Assembly (NCBI RefSeq): GCF_002933275.1
Contig: NZ_PSSX01000017.1
Span: forward strand, 1 to 64,000
DNA: 64,000 nucleotides
Origin: Marinobacter maroccanus
Lineage (GTDB): Bacteria; Pseudomonadota; Gammaproteobacteria; Pseudomonadales; Oleiphilaceae
Direction of reading: 5' to 3'
Shown here: one piece after another, positions 1 to 64,000 of the stretch
Position numbering within the stretch: the first letter of the stretch is position 1
Layout of the letters: each line of letters begins with the position of its first letter
Notes under the pieces: generated by a model
The model's database searches: none
The model's input: the letters and a program-made list of their open reading frames with translations, nothing else
What the model was told of the DNA's origin: nothing
Translations under genes and position numbers: made by a program

Positions 1-11
1 TAGCATTCATA

Positions 12-82
12 GGGACGGCGGTGGATTGGTTAATTTTGTTGTTTTGGCGAACTCAAAACTAACCGGTTTTACCGCCGTCTCC
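12..82. repeat. Large imperfect inverted repeat
   Basis: A two-tier inverted repeat is readable by eye. The outer arms (14-22, GACGGCGGT, and 71-79) match perfectly. The inner arms (28-38, GGTTAATTTTG, and 54-64) match with one difference, and the loop is about 15 bases. It lies downstream of malG, beyond that gene's terminator. It could be an operator or leader structure of a gene left of the window, or a repeat element. Its function is unknown. Confidence 0.6.
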
Positions 83-111
83 TACTTTTTCACGCTAACC
101 TGCGATGAACC

Positions 112-153
112 AAAAAAAAGCCCGGTCAGCAGGGGGGAATTAGCCTGACCGGG
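112..153 (-). terminator. Rho-independent terminator after malG
   Basis: Read on the minus strand, a stem CCCGGTCAG/CTGACCGGG is followed directly by eight T residues. It sits about 50 bases past the malG stop codon, so it probably ends the malEFG transcript. It also means no further minus-strand gene is cotranscribed downstream. Confidence 0.85.
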
Positions 154-202
154 TCGCGAAAGATAACGCTGGAAGACGCAGGATCGCGTAGAGAGGAGTC
201 GC

Positions 203-1093
203 CTATCCTTTAACACCGCCGGCTGTGAGCCCGCCGACAATCCACTTCTGGCAATAAAGGAAGATCACTGTGATCGGCAGACCGGAGAGTACCGCCGCTG
301 CCGCGAAATCACCCCACAGGTAGTTCTGTTCATACAGATACTGCTGGGCGCCCACCGCCAGGGTCAGTTTATCGGTATCCACCAGAAGCACCGACGCCAT
401 CGGGTACTCCATGATTGTCATGATAAATGCCAGGATGAACACCACCACCAGAATCGGAACCGACAAAGGCAGCAGGATATAGCGGAACGCCTGCCAGGTG
501 GTGGCGCCATCCACGATAGCGGCTTCCTCCAGGGAGCGGTCAATAGAGTCGAAATAACCCTTGATAGTCCAGATATGCAACGCCATACCGCCCAGGGAGG
601 CCACGATGACCGCACCATGGGTATTCAGCCCGAGCCAGCTGACGTGGTTGCCGATCTGATCGAAGAGGGCGTACAGCGCCACCAGGGAAAGCACCGGCGG
701 AAACATCTGGAAGATCAGCATCGATTTCAGTACAAATCCCTTGCCGGCAAAACGCATGCGGGCAAAGGCGTAGGCACTGGTGGTGGAAAGTGCCAGGATC
801 AGCACCGCCGAAACAACAGCGATCTTGATCGAATTCCACAACCACAGAAGCACCGGAAACGGTGGCTGCGTGGTCACGCCATCTTCACCGGTGTAGGGAA
901 TACCCAGCGCCAGATACCAGTGTTCCAGCGAAGGATTCTCTGGCAGCAGGCTGCCGGCGGCAAAGTTACCGCTGCGGAACGAGATGGAAATGACCATCAA
1001 CAGCGGGAACAGAATGATCGCGATGAACGCCAGCATCCCCAGGTGGGATGCCAGCACGCGGTATTTGGTGGAGCGGGGTTCAACCATGGCCAT
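203..1093 (-). CDS. malG: Maltose/maltodextrin ABC transporter permease MalG
   Basis: This is an inner-membrane permease of the maltose importer that pairs with MalF and carries substrate from periplasmic MalE to the cytoplasm. The 296-residue length matches enteric MalG. It has an N-terminal membrane segment around residues 16-36, several further hydrophobic spans, and the permease EAA loop near residue 190 ([15 protein letters not shown]), which docks on the ATPase. The start is ATG-GCC-ATG with an AAGGAG site a few bases upstream, 10 bases after malF ends. It is the last gene of malE-malF-malG. The cognate ATPase MalK is not in the window, so it must be encoded elsewhere or supplied by another system. 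Confidence 0.95.
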
Positions 1094-1103
1094 AAAAAGC
1101 TCC

Positions 1104-2645
1104 TTATACCTTGATCTTGGACAGTTTGAGATTGATCAGGGACAACGCGCCCACCACCAGGAAAATTGCGGTGGCAATAGCGGCGGCCAGACCAAAGTTC
1201 TGCCCGGAATCCTGGAACGCAATGCGGTAGGTGTAGCTCACCAGCAGATCGGTGGTACCTGCCGGCGTGCTCGCACCGATGATATCCGGGGCGCCCCCGG
1301 TCAGCAGTGCAATCAGGACAAAGTTGTTGAAGTTGAATGCGAAGCTGGCAATGAGCAGCGGCATCAGCGGTTTGATGATCAATGGCAGGGTGATATTGAA
1401 CAGATTGTTCACCGGGCCTGCCCCGTCCATGGCCGAAGCTTCATAGAGGTCCCGGGGGATGGCCTGCAAAAGTCCCATACACAGCAGCATCATGTAGGGA
1501 TAGCCGAGCCAGGTATTCACGATCAGAATCATGGTGCGCGCCAGCGCCGGATCACTGAACCAGTCCGGACGGATCCCGAACAGTCCCTCAAGAACAAGGT
1601 TGATCTCACCGAAGTTCTGATTGAACAAACCCTTGAACACCAGAATCGAGATAAAGGCCGGCACCGCGTATGGCAGGATCAGCATGGTGCGGTAAAAGCC
1701 CTTGCCGCGAATCTGGTCCCACTGCAGCAGGTTGGCCAGCAACAGTCCCAACGCCAGGGTAAAGACAACCGTGGCGACTGCGAACGAGAGCGTCCACACG
1801 AAAATCTCGAAGAATGGCCCGCGAATGGAGGGGTCGGACACCACTTTGAGATAGTTGTCCCAGCCGATATTGACCGTCCAGCCGGGCGAGAGGGCATTGC
1901 CATCGCCGTCCCGGTAGAAACCGGTTTCCTGGTCCGGGAAATAGGTAACGCCGGTCTGGTTGTTGGTCAGGCTGCCATTGTCATGCAGCGTAAACTGGGG
2001 ATGAATCGCAGCGAAAGAGCGCAGGCTGGCCTGGCTTAACTCACGCCCATCTTCGGTGATCAGAGTGAGTTCCGAGAGTTTGCCCCTGAGCTGGATAATC
2101 TCGCGAATGGACAGCGGCTCACCCTGCGGCTTGCCAGACACTGGCAACACAGGCGCCGAGCGCTCCCCGCCCTCCAGGTCTACAGGTGTTGAAGTCAGAT
2201 CCTGATGCTCGCCCTCAAGCCAGAAGACATAGCCTTCTTCGGTCTTGAAGAGCTGGTAGTCATAGCGAACCGCTTCGGACTGATAGCTCCGGCTCAGAAG
2301 GTTTTCCTGCACCTGCTCGAAGCTCAACAGATTGCTGGCGCTGTAATTGGTGAAGCCGATTCCCACGGTGTACATGAGCGGGAAAATGACGAACAGGCCC
2401 ATGCCGGCGATGGCCGGAAAAATATATCGGTGCGCGTACAGCTTCTTGCTGACAAACACCGCAACTGCCGAGGCGGTGAGCACCAGAAACAGCATGGCAA
2501 AGACAAACTCGCGCTGGGCGTAGAGTGCCAGTATCAGGTAGAGCGCGGCGCCGACCAGCACCGCCAGTGCTCCCCATTTGAGAAGTACTCGGGTCATGGA
2601 GTGTCTGCTTTCAATACCGGGAGAGGACAGAGTTTCCGTTATCAT
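1104..2645 (-). CDS. malF: Maltose/maltodextrin ABC transporter permease MalF
   Basis: This is the larger permease subunit of the maltose importer. I chose the start at 2645 (MITETL), which gives 513 residues, very close to enteric MalF (514). The reading frame stays open further upstream, but that part is rich in Arg and Cys and unlike MalF. The protein has N-terminal membrane spans, then a large periplasmic insertion (roughly residues 80-270) like the MalF P2 loop that contacts MalE. Core permease spans follow, with an EAA loop ([15 protein letters not shown]) near residue 400. It sits between malE, with a 115-base gap holding a strong hairpin, and malG. Confidence 0.95.
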
Positions 2646-2711
2646 TGTAGTCAGCCCGTTAATGACCGTCGCGCGATGGCAACGGCGGATGTTCATGCAC
2701 GTCTCAGCGGA

Positions 2712-2747
2712 CCGGTGTCGGACGCAAGCATAGCCCTCCGACACCGG
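2712..2747. other. Intercistronic hairpin between malE and malF
   Basis: A perfect 11-bp stem (CCGGTGTCGGA and its complement, 14-base loop) begins just past the malE stop codon. No T-run follows on the minus strand, so it is unlikely to be a full terminator. In Escherichia coli the malE-malF gap carries REP hairpins that stabilise malE mRNA and make MalE more abundant than MalF. A similar role here is an inference from position. Confidence 0.7.
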
Positions 2748-2760
2748 GTTACCCTTCTGC

Positions 2761-3960
2761 TTAGCGGGTAATTCGCTGTGCTGCTGCGTTCAGGGCATCG
2801 TCAACGGACTGGCGTCCGGACGTGATGTTCTGCAGGGCCGGCCCCATGGAGGACCAGAAGGCACCCATGGCCGGCACGTTCGGCATGGGTTCGCCCAGCT
2901 GGGCATTCTCGAAAGTCGCCTTGATATTGGGATCGGACGAGAGCTCGTCCATGAATTCCTTGTTGGCCACAGCACCCAGGGGAACGTCGTTGTTCACCAT
3001 TTTCAGGCCCTTAACGGAGAGCGCGTAGTTCTCCAGGAATTCAACCGCCAGATCCTTGTTGGGGCTGGCAGAGTTCAGGGTTGCGGCCATAACGCCCACC
3101 ATGGGTTTGCCGGGCTGCCCATCAACCGTGGGAATGGTGGTTACTCCGAAGTTGATGCCGCTCTTCTCTAGGTTGCCCCAGGCCCAGGGGCCGTTGATCA
3201 TCATGGCGGTCTCGCCCTTGTTGAAGCTGGACTCCATGGCGCTGTAGTCCGCTCCGCGGGGCATCACGCCCTCCTCGATCAGCCGGGTCAGCGCCTTGGC
3301 ACCTTTGATGGCGCCTTCGGTGTTCACGCCGGTATCCTTCACATCCACGGAACCATCGGCATTTTCACCGAAGATATATCCTCCGGCTGCGGCCAGCATC
3401 GGCCAGGTAAAGTAGGTGTTGTTGTAATCCCACAGAATGGCGCGCTTACCGTCTTCCGCCAGCTTTTTATGAACGGCAGGAATGTCTTCGAAGGCGCTGG
3501 GAGGCTCGGGCAACAGATCCTTGTTATAAATCAGGCCAATAGACTCGACCGCCATCGGATAGCCGTACATCTTGCCGCCCACCGTGACCGCATCCCAGGT
3601 AAAGTCATAATTGGCGTCGATCACGCTCTGGGACGGTTTGATCTCGGAAATAATGCCACTCTGGGCCCATTCACCGAAACGGTCGTGGGCCCAGATGAAG
3701 ATATCCGGGCCATTGCCGGTTGCGGCAGATTGCTGGAACTTGTCGGTGGCGCTGTCCGGGTGGGCGACTTCAACCGGGATACCGGTTTCTTGAGTGAACC
3801 AGTCCCCCACTTCCTGCAGACCATCATAGCCCTTGTCACCGTTGATCCAGACCAGGAGCTTGCCCTCTTCAATTTCGGCATGGGCCGGCGCGGCAACACC
3901 GAAGCTGGCGGCAACAATGGAGGCGGCGAGTGTGCTGCGGATAAAAGTTCGACGATTCAT
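2761..3960 (-). CDS. malE: Periplasmic maltose/maltodextrin-binding protein MalE
   Basis: This is the soluble periplasmic receptor of the maltose importer. The 399-residue product begins with a basic stretch (MNRRTFIR) and a hydrophobic core ending at AHA, a classical cleavable signal. The mature start ([18 protein letters not shown]) is nearly identical to enteric MalE, as is the [19 protein letters not shown] segment near residue 90. It is the first gene of malEFG, and an AGAGGAA ribosome site precedes the ATG. The upstream 261 bases are shared with the divergent amylase gene and hold MalT-like boxes, so the two are probably co-induced by maltotriose if a MalT homologue exists. Confidence 0.96.
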
Positions 3961-4110
3961 CAGGTGATTCCTCTGTATGTTCTTGCCTTATTCTTGTTTT
4001 CCGGCCATTCACGAGGTTGTCGGGCCGGACTTAACGCAAACTTTCTTTTGCGAGTATTGGCACTGTGTGGCAATTCCCGGTAATAAGCATCACCCCTTAT
4101 TTCATTCCCC

Positions 4111-4162
4111 GAGGCGTAGTAGAGGGGAGTAGACGGGCGTAGAAAATTCCTTCTACCACCCC
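4111..4162. promoter_or_regulatory. Cluster of MalT-like boxes, malE/malS divergent promoter
   Basis: Three direct copies read GAGGCGTAG (4111), GGGGAGTAG (4124) and CGGGCGTAG (4134). An inverted copy, CTACCACCCC, lies at 4153-4162. The same core, GGGGCGTAG, occurs before lamB and before the pullulanase gene. Enteric MalT boxes read GGGGA(T/G)GAGG and also come as clustered direct repeats. The motif is seen directly; that MalT is the binding factor is an inference. Confidence 0.6.
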
Positions 4163-4221
4163 GGGGTGGAGTCTGGTTTGATGGCATCCACAAGAATGAA
4201 AACCGAAACGGAGCCATTGCC

Positions 4222-6045
4222 ATGACAACCCGCGCCAGACACCTGAAACTTTCAGCTTGTATCGCCTCAGCCCTGATCACGGCCGGTTGCGCCTCGGGCC
4301 CGGGCAAGCCCGCAGTTGTGGCCGGGCCACCTTCAGCCAATGATACCAATGTCTTTTGCGAAGCCGCGTCAGCCGAAATGACGATTCCGGTCGGCTCTGC
4401 CTTCCCGGACGGAACACTGGTCCGGGATTTCTACACAGGTGACACTGCCCGGGTTATCGACGGTGAGGTAAGCATGGCGCCGGGTGCCAATGCCGAGGGG
4501 CTGGTGTTATTGGAATCAGTCGACGCCAAGGCGGGCCAGTTCACCTGGGCCGGGGCGACCGTCTATTTCGCCGTGACAGACCGGTTTGCCAATGGCACGA
4601 CCGACAACGACCTGAATTATGGTCGTCAACCAGACGGCAAGGATGAAATCGGCACCTTCCATGGCGGTGATTTTGTCGGCCTGACCCAGAAACTGGACTA
4701 CCTGTCGGAACTGGGTGTCAGCGCGCTTTGGATTACCCCTCCGTTCGAGCAAATGCACGGCTGGGTAGGCGGTGGCGACCGGGGCGATTTCCAGCACTAC
4801 GGTTACCACGGCTATTACGCGCTGGACTTCACCGTTCCAGACGCCAACTTCGGTACCCGGGAGGAATTCCGGACTCTGGTTCAGGAAGCCCACAAGCGAG
4901 GTATCCGGGTGGTCATGGATGTGGTCATGAACCATCCGGGCTACAGTACCCTGCAGGATATGCAGACCTTCGGGTTCGGCTCGCTGTTTGAAGGATTCGA
5001 AAAGCATCTGCCCGAGCGCTGGGGCAACTGGCAACCGGAATCCTGGGAAAACTTCCACGCCTATCATGCCCTCATTGATTACGACCATCCTGATTGGCGC
5101 AACTGGTGGGGCAAGGACTGGGTCCGGGCAGGTATCGCCGACTACGACACGCCGCCGAACGCCTCCGTGGATGCCCAGCGCGGCTCTCTCACGTTTCTGC
5201 CGGATTTCAAGACCGAGGCCAAACAGCCCGTGGATCTGCCGGTATTTCTGAGGAACAAAACCAGCTCCAGAAGCCGGCAACTGGACGATGCCACCGTTCG
5301 GGATTACCTGATCACCTGGTTGACCGACTGGGTCCGGGAATTCGGCGTGGATGGCTTCCGGGTAGATACCGCCAAGCATGTGGAACCGGAAGCCTGGCGG
5401 GCGCTCAAGCAGGAGGCCCAGGCAGCTCTGGACGATTACCGCAGCCACAATCCCGACGCCAAACTGCCGGCAGAGGAATTCTGGATGGTTGCCGAGGTAT
5501 TCCCCCATTCGGTCCGCAAGACCGCCTATTTCGATGCCGGCTTTGATGCGGTCATTAACTTCGACCTGCAGGAAGAGGCCCGGGCCGGCGCGCAATGTCT
5601 GCCCGCCATGGAATCCATCTACAGTGATTATGCCAGCAAACTCCATGGAGACGACGACTTCAACGTGCTGAGCTATATCTCTTCCCACGACACCAGGCTG
5701 TTCAGTCAGGTTGCGGGCTACGACCCGGCGCTCCAGAAGCGGGCGGCGGCGGCACTGATGCTCACGCCCGGAGCGGTTCAGGTGTTCTACGGTGATGAGT
5801 CCGGTCGCGCGTTCGGGCCAACCGGATCCGATCCGCACCAGGGCACCCGCTCGGACATGAACTGGAGTGACATTGAGAATGGCGAGGTGTCCGGTATCCT
5901 TGAGCATTGGCAGAAACTGGGCCAGTTCCGCGAGCGTCATCCCGCGATCGGCGCAGGCGAGCACCGGTTGATCAGCCAGCAACCCTATGTATTCTCAAGA
6001 ACCAACGGCGATGACCGGGTGGTGATTGCGTTCGGGAGGAAGTGA
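4222..6045 (+). CDS. malS: MalS-type alpha-amylase, lipoprotein
   Basis: This is a glycoside hydrolase family 13 alpha-amylase that cleaves maltodextrins in the cell envelope. The 607-residue product starts with a lipoprotein signal (lipobox ITAGC, Cys near residue 23), so unlike enteric MalS it is probably lipid-anchored. The body aligns with E. coli MalS almost throughout: HGWVGGGDRGDFQHYGYHGYY, the GFRVDTAKHV nucleophile region, the MVAEVF acid/base region and the SSHDTRLF transition-state region. The C-terminus ends at VVIAFGRK, matching the short MalS ending, so it is not truncated. It is divergent from malE and shares its boxes. The aldo/keto reductase gene follows after 7 bases. Confidence 0.92.
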   Translation: MTTRARHLKLSACIASALITAGCASGPGKPAVVAGPPSANDTNVFCEAASAEMTIPVGSAFPDGTLVRDFYTGDTARVIDGEVSMAPGANAEGLVLLESVDAKAGQFTWAGATVYFAVTDRFANGTTDNDLNYGRQPDGKDEIGTFHGGDFVGLTQKLDYLSELGVSALWITPPFEQMHGWVGGGDRGDFQHYGYHGYYALDFTVPDANFGTREEFRTLVQEAHKRGIRVVMDVVMNHPGYSTLQDMQTFGFGSLFEGFEKHLPERWGNWQPESWENFHAYHALIDYDHPDWRNWWGKDWVRAGIADYDTPPNASVDAQRGSLTFLPDFKTEAKQPVDLPVFLRNKTSSRSRQLDDATVRDYLITWLTDWVREFGVDGFRVDTAKHVEPEAWRALKQEAQAALDDYRSHNPDAKLPAEEFWMVAEVFPHSVRKTAYFDAGFDAVINFDLQEEARAGAQCLPAMESIYSDYASKLHGDDDFNVLSYISSHDTRLFSQVAGYDPALQKRAAAALMLTPGAVQVFYGDESGRAFGPTGSDPHQGTRSDMNWSDIENGEVSGILEHWQKLGQFRERHPAIGAGEHRLISQQPYVFSRTNGDDRVVIAFGRK

Positions 6046-6052
6046 CCTGACC

Positions 6053-6931
6053 ATGAGTTATTCGAGATTTCTGGAAGACACCCCCCTTATTCCCGGCATG
6101 ATGCGTCTGCTAGACCATCCCGATCTCTGCCGGCCGGCGAGGCTGGCAGAATGGATCCACGGAAGACTGGATGAAGGACTGACTGTCTTCGATCATGCCG
6201 ACATTTACGGGGATGGCGAGTGCGAGCGTGTTTTCGGTGAGGCACTGATGGCCTCGCCGGAACTGCGTCAGAAGGTCCAGCTTATTTCCAAGGCCGGGAT
6301 CGTGCCGGCCCATCGGGACCCCTCGCCATGGACCACCAAACACTATCGTGCAGAAGCTGACTATTTTTCCGGGGCGATTGACCAATCGCTGAGCCGGCTT
6401 CGAGTTGAGCAGATCCACACCTTCCTTATTCACCGGCCAGATCCGCTGCTGGATGCGGAATCACTGGCGAGAGCCCTGGAACGGGCCGTGACCGCCGGCA
6501 AGATTCAACATATCGGGGTATCCAATTTTCTGCCGGAGCAGTGGCGCTGGTTTCAGAAAAATACCGGTCTGCCTCTGGTGTGCAATCAGAGCGAGCTTTC
6601 TCTCAGCCACTCAGAACCCCTGGTTGATGGCACCTATGAGGCCCATCTGAACGATGGGCTTCGCTGGCTTGCCTGGTCTCCGCTGGCCGGCGGCACCCTG
6701 CCCGGCTCGGTTCCCGAAAGCTTGCTTCAGGCCGCCAGGGAAGCAACCGGCCTGTGCGAAACAGGATTGGCCATCGCCTGGCTGCGACAGCTTCCAGGCG
6801 CCCCCATCCCGGTTCTTGGCTCAATGCGTGAGGCCAGAATTGAGGCCGCGCTTGAGGGCGCCCGCACGGTCTTGCCAAGACCTCTCTGGTTCGCCCTACT
6901 GGAGGCAATGCGGCAAACTGCGGTGCCCTGA
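6053..6931 (+). CDS. Aldo/keto reductase family oxidoreductase
   Basis: This is an NADPH-dependent aldo/keto reductase of the bacterial YdhF-like type that reduces carbonyls; the substrate is unknown. I chose the start at 6053 (MSYSRFL), with GGGAGGA 12 bases upstream inside the amylase end, giving 292 residues. The family tetrad can be read in order: Asp and Tyr in DHADIYG (near residue 48), Lys in ISKAGI (near 82) and His in FLIHRPDP (near 125). It lies 7 bases after malS and is presumably cotranscribed with it. A role with maltodextrin metabolism is suggested only by position; a stress or detoxification role is equally possible. Confidence 0.85.
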   Translation: MSYSRFLEDTPLIPGMMRLLDHPDLCRPARLAEWIHGRLDEGLTVFDHADIYGDGECERVFGEALMASPELRQKVQLISKAGIVPAHRDPSPWTTKHYRAEADYFSGAIDQSLSRLRVEQIHTFLIHRPDPLLDAESLARALERAVTAGKIQHIGVSNFLPEQWRWFQKNTGLPLVCNQSELSLSHSEPLVDGTYEAHLNDGLRWLAWSPLAGGTLPGSVPESLLQAAREATGLCETGLAIAWLRQLPGAPIPVLGSMREARIEAALEGARTVLPRPLWFALLEAMRQTAVP

Positions 6932-7002
6932 GGGGCATCGCAAATTTGATATAAGTCACCGACCTACAATTTGTTACCCAAAATTCCACTTTAGTCCCAT
7001 TG

Positions 7003-7031
7003 TTGACTCCATAATCAGCGCTGACACTAGT
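7003..7031 (+). promoter_or_regulatory. Weak sigma-70-like promoter before the solute-binding gene
   Basis: TTGACT, a 17-base spacer and ACTAGT give a good -35 and a poor -10 element about 80 bases upstream of the gene start at 7110. The assignment rests on spacing alone. Confidence 0.3.
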
Positions 7032-7109
7032 CCTGCTTAACAAATAATCAAAAAAACGATTGGCAGCCCCTCCCCCCCAGTGGCGCTGCAATTCCGGAGG
7101 CCAACCTGA

Positions 7110-8360
7110 ATGAACGTCAGAAAAGTACTCTTTTCTGCTTGCCTGTTGTTGCTGGCGAGCACCACCGTCTATGCCGAAACTCTTAAAATCGGCCTGAATT
7201 ATCCGCAAACCGGTCGTTACAAGGACCAGGGCCTGCAACAGCGTCTTGGGGCCTTCCTGGCCGTTGACGAAATCAACAAGGCCGGCGGTGTTATGGGCCG
7301 CCAGCTGGAGCTGGTGATCAGAAATACCCGCGGCGAACCTGCCCACGGCGCGGAGAACACGGCAGAGCTTATCGACCGTGAAGGCGTTCAGATGGTGTTT
7401 GGTGGCGTGTCCAGCGCTGTTGCCATTGCCTCAGGCAAAGCCGCTCGGGATCGCAACCGGATTTACTTCGGTACGCTCACCTACTCGAACGCCACCACCG
7501 GTGCCGAAGGTCATTCACACATGTTCCGGGAACCCTACAACGCCTGGATGACCGCCAAGGCGCTGAGCCAGTACCTGACCACCAACCACGCCGACGACGA
7601 ATACTTCTACATTACCGCCGACTACACCTGGGGTTGGTCTGTGGAAGAATCTGTGCGCAAGTTTTCGGGAACCGAGGATACCGATCGCCACCAGGGCGTG
7701 AAAACGCCTTTCCCCCGAGCGCTGATTACCGACTTCCGTGAGGCGCTGGAAAAGGCAGACGCAAGCGATGCCAAGGTTCTGATGATGGTGCTGTTTGGCG
7801 ACGACATGGTGCGTGCGCTGAATGTTGCCTACGAAATGGGCCTCACCAAGAAGATGCAGATCGTTGTGCCCAACCTCACCCTCGGTATGGCACGCCAGGT
7901 AGGCCCAACCATTATGGAAGGCGTTATCGGCGGCTCGCCCTGGGTCTGGAACGTACCCTACGAGCTGAACTACCCGAGAGGGAAAGAATTTGTCGAGACC
8001 TTCTCAAAGCGGTATGAAATGCGGCCTTCAACGGCTGCGGCCTCTGCCTACAGCATTGTTTACCAGTACAAGGATGCCGTGGAACGTGCCGGAACGACCA
8101 ATACCGCCAGCCTCATCCGGGCATTGGAAGGCCACAGATACACGTTCCTGAAGGACGAGCAGTACTGGCGGGAATTCGATCATCAGAATGTCCAGACGGT
8201 GTATGTGGTCAAGGTAAAACCGCGCAACACCATCATTGCTGACGAATACAGTTCTGATTATTTCAGCATCATCGATTCCATGCCCGGCGACCAGGCAGCT
8301 CAAACCCGGGAAGAATGGGAAGAACGGCGCCGGGAGGCTGGCAAGCCCCTCCAGCTCTGA
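7110..8360 (+). CDS. Orphan periplasmic ligand-binding protein (branched-chain/urea type)
   Basis: This is a periplasmic solute-binding protein of the type I fold used by branched-chain amino acid, amide and urea ABC importers. The 416 residues start with a signal peptide ending at VYAET. The mature part opens with LKIGLNYPQTGRYKDQG and continues with DEINKAGGVMGRQLELV, the usual family start. A CGGAGG ribosome site precedes the ATG. No permease or ATPase gene adjoins it: upstream is the reductase and downstream is tpiA on the opposite strand. It may serve a transporter encoded elsewhere or act as a sensor ligand carrier. The substrate cannot be read from the sequence. Confidence 0.85.
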   Translation: MNVRKVLFSACLLLLASTTVYAETLKIGLNYPQTGRYKDQGLQQRLGAFLAVDEINKAGGVMGRQLELVIRNTRGEPAHGAENTAELIDREGVQMVFGGVSSAVAIASGKAARDRNRIYFGTLTYSNATTGAEGHSHMFREPYNAWMTAKALSQYLTTNHADDEYFYITADYTWGWSVEESVRKFSGTEDTDRHQGVKTPFPRALITDFREALEKADASDAKVLMMVLFGDDMVRALNVAYEMGLTKKMQIVVPNLTLGMARQVGPTIMEGVIGGSPWVWNVPYELNYPRGKEFVETFSKRYEMRPSTAAASAYSIVYQYKDAVERAGTTNTASLIRALEGHRYTFLKDEQYWREFDHQNVQTVYVVKVKPRNTIIADEYSSDYFSIIDSMPGDQAAQTREEWEERRREAGKPLQL

Positions 8361-8511
8361 GCTCACACTGAAAGATCCGGCGATCAGAACAGGTAATCGG
8401 TCGTCAGGATCTTCGAGCGTCGCCCGCGCAGCGCCTATCGGAACTGTTCGGGTATGGCGCTCTCTTTCTGGCAAGACTCCTTTTGCATTAAGCCTGCTGG
8501 CTGCATTTCCA

Positions 8512-9318
8512 TCAGCTGGTTTCACATTCACCGGCCAGAATGCCGGAAGCCTCAGCCAGGGCACCGGCAATCGTTCCGAATTCGTCAGCGTGCAGTGAGG
8601 CACCGCCAATCAACCCGCCATCAACGTCAGCAAGACTGAACAACTCGAAGGCATTGGCAGCCTTGACGCTGCCTCCGTATATCACCCGAAGCTCCTGACT
8701 GATGTCGTCGGATGCCTCAGGTGCACTCTTCGCGACGAATTGGCGAATTTGCTGGTGCACCGCGGATACCTGCTCCGGCGTTGCGGTTTTGCCCGTTCCG
8801 ATAGCCCATACCGGTTCATAAGCGATTACTCCGTTCGCCATGGCCGCCAGGCCGACCTCGTCGATCACCGCTTGAAGCTGTTGTTCGATAACCAGATCGG
8901 TGCGGCCGGAATCCCTTTGTTCCAGAGTTTCACCAACGCACAGGACCGGAGTTAGCCCGGCACCAAGAACCGACCGGTAACGGGCGGCGACCTCGTGATA
9001 GCTTTCACCGAACAGTGACCGGCGTTCAGAGTGACCCACCAGTACATAGCGACAGCCCATCTCCTGCAGCATGGTAGCACTGACCTCGCCGGTGTAGGCG
9101 CCGGAGACAAATCCGGACGCATTCTGGGCACCCAGCATGATGCCGGTGTAGCCCAACAGATCCCGCACCTGAAACAGATAGGGATGTGGAGGACATACGG
9201 CCAGATCAATGGACTTTCGGAACATCCTCAGACGGGGCAGCACACGGACCATCAGGGCCTGGTTGGCCTGAAGACTGCCGTTCATCTTCCAGTTTCCAAT
9301 CAGAATCGGTTTTCTCAT
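8512..9318 (-). CDS. tpiA: Triosephosphate isomerase
   Basis: The enzyme interconverts dihydroxyacetone phosphate and glyceraldehyde-3-phosphate in the cytoplasm. The 268-residue product (start MRKPILIGNWKMNG at 9318, with a GGAGAAAC site just upstream) carries all catalytic residues: Asn and Lys in GNWKMNG, His in VLVGHSERR (near residue 95) and Glu in AYEPVWAIGTG (near 168). The C-terminal GGSVKAAN and GGLIGGASL phosphate-binding loops are present. It follows eno by 23 bases, so the two form an operon. In this locus it would take DHAP made by GlpK and GlpD into lower glycolysis. Whether another tpiA exists in the genome cannot be seen here. Confidence 0.95.
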   Translation of the reverse strand: MRKPILIGNWKMNGSLQANQALMVRVLPRLRMFRKSIDLAVCPPHPYLFQVRDLLGYTGIMLGAQNASGFVSGAYTGEVSATMLQEMGCRYVLVGHSERRSLFGESYHEVAARYRSVLGAGLTPVLCVGETLEQRDSGRTDLVIEQQLQAVIDEVGLAAMANGVIAYEPVWAIGTGKTATPEQVSAVHQQIRQFVAKSAPEASDDISQELRVIYGGSVKAANAFELFSLADVDGGLIGGASLHADEFGTIAGALAEASGILAGECETS

Positions 9319-9341
9319 GATGTTTCTCCTGAAAAGCGGTT

Positions 9342-10661
<1,320 letters not shown>

Positions 10662-10686
10662 TCATTGTTGTTTGCGAATTCTATTT

Positions 10687-10738
10687 TTGGATAACGAACA
10701 TTACTGACATCATATTATTCGCAAACGAACATCATCAA
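10687..10738 (-). promoter_or_regulatory. eno-tpiA promoter with two GlpR-type operators
   Basis: Read on the minus strand, ATGTTCGTTTGCGAATAAT contains a perfect TTCG-N4-CGAA palindrome (10718-10729). It is close to the E. coli GlpR operator consensus (WATGTTCGWTNNCGAACATW). A second copy, ATGTTCGTTATCC, overlaps 10687-10698 with one mismatch in the palindrome, about three helical turns away. The perfect box lies between a -35-like TTGATG (10733-10738) and a -10-like TATGAT (10709-10714), spaced 18 bases, which suits repression. Confidence 0.7.
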
Positions 10739-10818
10739 GGGAAAAATACGGACTAATCAGACAGATTTGTTATATAGAAACGAAAATAAGTACATGAAGG
10801 AAAAAGGGCCGGCAGGGT

Positions 10819-10865
10819 TAGCCCCGGGAGGGGCTACCTTGAAATGCTTTAAAGGGGGGGGGGGG
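10819..10865. repeat. Small hairpin and a 12-base poly-G tract
   Basis: A perfect 7-bp stem (TAGCCCC, GGGA loop, GGGGCTA) at 10819-10836 is followed by a run of twelve G residues at 10854-10865. Both lie in the 327-base non-coding stretch between the eno start and the end of glpV. Runs of this length can be slippage-prone. Confidence 0.7.
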
Positions 10866-10908
10866 AACTATAAGCAACCGGCCAAAACCCACCGTGACAA
10901 CGGTGCTC

Positions 10909-10945
10909 TGCCTGCCGCAACCAAAGGGTCCTGTTGCGGCAGGCA
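10909..10945 (-). terminator. Strong hairpin after glpV
   Basis: A perfect 13-bp stem (TGCCTGCCGCAAC and its complement) begins 26 bases beyond the glpV stop codon, with an 11-base loop. No T-run follows on the minus strand, so it may act as an mRNA 3' stabiliser or a Rho-assisted end rather than a classical terminator. Confidence 0.6.
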
Positions 10946-10970
10946 TTGCTCTTGAAGGAATCAGCTCGCC

Positions 10971-12719
10971 TTAGCGCGCCTCTTCCCAGGTTTTCAGCAG
11001 TTCATCATAGGCAACGGTCTTGCCCTGAGGCTTCTCGTTTGCCAGCTTCGGCTTGGGTGCACCGGGCTGGTCCAGCCAGTACTGCGCATCGCGCGGCTCG
11101 TTCAGCTTCGGACCACAAGTCGGCTGAACATTGGCACGCTCAAGGCGCTCCATGACCCGATCCTGGGCCTGGGCAAGGCCGTCGAGGGCTTCCTGAGGAG
11201 TAGCTTCACCACTGGCCGCCTGGGCAATGTACTGCCACCACAGCTGGGCCAGTTTCGGATAGTCTGGCACGTTGGTACCGGTCGGGGACCACTGCACACG
11301 GGCCGGGCTACGATAAAACTCCACCAGGCCGCCGAGCTTCGGAGCCATCTCAGTCATCGCCTCAGATTCGATGTCGGACTCGCGAATCGGAGTCAGGCCG
11401 GCAATTGTTTTCTCCAGAGATACGGTCTTGGATACGGTGAACTGGGCGTACAGCCAAGCTGCAAGGCGACGTTTCTCAGGCGTGGAATCCAGGAAAGTCC
11501 AGGAACCTACGTCCTGATAACCCAGCTTCATACCTTCTTCCCAGTAGGGCCCACGGGGAGACGGTGCCATGCGCCATTTGGGGGTGCCATCCTCATTCAC
11601 AACGGGCAGGCCATCCTTGATCATGCTCGCGGTAAAGGCGGTATACCAGAAGATCTGCTGGGCAACGTTGCCCTGGGCGGGAACCGGACCGGCCTCTGAA
11701 AAGGTCATGCCCTGAGCTTCAGGGGGCGCGTACTTTCGCAGCCAGTCCACGTATTTCGCAGTGGCATACACGGCAGCGGGACCATTGGTTGCACCACCCC
11801 GGCTCACGCTGGAGCCGACCGGGTGACACTCTTCAACCCGAATCCCCCATTCGTCTACCGGCAGGCCGTTGGGCAGGCCCTTGTCGCCAGCACCCGCCAT
11901 GGAGAACCAGGCATCGGTGAAACGCCAGCCCAGAGACGGATCCTTCTTGCCATAGTCCATGTGACCGTAGACGCGCTCACCGTCAATTTCCTTCACGTGA
12001 ACCGAGAAGAACTCGGCAATATCTTCGTAGGCTGACCAGTTAACCGGCACACCCAGATCATACCCGTAGATTTCCTTGAACTGCTTCTGCAGGTCTTCAC
12101 GTTCAAACCAGTCGGCCCGGAACCAGTATAGGTTGGCAAACTGCTGCGAGGGCAACTGGTAGAGCTTTCCGTCAGGCCCGGTAGTGAAATCGAGCCCGAT
12201 GAAATCATCGAGATCCAGGGTGGGCAGGGTGAGATCTTTACCGGCACCGTTCATGATGTCTTCAACGGCCACCACCTTTCCATAGCGGAAATGGGTACCA
12301 ATCAGATCCGAATCGTTCACGTAGCCATCGTAGATGTTGCGTCCGGACTGCATCTGGGTCTGGAGCTTCTCGATAACATCGCCTTCCTGAATCAGTGTGT
12401 GAGTCAGGTTGATCCCGGTGATTTCGGAAAAGGCCTTGGCCAGAACATTGGACTCATACTCATGAGTCGCTATGGTTTCAGAAACCACGTTGATGTCCAT
12501 GCCACGGAACTGCTCAGCGGCTTTGGTGAACCACTCCATTTCTTTGAGCTGTTCTTCCTTGCTCAGAGTAGAATTCTTGAACGCTTCATTAACCCACTTC
12601 TCAGCTGCCTCACTGTACTGATCGGCGCTGACATGCAGGCTTAAACCCATGCTGGCGACACCAACGGCGGCGCTGAGCAACAGGGCTCTCGGATATTTAT
12701 TGTTGTTGAACATATCCAA
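10971..12719 (-). CDS. glpV: Glycerol ABC transporter solute-binding protein GlpV
   Basis: This is the periplasmic receptor of the GlpSTPQUV glycerol importer, a system described in Rhizobium leguminosarum. The 582-residue product is long for an extracellular solute-binding protein, as is normal for GlpV. An N-terminal signal ends at LHVSADQ, and the body has the cluster 1 binding-protein pattern (for example VAVEDIMNGAGKDLTLP and GKLYQLPSQQFANLYWFRADWFE). It is the last gene of a six-gene set, separated from glpU by 216 bases that contain a GlpR-type palindrome. It may therefore be expressed partly from its own promoter. The assignment rests on the complete six-gene order and the flanking glpK, glpR and glpD. 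Confidence 0.88.
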   Translation of the reverse strand: MDMFNNNKYPRALLLSAAVGVASMGLSLHVSADQYSEAAEKWVNEAFKNSTLSKEEQLKEMEWFTKAAEQFRGMDINVVSETIATHEYESNVLAKAFSEITGINLTHTLIQEGDVIEKLQTQMQSGRNIYDGYVNDSDLIGTHFRYGKVVAVEDIMNGAGKDLTLPTLDLDDFIGLDFTTGPDGKLYQLPSQQFANLYWFRADWFEREDLQKQFKEIYGYDLGVPVNWSAYEDIAEFFSVHVKEIDGERVYGHMDYGKKDPSLGWRFTDAWFSMAGAGDKGLPNGLPVDEWGIRVEECHPVGSSVSRGGATNGPAAVYATAKYVDWLRKYAPPEAQGMTFSEAGPVPAQGNVAQQIFWYTAFTASMIKDGLPVVNEDGTPKWRMAPSPRGPYWEEGMKLGYQDVGSWTFLDSTPEKRRLAAWLYAQFTVSKTVSLEKTIAGLTPIRESDIESEAMTEMAPKLGGLVEFYRSPARVQWSPTGTNVPDYPKLAQLWWQYIAQAASGEATPQEALDGLAQAQDRVMERLERANVQPTCGPKLNEPRDAQYWLDQPGAPKPKLANEKPQGKTVAYDELLKTWEEAR

Positions 12720-12845
12720 CCTCGTTCGTCTTGTTATGAATGGAACGAAACAGCCGGGTTTCGTTTCCGCATTTATAGCGCTCTGGTCGCTATTCTTTTC
12801 ACCGGAATCTCCAGTGATCGATTCCGATCATTTGAATAAAAATAG

Positions 12846-12920
12846 TTCGTTTACGAAATCTTTACAAGTGTTTCTTGCAGAATTTATAGAGTCGGGTGTT
12901 CGCAAAAACAACATAACGAA
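12846..12920 (-). promoter_or_regulatory. GlpR-type operator in the glpU-glpV gap
   Basis: A perfect palindrome, TTCGTTTACGAA, lies at 12846-12857. Isolated half sites TTCG (12899) and CGAA (12917) lie upstream of it on the minus strand. The gap to glpU is 216 bases, long for an operon, so an internal GlpR-controlled promoter for glpV is likely. The palindrome is seen; its role is inferred. Confidence 0.6.
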
Positions 12921-12935
12921 CATCCCTATCCAGAC

Positions 12936-13211
12936 TCACCCCCAGCGTAGTAACACCAGTAACCAGGCCACCGAGACAGCGAGCGCCACCCAAAGGGTGA
13001 TATCGCTGACTGCGAGGAAGGTCAGGTGTATATAAGCAGCGGAGAGCAATCCGATAAACAGCCGGTCACCACGAGTGGTGGCAATCGGCAGAAAGCCCTT
13101 TCTTTCGGTACATGGGGAGACAATTTCGTAAACCGTCATTACCGCCAGAATTCCCGCAATCACTGCAAAGAAGATGGCAACGGTCGGCGTCCAGTTCATC
13201 CAGGCAATCAT
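12936..13211 (-). CDS. glpU: Small membrane protein of the glycerol importer, GlpU
   Basis: This is a 91-residue integral membrane protein with three evident hydrophobic segments (residues about 8-28, 47-65 and 69-90). It matches the small DUF2160-type protein that accompanies glycerol ABC transporters as GlpU. The loop between the first two segments contains CTERKGFLPIATTRGDR. An AAGGAG site precedes the ATG, and the gene starts 11 bases after glpQ. Its biochemical role is not established; a structural or assembly partner of the permeases is a reasonable guess. Confidence 0.82.
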   Translation of the reverse strand: MIAWMNWTPTVAIFFAVIAGILAVMTVYEIVSPCTERKGFLPIATTRGDRLFIGLLSAAYIHLTFLAVSDITLWVALAVSVAWLLVLLRWG

Positions 13212-13222
13212 AAAACGTCTCC

Positions 13223-14029
<807 letters not shown>

Positions 14030-14039
14030 CACACTCCCC

Positions 14040-14906
14040 TTATTTTTCTTTGTCGGCGTGCGTAATGGCGGTAAAGAAGAGCCATGAAATCAGCAATACA
14101 ATGAGGAAGTAGATCAGCGAGAACGCAGCCGCGCGCCCCAGATCAAACTGCCCGATTGCCATGGTCGTCAGGGTCTGGCTCAGGAAGGTGGTGGAACTGC
14201 CAGGGCCGCCACCGGTGAGCACGAACGGCTCAATGTAAATCATGAAGCTGTCCATGAACCGCAGCAGCACTGCGATGATCAGCACACTCTTGAGCCTCGG
14301 GAGCTGGATATACCGGAATACCGCCCACTTCGAGGCGCGGTCAATTTCCGCCGCCTGGTAGAAAGCTTCCGGAATTGCCCGCAACCCTGAATAGCAGAGC
14401 AAGGCCACCAGCGGCGTCCAGTGCCAGACATCCATCAACAGGACCGTTAGCCACGCATCGAGGGTGTCGCCAGTGTAGTTGTAATCAATCCCCAACTGAT
14501 TGATGCCCCAGCCGAACAGACCGATATCGCCCCGGGCAAAGATCTGCCAGATGGTGCCAACCACGTTCCAGGGAATCAGCAGCGGAATGGCCAGCAGAAT
14601 CAGACAGAGCGAGCCTTTAATACCGGATTTCGGCATCATCAGGGCAACCCCGATACCCAGAGGTATCTGGATCAGAAGTACCGCTCCAGAGAATATGAAC
14701 TGACGAAGCAGGGAATCCTGCAGGCGCTCGTCGGTCAGCACCTCCTTGAACCATTCCGTGCCCACGAAGAACGCCTGGCCCGGGCCAAAAATATCCTGGA
14801 CCGAGTAATTCACCACGGTCATCAGGGGAATCAGCGCCGAGAAGGCAACGAGCAGAAACACCGGCAGCACCAGCCACCAGGCTTTGTTGTTTTGTACCTT
14901 TTGCAT
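14040..14906 (-). CDS. glpP: Glycerol ABC transporter permease GlpP
   Basis: This is an inner-membrane permease of the MalF/UgpA-like class. I chose the start at 14906 (MQKVQNNKAWW), giving 288 residues. The ATG shares one base with the glpT stop (TGATG), and a GGAGC site lies just upstream inside glpT. Hydrophobic spans begin at WWLVLPVFLLVAFSALIPL, and the EAA loop reads YQAAEIDRASKWAVFRYIQLP near residue 200. The one-base overlap implies translational coupling with the ATPase gene. Confidence 0.87.
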   Translation of the reverse strand: MQKVQNNKAWWLVLPVFLLVAFSALIPLMTVVNYSVQDIFGPGQAFFVGTEWFKEVLTDERLQDSLLRQFIFSGAVLLIQIPLGIGVALMMPKSGIKGSLCLILLAIPLLIPWNVVGTIWQIFARGDIGLFGWGINQLGIDYNYTGDTLDAWLTVLLMDVWHWTPLVALLCYSGLRAIPEAFYQAAEIDRASKWAVFRYIQLPRLKSVLIIAVLLRFMDSFMIYIEPFVLTGGGPGSSTTFLSQTLTTMAIGQFDLGRAAAFSLIYFLIVLLISWLFFTAITHADKEK

Positions 14907-16006
14907 CACTGTTGCTCCTGTACCAGGAATTCGTCCACATACAGCTTCAACCATTGCCTTGGGAACGAGAGATGAACCCTGCTGCCGATTGATGCGGCGA
15001 AGTCCTCGCTCTGCCGGACTTTCATTCTCTCGTGATCCAGCTGAACGGTAACGATCTTGTAGGTGCCGAGATCCTCCACGTCGAGTACCTCGGCCTCAAA
15101 GGTGTCATCTGAAGCGACCGAAGACACCTCGATGAACTCCGGCCGGATACCGATCTTGAGATTCGTGGATTTGGTTCGCTGAAGGATATCCACCTGCCAG
15201 GGCTCAAGTGCCACAACCGTGCCTCCGAAGCACACGCCCCGGGGACACCGCTGCACCTCAATGAGATTCATGCCGGGGCTGCCGATGAAGAACCCCACGA
15301 AGGTGTGATTGGGCTGTTCGAACAGCTCGGTTGGCGTACCGAACTGGACGATCTGCCCGCCGTACATCACGGCAATCTTGTCGGCAAAGGTGGAGGCTTC
15401 AAGCTGGTCGTGGGTGACATACACCATGGTGATGTCGAACTGTTCATGAATCTGCTTGAGCTTGCGGCGCAGCTTCCACTTGAGCTGCGGATCGATCACC
15501 GTCAGTGGCTCGTCGAACAGAATCGCCGAAACGTCTTCCCGCACCAGGCCGCGGCCCATGGAAACCTTCTGCTTCTCATCCGCGGTCAGGTTCTTTGCCT
15601 TCTTGTAGAGCTTGTCCTCGATTTCCAGGACTTCGGCGATCTCATGAACGCGGGCCTTGATCTTGGAGGCGGGCACCTTGTTGTTCTTGAGGGGAAACGC
15701 CAGGTTGTCGTAGACAGTCATGGAGTCGTAAATGACCGGAAACTGGAAGACCTGGGCAATATTTCTGTCTCGGGGAGACAGCTCATTGACACGCTTGCCG
15801 TCGAACAGGACATCGCCCTCGGAGGGCTGAACCAGGCCGGAAATAATGTTCAGCATGGTGCTTTTCCCGCAACCGGACGGACCCAGCAGCGCGTACGCCC
15901 CACCCTTGTGCCAGACGTGGTCGAGCTGACGGATGGCGTAATCGTCTGGGCTCTCGGGCATATCACTGTAACTGTGGGCGAGTGATTTCAATTGAATTTC
16001 AGCCAT
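14906..16006 (-). CDS. glpT: Glycerol ABC transporter ATPase GlpT (degenerate signature)
   Basis: This is a cytoplasmic ATPase subunit of the glycerol importer (366 residues, MalK-like with a C-terminal regulatory domain). The Walker A (GPSGCGKST, residues 42-50), Walker B (ILFDEP, 162-167) and H-loop (YVTHDQ) are normal. The signature motif, usually LSGGQ, reads LTADEKQ (140-146), and the D-loop reads TVID. Its partner GlpS has an intact LSGGQ but lacks the H-loop histidine. One composite ATP site should therefore be intact and the other defective. The gene overlaps glpS and glpP by one base on each side. The name is that of the ABC component, not the glycerol-3-phosphate antiporter. Confidence 0.88.
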   Translation of the reverse strand: MAEIQLKSLAHSYSDMPESPDDYAIRQLDHVWHKGGAYALLGPSGCGKSTMLNIISGLVQPSEGDVLFDGKRVNELSPRDRNIAQVFQFPVIYDSMTVYDNLAFPLKNNKVPASKIKARVHEIAEVLEIEDKLYKKAKNLTADEKQKVSMGRGLVREDVSAILFDEPLTVIDPQLKWKLRRKLKQIHEQFDITMVYVTHDQLEASTFADKIAVMYGGQIVQFGTPTELFEQPNHTFVGFFIGSPGMNLIEVQRCPRGVCFGGTVVALEPWQVDILQRTKSTNLKIGIRPEFIEVSSVASDDTFEAEVLDVEDLGTYKIVTVQLDHERMKVRQSEDFAASIGSRVHLSFPRQWLKLYVDEFLVQEQQ

Positions 16007-17100
16007 CAGACAGACCCTCCTGAAACCTGGGACGGTGTGTGCACCAGTTGTTCGTTGTTGTCGAAGACGAACAGTTTGTTGATCGGCAAGTACACCTTGA
16101 CTGGTGAGCCTGTGTGGTACTGATGCACGCCCATCAACTGCAAGACCATTTCGAAGTGACTGTTCTCCACATGCATGAAGGTTTCAGAACCACTGATTTC
16201 GCTAAGCTCTACCTCCATGGACATTTCCAGATCATCGTCGCTGGTAGGTACCAGGCCGATATGGCTGGGCCGGATCCCGAACCAGTAATCACCCGGTTGA
16301 AGCTTCGCCAGCTCCTGAGTCAGCGCGTGGTGTGAATATTCGTCGAAGGTCACTTCGGTTTCAGAAACACGCCCGCGAATCATGTTCATCGGGGGTTCAC
16401 TGAACAACTGTGCAGCGAGGGTGTTCACGGGGGCGCGGTAGACATCCATAACCGGGCCGGTCTGAACGACCTGGCCTTCGTGCAACAACGTGGTTGTGCC
16501 ACCGAGCGCCAGAGCTTCATTGGCCTCTGTGGTTGCGTACACCGCTATGCACTGTCGCTCCCGGAACAGATCCCGCAGTTCCGCCCTGAGCTCTTCGCGG
16601 AGCTTGTAGTCAAGGTTGACCAGAGGCTCATCGAATAACACCAGGGTGGCATCCTTCACCAGCGCCCGGGCCATGGCGGTTCGCTGCTGCTGGCCACCCG
16701 ACAGTTCCAGCGGGTAGCGCTTGAGCAGGGGATCAATCCGAAGCATGGACGCGGTTTCTTTCACCCGGCGATCAATCTCGGACTCCGTCATCTTCGCCAG
16801 CCGCAGCGGTGAGGCGATGTTTTCGTAGACGGTCAGATTGGGGTAATTGATGAACTGCTGATAGATCATCGATATGTTGCGGCTCTGCACGCTCTGCCCT
16901 GTGACGTCCTCACCGTTATAGATCAGACGGCCGCTATCAGGCTTGTCCAGCCCGGCCATCAGTCGCATCAGCGAAGTCTTTCCGGCCAGTGTCCGGCCGA
17001 GCAGAACGTTAAAGGAACCTGCCTCAAAGGTGAGGTTGGCATCCCGGATATAGTCGACACCGTCGACCTCACGGGAGAGGTTCTCCAGTGTTAAGGACAT
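16006..17100 (-). CDS. glpS: Glycerol ABC transporter ATPase GlpS (atypical P-loop)
   Basis: This is the second cytoplasmic ATPase of the glycerol importer and the first gene of glpSTPQUV (364 residues). The P-loop reads GRTLAGKT (35-42): the GxxxxGKT frame is kept, but the middle glycine is Leu. The signature LSGGQQQR (133-140) and Walker B VLFDEP (154-159) are normal. At the H-loop, where relatives have YVTHDQVEA, this protein has YATTEANEA, so the switch histidine is replaced by Thr. These changes face the degenerate signature of GlpT in the predicted dimer. An AAGGAAA site precedes the ATG. Confidence 0.88.
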   Translation of the reverse strand: MSLTLENLSREVDGVDYIRDANLTFEAGSFNVLLGRTLAGKTSLMRLMAGLDKPDSGRLIYNGEDVTGQSVQSRNISMIYQQFINYPNLTVYENIASPLRLAKMTESEIDRRVKETASMLRIDPLLKRYPLELSGGQQQRTAMARALVKDATLVLFDEPLVNLDYKLREELRAELRDLFRERQCIAVYATTEANEALALGGTTTLLHEGQVVQTGPVMDVYRAPVNTLAAQLFSEPPMNMIRGRVSETEVTFDEYSHHALTQELAKLQPGDYWFGIRPSHIGLVPTSDDDLEMSMEVELSEISGSETFMHVENSHFEMVLQLMGVHQYHTGSPVKVYLPINKLFVFDNNEQLVHTPSQVSGGSV

Positions 17101-17161
17101 AGGCTTTCCTTTTTGTTCTTGTGGAAACGCACTCCGGGCCGGTTTACACCGACCACGAAAA

Positions 17162-17300
17162 TTCGATTTCGAATCTCCCTACGCAAAGGCTATACCAGCT
17201 TACCTGTCTCCATAGGTGGTTTTACTTACATCGTTGTTTTTACGGTCTTTTTATCTATGTTTTAATTTCTTATACGAAAATCCATATGTTCGTTTAGCAC
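17162..17300 (-). promoter_or_regulatory. glpS upstream region with GlpR-type palindrome
   Basis: The 332 bases between glpS and the divergent activator gene hold a perfect TTCGATTTCGAA palindrome at 17162-17173 in the context AAATTCGATTTCGAATCT. An ATGTTCGTTTAGC half site lies near 17287-17299. The middle of the region is AT-rich. I looked for a -24/-12 (sigma-54) promoter and could not find a convincing one, although the neighbouring regulator is a sigma-54 activator. Confidence 0.55.
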
Positions 17301-17432
17301 TACTTTGTTCAAATTGAACATTGACGTGAACAGCATTTGCACAGATGATTGAGCAACACCTGAAACACATTTGCCTGGGTTAGCTGCTCGAACGTCGACC
17401 AGAACAACAAACGAACGCCTGAGTGACGCCAG

Positions 17433-19313
17433 ATGAGAAAAAACGAATATTCGGATTATCGAAGCGTTATTGCCGATTCGTGGAATCGCTGCATTGCCTG
17501 GGGCCTTGATCACGATCACGAGCCGGCACCGCTGATGCCGGAATCGGCCCGGCTGGAGGAAATAAACCGCCAGTACATTGAGCTGCTCTCGGTAACCGAG
17601 GCCGAAGTACTGCCTTACTACCGGAACGTACTTTCCAACAGCCGCTGCCTCATTCTGCTCGCCGATCAGCACGCAACGGTGCTGAACAGCTGGGGCGATG
17701 AACGCATCACCGAGACCCGCCTGAAGCCCTGGTTCCAGACCGGCGCAAACTGGCAGGAGCAGAATTGCGGCACCAACGCCATCGGAACGTCGATTGCTGT
17801 CGGCGCGCCTGTACAGATTCAGCGAAACGAACATTTTCTGAAAACAAACCGAAGCATCATTGGCTCCGCAGCACCTATTTTCGACGCCCACAGGCAGATT
17901 GCCGGTGTTCTCAGTGTGTTCAGCGACGCCTACCTGCCCCAGGCACACACCCTGGGCATGGTTCGGCTGCTTTCCCAGTCGGTGGAAAACCGCCTCATCA
18001 ACCGTCAGTTTGGCCCGGATCATTTCCAGATCACCCTGAATACCACGGCGGACAACTTCGACAGCCCCTGGTCGGGCATCCTGATGTGCGATGATTCCGG
18101 CCGGGTCATAGCGAGCAACCAGCGGGCGGACCAGTTGCTGGGAATAAATACCGTTGAGGCCCGTCTGGATGAGCTATTTACCGGCCACCGAAACCACATT
18201 CTGGGGCATTCTGAGACCGAAAACCTGCAGCTGACCACCCGAAGCAAGGTACGACTGAGCGCCCGGATCAAGCGCCCGACAAGGCTTGGCAATAACGCAG
18301 CACAGGCAGAGCCTTCGCCGCTGCCAGACGAGGTCAGGCAAGCCGATGCGTTTCTGGGCATCGACAACCTCGAGTATGGCGACTCAGCCGTCAAGCGGTG
18401 CGCCACACAGAGTCTCAAAGTCCTGCAGCGGGGTGTACCGGTGCTTATCACGGGCGAGACAGGGGTCGGCAAGGAAGTTCTGGTCAAGGCACTTCATCGG
18501 GCATCCCACCGCAAGGATCAGCCTCTGGTGGCGGTTAACTGTGCGGCGATTCCACCGGAACTGGTTGAATCGGAACTGTTCGGTTACGAAGCTGGCGCAT
18601 TTACCGGCGCCCGGGCGCAGGGCTCCCTGGGGTTCCTTCGAAAGGCCCACAAGGGCATTCTGTTTCTTGATGAGATTGGCGAAATGCCCCTTTCGGCACA
18701 GTCCCGGCTGCTTCGGGTACTGCAGGAACGGGTCGTTACCCCGGTGGGCTCAACTGACAGTGTTCCTGTCGATATTTTGCTGGTTACCGCGACCAACCGG
18801 CCTCTGACCTCACGTATCGACAACGGCCATTTCCGGGCGGATCTCTACTACCGCATTAATGGCCTTTGCGTGGAACTCCCTGCCCTTCGGAACCGGGCCG
18901 ACAGGTTGCCCCTGATACAGACCCTCTATTCGCAGCACCGGGACCCCGGACAGTCAGAGTATCTATCTCCCAAAGTACTTTCCGCCCTGGAGAACCACCC
19001 GTGGCCAGGCAACATTCGGCAACTGGTGAATGTGTTGCGGGTGGCGATCGCGATTGCAGACGGGGAGGACGTGCAGGTCTGGCACTTGCCGGAAGACTTT
19101 CTCGCGGAATTCGAGGCCAGGGCCGGTGAGGAGTCCGAAACAGCTGTCCTGGAGCCAGGTTTCGCCGACGTTGAGGTGGAAGCGGAGGATACACTTGCCA
19201 GAACGCTCAAGGTCTATCGAAAATGCACAGGCAACGTATCTCAGGCAGCGAGAGAACTCGCCATTAGCCGCAACACTCTGTACAAGCGCCTGCGGGAATT
19301 GGGAGTTCGGTGA
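17433..19313 (+). CDS. Sigma-54-dependent transcriptional activator, AcoR/DhaR type
   Basis: This is a 626-residue enhancer-binding protein. The N-terminal third resembles the GAF sensor of AcoR-type regulators (ADSWNRC near residue 15, NCGTNAIGT near 112). A central AAA+ domain has Walker A GETGVGKE (near 342), the sigma-54 contact loop GAFTGA (near 388) and Walker B ILFLDEIGEM (near 410). The end is a Fis-type helix-turn-helix (GNVSQAARELAISRNTLYKRL). It is divergent from glpS and followed by the convergent glpK. Related DhaR proteins control dihydroxyacetone or glycerol utilisation, so control of the neighbouring glycerol genes is plausible. The ligand and targets are not visible, and alcohol or acetoin sensing remain alternatives. 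Confidence 0.85.
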   Translation: MRKNEYSDYRSVIADSWNRCIAWGLDHDHEPAPLMPESARLEEINRQYIELLSVTEAEVLPYYRNVLSNSRCLILLADQHATVLNSWGDERITETRLKPWFQTGANWQEQNCGTNAIGTSIAVGAPVQIQRNEHFLKTNRSIIGSAAPIFDAHRQIAGVLSVFSDAYLPQAHTLGMVRLLSQSVENRLINRQFGPDHFQITLNTTADNFDSPWSGILMCDDSGRVIASNQRADQLLGINTVEARLDELFTGHRNHILGHSETENLQLTTRSKVRLSARIKRPTRLGNNAAQAEPSPLPDEVRQADAFLGIDNLEYGDSAVKRCATQSLKVLQRGVPVLITGETGVGKEVLVKALHRASHRKDQPLVAVNCAAIPPELVESELFGYEAGAFTGARAQGSLGFLRKAHKGILFLDEIGEMPLSAQSRLLRVLQERVVTPVGSTDSVPVDILLVTATNRPLTSRIDNGHFRADLYYRINGLCVELPALRNRADRLPLIQTLYSQHRDPGQSEYLSPKVLSALENHPWPGNIRQLVNVLRVAIAIADGEDVQVWHLPEDFLAEFEARAGEESETAVLEPGFADVEVEAEDTLARTLKVYRKCTGNVSQAARELAISRNTLYKRLRELGVR

Positions 19314-19339
19314 TATTCGCTGCCGGGAAAGTCAGGGAT

Positions 19340-20812
19340 TCAGAGCTTTTGCACCGCCTGGATCCAGCCATCGTACAGCTTGTCCCGATCCTCTTTGGTC
19401 ATGACCGGCTCAAAATTCCGGTCGCATCGCCATAATTCCGCGAGCTCCTCGAGGGATTTATAAACACCTGCTTCAAGGCCCGCCAGGTAAGCGGCGCCAA
19501 GGGCCGTGGTTTCTACAAGCGACGGGCGATCCACCCGGGCACCGAGTATGTCCGCCAGGAACTGCAGGACCCAGTTATTTGCCACCATGCCACCGTCAAC
19601 TCTGAGGTTGACCGGGCGAATGCCGTCTTTTTCCATGGCCTTTTGCAGATCCTTGGTCTGGTAGCAAACGGATTGCAGGCCCGCCGTAACAATTTCCTTG
19701 ATGCCAGTATCCCGGGTAAGACCGAATATGGCGCCTCTCGCATTGGGATCCCAATAGGGCGCCCCAAGCCCGGTAAATGCCGGCACCAGGTATACACCAT
19801 GATCGACTGGCGTTCCCTCCGCCAGAGGCTCGGTTTCACAGGCGTCCCGGATAAGCTGAAGGCCATCCCGCAGCCATTGAATGGTGGCGCCGGCGATAAA
19901 AATACTGCCCTCAAGGGCATAGGTAGGCTTGCCCTTCACCCGATACGCCACCGTGGTCAGCAACCGGTGCTCCGATTGCAAAGCCTTGTCGCCGGTATTG
20001 AGCATCAGGAAGCAGCCGGTGCCGTATGTGCTCTTTGCCATGCCAATGCCAAAGCAGGTCTGGCCAAACAGGGCGGCCTGCTGATCGCCGGCAACGCCAA
20101 GTACCGAAGTGCCGTTGAGCGCCCCACCGTGGGTAATCTGTCCGAACTGATCGGCAGAATCCATCACCTCCGGTAAAAGCGATTCGGGAATGCCGAAAAG
20201 CTCCAGAAGCTCCGGATCCCATTTCTGGGAATGAATATTGAAAAGCAGTGTACGGCTGGCATTGGTGGCGTCGGTACGATGCTCGCGGCCACCGGTCAGG
20301 CGCCACAGCAGAAAGCTGTCGACCGTTCCAAAAGCCAGCTCACCCCGCTCTGCGCGCTCGCGGACACCAGCGACATTTTCCAGTATCCAGCGGATCTTGG
20401 TGGCGGAGAAATAGGGATCAATCAAGAGGCCAGTCTTGCTGTTGACCCAGGATTCAAGCCCTTCACTTTTCAGGGACTCACAGTAGGAGGCGGTTCGCCG
20501 GTCCTGCCAGACGATTGCGTTGTAAACAGGCTCTCCGGTTTCACGATCCCAAACCACTGTGGTCTCACGCTGGTTGGTAATCCCCACCGCAACCACTTCA
20601 CCGCGATCACCGCACTCTTCGGCCATCACGGCGTCGCAGGTCTGCTGAACCGATGACCAGATGTCCTCCGGATTGTGCTCAACCCAGCCACTGGCCGGGA
20701 AATGCTGCGGGAATTCCTGCTGGCGAGTGGCGTGTATGTTGCCCTGCAGGTCAAAGAGTATGGCTCTGGAACTGGTGGTTCCCTGATCGATAGAAAGGAT
20801 GTACTGGCTCAT
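19340..20812 (-). CDS. glpK: Glycerol kinase
   Basis: The enzyme phosphorylates glycerol with ATP to sn-glycerol-3-phosphate. The 490-residue FGGY-family protein starts [17 protein letters not shown] and carries the glycerol-contact segment [30 protein letters not shown] (seen near residues 78-107) and the C-terminal ATP-site segment [12 protein letters not shown]. The length is typical. It is convergent with the sigma-54 activator gene (26 bases apart, no clear terminator) and divergent from glpR. The 205-base gap to glpR contains T-rich tracts and only half-site matches to the GlpR palindrome. It feeds GlpD. Confidence 0.97.
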
Positions 20813-21017
20813 AATATGTTTGACCTCGCTTTCTTGTTTTTTCGTATTTTTACTTTTTTGAACATCAATGCCAAGAGGTTTTCACGGAAAACGCACATAT
20901 TGCAGGTCGCCCCCGTTAAAAAAGCTGCATAACCCGCTGAAAACCACTAAACTTTGGGAATGTTTTCGGACGCACAGTATTTCGCACGAGAAGAATGACA
21001 GAGCGGAGGAGGTTTTA

Positions 21018-21776
21018 ATGGCACAGCGTCGCCGACAGGATCTGATTATGGAGCTGATCCAGCAGAACGGTTTCGTCACAACCGAACAGCTGGTGGATCA
21101 GTTCAAGGTAACGCCCCAGACCATCCGCCGGGACCTGAACGAGCTTGCGAAACACAAAAAGCTCCGTAGACACCATGGTGGCGCAGGCATCGACTCCAGC
21201 ACCGTCAACACCGCTTATCAGGCCCGGAAGATCATGGACCTGGAAGCCAAGGAGCGCATTGCGGAAGCGCTGGTAGCGCAGATACCGGATAACTCCTCGA
21301 TGTTCATCAATATTGGTACCACCACCGAGACCATCGCCAAGGCTCTTCTGGAAAAGAACAACCTGCAAATCGTTACGAACAACCTCCATGTGGCATCGAT
21401 CCTGTCGGCAAAAGAAGACTTCCATGTAATCATTGCCGGCGGTGAAGTACGCAACAGAGACGGCGGCATTGTTGGTGAAGCCACGCGGGACTTCATCAAC
21501 CAGTTCAAGATGGACTTCGGCATCATCGGCATCAGCGGCATCCATAACGATGGCTCCCTGCTCGATTTCGATTACCGCGAAGTCCGCGTCGCCCAGGCAA
21601 TCATTGCTAACTCCAACCAGGTTCTTCTTGCCGCCGACCATTCCAAGTTCGGACGCAACGCCATGGTCCGTCTCGGAAACATTTCCCAAGCTGACCATGT
21701 GTTCACCGACCAGCAGCCACCTGTGGAAATCCGCCAGCTGCTGACCGAACACAACGTACAGCTTCATATCGTCTGA
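21018..21776 (+). CDS. glpR: Glycerol-3-phosphate regulon repressor (DeoR family)
   Basis: This is a DeoR-family repressor that in E. coli is released from DNA by glycerol-3-phosphate. I chose the start at 21018 (MAQRRRQDLIMEL), with GGAGGAGG upstream, giving 252 residues, the enteric length. The N-terminal helix-turn-helix reads FVTTEQLVDQFKVTPQTIRRDL (within residues 18-40). A C-terminal sugar-phosphate sensor domain includes FINIGTTTETIAKAL. It sits between glpK and glpD. TTCG-N4-CGAA palindromes before eno-tpiA, glpS, glpV and the porin gene, with a near match before glpD, are its likely operators. Confidence 0.95.
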   Translation: MAQRRRQDLIMELIQQNGFVTTEQLVDQFKVTPQTIRRDLNELAKHKKLRRHHGGAGIDSSTVNTAYQARKIMDLEAKERIAEALVAQIPDNSSMFINIGTTTETIAKALLEKNNLQIVTNNLHVASILSAKEDFHVIIAGGEVRNRDGGIVGEATRDFINQFKMDFGIIGISGIHNDGSLLDFDYREVRVAQAIIANSNQVLLAADHSKFGRNAMVRLGNISQADHVFTDQQPPVEIRQLLTEHNVQLHIV

Positions 21777-21841
21777 TTTCTTTCGCTCCCCTCCTACCCG
21801 AAAATGTGAACGCCTCGTTCTTTTCGTTTTTTTTCTATTTT

Positions 21842-21853
21842 TTCCTTTACGAA
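21842..21853 (+). promoter_or_regulatory. GlpR-like half-perfect operator before glpD
   Basis: TTCCTTTACGAA matches the TTCG-N4-CGAA palindrome with one mismatch, about 100 bases upstream of glpD in an AT-rich stretch. A further TTCG half site lies at 21823-21826. E. coli glpD has GlpR operators in the equivalent position. Confidence 0.4.
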
Positions 21854-21955
21854 TATCCTTGCCTTTCGCATAATGAGCTATACCGCATATTGAACATTGA
21901 AAAGTGCGCATCACAACAAAGCGTCTTTTCCATTGGTGTCAGGAGATGACCAACA

Positions 21956-23485
21956 ATGACTATGGAGCACGATCAGTTTGACGTTATTGTCGTTGGCGGC
22001 GGAGTCAACGGCACGGGAATCGCCATGGACGCGGCGGGTAGAGGCCTGAAGGTCCTGCTTTGCGAAATGAATGATCTGGCATCAGCTACATCATCAAGCA
22101 GCAGCAAGCTGATACACGGTGGGCTACGGTATCTGGAACACTATGAATTTCGCCTGGTCCGGGAAGCCCTGGCCGAGCGCGAATCCCTGCTGCGCAATTC
22201 CCCACACATCATGTGGCCAATGCGTTTCCGACTACCTCACCGCCCTCACCTGCGCCCAGCCTGGATGATTCGCACCGGCCTGTTTCTGTATGACCATCTG
22301 GCAAAACGGGAAATCCTGCCGGGCTCACGCTCGATCAAATTTGGGACAGATGATCCGCTAAAACCCGATATCACCAAGGGCTTTGAATACTCGGACGGCT
22401 GGGTAGACGATGCCCGCCTGGTGGTACTGACCGCAAAGAAAGCACAGCAGTTCGGTGCGCAGATACTGACTCGCACCAAATGCGTTAAGGCAGAACAAGG
22501 CTCAAAGGAATGGACGGTCACTCTTCGTGACATGACGAATGAAACCGAGAAAACGGTATCGGCGAAGGCTATTGTGAATGCCTCAGGCCCCTGGGTAAGC
22601 AAACTGTTCGGCGAGACGCTTTCAATGCCGGCGCCCAAGATGATTCGCATGGTGAAAGGCAGTCATATTGTGGTACCGCGCATGAACAAGGGCACCGAGG
22701 CCTATATCCTTCAGAATGAGGACGAGCGGATCGTTTTCGTCATTCCCTATGAGGACGAATTCTCACTGGTGGGCACCACCGACGTGGACTACGAAGGTGA
22801 CCCGAAAAAAGCAAAGATTTCGCCCGAGGAAACCGACTACCTGCTGAACATCGTGAACTCTCACTTCAAGCGACAACTGGAGCCTTCGGATGTTGTCTGG
22901 TCCTACTCCGGTGTCCGCCCTCTGATGGACGATGAGCAGGAGAATGCCCAGAAAGCGTCACGGGACTACTCCTTCGAGGTCAATAGTGAAAAAGGTAAGG
23001 CGCCGCTGATTTCGGTTTTCGGAGGCAAGATCACCACCTATCGCAAACTGGCCGAAGCCGCCACGGACAAGCTGTGCCAGTTCTTTCCGGAGGCCGGCGG
23101 TCGCTGGACCAAGACTGGTGTTTTGCCGGGCGGAGACTTTGCCAATCATGAGGCACTTGAAGAAACCCTCAGACGTGATTTTCCCTGGCTCTCCGAGAAG
23201 GTGATCAGTCGCTACGTTCGTACCTACGGCACAACCAGCTACGACATTCTCCGAGATTGCCACTCAATGGACGACCTGGGCAAACATTTCGCCGGGACGC
23301 TGTATCAGCGGGAAGTTGAGCACCTGATAAAGAACGAATGGGCCATGACGTCAGAGGATATTCTCTGGCGCAGGACCAAACAGGGGCTATACGCCAGTGA
23401 CTCGAATGTTGAAGCTCTGGAACATTTTCTGATGGAAACGGTCACTACCGATAACCGCAAGACTGCTCTCCACCACAGCGCCTGA
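21956..23485 (+). CDS. glpD: Aerobic glycerol-3-phosphate dehydrogenase
   Basis: This is a membrane-associated FAD enzyme that oxidises glycerol-3-phosphate to DHAP and passes electrons to ubiquinone. The 509-residue product (E. coli 501) has the dinucleotide motif VIVVGGGVNGTGIAMDAAGRG near residues 10-30, followed by SSSSSKLIHGGLRYLEHYEF. The C-terminal DAO domain is complete. The start MTMEHDQF follows an AGGAG site; the second Met is an alternative start. It follows glpR by 179 bases and ends at a clear terminator. Its product DHAP is the substrate of the TpiA encoded in the same island. Confidence 0.96.
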   Translation: MTMEHDQFDVIVVGGGVNGTGIAMDAAGRGLKVLLCEMNDLASATSSSSSKLIHGGLRYLEHYEFRLVREALAERESLLRNSPHIMWPMRFRLPHRPHLRPAWMIRTGLFLYDHLAKREILPGSRSIKFGTDDPLKPDITKGFEYSDGWVDDARLVVLTAKKAQQFGAQILTRTKCVKAEQGSKEWTVTLRDMTNETEKTVSAKAIVNASGPWVSKLFGETLSMPAPKMIRMVKGSHIVVPRMNKGTEAYILQNEDERIVFVIPYEDEFSLVGTTDVDYEGDPKKAKISPEETDYLLNIVNSHFKRQLEPSDVVWSYSGVRPLMDDEQENAQKASRDYSFEVNSEKGKAPLISVFGGKITTYRKLAEAATDKLCQFFPEAGGRWTKTGVLPGGDFANHEALEETLRRDFPWLSEKVISRYVRTYGTTSYDILRDCHSMDDLGKHFAGTLYQREVEHLIKNEWAMTSEDILWRRTKQGLYASDSNVEALEHFLMETVTTDNRKTALHHSA

Positions 23486-23504
23486 AGCTCTCTCAGGCAT
23501 TTTT

Positions 23505-23539
23505 GCTCCGGCCGGATAATCTCCGCCCGGAGCTTTTTT
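23505..23539 (+). terminator. Rho-independent terminator of glpD
   Basis: A stem GCTCCGG/CCGGAGC is followed at once by six T residues, about 20 bases beyond the glpD stop codon. Confidence 0.88.
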
Positions 23540-23553
23540 ACGTCCGAGTACAC

Positions 23554-23658
23554 GGACAGGGGGAGGGCTTTCCCAAAACACGCTGTGAATACGTCCCTGT
23601 ACGCTCGGCTCCGCCATCCCTGGCTCCGCACGGTTTTGGGAAAGCCCTCCCCCTGTCC
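23554..23658. repeat. Hairpin repeat, family A, copy 1
   Basis: A perfect 26-bp inverted repeat (23554-23579 and 23633-23658; arm core GGGAGGGCTTTCCCAAAAC) encloses 53 bases. The interior follows the same skeleton as the copies at 32437-32526 and 32740-32916: CGCT, GTCC/CATCC, TGT.CGCT, CCATCCCTGGC. It lies between the glpD terminator and the convergent porin gene. It has no coding potential and resembles REP or MITE-like elements. Confidence 0.8.
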
Positions 23659-23760
23659 TCGGAAACTTTGTGCAGAAACTCCAACAAAAAAGGTTGAGGA
23701 ATGACCCTCAACCTTTTCATTGCATCCCCTATGGTTGGAGGAGCAGTCATCTGGCATCAA

Positions 23761-24903
23761 TCAGAACGTCAGCTGCGAACCAAAAATGATCGCATCATAT
23801 TCGCCCTGCCCATCACCTGTACCCAACGTGGTGTATTCAGCCATCAGGGTCAGGTGATCTGTTGCCGCGTAGCGAGCGAAGAGCATGGTCAGATCGGTGT
23901 CGTCACCGTCACCGGCGATGAAGTCATCCTCACCTTCACCGTAGCTGACACCCAACGTGGTCCGGTTGATCTGGTAGGTGGTTTCAACATACCACTGGCT
24001 CGCGTCTTCCTCGTTCGGGTCCAGGCGGGCGGCAAACACGCCATTGCCGGTACCCTGGGTAATGCCATAGTTGCCACGAACACTCAGACCACCGAACGAT
24101 ACGGAGCCGCCGAAATCGATACCGGACATGGTGTAGTCATCAAAAGCACCGGTTTTCGAGTCCACGTCCTGAGTGAAGCCACTGGACCATAGGGAGAAAT
24201 TGTTGCCGGAGTACACCACGTTCGCTTCGATCCGGGGCATGGTGTATTCAGCGTCTGCCGCCGCCGGAAAATCTGCTTCACTAACCTTCGACGGGCTGAA
24301 CAGGCCAACTTTGAACTGCAGGCCGCCCAGGCTGTTGGAGGTGTACATCACACGGGGTGTGAAGTTGGCGTAGAAGTAGCCGTTACCGATACGCCCGGCT
24401 GTGGCCGCTACCTGGTCCGGCCCTCCGATCAGGCCGACACCCAGCGCGCTGCCGTTATCACCAATGGCAGGAACCCCATAGATACCGAAACCCTTACCAA
24501 TATTGACCTGGCCAAAATCACCGGCCACGGCAATCTCGGAAACCCGGCTGCGGAACTCCGCATCTGCATCGCCCGGCGCAATGTTGGCGTTCATCTGGAA
24601 GTGACCAGAGACTTCCAGGCCATTCTGGGTCGGTGCGTAGATGTTGGTTTGCAGTGTTGCCGGATTGAAGCCGGTCGTGATGGTGAATGAATCCTCATCG
24701 GTTGGTTGGTCATAATTACCGAACACGGCAAAGATCGGAATATGGCCATTGAATCCAGCTTTCCACCCATTGTCCGATTCAAACGAAACCTCTGCCAAGG
24801 CTGGCGAGGCGACGCCCGCCGCCAGTAGCAGCGCGGCTGCCAGAGGAGCCTTCCGGAAAGAATGGTTGTTGGACGACATAGGGACATTGTTATTTTCGAT
24901 CAT
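23761..24903 (-). CDS. Outer-membrane porin, Gram-negative general type
   Basis: This is a predicted beta-barrel porin of 380 residues. The N-terminal signal has a Lys-Ala-Pro basic region and an alanine-rich hydrophobic core ending at PALAEV. The mature protein is rich in alternating aromatic/glycine strands and ends in Phe (GSQLTF), the usual outer-membrane targeting signature. The start at 24903 has an AGGAAG site 6 bases upstream. It is convergent with glpD. Its long AT-rich upstream region carries GlpR-type palindromes, so it is probably the glycerol or glycerol-phosphate pore of this island. The substrate is inferred from context only. Confidence 0.82.
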   Translation of the reverse strand: MIENNNVPMSSNNHSFRKAPLAAALLLAAGVASPALAEVSFESDNGWKAGFNGHIPIFAVFGNYDQPTDEDSFTITTGFNPATLQTNIYAPTQNGLEVSGHFQMNANIAPGDADAEFRSRVSEIAVAGDFGQVNIGKGFGIYGVPAIGDNGSALGVGLIGGPDQVAATAGRIGNGYFYANFTPRVMYTSNSLGGLQFKVGLFSPSKVSEADFPAAADAEYTMPRIEANVVYSGNNFSLWSSGFTQDVDSKTGAFDDYTMSGIDFGGSVSFGGLSVRGNYGITQGTGNGVFAARLDPNEEDASQWYVETTYQINRTTLGVSYGEGEDDFIAGDGDDTDLTMLFARYAATDHLTLMAEYTTLGTGDGQGEYDAIIFGSQLTF

Positions 24904-25000
24904 GTTAGCTTCCTGTTTTTGTTAGCGCTGAACTGTCGCAGTCCCCAAAACGCCTTGCCAACGGACATAACCGTGGTCAAGCGCCTGGCGACTAACTAAT

Positions 25001-25216
25001 TGCGTTAACGAACCGCCTTATTTTCGAATAAGGTCATTTTGGTTCGAAACAGAACAAATTTAACTCTGAAAATTGCAAATGAAAAGTTTATGATCGAAAA
25101 AATTTTCGTTTTGATGGTGCCCAGATGGGCTTAACTCTCCTTAAAATTATTTAAATATTTGTTTTTAATATTTTTTTTAATTATTTATAGTTAATTGAAA
25201 AAACTTCGTTGTCGAA
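25001..25216 (-). promoter_or_regulatory. Porin upstream region with GlpR-type sites
   Basis: The 524-base stretch between the porin and the uracil-DNA-glycosylase-family gene is AT-rich near 25020-25210. It contains TGCGTTAACGAA (25001, one mismatch), TTCGAAACAGAA (25043, one mismatch) and a perfect TTCGTTGTCGAA (25205-25216). A further CGAAAA-AA-TTTTCG palindrome lies at 25095-25108. Beyond 25220 I see only a short open frame of doubtful reality. Confidence 0.5.
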
Positions 25217-25413
25217 CCTTTAGGCGAACCATATGATCAGCAAATGTACGAAAAGCAACAAATCAAGACACGATCATGAAAGCATTTCTGCTGTTTATCG
25301 GCTTGATGCTCGTGATGAGCCGCCCGGCAATCCCCGGCACTGGGAGGCTTGGTCGAGTTCTACCGCAGGCCAGCGAGGACTGCCTGGGGCCATTTTTATT
25401 GGCTTGGCGGGAC

Positions 25414-25445
25414 GAGCCTGAGCCCGCTTATCCGGGCTCAGGCTC
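25414..25445 (-). terminator. Perfect 13-bp hairpin spanning a stop codon
   Basis: GAGCCTGAGCCCG and its exact complement flank a 6-base loop. The stop codon of the uracil-DNA-glycosylase-family gene lies inside the loop, and the arm encodes the last residues. There is no T-run on either strand, so intrinsic termination is uncertain. It may stabilise the transcript end. Confidence 0.6.
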
Positions 25446-26036
25446 AAGAAGTTGGGCCACGCGCCGCTGCAGTTCGGGCACCACTTCGCTTTCGAACCAG
25501 GGGTTTCGGCGCAGCCAGAGGTTATTTCTGGGGCTGGGATGAGGCATAGGCAGAACTTTCGGCCAATACTCCTGCCACTGCTGCACATTGGCCGTGACGG
25601 ATTTACGACAATCGGCCAGGTGCCAGGCATGGGCATACTGACCGATGACCAGAGTCAACCCGATTTGTGGCAGACGATCCAGCAACAAGTTGCGCCAGGC
25701 TGGCGCGCACTCCGGTCGCGGCGGAAGATCTCCGGACTTGCCGGTACCCGGATAGCAAAACCCCATGGGCAGGATGGCGAGTTTTTGCTCGTCATAGAAA
25801 GTATCCCGGTTTACCCCCATCCACTGTCGAAGCCGATCGCCGCTGGGATCGTTGAAGGGCAGCCCGGTTTCGTGCACTCGCCTGCCCGGAGCCTGCCCGA
25901 CCACCAGGATTCTGGCGCTTTCCGATATCTGTATGACCGGCCTCGGCCCGCGTGGAAGAACGTCGGCGCAAATCGTACACGCCCGCACACGTCGAACCAG
26001 GTCGTCGAAGGGAAGCCGGGAAAGATCCTCAGTCAT
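25428..26036 (-). CDS. Uracil-DNA glycosylase family protein
   Basis: This is a small member of the uracil-DNA glycosylase superfamily (202 residues, start MTEDLSRLP at 26036 with a GGAA site). Readable motifs are CTICADVLPRGPRPV, ILVVGQAPGRRVHETGLPFND (the catalytic-loop region, near residues 45-65), the central GFCYPGTGKSGDLPPRPECAP and the C-terminal PMPHPSPRNNLW. The last is the His-Pro-Ser DNA-insertion loop typical of the fold. It probably removes deaminated bases from DNA, but some relatives of this subgroup have no demonstrated activity. It is divergent from a nitroreductase gene. Confidence 0.8.
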   Translation of the reverse strand: MTEDLSRLPFDDLVRRVRACTICADVLPRGPRPVIQISESARILVVGQAPGRRVHETGLPFNDPSGDRLRQWMGVNRDTFYDEQKLAILPMGFCYPGTGKSGDLPPRPECAPAWRNLLLDRLPQIGLTLVIGQYAHAWHLADCRKSVTANVQQWQEYWPKVLPMPHPSPRNNLWLRRNPWFESEVVPELQRRVAQLLEPEPG

Positions 26037-26128
26037 GAGCGTTCCGTCTTCAGGGTGATTGCATAAACAGGCATTTCCCGTAACGATAGAGGCACAATCA
26101 CGACACAACAAGTCTCGAAGGACACATC

Positions 26129-26869
26129 ATGAATGCCAAAGCAGGCTCTCTACCGCTGCCGGAAATCGATATCGAAGAGTTCCGGAAAGTCGTTCGCACG
26201 CGCCGTTCCATCAGGCGCTTCACCGATGAGCCTATTCCCGAGACGGTGCTTGACGATTGCCTGGAGCTGGCCACCCTGGCCCCCAATTCCAGCAATCTTC
26301 AGCCCTGGGAATTTTTCGTTGTCCGCACTCCGGAGCTGAAGGCAAAACTGGCCCACGCCTGCCTTGGCCAGAATGCCGCAAAAACCGCCGCCGCGCTAAT
26401 CGTGGTGGTTGCCCGACCCGACACCTGGCGAGCTCATGCACGGCAAGCCCTGGAGGACTGGCCGGAAGAAAAGCTGCCGCCCATCGTTGAAAAGTACTAC
26501 CGCAAAGTCGCCCCCATTCATTACAACCAGGGCCCCTTCGGTATTCTAGGGTTAGCAAAGAAAGCGGCAGGCCTGGCGGTGGGAATCACCCGGCCTGTGC
26601 CCCGAGGCCCCTACTCCACCTGCGAGATGAAAATCTGGGCCACCAAATCCACAGCCCTGGCGGCCCAGAACCTGATGCTCGCACTCCGGGCCCACGGCTA
26701 TGATTCCTGCCCCATGGAGGGATTTGACGAGTATCGTGTCAAGAAGCTGCTAAACCTACCCGGGAAAGGCCTGGTGACCATGGTGCTGGCAGCCGGCCGA
26801 CGGGCAGAAAACGGCGTGTACAACCGCCAGTACCGTTTTGATCAGAGCCAACTGGTGCATTATCTCTGA
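26129..26869 (+). CDS. Nitroreductase family protein
   Basis: This is an FMN-dependent oxidoreductase of the nitroreductase fold (246 residues). The N-terminal FMN phosphate motif RTRRSIRRF lies near residues 28-36, followed by LATLAPNSSNLQPWEFFVV. The C-terminal half has AAQNLMLALRAHGYDSCPMEGFD and the MVLAAGRRAENG ending. An AAGGAC site precedes the ATG. The physiological substrate is not evident. It stands alone between the uracil-DNA-glycosylase-family gene and the convergent glk. Confidence 0.88.
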   Translation: MNAKAGSLPLPEIDIEEFRKVVRTRRSIRRFTDEPIPETVLDDCLELATLAPNSSNLQPWEFFVVRTPELKAKLAHACLGQNAAKTAAALIVVVARPDTWRAHARQALEDWPEEKLPPIVEKYYRKVAPIHYNQGPFGILGLAKKAAGLAVGITRPVPRGPYSTCEMKIWATKSTALAAQNLMLALRAHGYDSCPMEGFDEYRVKKLLNLPGKGLVTMVLAAGRRAENGVYNRQYRFDQSQLVHYL

Positions 26870-26890
26870 TCCCGCGGCGGCAATCCGATG

Positions 26891-27856
26891 TCATACCTCC
26901 GGATTGCCCAGTGCCTCAGCGGCTCCCAGCAGCCCTGTGTAGGGCTCGGTGACCACGAAGACCGGAGTGAACTCCAGCAGCGGACGCATTCTGCCTTTAT
27001 CCTCGAAGCCATTTCGAAACGGACTTTCCAGAAAGAACTCGAGGAAGCGGGGCAGGATTCCACCGCACAGGTAGACACCGCCGGTGCTCCCCAGGGTCAG
27101 AACCCCATTGCCGGCTACCCGACCGAGGATTTCACAGAAGTGGCGGAGCGTGTGTCGAGCCAGGCTGTCGGAGTTTTCTACCGCAGCCGCGGTGATTTTC
27201 TCCGGCGCATCCAGTGGGGCGGCTACGCCCTGAATTTCGGCATGAGCCTGATACAGGTTCAGCAGGCCCTGGCCACACAGAATTCGCTCTACGGACACCC
27301 GGCCAAACCGGGCCTTGAGAATCCGCAGCACAGCCATTTCGGTATCGTCCGTGGGAGCGAAATCCACGTGGCCACCCTCGGTCATTAACGGCACCCAGCC
27401 ATGCTCAATGGGCACCAGGCCTGAAACACCGAGCCCAGTTCCAGGACCCATAACGAGTCTGGGGCGACGGCTGTCACCCGGGCCGCCACAAACATGCACC
27501 AGATGGTCGTCCGCAACGTGGGGAACGCCCAGGGCCATGGCGGTAAAATCATTGATTACCTTGAACGTGGACCAGCCAAACTGTTCCCGGACTTCTTCGG
27601 TATCGAAACGCCAATGGTTGTTGGTCATCCGAACCTGGGTACCGCGAACCGGTGAGGCAACTGCCAGACAGGCCCCATTTACCTCTGAAACCCCGACCCG
27701 GGCCAGATAATCCCGCACGGCGTCATCAAGATTTGTATATTCCCCACAGGGCAGAATCTCGATGGCCCGGGGCTGCACGCTGCCCTGCTCTACCAGGGCG
27801 AAACGAGCATTGGTGCCGCCAATATCACCAACCAGTGAATAATGTGTTGCTGTCAT
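26891..27856 (-). CDS. glk: Glucokinase
   Basis: The enzyme phosphorylates glucose with ATP to glucose-6-phosphate. The 321-residue product is of the E. coli Glk type and has the phosphate-1 motif [12 protein letters not shown] near residue 10. It also has [11 protein letters not shown], the [13 protein letters not shown] motif near residue 130 and [13 protein letters not shown] near 265. Its start overlaps the edd stop codon by four bases, so it is translationally coupled and second in an edd-glk operon. It supplies Zwf, so glucose released from maltodextrins would enter the Entner-Doudoroff path. Confidence 0.95.
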
Positions 27857-29673
27857 GCCTCATGATTCCAGAAAAAGCTGGCCCCTTCCTCGGGATTGCT
27901 GGCAGCGCGACGCATCCAGCCAAACAACTCCCGACCGTAGCCGTGATGATACCCGGTCAGGTCGGCTTTTTCAGATTCCCGGCCGGCGAACGCCTGTTCA
28001 TCCACGCGGATGGCAAGAACACCGTTTTCGGCATCCAGGCAGACCGTATCACCATTCTTGACCTTCGCCAGGGGGCCACCATCCAGTGCCTCCGGGTACA
28101 CATGGATCGCCGCAGGCACCTTACCCGACGCGCCGGACATACGGCCATCGGTCACCAGGCCCACCTTGAACCCGCGATCCTGCAACACGCCAAGGTAGGG
28201 GGTGAGCTTGTGCAGTTCCGGCATGCCATTACTCTTGGGCCCCTGGAAACGCACGATCACAATGCAATCCCTGTCCAGGTCGCCCGCCTCAAAGGCTGCC
28301 TTGAGTTCGTTCTGGTCATTAAAGACAACGGCCGGCGCTTCAACTTTCCGATGTTCCGGGGCAACGGCAGATACCTTGATGACGCCCCGGCCAAGGTTGC
28401 CGTCAAGAACTCGCAGCCCACCATCCGGTGCAAACGGTTCCGCAACCGGGCTGAGCACATCCGGACGAAGGCTTTTTTCCGGCGCCGGCTTCCAAACCAG
28501 CTTCTCATCCGCCAACTCCGGCATTTCGGTGTATCGTTCCAGGCCAAAGCCCACCACCGTGTTCACGTCATTGTGCAGGTACCCACCGCTCAACAGCTCC
28601 CTGATCAGGAACGGGGTTCCGCCAGCCTCGTGGAAGGCATTCACGTCTTCCTGCCCATTGGGGTAGATCCGGGTCATGGACGGAACTACCGAGGAAAGCT
28701 CGGCATAGTCGTTCCAGTCGATAATGATCCCCGCGGCACGGGCAATCGCGATCCAGTGGATGGTGTGATTGGTCGAGCCACCCGTGACCAGCAGCGCCAC
28801 CAGCGCATTGACGATGCTCTTTTCATCTACCATATCGCCAAGACCAAGCTCGCCACCGTGAGGCTTTGAAAGCTTGATCACCTGCTCGGTCGCGGCCCGG
28901 GTGAGCTCGTCGCGCAGCGGTGTATTGGGATTTACAAAAGCCGACCCCGGCATGTGCAGACCCATGACTTCCACCAACAGCTGGTTGCTGTTGGCCGTGC
29001 CATAAAACGTGCAGGTCCCCGGACTGTGATAGGACTTGCTCTCGGCCTCCAGTAATTCGTCCTTGCCAACCTTGCCCTCGGCGTAAAGCTGGCGAATCCG
29101 CTGTTTTTCCTTGTTGGGCAACCCTGAGGGCATCGGGCCTGCTGGAACCAGAATGGTAGGAAGATAGCCGAAGCTCAGCGAGCCGATCAGAAGGCCCGGC
29201 ACGATCTTGTCACAAATGCCCAGGAGCATCGTGGCATCGAACATGTTGTGACTCAGGGCCACGGCGGTACTCATGGCGATGGTGTCCCGGGAAAACAGGC
29301 TCAGCTCCATACCCGGCTGGCCCTGGGTTACACCATCACACATGGCGGGCGTGCCACCGGCCACCTGAGCCACGGAACCCATGCCCCGGGCCGCCTCCCG
29401 AATAAGATCCGGGAACTTTTCGTAGGGTTGGTGGGCCGAAAGCATATCGTTATAGGCCGTTACCATGGCCACGTTGGCCTTGTTCATGAACTTCAGGGTG
29501 TCTTTGTCGCCCTGATTACAGGCCGCAAAACCGTGGGCCAGATTGCCGCAGGACAGAGAACTCCGGTGCGGGGACTGGGCTTTGAGAGCATTCATGCGGT
29601 CCAGGTAGTCCTGCCGCGTTGAGCGACTGCGCTCGATAATTCTCTGGGTAACCTTGTCTACGGTCGGGTGCAT
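27853..29673 (-). CDS. edd: Phosphogluconate dehydratase (Entner-Doudoroff)
   Basis: The enzyme dehydrates 6-phosphogluconate to 2-keto-3-deoxy-6-phosphogluconate and needs a 4Fe-4S cluster. I chose the start at 29673 ([21 protein letters not shown]), because it aligns with E. coli Edd (MNPQLLRVTNRI) and has GGAG 6 bases upstream. An earlier in-frame ATG at 29685 has no such site. The 606 residues contain [28 protein letters not shown] and [10 protein letters not shown], which hold the cluster cysteines, and [20 protein letters not shown] near the C-terminus. It is divergent from gap and cotranscribed with glk. Confidence 0.96.
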
Positions 29674-29701
29674 GGTGGGCTCCATTGCATAATTTATTAG
29701 A

Positions 29702-29827
29702 GTGGTCGTTTTTAGACGTAATTTTACTTCCTTTTTTCGGCATTTCCACCGTTGAATCGTTCATTTCTTCTTTTTTTGTTGTTATATTTACTACATTAGC
29801 GAGGTTAAACGAACAAAAAACGACCAC
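29702..29827. promoter_or_regulatory. edd/gap divergent promoter, HexR-like sites between matched repeats
   Basis: A perfect 12-bp inverted repeat (GTGGTCGTTTTT at 29702-29713 and its complement at 29816-29827) brackets the region. Inside are GTAATTTTAC (29718-29727) and TGTTGT-N7-ACTACA (29777-29795). Both resemble the HexR operators of gammaproteobacteria (TGTARTNNNAYTACA-like), and hexR is nearby. Each transcript may carry AAAAACGACCAC in its leader, 16 bases before the gap ATG and 28 bases before the edd ATG. Confidence 0.5.
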
Positions 29828-29843
29828 CCAAGGAGTCAAGACG

Positions 29844-30848
29844 ATGACAATCCGTATCGCAATCAACGGTTTTGGCCGCATCGGTCGCAATGTTCTCAGA
29901 GCATTGTATGAAAATAACTACCGGAGCCAGCTCCAGGTTGTTGCCATCAACGACCTTGGCGACGCCGAAACCAACGCCCATTTGCTCAAGTATGACAGTG
30001 TTCACGGCCGGTTTAATGCCGACGTCAGCCACGACGCCGAATCCCTGACCGTCAACGGGGACAGGATTGCCATTACCGCTCTCCGCAACCCCGAAGAACT
30101 GCCCTGGAAAGATCACCGTGTTGATGTTGTTTTTGAGTGTACCGGCCTTTTCACCAAACGCGACAAGGCAGCGGCACACCTAAAGGCCGGCGCCCGCAAG
30201 GTCATCATCTCGGCGCCCAGCCCCGATGCGGATGCCATGGTGGTATACGGCGTCAACCACGATACACTGACCGCCGAACACGAGATCATTTCGAACGCGT
30301 CCTGCACCACGAACTGCCTGGCACCGGTTGTTGAAGCCCTTCACAAGACCATTGGCATCGAGAGTGGCCTGATGACCACCATCCACTCCTACACCAATGA
30401 TCAGAAGCTGAGCGACGTTTACCATTCCGATCTCTATCGGGCACGCTCTGCCACTCAGTCGATGATTCCAACCAAGACCGGCGCTGCTGCCGCCATTGGC
30501 AAGGTCATTCCGGAGCTTGAGGGCAAACTCGATGGCCTGGCAGTTCGCGTTCCCACCATCAATGTGTCACTGGTAGATTTCGGCTTCATTGCCAGCCGGG
30601 AAACAACCGCGGACGAAGTAAACGAAGCGGTTAAAGCGGCCGCCGAGAAAAATCCGGTTCTTGGCTATAATATCGAGAAACTGGTGAGCGTTGACTTCAA
30701 TCACAACGCGCTTTCGAGCATCTTTGATGCCAACCACACCCGGGTTCTGGGCCGTCACGTAAAGGTCATGGCCTGGTACGACAATGAATGGGGCTTCTCG
30801 AACCGCATGCTGGATAATGCCCTCGCCCTGATCAAGGCCGGCCAGTAA
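29844..30848 (+). CDS. gap: Glyceraldehyde-3-phosphate dehydrogenase, type I
   Basis: The enzyme oxidises glyceraldehyde-3-phosphate to 1,3-bisphosphoglycerate with NAD(P). I chose the start at 29844 ([16 protein letters not shown]), with AGGAG upstream, giving 334 residues, the standard length. The Rossmann motif GFGRIGR is at residues 8-14, the catalytic Cys in [12 protein letters not shown] lies near residue 155, and the catalytic His is in [10 protein letters not shown] near 181. The ending [13 protein letters not shown] is canonical. The leader holds HexR-like sites shared with edd. pyk follows after 68 bases with no terminator, so gap-pyk are probably cotranscribed. Confidence 0.96.
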
Positions 30849-30916
30849 ATCTGGCCGTCCCGGCTGATTCCGCTACTCTGTTCGAGACCATTTTGAAGAA
30901 CCAAAGGACACCAACC

Positions 30917-32365
30917 ATGCTCAGGCGTACCAAGATTGTCGCCACCCTCGGCCCCGCCACCGACTCACCGGAATCCCTCGCGGCCATTATCGCCGCAGGT
31001 GTAGACGTTACCCGACTTAACTTTTCCCACGGCAGTGCCGAAGAGCACATAGGGCGAGCCCGGCGCGTTCGCGAAGCGGCAGCGTCCCAGGGCCGGTTCG
31101 TCGCACTATTGGCCGATCTGCAGGGTCCCAAGCTCCGGATCGCCCGGTTTTCGGAGAACAAGGTCACCCTCACGGCAGGCCAGACATTTATCCTGGACGC
31201 TGCCATGGACAAGGAAGCAGGCACTGAAGAAAGGGTCGGTATCGACTACGAGCAACTGATCGAGGATGTGAAACCGGGCGACATTCTGGTGCTCGATGAC
31301 GGGCGCATCGAGATGGAAGTGCAGTCGGTCAGTGACCACAGCATCACCTCCACCGTTCTGATCGGCGGCCCGCTCTCCAATAACAAGGGTCTGAACAAGC
31401 GTGGCGGCGGCCTGTCCGCGGAAGCGCTGACGGAAAAGGACAAGCAGGACATCGTGACGGCCGCCAAACTGGGCGCGGATTACGTGGCGGTCTCGTTTGT
31501 CCGCACCGCCGAGGATATGCACATCGCCCGGCGCCTGCTCAAAGAGGCAGGCTCTGACGCGGGCCTGGTCGCGAAAATCGAACGGGCGGAACTTGCCGAC
31601 GATGTGGAAGCCCTGGACGCGGTAATTGAAGCATCCGATGCCGTGATGGTTGCCCGTGGCGATCTGGCTGTGGAAATCGGCGACGCCCAGCTGGTAGGCG
31701 TTCAGAAACACATCATCTCCCGCGCCCGCGTTCTTAACCGTGCCGTGATTACGGCCACGCAGATGATGGAGTCGATGATAACCAGCCCGATGCCAACGCG
31801 AGCCGAAGTCTCAGACGTTGCCAACGCGGTGATGGACTACACCGATGCGGTGATGCTGTCTGCCGAAACCGCAGTAGGTGATTATCCGAAAGAAGCCGTG
31901 GAAGCCATGGTGCGGATCTGCCTGGGTGCAGAGAAGCATCCGTCCATGCACCAATCCAAGCACCGGATTCACGAAAGCATGGAAGAGGTGGACGAGGCCA
32001 TTGCCCTGTCGGCCATGTACGCGGCCAACCACCTTGAAGGCGTCTCAGCCATCATCTGCATGACCGAAACCGGGGCCACGCCACGACTGATGTCGCGCAT
32101 CAAGTCGAGCCTGCCGATCTTTGCGTTTTCGCGCCATCACTCAACTCAACATCGGGTTGTGCTGTTCCGGGGTGTTCAGACGGTGCCTTTTGATTCTGCC
32201 AAGATTCCGAACGAGCGAACAAATGCGCTGGCGGTGTCGGAGCTGGTGAATTGTGGGGCGGTTAAGGATGGTGATCTGGTGGTGATTACCAAGGGTGATT
32301 ATGTGAATGCCCAAGGTGGGACCAATACCATGAAGATTGTTCGGGTCGGGTCGGATATTCGCTGA
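30917..32365 (+). CDS. pyk: Pyruvate kinase
   Basis: The enzyme makes pyruvate and ATP from phosphoenolpyruvate and ADP. I chose the start at 30917 ([19 protein letters not shown]), after an AAAGGAC site, giving 482 residues, typical of the PykA type. It has the substrate motif [12 protein letters not shown] near residue 38, the [22 protein letters not shown] active-site helix near 215, [13 protein letters not shown] near 243 and [20 protein letters not shown] near 275. It lies directly after gap and completes the lower glycolytic branch fed by both the Entner-Doudoroff and glycerol routes. Hairpin repeats follow its stop codon. Confidence 0.95.
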
Positions 32366-32436
32366 TCTGTTCTTTTGATCTCGCTGTCTCTGGTGCACGA
32401 CCTGGTAGCCTGAGGGTCTGTGCCGGGCGGCAGTGA

Positions 32437-32526
32437 GGTATCCCTTTCCAAAAAACGCTACGAGCACATCCATGTGCGCTTGGCGCTGGCCGTCCCTGGC
32501 CAGCGACATTTTTGGAAAGGGATACC
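32437..32526. repeat. Hairpin repeat, family A, copy 2
   Basis: An 18-bp perfect inverted repeat (32437-32454 and 32509-32526, core TATCCCTTTCCAAAAA) encloses a 54-base core. The core holds two nested palindromes, GCACAT-CC-ATGTGC and CGCTGGCC-GTCCCT-GGCCAGCG. It is the compact form of the element and lies between pyk and eda (convergent). Confidence 0.8.
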
Positions 32527-32593
32527 CCACTCCCTCCTTCAGAATTTTCCAGTTATCTCGGTCTGACAGCTTTTCTAGCATTGAGAGCGTCAT

Positions 32594-32693
32594 GTAGGTC
32601 GGATTAGCCGCAGGCGTAATCCGACGGACCTCGCCTGGGTTTCAGAGTTTAAAGATTGATTGTCGGATTACGCCTGCGGCTAATCCGACCTAC
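32594..32693. repeat. Hairpin repeat, family B, copy 1
   Basis: Two 32-base arms (32594-32625 and 32662-32693) are exact inverted copies and share the core TAGGTCGGATTAG. Each arm is itself near-palindromic (GTCGGATTA ... TAATCCGAC). The spacer is 36 bases. A second pair of the same family lies at 52866-52957. Repeats with this core are widespread in proteobacterial intergenic DNA. Confidence 0.85.
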
Positions 32694-32739
32694 GAAATCA
32701 TGGTGACTACCGGCGTTATCGGAAGGTTTAACTAGCGCG

Positions 32740-32916
32740 TTGGGGCAGGGCTTCCGGGAATGTCGCTGGCCAGGGATGGCCAGCGCCAAGCGCACATGGG
32801 TGAGGCGGAGCGTTTATGAAGCGAAGCTTCATGCGACAGACGAACGACAGCAATCTGTGATTGCTGGCTGGACCCCGAAGGGGTGCTCGTAGCGTTTCCC
32901 GGAAGCCCTGCCCCAA
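32740..32916. repeat. Hairpin repeat, family A, copy 3, with insertion
   Basis: A 21-bp perfect inverted repeat (32740-32760 and 32896-32916; core GGGGCAGGGCTTCCGGGAA) encloses the family A core in reverse orientation. Read on the minus strand, the core starts CGCTACGAGCAC, continues with about 80 extra bases, then resumes CCATGTGCGCTTGGCGCTGG and ends CCCTGGCCAGCGACA. The extra stretch contains its own small hairpins (CCCC-TTC-GGGG, CAGCAATC-ACA-GATTGCTG). The 598-base pyk-eda gap consists almost wholly of these repeats. Confidence 0.8.
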
Positions 32917-32963
32917 AGTGCGTCCACTCCAAAACTTCCAGGCTGGGGAAACCAAGTCGGAAG

Positions 32964-33611
32964 TCAGAGATCAGCCAAACTCCCCCGCGCAATCTCGGTA
33001 ATCTGCGACCAGTCTTTGGCCGCCACCACATCCGCAGGGGTCAACCAGGTGCCACCGACGGCCTGGACGTTGCCGAGGGCCAGGTAGTCTGCCGCGGTGT
33101 TGCGGCGGATGCCGCCGGTGGGGCAGAAGGTGACGTCCGGGAATGGCCCACTGAAGGCTTTGAGGGCCGGGATGCCGCCGGCGACTTCGGCGGGGAAGAA
33201 TTTGAATTCGCGGTAGCCGAGATTGTAGCCGACCATCAGTTCAGAGATGGTGGCAATGCCCGGCAACAGCGGGGCTTCGGAGGTTACGCCAAATTCCAGG
33301 ATGGCTTCGGTCACGCCCGGGGTGATAACAAACTGGGCGCCCGCGGCTTCCACCTGGCGGTACTGAGCAATGCTGGTGACGGTGCCCGCACCCACCCAGG
33401 CGTCCGGGATGGCCTTGCGGACTTTTTCGATGGCTTTGAGGCCGTGTTCGGTACGCAAAGTGATTTCCAGGACGTTGATACCGCCATCAACCAGTGCCTG
33501 GCAAAGTGGCACGGCGTCTTCAAGATCTTGAATAGCGATCACAGGCACCAGGGGTGAGGATTGCAGTACTGCCCTGACGCGCTCGCGATGGTAGTCGGAA
33601 AGCTGGTTCAT
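32964..33611 (-). CDS. eda: KDPG aldolase (Entner-Doudoroff)
   Basis: The enzyme cleaves 2-keto-3-deoxy-6-phosphogluconate to pyruvate and glyceraldehyde-3-phosphate. I chose the start at 33611 (MNQLSDYHRE), because GGAG is 6 bases upstream; the ATG just before it is too close. The 215-residue product has PVIAIQDLEDAVPL, the Glu of LEITLRTEHG near residue 46, WVGAGTV and the Schiff-base Lys in FKFFPAEVAGG near residue 133. CPTGGI, which binds phosphate, follows. It is third in zwf-pgl-eda, 29 bases after pgl. Confidence 0.95.
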   Translation of the reverse strand: MNQLSDYHRERVRAVLQSSPLVPVIAIQDLEDAVPLCQALVDGGINVLEITLRTEHGLKAIEKVRKAIPDAWVGAGTVTSIAQYRQVEAAGAQFVITPGVTEAILEFGVTSEAPLLPGIATISELMVGYNLGYREFKFFPAEVAGGIPALKAFSGPFPDVTFCPTGGIRRNTAADYLALGNVQAVGGTWLTPADVVAAKDWSQITEIARGSLADL

Positions 33612-33640
33612 CATTTTCTCCATAACAAAGGTCGGGCGTT

Positions 33641-34360
33641 TCAGGGGCTCCAGAACACCTGGAGGCCAGGCTTCAGAAAAGCTCTGATGGGCATTTCGAG
33701 AACCTTATCCGGTTCGGACATGGCCCGCGCGAGTGTCTGCAGCTTGTCCTCGCCCTTCAAATGCAAAGCGGTGAAGCGGGCATCTCTCAGGGGTGGCCAT
33801 GTCAGGGTGATGCGTTTTTGGGGTTGCGACGCGGGCGTGGCGGCCGCAACGATTTCCTGACACTCCGGATTCATGGCGCCCTCCAGCTCCGGTGCGTCCG
33901 GGAACAGCGACGCCGTGTGGCCGTCGTTACCCATGCCCAGAATCAGCACGTCGATGGGCAGGGCCAGATCGGCCAGCTCGGCCTTCACCCGGTCCAGGCC
34001 CTCGGCAGGTGTGGCACCGGGCTGTTTGAGGGACAGGAATCGGGCCGACGCAGCCTTGTTCTGCAGCAGATGCTCGCGAACCAGGCGGGTATTGCTGGCG
34101 TCGTCGGCTTCATCCACCCAACGTTCATCCGCCAGCAACACGTCTACCCTGCTCCATTCCAGATCCTTGCCGGAAAGCGCCTTGAAAAATGGCAGCGGCG
34201 TGGATCCGCCGGATACCACCAGGCTCGCCCTGGGCGCTTCTCTCAGGCGGGCAGCCAGGAACCCGGCGACCACATCCGCAAGATTCAGGGCCACGTTCCC
34301 CGGCGTTTCACCTGAACAGTCGCTGACGCCCTCGGGCAAGCGAAGATCAGACATCTTCAT
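33641..34360 (-). CDS. pgl: 6-phosphogluconolactonase
   Basis: The enzyme hydrolyses 6-phosphogluconolactone to 6-phosphogluconate. The 239-residue product is of the DevB/SOL type, with [16 protein letters not shown] near residue 46, LADERWV near 75, [11 protein letters not shown] near 88 and the signature [14 protein letters not shown] near 142. The start at 34360 (MKMSDLRL) has GGGAGGAG 5 bases upstream and overlaps the end of zwf by 14 bases, implying coupling. Confidence 0.94.
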
Positions 34361-35822
34361 ACCAGCTCCTCCCGTCCCGGGTAATCATGGCAATCGAGGC
34401 AACCGGCCCCCAGGTTCCAGCGGCATAACGCTTGGGCGGTTCGCCGCTGTCTTTCCAGTTCTGGATTACCTGGTCTACCCAGCGCCAGGCAAACTCCACC
34501 TCGTCACGGCGGACAAACAGGTACTGATTGCCTTTCATCACCTCCCATAGCAGACGCTCATAGGCGTCGGGAATACGGTCGGTGGCAAAGGTCTCCGAAA
34601 AGGTCAGCTCCAGCGGGCCCTGACGCAGGCGCATGCCCTTGTCCAGACCCTGGTCCTTGGTGAGGATCTTGAGGGCCATACCCTCATCCGGCTGAAGACG
34701 GATGATCAGCTTGTTGTTGGCCAGGTGCTTCTGGTCCGGATCAAAGATGTAGTGCGGCGCCGGCTTGAAGTGAATGATAATCTGCGACAGCTTCTCCGGC
34801 AGGCGTTTGCCGGTGCGGATGTAAAACGGAACACCGGACCAGCGCCAGTTGTCGATCTCGGCCTTGAGCGCCACGAAGGTTTCGGTGGCACTGCCCTTAT
34901 TCGCACCCTCTTCTTCGAGGTAACCGGGAACCGGTTTGCCGTTACTGGTGCCGGCGGTGTACTGACCACGCACAACGTAGCTGTCCATCATGTCCGGAGT
35001 AATCTGCTTCAGCGCCTTGAGCACTTTTACCTTTTCATCCCGAATGCTGTCCGCGGACAAATCCGAAGGCGGGTCCATAGCGATCAGACACAGCAGCTGC
35101 AACAGGTGGTTCTGGATCATGTCGCGAATCTGGCCGGCCTTGTCGAAATAACCCCACCGGCCCTCAATGCCAACACTTTCAGCAACGGTAATTTCCACGT
35201 GTGAGATGTGGTTCTGGTCCCATTGGGAGGCAAACAGGTTGTTGGCAAAACGCAGAGCGATCAGGTTCTGAACGGTTTCCTTGCCCAGGTAATGATCAAT
35301 CCGGAACAGCTGGTTCTCGTTGTAGACCTCGCCCAGCTCGTCGTTGATCACCTTCGACGACTCCAGGTCGTGACCGATCGGTTTTTCTACCACCACCCGC
35401 GTCTTCTCGGTACAGCAACTGGCGGAGCGCAGGTTTCGGGCTATGACGCCATACATGGACGGCGGGGTTGCCATATAAACAATAAGCTCATTGTTCGCGT
35501 CATCACGCCACTCGTTGAGCACACCGAAAGCGTCCGGTTCGTTAAAATCCAGAATCTGGTAATCAACCCGCTTCAGAAAGGACTTGGCCAGTTCAGCATC
35601 GAACTCTTCTGGCTTTACATGCTGCTTCAGCTTGTCAAACAACTGCTGGCGCACAGTCTCGGTATCCGCCTCTGTGCGGGCAATAGCCAGCACCCGGCTA
35701 CCGTCGGCCAGGAGGTTGGCGCGCTCCAGCTGGTACAGCGCCGGAAACAGTTTTCGCTGGGCAAGGTCACCCAACGCTCCGAATAGCATGAGGTCACAAC
35801 GGGTATTGATCTTGTTGACCAT
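34347..35822 (-). CDS. zwf: Glucose-6-phosphate 1-dehydrogenase
   Basis: The enzyme oxidises glucose-6-phosphate to 6-phosphogluconolactone and reduces NADP. The 491-residue product starts [32 protein letters not shown], with the coenzyme-binding GALGDLA motif near residue 14. The active-site segment [13 protein letters not shown] near residue 176 is the family signature. It is first in zwf-pgl-eda and divergent from hexR. The shared upstream region has HexR-like sites. Confidence 0.96.
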
Positions 35823-35877
35823 TGGTTCCTTCTCTCTGGTGGGCAGTCCGTCGCAAAAACTCGACGACAGGACTCAA

Positions 35878-35984
35878 TGTAGTAATTTTAAACAAATAAT
35901 GACATCCAAAAATCAATTTTCCAAGAAAAAACTGCGTTTCTTGATACTTTTACTACCCCAAAACCGGTAAAAAAGCGGTATAAT
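35878..35984. promoter_or_regulatory. zwf/hexR divergent promoter with HexR-like sites
   Basis: TGTAGTAATTTTAAACA (35878-35894) and GATACTTTTACTAC (35943-35956) share the GTAGTAA-W core expected of HexR operators. A TATAAT hexamer lies at 35979-35984 about 50 bases before hexR and is a likely -10 element; its -35 is weak. HexR usually represses zwf and its own gene until KDPG accumulates. Confidence 0.5.
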
Positions 35985-36033
35985 CACCGCGTTTTCAAGA
36001 CAACGACCGCCCATGATTCAGGGAGTACCATTG

Positions 36034-36906
36034 ATGGCCGCGAACCAGGCGCACCGTGACGACAATCTGCTTGAGGACATCCAGTCCAGGCTGGAGACCC
36101 TTAACAAATCCGAGCGGAAAGTGGCCGAGGCCATTCTCCGCGACCCAAGCGCGGCCACCCGTTACAGCATAGCTGCCCTGGCCAGAGCCGCCGACGTCAG
36201 CGAGCCAACGGTTAACCGTTTCTGCAGGGGGTTCTCGGCCACAGGCTTCCCGGATTTCAAGATCCGCCTTGCCCAGAGCATCGCCACCGGCACCCCCTAT
36301 ATCGGCCAGAACGTGGAGCCCGACGACACCGTTGCCGAATTCGCCGACAAGATCATGCTCAGTACCATTGCCAGCCTGGACAAGGCTCGGCAGGCACTCG
36401 ATCCGAAAGCCCTGGCCACCGCGATCGATTACCTGATCCAGGCCAAGCAGATCAATTTCTTTGGTATGGGCGGCTCTGCTGCTGTGGCGATGGACGCCCA
36501 GCACAAGTTTTTCCGCTTCAATATTCCGGTCATGTCCTACGACGACGCCCTGATGCAACGCATGGTTGCGGCCGGCGCCAACGTGGGTGATGTCATCGTG
36601 CTCATTTCCTATACAGGCCGCACCCGGGAAACCGTGGATATCGCCCAACTGGCGCGGGCCAACGGTGCTACTGTGATTGGCATCACCAATCCCGACTCCC
36701 CACTGGCAGAAAGCTGCACGGTGGTGCTGGGCGTCACCGCTCCGGAGGACACCGAGGTCTATATGCCAATGTCCTCACGCATCATTCACCTGAGCGTTAT
36801 CGACATCCTCGCAACCGGCGTAACCCTGAAACGCGGCGCGGACTTCCTCGGGCACCTCAAGAAGATCAAGGAAAGCCTCAAGCCCACCCGCTTCCCGCCG
36901 AACTGA
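36034..36906 (+). CDS. hexR: HexR transcriptional regulator (RpiR family)
   Basis: This regulator controls central carbon genes in gammaproteobacteria and responds to KDPG. I chose the start at 36034 ([20 protein letters not shown]), with GGGAG 8 bases upstream, giving 290 residues. The N-terminal RpiR helix-turn-helix reads [23 protein letters not shown] near residues 50-72. The C-terminal SIS sugar-phosphate domain has [20 protein letters not shown] near 150 and [19 protein letters not shown] near 195. Its place beside zwf-pgl-eda and close to edd-glk and gap-pyk fits its known regulon. Confidence 0.94.
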
Positions 36907-36956
36907 GAACGACTGCAGGAAAGATAGCAAAGCGAATAACGGAGGGGCTCATCCTC

Positions 36957-37021
36957 CTACGCCCCTCCTCCCCCTGAAAACTCACCCCCCAAATTCTTTG
37001 GGGCGGATGATGTACTACCCC
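36957..37021. promoter_or_regulatory. MalT-like boxes before the maltoporin gene
   Basis: Inverted copies are CTACGCCCC (36957-36965, complement GGGGCGTAG), CCTCCTCCCC (36964-36973, complement GGGGAGGAGG, an exact E. coli MalT box) and CTACCCC (37015-37021). A forward GGGGCGGATGA lies at 37000-37010. The 276 bases before lamB are otherwise featureless. Confidence 0.6.
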
Positions 37022-37182
37022 TTACGTTACAACACTATGAAATCCGGTTTCCCAATGTCTGATTGGCAGAAGCTGCAATCGCGGGAACCGGAAGCCTGAT
37101 CCGGCCATTGTCGACCTGAGTTTGCAAACCGGAGATTCCGCTTCCCTGACATTTAAAAAATGACAAAAAGCACAGGACACAG

Positions 37183-38511
37183 ATGATGCAAAATAAAAAG
37201 CGCTTTACTGCAAACAAGCTTCCCCTGGCTGCAGCAATCACCGCCGCAGTCCTGGCAACGCCAGCCGTTGCCGTTGACTTCCACGGTTATGCCCGGGCAG
37301 GCGTGTCCACGAACATTGGCAGCGGTGGCGAGCAAACCTGTTTTGGCAGCGGCTCCACCGGCCACTACGTTGGTCGTCTGGCCGATGAATGCGACACCTA
37401 TTCTGAACTGGCACTTGGCGACGAACTGTTCAGCCAGGACGGCAAAACCTTCCGGTTTGATTCCATGCTGGCCTACAGCGCCAACCGCCAGGGCAACGAC
37501 TACCAGGCCCTGAACGGCTTCAACAACATCAACAACGTGGATTTTGGCAACCAGGAAACCACGTCGAACAGCTCCGACCCGTACGGCGGTGGTGACATTG
37601 CGCTTCGCCAGCTCTATGTCTCCGCCAACAACGTGATTGAATCACTGCCCGGCGCTACCCTCTGGGCCGGTAAGCGCTTCTACAAACGGAAAGATATCCA
37701 TCAACTGGATCTGTTCTACGTCAGTAACGCGGGCTATGGCGCCGGTGTCGAGAACATCACCGCAGGCCCCGGCCAACTCTCACTGGCCTATACCAACTCC
37801 GATACCAGTGATGGTGACAACTTTGTTCAGAACAACAAAGTCGACGTGCGCTACTCCTTCCCTCTGGCAGGCGGTAACAACCTGGAGCTGATCGGCATCT
37901 ACGCCATGGCCGACCTGACCGACGCCCAGGAAGACGCCGGCGTAAATGATGAGAACGGCTACTTCTTCACCGCTGAATTCTCGTCCGGCGTGATGGGCGG
38001 TTTCAACAAATTTGCGGTTCAGTACGGCGCTGACTCCATGGGCTTCGCCCTGGCGGAGAATGCCAGTGGTGGCCGGGTGGACAACGGCAACGTGGCCGGC
38101 TACTTCGAATCCAGCTGGCGCGTGCTCAACCACGGCGTGATCAAGCTTGGCAAAGGCTGGGATCTCGGCCACTCAGTTGTCTACGAGCAGGCTGAGTCTC
38201 ATGACCCGTCCGCCAAAGACGGCGAACGCCTGAGCATTGTTGCGCGCCCGATCTACAACTGGTCGCCAGTCATGAGCACCGCGATCGAAGTGGGCTACAG
38301 CGACACCGACCGCCCCTGGTTCACCGAATCCCAGGACCTCGGTAAATTCGCGATCGCACAGCAGTGGCAAGCAGGCCCCGGATACTGGGCGCGCCCGGTT
38401 ATCCGTGCCTACGCCGCAACCTTCTTTGGTGACGAAGCCGAAGGAGCTCGCGGCGGTGAAGGTGTCGATGGAGATATCCAGATCGGCGCCCAGATCGAAG
38501 CCTGGTGGTAA
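37183..38511 (+). CDS. lamB: Maltoporin LamB
   Basis: This is an outer-membrane trimeric channel for maltodextrins. The 442-residue product has a signal peptide ending at VAVDF; the mature start DFHGYARAGV matches enteric LamB (VDFHGYARSGI). Further hallmarks are WAGKRFYKRKDIHQLDLFY near residue 160 (the greasy-slide/strand region of LamB), a glycine/aromatic-rich barrel and a final Trp (IEAWW), the usual outer-membrane sorting end. An AGGACAC site precedes the start. It is expressed from its own boxed promoter and ends at a terminator before the pullulanase gene. Confidence 0.95.
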   Translation: MMQNKKRFTANKLPLAAAITAAVLATPAVAVDFHGYARAGVSTNIGSGGEQTCFGSGSTGHYVGRLADECDTYSELALGDELFSQDGKTFRFDSMLAYSANRQGNDYQALNGFNNINNVDFGNQETTSNSSDPYGGGDIALRQLYVSANNVIESLPGATLWAGKRFYKRKDIHQLDLFYVSNAGYGAGVENITAGPGQLSLAYTNSDTSDGDNFVQNNKVDVRYSFPLAGGNNLELIGIYAMADLTDAQEDAGVNDENGYFFTAEFSSGVMGGFNKFAVQYGADSMGFALAENASGGRVDNGNVAGYFESSWRVLNHGVIKLGKGWDLGHSVVYEQAESHDPSAKDGERLSIVARPIYNWSPVMSTAIEVGYSDTDRPWFTESQDLGKFAIAQQWQAGPGYWARPVIRAYAATFFGDEAEGARGGEGVDGDIQIGAQIEAWW

Positions 38512-38546
38512 GGCTCTAAAACCCACACTCTCGTTGGACCTCCTCT

Positions 38547-38575
38547 GGGCCGGCTTTTTGCCGGCCCCTTTTTTT
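38547..38575 (+). terminator. Rho-independent terminator of lamB
   Basis: GGGCCGGC, a TTTTT loop and GCCGGCCC are followed by CTTTTTTTT, 36 bases beyond the lamB stop codon. Confidence 0.92.
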
Positions 38576-38591
38576 GCCTCCTGAACTGTTT

Positions 38592-38623
38592 CTACTACCC
38601 CGGCACCATTCCGTCTACGCCCC
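38592..38623. promoter_or_regulatory. MalT-like boxes before the pullulanase gene
   Basis: CTACTACCCC (38592-38601) and CTACGCCCC (38615-38623) are inverted copies of the GGGGTAGTAG and GGGGCGTAG motif, 23 bases apart. They sit directly after the lamB terminator and about 110 bases before the pullulanase start, so the gene has its own promoter. Confidence 0.6.
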
Positions 38624-38729
38624 GAAAAATTGCCCACCGAAGGATGTTCTTCCGGCTGTATCACGCAACTATGAACGTGACCCGAAAGGGTTCAAAGCCA
38701 AACAAAAACAATGGAAAAGGGGATTTCCC

Positions 38730-41700
38730 ATGCCTGAGCAAAAACTGGTTGCAGGAAGCCTGGCACTGGCGTTTTCGCTGGTGCTGGCCGGCTGCAAATC
38801 CGGAAGCAACAGCCCTGCGCCGGACGACGGCACCGGTGGCGGCGGCCAGACCGACACACTGCTGGAGCCGGGTGAGGACGAAGCACTGCTCTATTACAAA
38901 CGACCTGACGAAAACTACAGCGGCTGGGGCCTGCATCTCTGGAACAACCCTGCCGACGGCTGCGACGGCCTTGCCGAGGGGGTTCCAACAGAATGGAGCA
39001 GTCCCCGGTTGCCCGATGGTGTCAGCGATACTTACGGAGCCTGGTACCTGATCCCGATGCGCGAAGCCGGAGAGTGCATGAACTTCATCATACACAAGGG
39101 CGATGAAAAAGATCTGGGCGGCCTTGATCACCGCTGGCACTTCGGCTCCCTCGGCGACCGAATTTTTACCCTCAGCGGCAGCCAGGAATTGTCACAAAAC
39201 CCGATTGAGGCAGAGGCCGTAACCATCGCCGGGGCCAAGGCTCACTGGCTCGATGAAACCACGGTTGTGATCAAGGACGCAGGTAGCCTGGCCCGGGTTG
39301 AACTACGGCACGACCAGAATGCGCAAATCAATGTTACCGAAAGCGATACGCTCGACGGGGGACAGTCCCTGGCACTATCGGCAACGTCCCTTGCTCCTGC
39401 CCTTGCGGAAAAATTCCCGCACCTGAGTGACTGGCCGGCCTTTGAGGTTCAGGCAGGCAACTCGGACATCAAAGCGGCCCTCAAAGGCCAACTGGTGGCC
39501 GCCGGCTTCAACAGCAGTGACGATCTGGTCATGGCGACCGGCGTACAGATTCCGGGTGTTCTGGACGATCTGTTTACCTATAACGGGGAGCTGGGTGCCG
39601 TAGTAAACGGCGCAGACGTGGATTTCGCGGTCTGGGCCCCCACCGCACAGTCTCTGCGTCTGCACGTTTTCGACGATTCAGGCAGTCTGCTTCCAGGCTA
39701 CCCGGTCAGCATGACTGAAACCGATGGTGTCTGGACCTCCAGCGGAAGTTTTGCGGAACTCGATCAGCAGTTCTACCAGTACGAAGTGACGGTCTACCAT
39801 CCTAGAACGGGGGCCATCGAAACCACCATGGTTTCGGACCCCTATGCGCTCAGCCTCTCAACCAACGGCCAGTATGCCCAGGTTGTCGATCTCGAGAGCA
39901 ACCACAAACCGGCAGGCTGGGATTCTCTCTCAACGCCGGCTATGCTCGCTCCGGAGGACGTGGTTGTCTATGAGACCCACATTCGTGATTTCAGCGCCAC
40001 CGATGAAACCCTGGATCCGGCACTGAGGGGCAAATACCGTGCATTCACCGCACCCGCAGACGGCAGCGTCGACAGTGTCGCGCACCTGAAATCCCTGGCC
40101 GATGCCGGCGTCACCCACCTCCACCTGCTTCCCGCTTTCGATATTGCCACGGTCAACGAGGACCCCACCGCGGTGGTCGACATCAGTGATGACTTCGGGC
40201 GTCTTTGCGATCTGTCAGACGAGGCTGCCAGCGCCTATCAGTCATATTGCGCCAGTGGCAAAACGATTCGTCAGGTACTGGCTGAATTTGATCCGCTGAC
40301 CGGCGACGCCCAGGCTCTGTACAACACCTTCCGGGACCTGGACAGCTTCAACTGGGGGTACGACCCGGTACACTTCACCGTTCCGGAGGGCAGCTATGCC
40401 TCCGATGCGGACGGCACCCAGCGTATTCTGGAGTTCCGGGAAATGGTGCAGGCGGCGACAGCACTCGGCCTGAACGTGGTCATGGATGTGGTCTACAACC
40501 ACACCAACTCATCCGGGCTTGCCGAGAATTCCGTACTGGACAAGCTGGTCCCGGGGTATTACCACCGCCAGAATCCGGAAACCGGAGCGGTGGAACAATC
40601 CACCTGCTGCGAGAATACCGCCAGCGAACACGCCATGATGGAAAAGCTCATGGTGGACTCACTGGTGATCTGGGCGGACCAGTACAAAATCTCCGGTTTC
40701 CGCTTCGACCTCATGGGCCACCATATGCTCAGCAATATGGAAAAAGCCCTTGCAGCGGTAAAGGCAGTTGATCCGGACACCTACTTCTACGGGGAGGCCT
40801 GGAACTTCGGCGAAGTGGCCAATAATGCCCGGGGCCAAAACGCCATCCAGTCGAATATGGCAGGCACCGGCATCGGCTCTTTCAACGACCGGCTCCGGGA
40901 TGCCGTCCGTGGCGGTGGCCCCTTTGACGGCGGTGATGCCATCCGCGCCAACCAGGGCTTCGGCAATGGGCTCTTCACTTCACCGAACGATCGCAACAGT
41001 GGCAGCGAAGACGAGAAAAACCGCCTGCTGCAGGTCAGCGACTGGGTACGCATCGGGATTGCCGGCAGCCTGAAGGATTTCAGCTTTGAGACGGCCAATG
41101 GCGAGATTCTGAGTGGCGCCCAGATTGATTACAACGGGCAGAATGCCGGCTATACCGACGATCCCCAGGAAATCATCAACTACGTCTCGAAGCACGACAA
41201 CCAGACCCTGTGGGACAACAACCAGTACAAGGCAGATTTTGCCGCGACCACCATGGAGCGGGCACAGATGCAGGTGGTCAGCCTGGCCGTACCCATCCTC
41301 AGCCAGGGCATCCCATTCCTGCATATGGGTTCGGAGCTGCTGCGCTCAAAATCCATGGAACGGGACAGCTACGACTCCGGCGACTGGTACAACGAAGTGG
41401 ACTTCAGTTACCAGAGCTCGGCCTGGAACCGGGGCCTGCCTCGCCAGGACAAGGACGGCTCGAACTGGGATCTCATCAGCGAAGTGATTCAGTCCGCAGG
41501 AGCCGGTGCAGCGCCGACGCCTGAAGCGATTGCCTACACCAACGAACAGGTCGGCGAGCTTCTGACCGTGCGCAGGGACAGCCCGCTGTTCCGCCTGCAA
41601 ACGGCCGAGGCTATCCAGAATCGCCTGCGCTTCCTGAATACCGGCGTCGGGCAGATTCCGGGAGTGATCGGTTACAGCCTGCTGGATGACGCCACGAACG

Positions 41701-41894
41701 AGCTTGCAGATCTGGATGCCGCCAACGACGAGATTGTTGTTGTGATCAATGCCAGCAATACCACCCAGACTCTGAGTACGGCGCTGACCGGCACCTTTTC
41801 TGTCTTGGCGGACACCTCGCCAACCAGCACGGCCAGCGCGTCGGGCGGCGATTTCTCCGTTCCCGCACTGTCCGTTGGCGTCTTTGCCCGCTGA
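38730..41894 (+). CDS. pulA: Pullulanase-type alpha-1,6-glucosidase, lipoprotein
   Basis: The enzyme cleaves alpha-1,6 branches of pullulan, amylopectin and limit dextrins. I chose the start at 38730 (MPEQKLVAG), after AAGGGGAT, giving 1054 residues. The signal has a lipobox LVLAGC (Cys near residue 21) and a Gly-rich tether. Next comes a pullulanase carbohydrate-binding module (YYKRPDENYSGWGLHLWN near residue 55), an N-terminal beta domain (VDFAVWAPTAQSLRLHVFD) and the GH13 catalytic barrel. The barrel has YETHIRDFS, VMDVVYNHT, the nucleophile region GFRFDLMGHH, YGEAWNFGE and YVSKHDNQTLWD. It is probably lipid-anchored, and may be surface-exposed if a type II secretion system acts on it as in Klebsiella. 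Confidence 0.94.
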   Translation: MPEQKLVAGSLALAFSLVLAGCKSGSNSPAPDDGTGGGGQTDTLLEPGEDEALLYYKRPDENYSGWGLHLWNNPADGCDGLAEGVPTEWSSPRLPDGVSDTYGAWYLIPMREAGECMNFIIHKGDEKDLGGLDHRWHFGSLGDRIFTLSGSQELSQNPIEAEAVTIAGAKAHWLDETTVVIKDAGSLARVELRHDQNAQINVTESDTLDGGQSLALSATSLAPALAEKFPHLSDWPAFEVQAGNSDIKAALKGQLVAAGFNSSDDLVMATGVQIPGVLDDLFTYNGELGAVVNGADVDFAVWAPTAQSLRLHVFDDSGSLLPGYPVSMTETDGVWTSSGSFAELDQQFYQYEVTVYHPRTGAIETTMVSDPYALSLSTNGQYAQVVDLESNHKPAGWDSLSTPAMLAPEDVVVYETHIRDFSATDETLDPALRGKYRAFTAPADGSVDSVAHLKSLADAGVTHLHLLPAFDIATVNEDPTAVVDISDDFGRLCDLSDEAASAYQSYCASGKTIRQVLAEFDPLTGDAQALYNTFRDLDSFNWGYDPVHFTVPEGSYASDADGTQRILEFREMVQAATALGLNVVMDVVYNHTNSSGLAENSVLDKLVPGYYHRQNPETGAVEQSTCCENTASEHAMMEKLMVDSLVIWADQYKISGFRFDLMGHHMLSNMEKALAAVKAVDPDTYFYGEAWNFGEVANNARGQNAIQSNMAGTGIGSFNDRLRDAVRGGGPFDGGDAIRANQGFGNGLFTSPNDRNSGSEDEKNRLLQVSDWVRIGIAGSLKDFSFETANGEILSGAQIDYNGQNAGYTDDPQEIINYVSKHDNQTLWDNNQYKADFAATTMERAQMQVVSLAVPILSQGIPFLHMGSELLRSKSMERDSYDSGDWYNEVDFSYQSSAWNRGLPRQDKDGSNWDLISEVIQSAGAGAAPTPEAIAYTNEQVGELLTVRRDSPLFRLQTAEAIQNRLRFLNTGVGQIPGVIGYSLLDDATNELADLDAANDEIVVVINASNTTQTLSTALTGTFSVLADTSPTSTASASGGDFSVPALSVGVFAR

Positions 41895-41966
41895 CCGGCG
41901 GGTACTGGGACCACCAAACAGCCACCGGACCACCCGGTGGCTTCTACAAAAAGAAGGAGAACACCC

Positions 41967-42395
41967 ATGAACATGAACCTCCACACTCTCGCCCTGGCTT
42001 CCGTTCTGGCCGTCACCGGTTGCGCGACGACCGGGGGCGAGCGAGACTACAGTGACTCGCTGTATCTCAGAGGCCAGTTTGCCTGGTGGGATGCACTGCC
42101 AGAGTACAAAGTGAAGAAGGTCGACAGCGGGCTGTACCGGACTGAAGTGGAACTGAAAGCGGACGGTCAGCCCTACGAATTCAAGTTTGGCGATGCTAAC
42201 TGGAGCAGTGGCACCAACTGTGGCTATCTCTCAGAGGCCGACGACAAGGAGGTTGAGCTGGACAAGCCGGTAAACGCCAACTGTTCCGCGGTGTTCGAGA
42301 ACTTCCGTTTCACACCACCGGAGTCGGCAGTCTACGGCTTTTACTTTGACACCTCGGGCGAAGTGCCACAGGTCTATATCAAGAAGGCCGAATAA
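41967..42395 (+). CDS. Small lipoprotein with a starch-binding-like domain
   Basis: This is a 142-residue predicted lipoprotein (lipobox AVTGC, Cys near residue 18; start at 41967 behind AAGGAGA). The mature part reads LYLRGQFAWWDALPEYKVKKVDSGLYRTEVEL and then YEFKFGDANWSSGTNCGYL. This is the pattern of small beta-sandwich modules attached to amylases and pullulanases or found in SusE/SusF-like starch-binding proteins. Two Cys in the mature part may form a disulphide. It follows the pullulanase gene by 72 bases without a terminator, so it is probably cotranscribed. I infer a glucan-binding accessory protein of the outer membrane; no catalytic residues are evident. Confidence 0.7.
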   Translation: MNMNLHTLALASVLAVTGCATTGGERDYSDSLYLRGQFAWWDALPEYKVKKVDSGLYRTEVELKADGQPYEFKFGDANWSSGTNCGYLSEADDKEVELDKPVNANCSAVFENFRFTPPESAVYGFYFDTSGEVPQVYIKKAE

Positions 42396-42399
42396 AAGA

Positions 42400-42427
42400 A
42401 AAGCCCGGGCATGCGCACCGGGCTTTT
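42400..42427 (+). terminator. Rho-independent terminator after the pullulanase operon
   Basis: AAAGCCCGG, a 9-base loop and CCGGGCTTTT form a clear hairpin with a T-rich end immediately past the lipoprotein stop codon. It can also work in part on the minus strand. Confidence 0.88.
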
Positions 42428-42442
42428 CAAATCTTCTCAAGG

Positions 42443-42460
42443 GGCGCCATTCGGCGCCCT
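42443..42460 (-). terminator. Hairpin at the end of ppiD
   Basis: GGGCGCC, an ATTC loop and GGCGCCC form a perfect 7-bp stem 17 bases beyond the ppiD stop codon. There is no T-run on the minus strand, so it may work together with the neighbouring terminator. Confidence 0.5.
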
Positions 42461-42476
42461 CTTTATGGAGCAGACA

Positions 42477-44321
42477 TCAGGGTCTCTCGACTTCCGCCCG
42501 GTTCCTCAGGAACTGCTGGTAGGCGGCGTATTCACGCTGCCCTTCAAGCGATGCCAGGAACTCACGGAGCTGGTTCAGTTCAGTACCTTCTTCGGCCACC
42601 TGGCCATCGGTGACCTCGTCCAACGCGATCACAGCAGCTGAATTGGCCGTAACAGCCTTGCCGAAACGGGTGTTATCCGCAGGACGGGGCAGCGAAAAGA
42701 CCTGTTGCAGAATAGCGGGCCCAACATCCGAGGCGTTCCGGGCCAGCCCTTCATAGCTCGACCATTCATCAATACCCTCAGGAGTCTCGCCCGCTTCAAG
42801 GTCAGCGATAATCTTATCGGCCCTTTCATCGAGAGCCTCACGTGTCTTGCGCTGCTCAAGTGTGGCACGGATCTGATCACGAACCGCGTCCAGCGGCAGC
42901 TGTTCGGCCTCATGGTACTCACGAACCCGCGCAACAACAGACACGTTGTCACCGACATCAATCAACTCGGTATTGTAGCCAGCCTCCAGAACATCCTCGG
43001 AGAACAGTTGCCGAACCAGCCCGGCATGATCAAACGGAGCCTGGCCACCTTGGCGGGTAATACCAGTGGCCTCACGCACTTCGAGCCCAAGCTCTTCCGC
43101 GGGGCCGGCCAGATCATCGGCTGCATAGGCAGAGTCGGCAAGCTCGGCACGAACCTCCGCAAAACGCTCCCTGGCCTGTTCGCGAGCCAGTTCACGACGC
43201 AGCTGCTCTTCCATTTCAGCCAGAGACGGCACCTCTGACTCCCTCACATCTTCCAGGCGAATCAGATGGACACCGAACGACGTACGAACCGGCTCGGAAA
43301 CTTCCCCCTCTTCAAGGGCGAATAAAGCCTCCTCGAAAGCCTCGGCGTAGATACCCCGGCCGGCATAACCCAGATCGCCGCCTTCCTCAGCAGAGACGGT
43401 ATCAATCGAATACTCCCGGGCGAGATCCGCAAAGGATTCACCAGCCGCCAGGCGCTCCTGGATAGTCGCCATGGTTTCGTCCGCGTCGCTGCCCTCTTCG
43501 ATCAGGATATGAGCCGCACGACGCTCCTCGCTCGCCAGATCAGCCGACCGCTGCTCGTAATAGGCCTGAAGCTCCGCATCGTCAATTTCAATGCTCTCGG
43601 CGAGGGCGCCCTGGGACAGGGTGATATAGGCAGCATCGACCCGCTCCGGCTTCTGGAATGCTGCTGAATTCTCTCCATAGAAGGCTTCAATATCAGCCTC
43701 AGTAACCGAGACGGTATCCGCAACTGCGCTGGCGGGAATATTCAGCACCCGGAAACTGCGGGTCTGATTCTGGATCTGGAGCAGTTGCCCGGCGTTTTCA
43801 TCCGCCACCAGGCCACTCTGGACGATGCCTGCACGGATCTGGTTAACCACATACTGCTTGCGCATGGCTTCACGGAATTCACCGACCCCCATGCCCATGT
43901 TGCGCACCGTGGAAACGAACCGGTCACGGTTGAACTGCCCATCCACCTGGAACTGCGGCATCTGGGTAATCAACGCATCGATATCGGCATCATCCAGTTC
44001 CAGGCCCTGGGCATTGGCATCCTGGATCAGGACCTGTTCCTGGATCAGGGAATCCAGCACGTCTGTGCGAATCTGATCTTCGTCGAGCATGGAAGGGTCG
44101 GGGTTTTCCATCCTGGACAGCCGGCGCTGGCTCTCCATCTGCACCACGCGGAAAAACTCCCGCTCGGTAATATCCTCGCCATTGACCGTTGCCACCTCAG
44201 GCTCGCCGGAGAAGCCGCCAACAATGGCGTCCATTCCCCAGATGGATAGCGACACAATGAGAAGACCAATGATGACCTTGGCAATCGTGCCCTGGGCATT
44301 GTTCCGAATATCTTGAAGCAT
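42477..44321 (-). CDS. ppiD: Periplasmic folding chaperone PpiD (parvulin family)
   Basis: This is an inner-membrane-anchored periplasmic chaperone at the Sec translocon exit. The 614 residues have one N-terminal anchor (VIIGLLIVSLSIWGMDAIVGGF, near residues 16-37), a SurA-like N-terminal chaperone domain and a parvulin domain. The parvulin domain runs from RRAAHILIEEGSDADE (near 265) to GVHLIRLEDV (near 355). A long C-terminal chaperone part follows. The length is close to E. coli PpiD (623). The position after hupB, downstream of tig-clpP-clpX-lon, is the enterobacterial order. An RBS GGGAG lies before the ATG. Confidence 0.93.
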   Translation of the reverse strand: MLQDIRNNAQGTIAKVIIGLLIVSLSIWGMDAIVGGFSGEPEVATVNGEDITEREFFRVVQMESQRRLSRMENPDPSMLDEDQIRTDVLDSLIQEQVLIQDANAQGLELDDADIDALITQMPQFQVDGQFNRDRFVSTVRNMGMGVGEFREAMRKQYVVNQIRAGIVQSGLVADENAGQLLQIQNQTRSFRVLNIPASAVADTVSVTEADIEAFYGENSAAFQKPERVDAAYITLSQGALAESIEIDDAELQAYYEQRSADLASEERRAAHILIEEGSDADETMATIQERLAAGESFADLAREYSIDTVSAEEGGDLGYAGRGIYAEAFEEALFALEEGEVSEPVRTSFGVHLIRLEDVRESEVPSLAEMEEQLRRELAREQARERFAEVRAELADSAYAADDLAGPAEELGLEVREATGITRQGGQAPFDHAGLVRQLFSEDVLEAGYNTELIDVGDNVSVVARVREYHEAEQLPLDAVRDQIRATLEQRKTREALDERADKIIADLEAGETPEGIDEWSSYEGLARNASDVGPAILQQVFSLPRPADNTRFGKAVTANSAAVIALDEVTDGQVAEEGTELNQLREFLASLEGQREYAAYQQFLRNRAEVERP

Positions 44322-44394
44322 GTTTCTCCCGGATCCCTGTTCAAGGTGGTGCGGTTTTTTCGTTTCAGCGCGCTGTTACGGGCGGACCTAACGT

Positions 44395-44424
44395 AAAAAG
44401 GCGCACCCGGTCTGGAATGCGCCT
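44395..44424 (-). terminator. Rho-independent terminator of hupB
   Basis: On the minus strand, AAGGCGCA and TGCGCCTTTTT form a stem with a T-run. It lies in the hupB-ppiD gap. A second perfect-ended hairpin (GGCTCC...GAGCC, 44441-44460) lies between it and the hupB stop codon. Confidence 0.8.
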
Positions 44425-44476
44425 TGAATTCTTCGTGGGTGGCTCCCTGTGACAGGAGCCACCGGAGAAAGAACCG

Positions 44477-44749
44477 TTACTTAACGGCGTCTTTCAGGGC
44501 CTTGCCTGCTTTGAACCCAGGCACTTTGGAGGCCGGAATCTTGATCTCGGCACCAGTCTGCGGGTTACGACCGGTACGAGCAGCACGCTCTTTAACGGAG
44601 AAGGTACCAAAACCGATCAGAGTTACCTGATCGCCTTTTTTCAGGGCACCGGTGATGGAGTTGGTCATTGCGTCCAGAGCACGGCCAGCGGCGGCTTTGG
44701 AAATATCTGCGGACTCTGCAATTGCATCGATAAGTTCGGACTTGTTCAC
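44477..44749 (-). CDS. hupB: DNA-binding protein HU, beta type
   Basis: This is a small histone-like protein that bends and compacts DNA as a dimer. The 90-residue product is read from a GTG start at 44749 ([26 protein letters not shown]), with AAGGGG upstream. A longer in-frame ATG reading adds an unlikely basic N-terminus. The DNA-binding arm [24 protein letters not shown] contains the conserved RNP tip near residues 61-63. The end is [14 protein letters not shown]. It lies between lon and ppiD as in E. coli and has a good sigma-70 promoter about 190 bases upstream. Confidence 0.95.
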
Positions 44750-44942
44750 ACTAAACCCCTTCGATTTCAGGTTGAAGATGTTATAGGTTGGATTGTTTTT
44801 TCTCGGACGTTCTCGACTATCGCATAAGCGGTCAGAGAATTCCATTCTTCAGTTTTCTTATTCCTTTCGGCTTTATACCGGCATTCGGAATAGGCACTTA
44901 CTGCGCGGGAGCCCTTGGTATTGGCTGCTTCACGGCGAAACA

Positions 44943-44972
44943 GTTATACCAATGGGCTCTCAGGCATGTCAA
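44943..44972 (-). promoter_or_regulatory. Sigma-70 promoter of hupB
   Basis: On the minus strand, TTGACA (44967-44972), an 18-base spacer and TATAAC (44943-44948) make a near-consensus promoter just past the lon stop codon. Transcription from it would give hupB a leader of roughly 190 bases. Confidence 0.7.
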
Positions 44973-44987
44973 CAACTCATCAAGGCT

Positions 44988-47405
44988 TTAATGTGTATTT
45001 ATGCGCTCTGACGCGTCGCCCTCTTCATCACGGGGCTTCCCGGATCCGGTTTCCGGAGATGAATCCTGGGTCCTGGGCTCGGGTGGATACGCCAGTGCAA
45101 TATCCAGCACTTCGTCTATCCACTTCACCGGACGAATCTCCAGCGATTCCTTGATGTTCTCCGGTATCTCTTTGAGATCCCGAACATTTTCATCAGGAAT
45201 AATCACCGTCTTGATGCCACCCCGGTGCGCCGCTAGCAGCTTTTCCTTCAAGCCGCCGATGGCCAGTACACGCCCGCGCAGGGTAATTTCACCGGTCATT
45301 GCCACGTCGGCGCGAACCGGAATCTTGGTCAGTGAAGAAACCAGCGCCGTGCACATACCGATACCGGCACTCGGGCCGTCTTTCGGCGTTGCACCTTCCG
45401 GTACGTGGACGTGCAGATCGTGTTTCTCGTGGAAATCATCCGCAATACCCAGGCCGGGTGCGCGGCTGCGTACCACCGTCAGGGCTGTCTGGATGGATTC
45501 CTGCATCACGTCACCCAGGGAACCGGTCTTGACCACCCGGCCCTTGCCCGGTGTGAGTGCACATTCAATGTGCAGCAGCTCGCCGCCTACCTGGGTCCAG
45601 GCCAGACCGGTCACCTGACCGATCTCGTTCTTTTCCTCGGCCAGACCATACTTGAACTTCTTGACCCCCGAGTAGTCTTCAAGCATGTCCTGACTCAGGG
45701 TCACAGACGCCTTGTCGCCACTCTCCACGTGGTCCCGTACCACCTTGCGGCAGATCTTCGCGATCTCGCGCTCCAGGCCACGCACACCGGCTTCACGGGT
45801 GTAGTAGCGGATCAGGTCCCGGAGGGTATCTTCCGGCAGCTTCAGCTCGTCCTTGCGCAGGCCATTGGCTTTGATCTGCTTGGGCAACAGATAACGCAGG
45901 GCAATGTTGACCTTCTCGTCCTCGGTATATCCGGGGATGCGGATGATTTCCATCCGGTCCAGCAGCGCCGGCGGAATATCCATGGAGTTGGAGGTGCACA
46001 CGAACATCACATCGGACAGATCGTAATCCACTTCCAGGTAGTGATCGTTGAATGTGTGATTCTGCTCCGGATCCAGAACCTCAAGAAGCGCTGATGCCGG
46101 ATCACCACGATGATCCATGCCCATCTTGTCGATTTCATCGAACAGGAACAGCGGGTTTTTCACCCCCACCTTGGACAACTTCTGCAGAAGTTTGCCCGGC
46201 AGTGCACCGATGTAGGTTTTCCGGTGACCGCGGATCTCGGCTTCGTCCCGGACGCCGCCGAGCGCCATCCGGGTGTATTTCCGGTTGGTAGCGCGGGCAA
46301 TCGACTGCCCGAGAGACGTCTTACCAACGCCAGGAGGCCCAACCAGGCAAAGCACCGGGCCCTTTACCTTCTTCACACGACTCTGAACCGCAAGGTATTC
46401 CAGAATACGCTTCTTGACCTCATCCAGGCCGTAATGATCCCTGTCGAGGATTTCGCGGGCTTTCTCGATGTCGTGACGGACACGGCTGCGCTTCTTCCAG
46501 GGAATGGCCAGCATCCAGTCGATGTAGCCACGCACAACAGTCGCCTCTGCAGACATTGGCGACATCATTTTGAGCTTGTTCAGTTCGGTTTCGGTCTTCT
46601 TGCGAGCTTCTTCCGGCAGACCGGCTTCCTCAAGCTTCTGCTCAAGTTCCTCGAAGTCGTTGTTGCCCTCACCCAGGTTACCCATCTCCTTCTGGATAGC
46701 CTTCATCTGCTCATTCAGGTAGTACTCGCGCTGGCTACGCTCCATCTGCTTCTTCACCCGGCCACGAATGCGCTTCTCGACCTCGATCAGGTCGATCTCG
46801 CCATCGAGCTTGCCCAGCAGCAGGTCCACGCGCTTGCGGATATCCAGCGCCTCAAGAAGCTCCTGCTTTTCGGGAATACGCATTTCCAGGTGAGCGGCCA
46901 TGGTGTCGGCCAGGCGCTCCAGCTCTTCAATACCGGTGAGAGCATTGGAAACTTCGGAGGGCACCTTCTTGGAAAGCTTTACGTATTTCTCGAACTCGTC
47001 CATCAGAGTCTTGACGAGCACTTCCTGCTCCCGCTCGGGCAACCCCTCTTCATCCATAAGGACAGCACCACCGGACAGGTATTCGCCTTCGGTGATATCG
47101 CTGATGGTGGCCCGGGCATTGCCCTCTACCAGCACCTTGACGGTGCCGTCGGGCAGGCGGAGCATTTGCAGGACCGTGGCCAGGGTGCCCATCTCGAACA
47201 CATCCTTGGGGCCCGGCTCATCGGTGGAAGCGTCTTTCTGGGCTACCAGGAGGATTTCCTTGCTTCCTTCCATCGCGGCTTCCAGAGCCTGAATGGACTT
47301 TTCTCGGCCCACGAACAGCGGAACCACCATGTGCGGAAACACCACTACGTCACGAAGCGGAAGCAGCGGGTACTCTTGCACGGCATTTTCGGGTATACGG
47401 GTCAT
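44988..47405 (-). CDS. lon: ATP-dependent protease Lon
   Basis: This is a cytoplasmic AAA+ serine protease for misfolded and regulatory proteins. The 805 residues comprise an N-terminal substrate domain ([23 protein letters not shown]), a coiled region and an AAA+ module. The AAA+ module has Walker [10 protein letters not shown] near residue 355 and Walker [11 protein letters not shown] near 418. The C-terminal protease domain carries the catalytic Ser in PKDGPSAG (near 677) and the Lys of [14 protein letters not shown] (near 720). The acidic/serine C-terminal tail is longer than in E. coli. It has a sigma-32-like promoter and lies between clpX and hupB. Confidence 0.96.
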
Positions 47406-47446
47406 TGGGAATCCTCTGACGGTATTTACTTCAGCATATCACCCTT

Positions 47447-47472
47447 CATTGGGGCGCCCGCAAAAATTGCAA
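47447..47472 (-). promoter_or_regulatory. Sigma-32-like heat-shock promoter of lon
   Basis: On the minus strand, TTGCAA (47467-47472), a 12-base spacer and CCCCAATG (47447-47454) resemble the heat-shock consensus CTTGAAA-N11-16-CCCCATNT. It would start transcription about 35 bases before lon. E. coli lon has a sigma-32 promoter in the same place. Confidence 0.6.
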
Positions 47473-47520
47473 TATTTTTACCAAACGAAACAGGGCAAGA
47501 ATATCGGGATACAAAACGCG

Positions 47521-47544
47521 AAAAGGGGCGTCACCGCCCCTTTT
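47521..47544 (-). terminator. Rho-independent terminator after clpX
   Basis: AAAAGGGGCG-TCAC-CGCCCCTTTT is a perfect 10-bp stem with T-rich flanks on both strands, 22 bases past the clpX stop codon. Confidence 0.88.
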
Positions 47545-47566
47545 CATTTGAACCACTGAGCAGCCT

Positions 47567-48850
<1,284 letters not shown>

Positions 48851-48926
48851 TGAAATACCTCTGATCTCGTTTTGCCGGCGTCACTGCCTGATACGCCGGC
48901 CAAGTATGATGCGATTACTTCCAGTA

Positions 48927-49562
48927 TTATTTATTCGGTACGCGCTTATCAAGTATTGAATCAATCAGCCCATACTCTTTCGCCTGGCCCGGATCCATGA
49001 AGTAGTCACGGTCGGTATCCTTGGCGATCGTCTCCAGATCCTGCCCGGTGTGATGGGCCAGGATAGAGTTCAGGGTGTGCCGGATCTTCAGGATTTCACG
49101 GGTGTGAATCTCAATGTCCGTTGCCTGCCCCTGATAACCGCCCAAAGGCTGATGAATCATCACGCGGGAATTGGGCAGGCACGCCCGCTTTCCGGCAGCA
49201 CCACCGGCGAGCAGGAACGCACCCATGCTGGCCGCCTGGCCCACACACAGGGTCGCAACGTCCGGCTTGATGAACTGCATGGTGTCGTAGATGGACATGC
49301 CTGCAGTTACCGAGCCACCCGGGCTGTTGATATACAGATGAATATCCTTGTCCGGATTTTCAGACTCCAGGAACAGGAGCTGGGCCACGATCAGGTTCGC
49401 CATGTGGTCCTCGACCGGACCCACCATGAAGATAACCCGCTCTTTGAGCAGACGGGAATAAATGTCGAACGACCGCTCGCCGCGAGCTGTCTGCTCGATA
49501 ACAATCGGTACCAGTCCGGAATTGGTAACCATTGCGGGACCATCGATTGGTTTCTGCGTCAT
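48927..49562 (-). CDS. clpP: ClpP protease proteolytic subunit
   Basis: This is a tetradecameric serine protease chamber. The 211-residue product has the family motifs for catalytic Ser ([14 protein letters not shown], near residue 113) and His ([17 protein letters not shown], near 138). It also has the Asp (TDRDYFM) and the hydrophobic axial region ([20 protein letters not shown]). The N-terminus [28 protein letters not shown] includes a short propeptide. It lies downstream of tig and upstream of clpX. Confidence 0.96.
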
Positions 49563-49660
49563 GATGCGCCTGAACTCCTTATGGACAATGGGTCGTGGAC
49601 TCGCGCCACGGCAGTTTCAATAGTGTTGCACCCCATACTTTGCCAGCAGCGGCCCCAGAT

Positions 49661-49686
49661 GAAAACAGCCGGGCATGCCGGCTGTT
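49661..49686 (-). terminator. Rho-independent terminator of tig
   Basis: On the minus strand, AACAGCCGG and CCGGCTGTT form a 9-bp stem followed by a short T stretch. It lies between tig and clpP, so clpP has its own promoter in the remaining 98 bases, though I cannot assign one firmly. Confidence 0.75.
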
Positions 49687-49734
49687 CTCGGGGTCGGCCT
49701 TCGGGACCGGCTTCTACTCCGATCCCGGGCAAAA

Positions 49735-51039
49735 TCAGCGCTGGGGCTGACCGGCCTGAATGGCCTCTTCGTACTTGACCTTCTTCTCTTTGACCTGGGC
49801 TTGCTCCAGCACATGGTCAACAACCGCATCTTCCAGAACAGAAGACTCAATCTGGGACTTCTGCTCCGGATTGCTGTTGAAGTGTGCAACCACTTCCTCA
49901 GGCTGTTCATACGTAGACGCGATCTCCTGGATCTTTTCGTCTACCTTCGCCGGGTCGGCTTTCAGGTCGTTCTTCTTGACCACTTCCTGGAACAGCAGGC
50001 CAGTCTTCACGCGGCGCTCAGCCTGCTCCTGGAAAATTTCCTTCGGCAGCTGCTGCGGATCAATCTGGCCGCCGAAACGCTGGACGGCGTCCTGACGGAG
50101 ACGATCGATTTCCTGGTCAACCAGAGCAGCCGGGATATCCAGCTCAGTGGTTTCCAGCAGGCCGTCAACAACGTCGTTCTTGACCTTGTTGGAAACCGCT
50201 TGCTTGAGCTCGCGCTCCATGTTCTTTTTAACTTCTTCGCGGAAGGTCGCTTCGTCTTCGGCATCAATACCGAACTTCTTGAAGAATTCGGTGTCGAGCT
50301 CGGGCAACTGGGGCTCTTCAACCTTGTGAATCTTGATCTCGAACTTGGCCGGCTTATCCGCCAGATCTTCGTTGTGGTAGTCCTCCGGGAAGGTAACCTC
50401 GATCTCCATGTCCTCGCCGGCCTTACCACCAACGATCGCCTTCTCGAAGCCTGGGATCATCTGACCGGAACCCAGAGTCAGCCGGTGACCTTCGGCCGCT
50501 CCGCCCTCAAACTCTTCACCGTCGATGAAGCCTTTGAAATCGATGGTCAGCACGTCCTTGTTCTTGGACTTACGCTTGACTTCTTTCATGGTGGCCTGCT
50601 GACGACGCAGGTTATCGATCATGTTGTCGACGTCTTTGTCGGTGATCTCGGAGGTCAGCTTCTCGACTGAAATCTTGCTCAGATCGCCCAGTTCGATTTC
50701 CGGCAGCACTTCGAAGATGGCAACGAACTCCAGGTCCTTGCCCTCTTCCATGGTTTTCGGCTCAAACTTCGGCCAACCTGCCGGGTTGATATCCTGTTCC
50801 TGCAGTGCCTTGATGTAGTTGTCGCGCATAACCTCGCCAACGATTTCCTGGCGGACGCTGTCACCGAAACGACGTTTGACGACGCTCATGGGCACCTTAC
50901 CCGGACGGAAACCGTTCAGGCGCACGGTACGCGCGGTTTCCTGCAGGCGTTTCTGGACCGCCTGGTCGATTTCCTGGGCGGGCACACCAATCGTCATGCG
51001 ACGCTCGATGTTGGAGGTCGTTTCAACAGACACTTGCAT
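49735..51039 (-). CDS. tig: Trigger factor
   Basis: This is a ribosome-bound folding chaperone. The 434-residue product has an N-terminal ribosome-binding domain with the GFRPGKVPMSVVKRRFG signature near residue 44. A central FKBP-type prolyl isomerase domain follows (DVLTIDFKGFIDGEEFEGGAAEGHRLTLGSG, near 155-185), and then a helical C-terminal chaperone domain. The length is close to E. coli (432). The start MQVSVETTSNIERR is canonical. It follows four tRNA genes on the same strand. Confidence 0.95.
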   Translation of the reverse strand: MQVSVETTSNIERRMTIGVPAQEIDQAVQKRLQETARTVRLNGFRPGKVPMSVVKRRFGDSVRQEIVGEVMRDNYIKALQEQDINPAGWPKFEPKTMEEGKDLEFVAIFEVLPEIELGDLSKISVEKLTSEITDKDVDNMIDNLRRQQATMKEVKRKSKNKDVLTIDFKGFIDGEEFEGGAAEGHRLTLGSGQMIPGFEKAIVGGKAGEDMEIEVTFPEDYHNEDLADKPAKFEIKIHKVEEPQLPELDTEFFKKFGIDAEDEATFREEVKKNMERELKQAVSNKVKNDVVDGLLETTELDIPAALVDQEIDRLRQDAVQRFGGQIDPQQLPKEIFQEQAERRVKTGLLFQEVVKKNDLKADPAKVDEKIQEIASTYEQPEEVVAHFNSNPEQKSQIESSVLEDAVVDHVLEQAQVKEKKVKYEEAIQAGQPQR

Positions 51040-51262
51040 GGAAGATCCTCAAATTACAGGTTCGGTATGTGAATGAAATTAAAACTAAAAGTCCGATTCC
51101 GGGAAAATCCCCGCAAAAGGACCGAAAATTAAAAGCCGGTAGCTTATCATGCTTTGCACCGCCGAGAGAATCACCCTGCTGCGCAGTTTGATATCACTTG
51201 AAAACACGGCTGGTAAATCGGGTAAAAAGAGAGATGGGGACGAAACAGAAAAAAGAAAGGGG

Positions 51263-51347
51263 TGGTGCGCGAGGAGAGACTCGAACTCTCACGGGTTGCC
51301 CCACTGGAACCTAAATCCAGCGCGTCTACCAGTTCCGCCACTCGCGC
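51263..51347 (-). tRNA. tRNA-Leu (TAG)
   Basis: The cloverleaf can be folded by hand: acceptor GCGCGAG/CTCGCGC, anticodon stem CTGGA/TCCAG with loop TTTAGGT (anticodon TAG at 51311-51313), a long variable arm and an encoded CCA. It is the last of four clustered tRNAs upstream of tig. Confidence 0.95.
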
Positions 51348-51426
51348 ACAACAGAATGAAGAATGCCCGATGGCCAGAGTGCCATCAATCTATTCAACAA
51401 ACGCGGAATCAACTCTTAAAGAAAAG

Positions 51427-51503
51427 TGGGGTGGACGAAGGGGTTCGAACCCTCGACCGCAGGAGTCACAATCCTGAGCTCTACCAACTGAGCTACGTCC
51501 ACC
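51427..51503 (-). tRNA. tRNA-His (GTG)
   Basis: The acceptor GTGGACG/CGTCCAC has an extra 5' G, the identity element of tRNA-His. The anticodon GTG is at 51467-51469, the T-loop is GGTTCGAACC and CCA is encoded. Confidence 0.95.
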
Positions 51504-51577
51504 ACATCGGGACATGCCTTTACTTTTCAACTTTGCTGGTTACGGTCGCTCCGGCGCGGACCAAGCCGACGACTTGA

Positions 51578-51654
51578 TGGCGCGCCCGGCAGGACTCGAA
51601 CCTGCGACCACCCGCTTAGAAGGCGGGTGCTCTATCCAGCTGAGCTACGGGCGC
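51578..51654 (-). tRNA. tRNA-Arg (TCT)
   Basis: The acceptor is GCGCCCG/CGGGCGC. The anticodon stem CCCGC/GCGGG has loop CTTCTAA (anticodon TCT at 51618-51620). CCA is encoded. Confidence 0.95.
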
Positions 51655-51686
51655 TTGACCGTTCGCCCACCTGAACATCCAGAAAA

Positions 51687-51763
51687 TGGTCGGGGTAGAG
51701 AGATTCGAACTCCCGACATCCTGCTCCCAAAGCAGGCGCGCTACCAGACTGCGCTATACCCCG
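51687..51763 (-). tRNA. tRNA-Pro (TGG)
   Basis: The acceptor is CGGGGTA/TACCCCG. The anticodon stem CCTGC/GCAGG has loop TTTGGGA (anticodon TGG at 51727-51729). CCA is encoded. It is the first tRNA of the cluster, directly behind a strong promoter. Confidence 0.95.
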
Positions 51764-51803
51764 TTTGAACTGAACAACAAGTGCCTCAGCAAAGTTGGCG
51801 CGC

Positions 51804-51832
51804 ATATTACCGGCGCCGGAGGGTCCCGTCAA
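51804..51832 (-). promoter_or_regulatory. Sigma-70 promoter of the tRNA cluster
   Basis: On the minus strand, TTGACG (51827-51832), a 17-base spacer and TAATAT (51804-51809) lie about 40 bases before tRNA-Pro. They are followed by a GC-rich discriminator (GCGCGCC), the usual mark of stringent, growth-rate-controlled stable-RNA promoters. Confidence 0.75.
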
Positions 51833-51996
51833 CACGGATTTCCAAATTCCCTGAAACAACAGTCTCTTCAGTGACAAAGCGCGTTGCCGAAAGTCCCTCC
51901 AGGCCGCGCCACCCAACCGCCCAATTGGAGTTCCGATGGAAGCATGAGACAATGCCCGTCCTTCAATTTACCGATGCCCAACCGACAAGACGAGAC

Positions 51997-52854
51997 ATGA
52001 CCGCCAAACTGATCAACGGAAAAGCAATTGCCGCAGAAGTAAGACAGCAGGTCGCCGCCGGGGTGGAAGCACGCACACAGCAGGGGCTGCGCGCTCCAGG
52101 ACTGGCCGTGGTGCTGGTCGGCAACGATCCCGCATCCCATGTTTACGTAGGCAACAAACGCAAGGCCTGCGACCAGGCAGGAATTCTCTCCCTCTCATAC
52201 GATCTGCCGGAAGACACTTCCCAGGAAGCCCTGGAAGCGCTGATTGATGAGCTGAATGAAAACCCGACCGTGGACGGAATCCTGGTACAGCTTCCGCTGC
52301 CCGCTCATCTTGATGCAGACCCGATTCTGGTCAAGATCCGCCCGGACAAAGACGTCGACGGGTTCCATCCCTATAACATCGGCCGCCTGATGCAGCGCAA
52401 ACCCACTTTGCGGCCCTGCACGCCAGCTGGGATCATCACCCTGCTCGACAGCATCGAAACCCCCTATAAGGGCCAGCATGCCGTGATTGTGGGCGCTTCC
52501 AACATTGTTGGCCGCCCCATGAGCATGGAATTGCTGCTCAAGGGTGCCACCATTACCGTCTGTCATCGATTCACACCGGATCTCGAAAAATTTGTCCGGG
52601 AGGCGGACATCCTGGTGGCTGCCGTCGGCAAGCCCGGTCTGATCAGGGGCGATTGGGTGAAACCGGGGGCAACCGTGATTGATGTGGGCATCAACCGTAT
52701 GGAAGACGGAAAACTGCATGGCGATGTGGATTTCGCAGCCGCGGCTGAACGTGCGGCCTATATTACGCCGGTTCCAGGTGGTGTAGGGCCGATGACCATC
52801 GCGACCCTGCTGCAGAACACCCTGTACGCCGCTGACGTACTGCACAAGGACTGA
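51997..52854 (+). CDS. folD: Bifunctional methylene-THF dehydrogenase/cyclohydrolase FolD
   Basis: The enzyme interconverts 5,10-methylene- and 10-formyl-tetrahydrofolate with NADP in the cytoplasm. I chose the start at 51997 ([19 protein letters not shown]), giving 285 residues, the normal length. The frame is open further upstream but extends beyond the family N-terminus. Motifs are [25 protein letters not shown] (catalytic Tyr and Lys near residue 50), [11 protein letters not shown] near 95, [11 protein letters not shown] near 120, [13 protein letters not shown] near 165 and the ending [16 protein letters not shown]. It is divergent from the tRNA cluster. Confidence 0.95.
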
Positions 52855-52865
52855 GCTCGACTTCT

Positions 52866-52957
52866 GTTGGATTACGGCTCCGCCTAATCCAACCTACGAG
52901 AGAGCGCAGGTTTTGGTGTAGTCAGGTAGGTCGGATTAGGCTAAGCCGTAATCCGAC
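52866..52957. repeat. Hairpin repeat, family B, copy 2
   Basis: Two 32-base arms (52866-52897 and 52926-52957) form an imperfect inverted pair with the same TAGGT.GGATTAG core and the same arm length as the pair at 32594-32693. Here the arms differ at several positions (TTGGATTAC against GTAATCCGAC), so this copy is more diverged. The spacer is 28 bases. Confidence 0.8.
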
Positions 52958-52964
52958 AAGCCAC

Positions 52965-52992
52965 AAAAAACCCCGCCGCGGCGGGGTTTTTT
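52965..52992. terminator. Bidirectional terminator between folD and glcB
   Basis: AAAAAACCCCGCC-GCGGCGGGGTTTTTT is a symmetrical hairpin with A and T runs, placed between two convergent genes. It can serve both strands. Confidence 0.93.
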
Positions 52993-53003
52993 ATGCGCAG
53001 CGC

Positions 53004-55184
53004 TTACTGCCCGTACTTGGCTTTCGCCTTCAGACGGTAGGCGTGCAGCAGCGGCTCGGTGTAGCCGTTCGGCTGCTCCCGACCCTTGAGAACCAGATCC
53101 AGCGCTGCCTGGAAGGCGACGCTGTCGTCAAAGTTCCCGGCCATCGGGCGATAGGCCGGATCACCGGCGTTCTGCTTGTCGACCACCGCAGCCATGCGCT
53201 TCATGGTTTCCATGATCTGCTCTTCGGAGCAGACACCATGGTGCAGCCAGTTCGCCAGCAGCTGGGAGGCAATACGCAGTGTCGCACGGTCTTCCATCAG
53301 GCCGACATCGTTGATGTCAGGCACCTTGGAGCAGCCAACGCCCTGGTCGATCCAGCGCACAACATAACCAAGGATACCCTGGGCGTTGTTGTCCAGCTCC
53401 TGCTGGATATCTTCGGCACTCAACGACGAGGGATCATCCATCACCGGCACTGTCAGGATATCTTCCAGCGCGGCACGGGTGCGGCTTTCCAGCTGCTTCT
53501 GGACGTCAGCCACGCTCACCTGATGGTAGTGAGTGGCATGCAGTGTGGCAGCAGTCGGAGAAGGAACCCAGGCAGTGTTGGCGCCCGCTTTCGGATGTCC
53601 GATTTTCGCTTCCAGCATTCCGGCCATCAGGTCAGGCATGGCCCACATGCCCTTCCCGATCTGGGCAACGCCACGGAAACCGGTTTCCAGACCGATGTCC
53701 ACGTTCCACTGCTCGTAGGCATTGATCCAGGTCGCCTGCTTCATCGGCCCCTTGCGGATAAACGGACCCAGTTCCATGGACGTGTGGATCTCGTCGCCGG
53801 TGCGGTCCAGGAAGCCGGTGTTGATGAACACAGCACGCTCTTTGGCCGCATGGATACAGGACTTGAGGTTAACCGTGGTGCGGCGCTCCTCGTCCATGAT
53901 GCCCACTTTCAGGGTGAAGCGCGGCAGACCAAGCGCATCTTCAACACGACCAAAGAATTCATTGGTGAACGCCACCTCTTCCGGTCCGTGCATCTTGGGC
54001 TTCACGATGTACATGGAGCCTTTGGTGCTGTTCTGGAACTTGCCATTGCCCTTCATGTCGTGAATGGCAATCAGCGAGGTAATCAGACCGTCCATCAGGC
54101 CTTCCGGCACTTCGTTGCCGTCTTTCAGCAGGATGGCCGGGTTGGTCATCAGGTGGCCGACGTTACGGATGAACATCAGGCTGCGACCCTTCAGGCTCAG
54201 CTCGCTGCCGTCCGGTGCGGTATAGCTGCGATCCGCGTTCATCTTCCGGGTCAGCTGCTCGCCACCTTTTTCAAAGGTTTCCTGCAGATCGCCCTTCATC
54301 AGGCCCAGCCAGTTACGGTAGGCCAGCGCCTTGTCGTCAGCGTCTACGGCGGCGACCGAATCTTCGCAGTCCATGATGGTGGTCAGCGCAGACTCCATCA
54401 GCACGTCTTTGACGTTGGCGCCGTCGTCTTTGCCAATCGGGTGGCTGGCATCAATCTGGATCTCGAAGTGCATGCCGTTCTTGACCAGCAGTACGCCGGT
54501 AGGCGCGTCAGCAGCTCCGGTATAGCCAACAAAGCCGGCTTCGTCCTTCAGACCGGTGGTTTTACCGTTCTGCAGCTTGACGACCAGCTTGCCGCCTTCA
54601 ACCAGATACCCGGCAGCATCTTTATGGCTGCCAGAGGCCAGTGGCGCTGAGCTGTCGAGCAGGTTACGGGCCCACTCGATAACTTTTGCACCGCGAACCG
54701 GGTTGTAACCACGGCCTTTTTCAGCGCCGTCTTCCTCGGAAATGGCATCGGTACCGTACAGAGCATCGTAAAGGCTACCCCAGCGCGCGTTCGCCGCGTT
54801 GAGAGCAAAACGGGCATTCATGATCGGAACCACCAGCTGCGGGCCCGCCATGGTTGCAACTTCCGGATCCACATTGGAGGTGGAGATCTTGAACTCGGAA
54901 GGCTCGTCAACTAGGTAACCGATGTCTTTCAGGAAAGACTTGTACTCGGCCATGTCCAGCTTCTGGCCCTTGTGATCGCGGTTCCAGCTGTCCATTTTTT
55001 CCTGAATAGCATCGCGCTTGGCCAGCAATTCACGGTTGCGTGGCGCCAGCTCGTTCACGATCTTGTCAAATTCTGCCCAGAATTTATCGGCATCGATTCC
55101 GGTGCCCGGGATCGCTTCGTTGTTCACGAAATCATACAGATTCTTTGCGACCTGAATGCCGCCGACTTGTACGCGTTCTGTCAT
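53004..55184 (-). CDS. glcB: Malate synthase G
   Basis: The enzyme condenses glyoxylate with acetyl-CoA to malate, completing the glyoxylate shunt. I chose the start at 55184 ([27 protein letters not shown]), with GAGG upstream, giving 726 residues, the isoform G length. The central part contains [18 protein letters not shown] near residue 265, [14 protein letters not shown] near 335, the catalytic Arg region [16 protein letters not shown] near 425 and [16 protein letters not shown]-type C-terminal sequence. It is a single gene here; aceA is not in the window. It is convergent with folD. Confidence 0.95.
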
Positions 55185-55334
55185 CGTTGTCTGCCTCAGT
55201 GGGTTACGTTTCCCGACTCCCCCTTCATCTTGAGGGGGCATTCTAATTTGAGCGCCGCATTGTAAGGGAAAATCCTTACAAGATCATTCCTGCAGGCACA
55301 AAACTGGTCTGACCAACCAGCAGCTCCCTGAAAT

Positions 55335-56723
55335 TCAGGCTTTACGCCAGGTTGTCCCTTCTCGGGAATCATCCAGAATAATACCTTTCTCGAGGAGCTC
55401 GTCGCGGATCCGGTCGGCCTCCGCAAAATCCTTCGCCTTGCGGGCATCAGCCCGGGCCTGGATCAGCGCTTCAATGTCTTCGGCGCTGAGCTCACCACCC
55501 GTGTCTGCCTGGAAGAAGGCCTCGGGGTCCTGCTGCAGCAGACCCAGAACACCACCGAGCCTAACCAGAATTGCCGCACTGCGCTTGGCGTCCTCTTCAC
55601 GACCATCGCGACGATGCTGATTGATCTCGTTGGCAACGGCGTGCAGGACGGCAATGGCGCCCGCGGTGTTGAAGTCATCGTCCATCGCCTCGGCAAATCG
55701 CTGGTCATGTTCGGATTCCGGCACATCAGCGGCCTTGGCGGGCACAATCCCCCTCAGAGCATGGTAGAGCCGGGTGAGCGTCCGGCCGGCCTCAGCCAGA
55801 TTTTCCTCGGAGTAATCCACCTGGCTGCGATAGTGGCTGGAAACCAGGAAGTAACGGACCACCTCTGCCGGGTACTTCTCCATGATTTCACGGATGGTGA
55901 AGAAGTTGCCCAGGGACTTGGACATCTTTTCCTTGTTAACCCGGATGGCACCCGCGTGCATCCAGGTATTCACAAAGGTGTGGCCGGTGGCACATTCAGA
56001 CTGGGCGATCTCGTTCTCATGATGCGGGAACAGCAGATCCGGGCCACCACCGTGAATATCGAAGGTATCGCCCAGGCAGCAGGTGGACATGGCGGAGCAC
56101 TCGATGTGCCAGCCGGGACGACCATCACCCCAGGGCGAGGGCCAGCTGACCTCCCCTGCCTTTGCCGCTTTCCACAACGCAAAATCCGCCGGGCTCCGCT
56201 TGGCTTCCTGGACATCGACCCGCGCGCCCGCCAGCAGATCTTCCAGCTTTTTCTTGCTGAGCTTGCCGTAGTCATCGAAGGAGTCCACAGCAAAGTAGAC
56301 ATCACCGTTATCCGCCGCGTAGGCGTGGCCGCTGGCAATCAGCTTGTGGATCATCGCGATGATTTCGTCGATATACGCCGTGGCCCGGGGCTCTTCATCC
56401 GGAGACAACACACCAAGACGGGCTTCGTCCTCGTGCATCGCCTTGATCATCCGGTCCGTGAGCTCGCTGTAGGGCTCACCGTTCTCATCCGCACGGCGCA
56501 GGATCTTGTCATCAATATCGGTGATATTGCGAACATAATTTACCTCGTAGCCGCGATGGCGCAGGTAACGGGTAATCACGTCAAAGGCAACCAGCACCCG
56601 GGCATGGCCCAGGTGGCAATAGTCGTAGACTGTCATCCCGCAGACGTACATCCGAACCTTGCCCGGCTCAATCGGTCGGAACTCTTCCTTCTGCTGAGTC
56701 AGCGTGTTGTAGATGCGGATCAC
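55335..56723 (-). CDS. cysS: Cysteinyl-tRNA synthetase
   Basis: This class I synthetase charges tRNA-Cys. The 462-residue product (E. coli 461) has the HIGH-type motif [12 protein letters not shown] near residue 37 and the KMSKS motif [11 protein letters not shown] near 266. It also has the zinc ligands C28 ([12 protein letters not shown]), C209-type (WHIECSAMS) and [10 protein letters not shown] near 234. The ATG overlaps the glnS stop codon by four bases, so the pair is translationally coupled. Confidence 0.96.
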
Positions 56724-58399
56724 TTGCCCCCCTTACCCCAGGAATCCCTGAGCGTTACCGTGCGGTTGAATACCGGCCGACCGGCAGCCTCGGTATGGGC
56801 CTGATCGCAGAAGAAATAGCCTTCCCGCTCGAACTGGTAGGGAAGATCTGTGCGAGGCGCGGCAAGACTCTTCTCGACCCGCGCACCTTTCAGAACCACC
56901 AGTGATTGCGGGTTCAGGTGATCCATCAAATCGCCCTCCTTGTCGCTGTCCGGCGATTCGTGGTTAAAGAGACGGTCATAAAGATTGATGTCCGCTTCCA
57001 CACTGTCGGTGGCCGAAACCCAGTGAATGACACCGTTGGGCTTATAGCCTTCGGGATTGACGCCCAGGGTGTTGGGATCGTACTCGCACTTTAGCTCGAC
57101 AATCTCGCCGCTGTCGTCGCGGATCACTTCCCTGCAGGTCATTACATAACCGCCCCGGAGGCGTACCGCCTGATCCGGCGCCAGCCGCTTCCACTTGCGC
57201 GGCGGTTCCACTTCAAAATCTTCGCGGTCGATGAACAGGGTCTGGGTCCAGGGCACTTCCCGCTCGCCCATATCCGGGTTCTGCGGATGCACCGGCAGAG
57301 TCAGGGTTTCGCTCTTGTCAGCCGGGTAGTTTATGAGCGTCACTTTCAGCGGCCGCATCACACACATGGCTCGCGGCGCGCGAGTGTTGAGGTCTTCCCG
57401 AATGGCATGCTCCAGCATGCCCACATCCACGGTACCGCCAGCCTTGTTCACGCCAATCATGTCGCAGAAGGTGCGGATGGATTCCGGCGTATAACCGCGC
57501 CGACGCATGCCGGAAATGGTTGGCATCCGCGGATCGTTCCAGCCATCAACAACGGCTTCATCCACCAGTCGCTTGAGCTTACGCTTCGAGGTGATGGTGT
57601 AATTAAGATTCAGCCGGGCAAACTCGATCTGGCGCGGGTGGCAGGGGCCGGAGATGTTATCCAGCACCCAGTCATACAAAGGCCGGTGGTCCTCAAATTC
57701 CAGCGTGCACAGGGAATGGGTGATTCCCTCCATGGCATCGGAAATCGGATGCGTGAAGTCGTACATCGGGTAGATGCACCACTTGTTGCCGGTCTGATGG
57801 TGTTCGGCGTAGCGGATGCGGTAAAGAATAGGATCCCGCATGTTGATGTTCGGCGAGGCCATATCGATCTTGGCCCGCAAAACCAGCTCGCCGTTCTGGT
57901 ACTTGCCGTCCCGCATATCACGGAACAGCTGTAAACTTTCTTCCACCGGGCGGTCCCGGTAGGGGCTGTTTCTGCCGGGCTCTTTGAGGCTGCCCCGGTA
58001 TTCGGCCATTTCATCGGCTGTCAGGGCGCAAACGTAGGCCTTGTCCCGGGTAATCAGCTCCTCGGCAAATTCATAAAGGGCGTCAAAGTAATCGGAGGCG
58101 TAACGCACGTCCCCGGCCCACTCGTAGCCAAGCCACTCCACATCCTGCTTGATGGCGTCGATGTATTCCTGGTTTTCCTTTTCCGGGTTGGTGTCGTCAA
58201 ACCGCAGGTTACAGTCGCCGGAAAAGGTCTCGGCGATGCCAAAGTTCAGGCAGATCGATTTGGCATGACCGATATGCAGGTAGCCGTTGGGCTCCGGCGG
58301 GAATCGGGTGACCACCTTGCCGGTGTGCTCTCCGCTGGCGATGGCGTCTTCGATCAGGCTCTGGATAAAGTTGTGGGCTTTCTTCGACTCGGCGCTCAT
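56720..58399 (-). CDS. glnS: Glutaminyl-tRNA synthetase
   Basis: This class I synthetase charges tRNA-Gln. I chose the start at 58399 ([20 protein letters not shown]), giving 559 residues (E. coli 554). The long upstream extension of the frame is antisense to ppiB and not coding. Motifs are [19 protein letters not shown] near residue 35, [10 protein letters not shown] near 67, [16 protein letters not shown] (the KMSKS equivalent) near 265 and [12 protein letters not shown] near 310. It is first in glnS-cysS and divergent from ppiB. A TATAAT-like hexamer lies about 40 bases upstream on the minus strand, with a weak -35. Confidence 0.96.
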
Positions 58400-58537
58400 A
58401 CAATCTCTGTTAAAAGGGGAGTGAATCTTAAACCGCGTATTATACTCACAAATCCTTGCCGGACTCATGCATAGCGGGAAACTCTTGAGTACAATGGGCC
58501 CGTTAACGTACCTAACCTTTCTGAACAGGAAAACCTG

Positions 58538-59038
58538 ATGATTCTGCTGACAACCAACTACGGTGACATCAAGCTGGAACTGGACTACGACAAGGCACCG
58601 GAAACCGCCAAAAACTTCGAACAGTACGTTCGCGACGGTTTTTACGATGGCCTCATTTTTCACCGTGTGATCAGCAATTTCATGATTCAGGGCGGCGGAT
58701 TCGAGCCAGGCATGACACCGCGCAAAACCCGCGACTCCATCCCGAACGAAGCCGATAACGGCCTGAGCAACATGCAGGGAACCATCGCCATGGCACGCAC
58801 CATGGATCCGCATTCTGCTACCGCCCAGTTCTTTATCAACGTTGAGAACAACGGCTTCCTGGACCACACCGCCAAGAACGCGGAAGGCTGGGGCTACTGC
58901 GTGTTCGGCAAAGTGGTCGAAGGCATGGACACGGTAAATGCGATCCGTGCAGTGCGCACCACCATGCGTGCCGGTCACCAGGACGTGCCTGCCGATGACG
59001 TGGTTATCGAGAAGGCCGAGGTTCTGGAGGACGCGTGA
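58538..59038 (+). CDS. ppiB: Peptidyl-prolyl isomerase B (cyclophilin)
   Basis: This is a cytoplasmic cyclophilin that catalyses proline cis-trans isomerisation. The 166-residue product (E. coli 164) starts [27 protein letters not shown]. It has the active-site [15 protein letters not shown] near residue 45 (Arg, Phe, Gln), the [21 protein letters not shown] segment near 87 and [15 protein letters not shown] near 127. Its stop codon overlaps the lpxH start by four bases (coupled). An AGGAAAACC site precedes the ATG. Confidence 0.96.
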
Positions 59039-59760
59039 CCACGCTGTTTATTTCGGACCTTCACCTCGAGGAATCGCGCCCGGATATCACTGAGGCATTT
59101 ATGGGCTTTCTCGACGAGAAAGCCAGCGGTGTTGATCAGCTCTATATCCTCGGCGATTTCTTCGAGGCCTGGATCGGCGATGACGAGCGCACGCCGCTTC
59201 AGGAGCAGGTCGCTGCGGCCCTGCGCAAGCTTCGGGACAGCGGCACCAATATCTTCCTGATGCACGGCAACCGGGATTTCCTGATCGGCCAGGATTTCTG
59301 CGACCGGGCCGGCGCAACGCTTCTGGACGACCCAACGGTGATTGATCTGCACGGCACCCCTACCCTGCTGATGCATGGCGACAGCCTGTGTACCGCCGAT
59401 GTGGAGTACCAGAAGTTCCGCGCCAATATGCGCAACCCACAGTGGCAACAGATGATACTGCAGCGCCCCCTGGAAGACCGCCAGCAGATGGCCCGCCAGC
59501 TTCGGGACATCAGCATGGCGAAAAATCAGGGCAAGGAAGAGTTCATCATGGATGTAACGCCCGAGGAAGTCGTCAGAGACATGGAAAAGCACGGGGTTCA
59601 GAGACTGATCCATGGCCACACCCACCGCCCTGCAGTGCATGAGCTGACCGCCAACGGCTCGCCGGCCAAGCGGATTGTACTGGGCGATTGGGATAAGAAC
59701 GTCTGGTGGCTGGAGGCGAAGCCCGGCGAGGATCCCAAGCTGAACAAGCAACCGCTGTAA
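59035..59760 (+). CDS. lpxH: UDP-2,3-diacylglucosamine diphosphatase LpxH
   Basis: This is a lipid A biosynthesis enzyme that hydrolyses UDP-2,3-diacylglucosamine to lipid X and UMP at the inner face of the cytoplasmic membrane. The 241-residue product is read from GTG ([18 protein letters not shown]) at 59035, overlapping ppiB. The metallophosphoesterase metal motifs are FISDLHL (near residue 5), [13 protein letters not shown] (near 40), [10 protein letters not shown] (near 78), LLMHGDSLC (near 113) and the final [10 protein letters not shown] (near 195). The gene ends at a terminator. Confidence 0.94.
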
Positions 59761-59790
59761 AAAAGCCGGGCTCGAATGCCCGGCTTTTTT
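59760..59790. terminator. Bidirectional terminator between lpxH and aapP
   Basis: AAAAAGCCGGGC-TCGAAT-GCCCGGCTTTTTT is a perfect stem with T and A runs, serving both convergent transcripts. Confidence 0.93.
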
Positions 59791-59800
59791 ATCCCTGGCT

Positions 59801-60610
59801 TCAGTGCGCCAGTATCTGCTGGAGGAACTTCTGAGTCCTGGCTTCCTGCGGATTTGTGAAGAACTCGTGGGGAGGTGCCTGCTCCACAATTTCGCCACCG
59901 TCCATAAAGATCACCCGATCCGCCACCGTCTTGGCGAAGCCCATTTCATGGGTGACACAGAGCATGGTCATGCCACTGCCCGCCAGCTCAATCATGACAT
60001 CCAGCACCTCTTTGATCATCTCCGGATCCAGTGCCGAGGTTGGCTCATCAAACAGCATGATCTTCGGCTTCATGCACAAAGCCCGGGCAATCGCCACCCG
60101 CTGCTGCTGACCGCCTGACAACTGGCCGGGGTACTTGTCAGCCTGTTCCGGTATTTTCACCCGCTCCAGGTACTCCATCGCCGTTGCCTCGGCTTCCTTT
60201 CGGGGCGTTTTGCGCACCCAGATGGGTGACAGGCAACAGTTCTCAAGCACCGTCAGGTGCGGAAACAGGTTGAAATGCTGAAACACCATGCCCACTTCCC
60301 GGCGAACCGTGTCGATCTGGCGGACATCATCGGTCAGCTCCACATCATCAACAATGATCTTGCCCTGCTGATGCTCCTCCAGTCGGTTGATGCAACGGAT
60401 GAAGGTGGATTTACCCGAGCCTGATGGCCCACAGATAACAATCCGTTCACCCTGAGCCACGTTCAGATTGAGATCCTTGAGGACATGGAAATCCCCGTAC
60501 CATTTATGCATCCCCTCGACCCGGATAATCCCGGGCTTTGCCTCCGATTGACCCTGGGGCTGGGCCTGTACATCTGAAGTCTGTGTTTGGTCTGTCATAG
60601 GATTACCCAT
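59801..60610 (-). CDS. aapP: General L-amino acid ABC transporter ATPase AapP
   Basis: This is the ATPase subunit of the polar/general amino acid importer. The 269-residue product has a short Gln-rich lead and then the standard GlnQ-type core: [16 protein letters not shown], Walker [10 protein letters not shown] near residue 60, the Q-loop [13 protein letters not shown], signature LSGGQQQR near 165, Walker [13 protein letters not shown] near 185 and H-loop CVTHEMGFA. The ATG at 60610 shares one base with the aapM stop (TGATG). A second in-frame ATG four codons later is an alternative. Confidence 0.93.
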
Positions 60611-61698
60611 CAGGTCTTATGACCGGTGTCGAGTTTTCGTTCAAGGTTCTGGCTGTATCTGGAAATGCCGAAGCAGAAGACCCAGAAACAGAACGCCACA
60701 AATACATAGCCCTCGATGGCAACGTTCTGCCAGGCGGGATCTGTCACAGTGGACTGGACCGTTCCCAGAATGTCGAACAGGCCGATGATCAGCACCAGTG
60801 TGGTGTCCTTGAACAGGGAAATGAAAGTGTTCACGATGCCCGGAATTACCATCTTCAGGGCCTGCGGCAGGATTACCAGCCCCGTCTTGCGCCAGTACCC
60901 CAACCCCAGAGCATCGGCGGCCTCGTACTGGCCTCGCGGAATGGCCTGCAGACCACCGCGAATTACCTCAGCCATGTATGCGGACTGCCACAGTGTTATG
61001 CCGATCAGGGCCCGGGCCAGCTTTTCGAAGTTCACACCTTCCGGAAGAAACAGTGGCAGCATCACCGAGGCCATGAACAGGACCGTGATCAACGGAACCG
61101 CCCGCCATACCTCGATAAAGACCACACAGATCCCCCGGATGATTGGCATCTCGGAGCGCCGGCCCAGCGCCAGCAATATGCCAATTGGCAACGAGGCTAC
61201 GATCCCGATGTAAGCAAGGATCAGCGTCAGCATCAGACCGCCCCATTTCGAGCTCTGCACTTGTTCCAGGCCGAATGAACCGCCGGGAATCAGGAAGTAG
61301 CCAACAACGGGCAGACCGAAGATGCCAAAGAGTCCCAGCCACTTCCGGCCCGGAAACCGCTCGATAAACTGGGGCACAAAGGCAATGGCCAACAGCAGGA
61401 ACATCGCGTCCACCCGCCATTGCAGCTCGTCCGGGTAAAACCCGTAGATAAAGAAGTTCAGGCGCTGGCTTATAAACAGCCAGCAGGCGCCGGCACCCGT
61501 GCAGTCACTCGCATCAGCGCCAACAAAGTTGGCGTCGAGGAAGAACCAGTTGAGCAAGGGTCCCACACTGGTAACCAGCATATAGGCGACACCCAGCGTC
61601 AACACCGTGTTGAACCAGCCGGAGAACAGGTTCTCCCGCATCCACTTGACCGGCCTGAGCGCCTTCTTGGGTGCTTTCATGGTTGACTCGGTCATCAT
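60610..61698 (-). CDS. aapM: General L-amino acid ABC transporter permease AapM
   Basis: This is an inner-membrane permease of the polar amino acid importer. The 362-residue product has the extended N-terminal region typical of AapM/BztC, with several extra membrane segments, and a periplasmic loop containing [12 protein letters not shown] (two Cys, possible disulphide). The core permease domain has [25 protein letters not shown] and the EAA-type loop [29 protein letters not shown] near residue 260. The start overlaps the aapQ stop codon by four bases; the adjacent second ATG is better spaced from AAGGAG. Confidence 0.92.
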
Positions 61699-62882
61699 CG
61701 CTCCTTAATGGCCACAGCCCGGTTATAGATGTTCATGAACAGCGAGATCAGCAGACTGATGGTGAGATACACCGCCATGGTTATGGCGACAACCTCTACG
61801 GCCTGCCCCGTCTGATTGAGCGTGGTACCCATGAATACCGCCACCAGGTCCGGATAGCCAATCGCGGTGGCGAGAGACGAGTTTTTGACGAGATTCAGGT
61901 ACTGACTGGTCAGCGGTGGAATGATGACCCGCATGGCCTGCGGTATAACCACCAGCCTCAGGGTGAGGCCATTCGGCAGACCAAGAGCCTTGGACGCCTC
62001 AGTCTGCCCTTTACTGACAGAAAGGATACCCGAGCGCACAATTTCCGCGATAAAGCTGGCGGTGTACAGCGAAAGTGCAATCCACAGGGCGGCTAACTCT
62101 GGAATTATCGTGATACCTCCACCGAAGTTGAATCCCCTCAGAGCAGGCAGTTCCCAGTCAAGCGGGCGTCCCGCTACCAGGTAGGAAATCACCGGCACAA
62201 ACACCAGAATCGCGACTCCAACCTTGAAGGTCGGAAAAATCTGCCCCGTCGCCAACTGACGCTTTTTGGCCCAGACCCGGACCCCAACGACAGCAGCAAT
62301 GGCAAGCAGAATGCCGCCCCAGACAATCCCGAATCCTTCCTGAGTCATTGGCTCAGGCAAATACAGGCCCCGATTGTTGAGGAACATGGCACCCCCCACA
62401 TCGACACTTTGACGCGGTGAGGGAAGATTGCTGAGTACGGCAAAGTACCAGAAGAAAATCTGCAGCAGCAGTGGAATATTGCGAATAACCTCGATGTAGA
62501 CCAGCGCCATCTTGGCCACCAGCCAGTTACTCGAGAGCCGCGCTACACCGATAATGAAACCGAGAATGGTAGCGGCCACCACACCCATCGCGGAAACAAG
62601 CAGCGTATTGGTCAGACCGACCCAGAACGTTCGGCCATAAGACATGGTTGCATCGTAAGGCACCAGATTCATGATGATGCCAAAACCGGCGGTTTCATTC
62701 AGAAACCCGAAACCGGTGCTGATGCCACGGCTTTGCATATTGGAAAGCGTGTTATCGACGAGAACCCATCCGCCCCAGAACACAAGGGCAATGGCGATCG
62801 CCTGGAAGAAGAGTGAGCGGACCCGGGGGTCATACCAGGGCTTGGGCCCTGCAGGTCGGGTATCAATGGTTTGTTTTTTCAT
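61695..62882 (-). CDS. aapQ: General L-amino acid ABC transporter permease AapQ
   Basis: This is the second inner-membrane permease of the importer. The 395 residues open with MKKQTIDTRPAGPKPWYDPRVRSLFFQ, the characteristic AapQ N-terminus, followed by a first membrane span. The C-terminal permease domain has IALSLYTASFIAEIVRSGILSVSKGQTEASKALGL near residue 285 and ending spans. It is 93 bases downstream of aapJ, separated by a hairpin, and overlaps aapM. Confidence 0.92.
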   Translation of the reverse strand: MKKQTIDTRPAGPKPWYDPRVRSLFFQAIAIALVFWGGWVLVDNTLSNMQSRGISTGFGFLNETAGFGIIMNLVPYDATMSYGRTFWVGLTNTLLVSAMGVVAATILGFIIGVARLSSNWLVAKMALVYIEVIRNIPLLLQIFFWYFAVLSNLPSPRQSVDVGGAMFLNNRGLYLPEPMTQEGFGIVWGGILLAIAAVVGVRVWAKKRQLATGQIFPTFKVGVAILVFVPVISYLVAGRPLDWELPALRGFNFGGGITIIPELAALWIALSLYTASFIAEIVRSGILSVSKGQTEASKALGLPNGLTLRLVVIPQAMRVIIPPLTSQYLNLVKNSSLATAIGYPDLVAVFMGTTLNQTGQAVEVVAITMAVYLTISLLISLFMNIYNRAVAIKER

Positions 62883-62930
62883 GGAGTGTCCTGAAGAGCT
62901 TTTCCCTGTGGTTTACAGCATCAGAGATAA

Positions 62931-62961
62931 CGGCGAAGCCTCCGATCAGGAGACTTCGCCG
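62931..62961 (-). terminator. Attenuator-like hairpin between aapJ and aapQ
   Basis: CGGCGAAG-C-CTCC and GGAG-A-CTTCGCCG form a 12-pair stem with one mismatch in the aapJ-aapQ gap. No T-run follows, so it should reduce rather than stop transcription, or protect aapJ mRNA. Such hairpins are common after binding-protein genes that need higher expression. Confidence 0.65.
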
Positions 62962-62975
62962 CATGCCTTCAGGTC

Positions 62976-64000
62976 TTAACGGACCGGCGGGGCATACATG
63001 ATGCCGCCTTCAGTCCACAGCGCGTTGATACCGCGGTCCAGGCCCAGCGGGGTATCCGGACCTACGTTGCGGTCATACATCTCGCCGTAGTTGCCAACCA
63101 GCTTCACTACCTTGTGACCAAAGTCATCCGGCAATCCGAGCTTGGCACCCATATCGCCGTCGGTACCCAGCAGACGCTGAATGTTCGGGTTATCGGACTT
63201 CAACATGTCGTCGGCATTGGCGCTGGTAACGCCCAGCTCTTCGGCATTGATCTGCACAGAGAGCACCCACTTGACGATGTTGAACCACTGATCGTCACCC
63301 TGGCGTACAACCGGGCCCAGCGGCTCCTTGGAGATGGTATTCGGCAGAATCTTGGCCGAATTCGGGTCAGACAGCTTTGAACGCAGGGCTGCAAGCTGTG
63401 AACGGTCAGAAGTCAGAACATCGCAGCGACCGGCCGCAAAGCCCTGAACCGTCTGTTCCGAGGTATCGAATACGATTGGCTTGAATTCCATGCCCTTGGC
63501 GCGGAAATAGTCAGAAAGGTTAAGTTCGGTAGTGGTACCGGCCTGAATACAGATGGTGGCACCGTCCAATTGAGTGGCGTCGTCCACGCCAATATCTTTG
63601 TTGATCAGGAAGCCCTGCCCGTCGTAGTAGTTCACGCCGGCAAAGTTCAGGCCCAGAGAGGCATCCCGGGTCAGTGTCCAGGTGGTGTTACGGGAGAGCA
63701 TATCAATTTCGCCAGACTGCAGGGCGGTGAAACGCTCCTTCGCGGTCAGCGGTGTAAACTCAACGGCGCTCGCGTCACCGAAAATTGCCGCGGCCACCGC
63801 ACGGCAGGTGTCTACGTCGATACCGGTCCAGTTACCTTTTTCGTCAGGCTGAGAGAAACCTGGCAGTCCGCTGGTCACCCCACACTGGAGATGGCCTTTT
63901 TCCTTGACGTTTTCCAGAGTGGTGGCAGCCATGGCCCCAGTGGCCGTGAACGTGCCTACCGCCAGAGCAATCCCCAGGGCAATCGATTTCGTCTTTCTCA
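62976..64000 (-). CDS. aapJ: General L-amino acid-binding protein AapJ (start codon cut by window edge)
   Basis: This is the periplasmic binding protein of the general amino acid importer. An internal ATG at 63932 begins MAATTLENVKEKGHLQCG, but the frame continues upstream as a clear signal peptide (RKTKSIALGIALAVG...GAMA). The last two bases of the window read TG on the minus strand, so the true ATG loses only its first base at the edge. The mature part has the family pattern LQCGVTSGLPGFSQPDEKGNWTGIDVDTCRAVAAAIFGD and VEFTPLTAKERFTALQSGEIDMLSRNTTWT. About 341 residues are predicted. It is first in aapJQMP. Confidence 0.94.
   Translation of the reverse strand, partial: RKTKSIALGIALAVGTFTATGAMAATTLENVKEKGHLQCGVTSGLPGFSQPDEKGNWTGIDVDTCRAVAAAIFGDASAVEFTPLTAKERFTALQSGEIDMLSRNTTWTLTRDASLGLNFAGVNYYDGQGFLINKDIGVDDATQLDGATICIQAGTTTELNLSDYFRAKGMEFKPIVFDTSEQTVQGFAAGRCDVLTSDRSQLAALRSKLSDPNSAKILPNTISKEPLGPVVRQGDDQWFNIVKWVLSVQINAEELGVTSANADDMLKSDNPNIQRLLGTDGDMGAKLGLPDDFGHKVVKLVGNYGEMYDRNVGPDTPLGLDRGINALWTEGGIMYAPPVR

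Follow-up and report, generated by a model that had tools for sequence, protein, structure and literature searches.

Motifs of the paired ATPases GlpS and GlpT of Marinobacter maroccanus point to a MalK-class importer with one hydrolysing ATP site

Introduction

The MalK/UgpC-type ATPases of the CUT1 importers MalFGK2 and LpqY-SugABC form two identical ATP sites. In a 64,000-nucleotide stretch of the Marinobacter maroccanus genome (contig NZ_PSSX01000017.1, positions 1 to 64,000; hereafter the window), an importer locus encodes two separate ATPases that have a fold in common with these proteins, GlpS and GlpT, and the pair would form two unlike sites. The locus raises the question of whether such a pair hydrolyses ATP at one site or at both. 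A literature search found no report of one-degenerate-site asymmetry in MalK-type importers, while it is known for ABC exporters and for fused importer ATPases. A natural MalK-class importer with a single consensus site would be a testbed for one versus two hydrolysis events per cycle within the same fold. It would also bear on a separate origin, in importers, of the one-site design known from exporters.

Locus and fold

The glpSTPQUV layout, that is two ATPases, two permeases, a DUF2160 protein and a solute-binding protein clustered beside glycerol genes, was found in the window on the reverse strand. The MalK-class ATPase genes glpS (16006..17100) and glpT (14906..16006) share one base at the glpS stop and the glpT start (TGATG). 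They are accompanied by the CUT1-type permease genes glpP (14040..14954) and glpQ (13223..14032), both with Pfam BPD_transp_1, by glpU (12936..13211), encoding a small membrane protein with Pfam DUF2160, and by glpV (10971..12719), encoding a solute-binding protein with Pfam SBP_bac_1. Relatives of GlpP and GlpQ were present in 122/122 glp loci, and those of GlpU and GlpV in 121/122, counting loci of at least 9 kb. Glycerol is presumably the substrate in this species, because glpK, glpR and glpD lie alongside the cluster.

The same gene set, with glpR, glpK and glpD nearby, is described for Rhizobium leguminosarum VF39 and Cupriavidus metallidurans (Rmet_2229-2234), and the latter grows on glycerol without the glpSTPQUV transporter (PMC7912956). 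Neither the word signature nor the word Walker appears in that paper, and its available part has no ATP-site motif content.

AlphaFold2 models of GlpS (pLDDT 90.3) and GlpT (pLDDT 89.2) both gave MalK-type PDB matches as single chains. Pfam ABC_tran was found in both proteins; OB_MalK and TOBE_2 scored above cut-off in GlpT, and OB_MalK scored below cut-off in GlpS. The UgpC model was the top NCBIfam match of both, below its own cut-off. An ABC domain with an OB/TOBE regulatory domain and the MalK fold place the two proteins in the CUT1 (MalK-class) group. In a tree that omitted the columns of Walker A, of the signature and of the H-loop, GlpS and GlpT each formed one clade with 100/100 support, on the CUT1 side.

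ATP-site motifs

Identical sequences were removed before counting, which reduced GlpT from 175 to 163, GlpS from 174 to 161 and the comparator MalK-class ATPases from 63 to 58. Setting aside four comparators of two-ATPase loci (L189, L194 and two in L199) left 54, drawn from four genomes. All 54 have the signature SGG, the H-loop His, the Walker A Gly, the Walker B DE and an aromatic A-loop residue. By motif, the GlpS-GlpT pair does not have the two consensus ATP sites of the CUT1 (MalK-class) ATPases.

In GlpT, Walker A (GPSGCGKS, 15860..15883), Walker B (LFDEP, 15506..15520) and the H-loop (YVTHD, 15407..15421, identical in 163/163) are intact. The signature is degenerate, reading LTADE (15575..15589) followed by KQ, and would face the Walker site of GlpS. 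SGG was found in 0/163 GlpT, most of which have L[TS]AD. The D-loop, VID (15491..15499), is VID in 163/163 GlpT, while NLD or ALD is present in 53/58 comparators and NLD in 161/161 GlpS. The GlpT D-loop would face the degenerate site, where we take the D-loop geometry to place it.

GlpS shows the complementary pattern. Its signature LSGGQ (16690..16704) is intact and would face the Walker site of GlpT, and its Walker B LFDEP (16624..16638) keeps the catalytic Glu. The H-loop reads YATTE (16525..16539), with Thr in place of His; His was found in 0/161 GlpS and Thr in 154/161, with an entropy of 0.51 against a column median of 1.61. In Walker A (GRTLAGKT, 16975..16998) the Gly of position 4 is changed to Leu, and the 161 GlpS have L (143), Q (9), G (6), S (2) or A (1) at this position. 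Because Gly is kept in 6/161 and Gly-Lys-Thr in 161/161, the P-loop, judged by its sequence, is altered rather than broken.

All motifs of GlpS and GlpT listed in an earlier note on this DNA were confirmed at their positions, and one further GlpS lesion was found, the loss of the A-loop aromatic residue. The position concerned, which we take to be that of the A-loop, is occupied by Val12 (17065..17067). Val is present there in 150/161 GlpS and Tyr or Phe in 2/161; outside GlpS the position is aromatic, with Tyr in 163/163 GlpT and Tyr, Phe or Trp in 58/58 comparators. Five residues further on, Tyr17 (17050..17052) may be a relocated aromatic. This +5 position has His, Trp, Tyr or Phe in 153/161 GlpS; elsewhere it has Ala (161/163 GlpT) or Ala, Val, Ile, Thr or Gly (58 comparators).

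These motifs bear on whether both sites hydrolyse ATP, the Thr and Glu of the GlpS H-loop and the Asp of the GlpT signature substituting via other contacts. The Glu of Walker B, the Lys-Thr of Walker A and the Gln of the Q-loop are retained in 161/161 GlpS, which fits this reading, and the conservation of some substituting residues would also suit a new active role. However, several elements of one site are changed while all of them are kept in the other, and according to the accessible text of PMC7756269 (section 7) every degenerate site in the human genome has a changed signature. We therefore regard hydrolysis at both sites as unlikely.

The changed Walker B glutamate that is common in degenerate-site ABC proteins is absent here, since Glu is present in 161/161 GlpS, and this argues against the one-site reading. 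In the part of PMC7544095 available, loss of this Glu is called a hallmark of the degenerate site; section 7 of PMC7756269, as far as accessible, gives the pattern of ABCG5/G8 without a change of this Glu.

Conservation and pairing

The earlier note had suggested testing whether the three substitutions co-vary, and its reading would have been undermined by changes confined to one sequence. GlpS without the H-loop His and GlpT without the signature SGG were found together in 156/156 distinct pairs, from Pseudomonadota and Thermodesulfobacteriota, so that the changes are not confined to this locus; the Walker A change is not obligatory, given the six GlpS that keep Gly. SGGQ in GlpS and Walker A, Walker B and the His in GlpT were retained in all 156 pairs.

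Seven of the 163 GlpT lie outside these pairs. Two (L099, L165) were unpaired in the table as their partner GlpS had been removed as an identical copy, and three (L059, L067, L087) have a GlpS partner that was missed by the 600-base rule as the open frames overlap. In L233, GlpS is in two pieces within a stretch holding 177 N, and GlpT of L232 lies 237 bases from the start of its contig, leaving the GlpS neighbourhood outside the sequence. Apart from L232 at its contig edge, no GlpT without GlpS was found among the 163. A GlpT relative at E <= 1e-100 was present in 230 plasmid records. A Glaciecola MAG (L093) carries a second, more divergent GlpS copy.

GlpS adjoined GlpT in 79/79 GlpT loci of 398 Pseudomonadota genomes, that of M. 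maroccanus included. This adjacency, the overlap of the two genes in the window and the 156/156 complementary pairs, in which neither homodimer would have a complete site, speak against GlpS and GlpT being unpaired, either as homodimers or with one of them acting as a regulator or serving other permeases. Such a reading has some precedent in the multitask ATPases reported for type I importers (PMC7658222, in the part available), but we consider it very improbable.

Redundancy of one ATP site, decaying under relaxed selection, would account for the variable positions, namely positions 2 and 4 of the GlpS Walker A and positions 2 and 5 of the GlpT signature, and for the divergence of the second GlpS copy in the Glaciecola MAG. 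The entropies at GlpT signature positions 2 and 5 (1.53 and 2.10) and at GlpS Walker A position 2 (2.05) were above the column median, so the altered site is not wholly constrained. Against decay, the GlpT signature Asp is kept in 161/163 (entropy 0.18; 0.42 for the Ala; column median 1.21), and the neighbouring Lys145 and Gln146 are invariant in alignments A1 (25 rows) and A5 (36 rows). The GlpS H-loop Thr and the aromatic or His residue at +5 are conserved likewise, and decay of the site thus appears hardly credible.

Covariation was calculated as mutual information with average product correction (APC) over the 156 pairs (effective number 50). Of the variable column pairs that link the GlpT signature to Walker A and the H-loop of GlpS, five ranked in the top 0.5-4% and the rest at 8-84%; the highest-scoring column pairs overall look phylogenetic. 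The signal seems to be mainly due to five Gly/Ser/SPD pairs and is given no weight in our reading.

Proposed heterodimer

We propose, with a probability of roughly 0.8, that GlpS and GlpT are the obligate heterodimer of one importer, in which one site hydrolyses ATP and the other holds it. A homodimer of either protein would lack any complete site, so that under consensus rules function requires the heterodimer. Heterodimer formation, the occupancy of the sites and the identity of the hydrolysing one are what we infer for this pair. Site II would combine Walker A, Walker B and the H-loop of GlpT with LSGGQ of GlpS; it would have all consensus residues and would hydrolyse ATP. Site I would combine the degenerate signature of GlpT with the Walker A and B of GlpS, whose A-loop is altered and whose H-loop lacks the His. 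It probably still binds ATP, since Lys41, Thr42, Asp157 and Glu158 are kept in 161/161 GlpS; hydrolysis there would be slow or absent, and the site may serve as a clamp, as in TAP- and CFTR-type ABC proteins.

The signature is thus changed in one nucleotide-binding domain (NBD) and catalytic motifs in the other; that these changes come together at a single site presupposes the heterodimer. By the site definition in the accessible part of PMC7756269, the altered motifs do fall in one composite site, GlpS Walker with GlpT signature, as first read. That this site is broken on both sides holds in that motifs are changed on both; a broken P-loop is too strong a description.

In the asymmetric ABC exporters and channels TAP, CFTR, Pdr5 and ABCG5/G8, lesions are likewise split over two NBDs and meet in one composite site, and signature and H-loop are both affected in several of them (PMC7756269, in the part available). 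These proteins belong to another transporter class, and their Walker B Glu is often changed, whereas GlpS keeps it. Among importers, the fused ATPases RbsA and NupO have one site called degenerate, a deviant signature included, as here; unlike GlpS and GlpT, which are separate and keep the Walker A Lys, they have two NBDs per chain, the second without this Lys (PMC11466899, accessible text). The E. coli dipeptide importer DppDF has heterodimeric ATPases, as proposed here. DppF alone binds the ATP analogue without DppA, and two are bound with DppA; in the part of PMC12136057 available, no DppDF site is called degenerate beyond an alignment with the degenerate TM288.

Other two-ATPase operons

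The view that such asymmetry is unusual for the MalK class agrees with the 54/54 consensus comparators, but the asymmetry recurs in two-ATPase MalK-class operons. A motif was lost in 10/11 adjacent CUT1 ATPase pairs picked by position, blind to motifs (4/5 for those outside glp), from fuller CUT1 ATPase lists covering 8 genomes chosen for many matches or known matches. At Walker A, Walker B, the signature and the H-loop, the one remaining pair (L281) follows the consensus; therefore two ATPases do not force asymmetry. A single ancient origin of all S-like or of all T-like subunits gave AU p values of 0.149 and 0.088, respectively, which neither reject nor demonstrate it.

We give even odds to a broader reading, in which two-ATPase CUT1 importers would form a widespread class, as yet without a name, of MalK-type heterodimers with one hydrolysing site, built early or several times. 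The degenerate site would then be an actively maintained nucleotide clamp, and the adenine pocket of GlpS would be rebuilt by a moved stacking aromatic. Operon families that differ in the detail of the asymmetry help to separate essential from incidental changes. In operon family III (L237, L278 and L279), the opposite site carries two deviations, a Q-loop Glu in the T-like subunit and LSNGQ in the S-like one, which counts against the one-site reading.

Motifs of GlpS and GlpT and the glp locus

The glpS gene (16006-17100, minus strand) and the glpT gene (14906-16006, minus strand) overlap at TGATG, where the stop of glpS meets the start of glpT. Two permease genes of the same cluster, the gene for the DUF2160 protein GlpU (12936-13211) and that for the solute-binding protein GlpV (10971-12719, TTG start) are also on the minus strand. 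The same gene set makes up the glpSTPQUV glycerol importer of Rhizobium leguminosarum, according to the available portion of PMC7912956. GlpV, listed at 582 aa, seems long for a solute-binding protein. Close to the cluster lie glpK, glpD and a GlpR-type regulator gene, and a divergent sigma-54-dependent regulator gene (17433-19313), whose best NCBIfam match, DhaR, is below cut-off, is located between glpS and glpK. GlpS and GlpT are identical at 95 of 342 aligned positions (28%). GlpT is 98% identical to a relative from Marinobacter sp. EhC06, the best named among the matches listed.

GlpS contains GRTLAGKT, LSGGQ, LFDEP and YATTE, and GlpT contains GPSGCGKS, LTADEKQ, LFDEP and YVTHD; the motif readings of the earlier note were each correct against the window sequence. 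By the definition of composite sites (PMC7756269, the portion available), the altered motifs would share one site in a GlpS-GlpT heterodimer. The A-loop, Walker A and H-loop changes of GlpS would combine there with the signature change of GlpT, and the second site would be complete by motif. Both His would be absent from a GlpS homodimer and both signatures from a GlpT homodimer.

AlphaFold2 single-chain models had pLDDT of 90.3 (GlpS) and 89.2 (GlpT) and matched, as single chains, MalK, SugC and related structures. No chain among the best 60 solved chains per protein had an orthologue-level score (best 221 and 234 bits; as a yardstick, GlpT relatives of the 398-genome sample described below score at least 371 bits).

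Conservation of the complementary losses

GlpT relatives (E <= 1e-110) were found in 79 of 398 genomes of the window's phylum, its own genome included, and GlpS adjoined GlpT in 79/79 of those loci. A second sample held 80 named loci kept from at least 590 GlpT relatives, and a third came from Thermodesulfobacteriota, the phylum of a Desulfuromusa MAG (9 of 198 genomes positive). The combined alignment contained 161 distinct GlpS and 163 distinct GlpT sequences. The H-loop His was missing in all 161 GlpS (Thr 154, Ser 5, Pro 1, Asn 1), all of which retained SGGQ. The signature SGG was missing in all 163 GlpT (TAD 110, SAD 33, others 20), all of which retained the His, Walker A GK[ST] and the Walker B Glu. 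Complementary motif loss is conserved in the GlpS/GlpT family.

The earlier note had proposed three substitutions whose co-variation could be examined. H-loop loss in GlpS and signature loss in GlpT did go together, in 156/156 tabulated pairs; the 7 of the 163 GlpT outside this table are explained by removal of identical copies, overlapping frames or incomplete sequence. The Walker A Gly change did not follow them strictly and is therefore optional, since 6/161 GlpS have the Gly, namely those of a deep pair, L235, and of five pairs with SPD in the GlpT signature.

Column comparison of the GlpS and GlpT alignments showed one part of the altered site conserved and another variable. The Asp of the GlpT signature was constant in 161/163, and signature positions 2 and 5 were more variable than the median column. 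Drift, by which the altered site would be redundant and decaying, is very improbable. The best reading is a predicted mechanism, to which we give a probability of about 80%, in which one site of GlpS-GlpT would hydrolyse ATP and the other would serve as a clamp.

Two irregular GlpS genes were seen. In one locus (L233, 2629-3703) GlpS is in two pieces and the stretch contains 177 N; either a disrupted gene or a poor assembly may account for this. In a Glaciecola MAG (L093, 358-1455), a second, diverged GlpS copy lies a few kb from a normal pair, with an insertion in its P-loop (GMRGRASGKT) and Asn in its H-loop. It adjoins a sigma-54-type regulator, and a gene near glpS in this locus is similar in length to the sigma-54-dependent regulator of the window.

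A-loop change and order of changes

At the aromatic position that we take to be the A-loop, Tyr, Phe or Trp was present in 58/58 comparator ATPases and Tyr in 163/163 GlpT; GlpS had Val in 150/161 and an aromatic residue in 2/161. Five residues further on, 153/161 GlpS had His, Trp, Tyr or Phe, where 161/163 GlpT had Ala and the comparators Ala, Val, Ile, Thr or Gly. This new aromatic residue of GlpS may stack on adenine. The finding stands with two amendments: the P-loop defect of GlpS, a real change, is softened because it is optional in the family, and the A-loop change is added as a further lesion, absent from the earlier note.

The L235 pair (1498-3727, Thermodesulfobacteriota sample) has GATGAGKT, VSGGQ and YATPE in GlpS, with LNAAD. 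Its GlpS retains the A-loop Tyr, Ala at +5 and the Walker A Gly and has already lost the His, and it is the first branch within the GlpS clade (midpoint root). This motif state and position suggest an order in which the H-loop and signature were altered first and the A-loop and Walker A later, and L235 is possibly an intermediate state.

Comparators and other two-ATPase operons

The comparators were 58 MalK-class ATPases from four genomes (G000, G398, G399 and G400). All 54 without a known two-ATPase locus had the consensus at all five elements. Departures at the signature, H-loop, Walker A Gly or Walker B were confined to three of the 58, each encoded at a non-glp two-ATPase locus in Inquilinus limosus (G400).

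Further pairs were sought in 11 genomes, using incomplete match lists under an E-value cut-off; eight genomes were chosen for many or known matches and three were known glp carriers. The glp pair of G398 was absent from its list because its GlpS was below the cut. Eleven same-strand ATPase pairs lay no more than 200 bases apart (6 glp, 5 others). In 10 of them a residue of the signature, H-loop or Walker B was gone; only L281 (LSGGD/LSGGE) was without such a loss.

The other pairs form families II to VI, with a GlpS-like (S-like) and a GlpT-like (T-like) subunit. Family II (L236, L272, L273) has His to Pro and loss of the Walker A Gly in the S-like subunit and VSEGE, LAEGE or LGEGE in the T-like subunit; its ATPases are 3.4-3.7 kb apart and are therefore outside the 11 adjacent pairs. 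In family III (L237, L278, L279), the S-like subunit has Walker B Glu to Asp (DDP), His to Gln and LSNGQ, and the T-like subunit keeps SGG and has D-loop Asp to Glu and a Q-loop Glu; two deviations fall on the opposite site. Family IV (L287, L289) has LSVNE in the T-like subunit. Family V (L288) has His to Pro and a Q-loop Asp in the S-like subunit and LSASE and a D-loop Glu in the T-like subunit. Family VI (L285, L281) has LTSGD or the consensus in the T-like subunit. In families IV and VI these names were set by the signature itself or by the relative in the family's other locus. Outside G400, members of families II and III came from homology searches and so do not count as independent cases.

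A tree was built without the Walker A, signature and H-loop columns (17 GlpS and 10 GlpT rows). GlpS and GlpT each formed one clade (100/100, bootstrap not settled) on the side of the MalK-type importers (CUT1); a sister relation of the two was not recovered in this tree, with the same reservation on bootstrap. In the best tree the S-like subunits across families did not group into one clade, nor did the T-like ones; a single S-like or single T-like clade was not rejected (p 0.149 and 0.088). The two-ATPase pairs may go back to one old heterodimer or to several origins.

Exporters with degenerate ATP sites are a familiar case (PMC7756269); among importers, the fused ATPases RbsA and NupO have been described as having such a site (PMC11466899), and DppDF shows unequal nucleotide binding (PMC12136057), as stated in the portions available. 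In the literature on importer-site asymmetry, glpSTPQUV, GlpS/GlpT and two-ATPase carbohydrate importers, mostly non-subscription papers available in part, no statement of one degenerate site was found for MalK-class importers. Judged by motifs, such asymmetry seems frequent among the two-ATPase CUT1 operons of the small number of Alphaproteobacteria sampled, the class to which the non-glp operons belong. A GlpU match was found in 0/11 non-glp two-ATPase loci (within the fetched stretch) versus 121/122 glp loci. GlpP-like and GlpQ-like permeases were present in all 11 non-glp loci and a GlpV-like match in 7. In one further locus (L283), left out of the count, about 5 kb separates two ATPases that both match the consensus.
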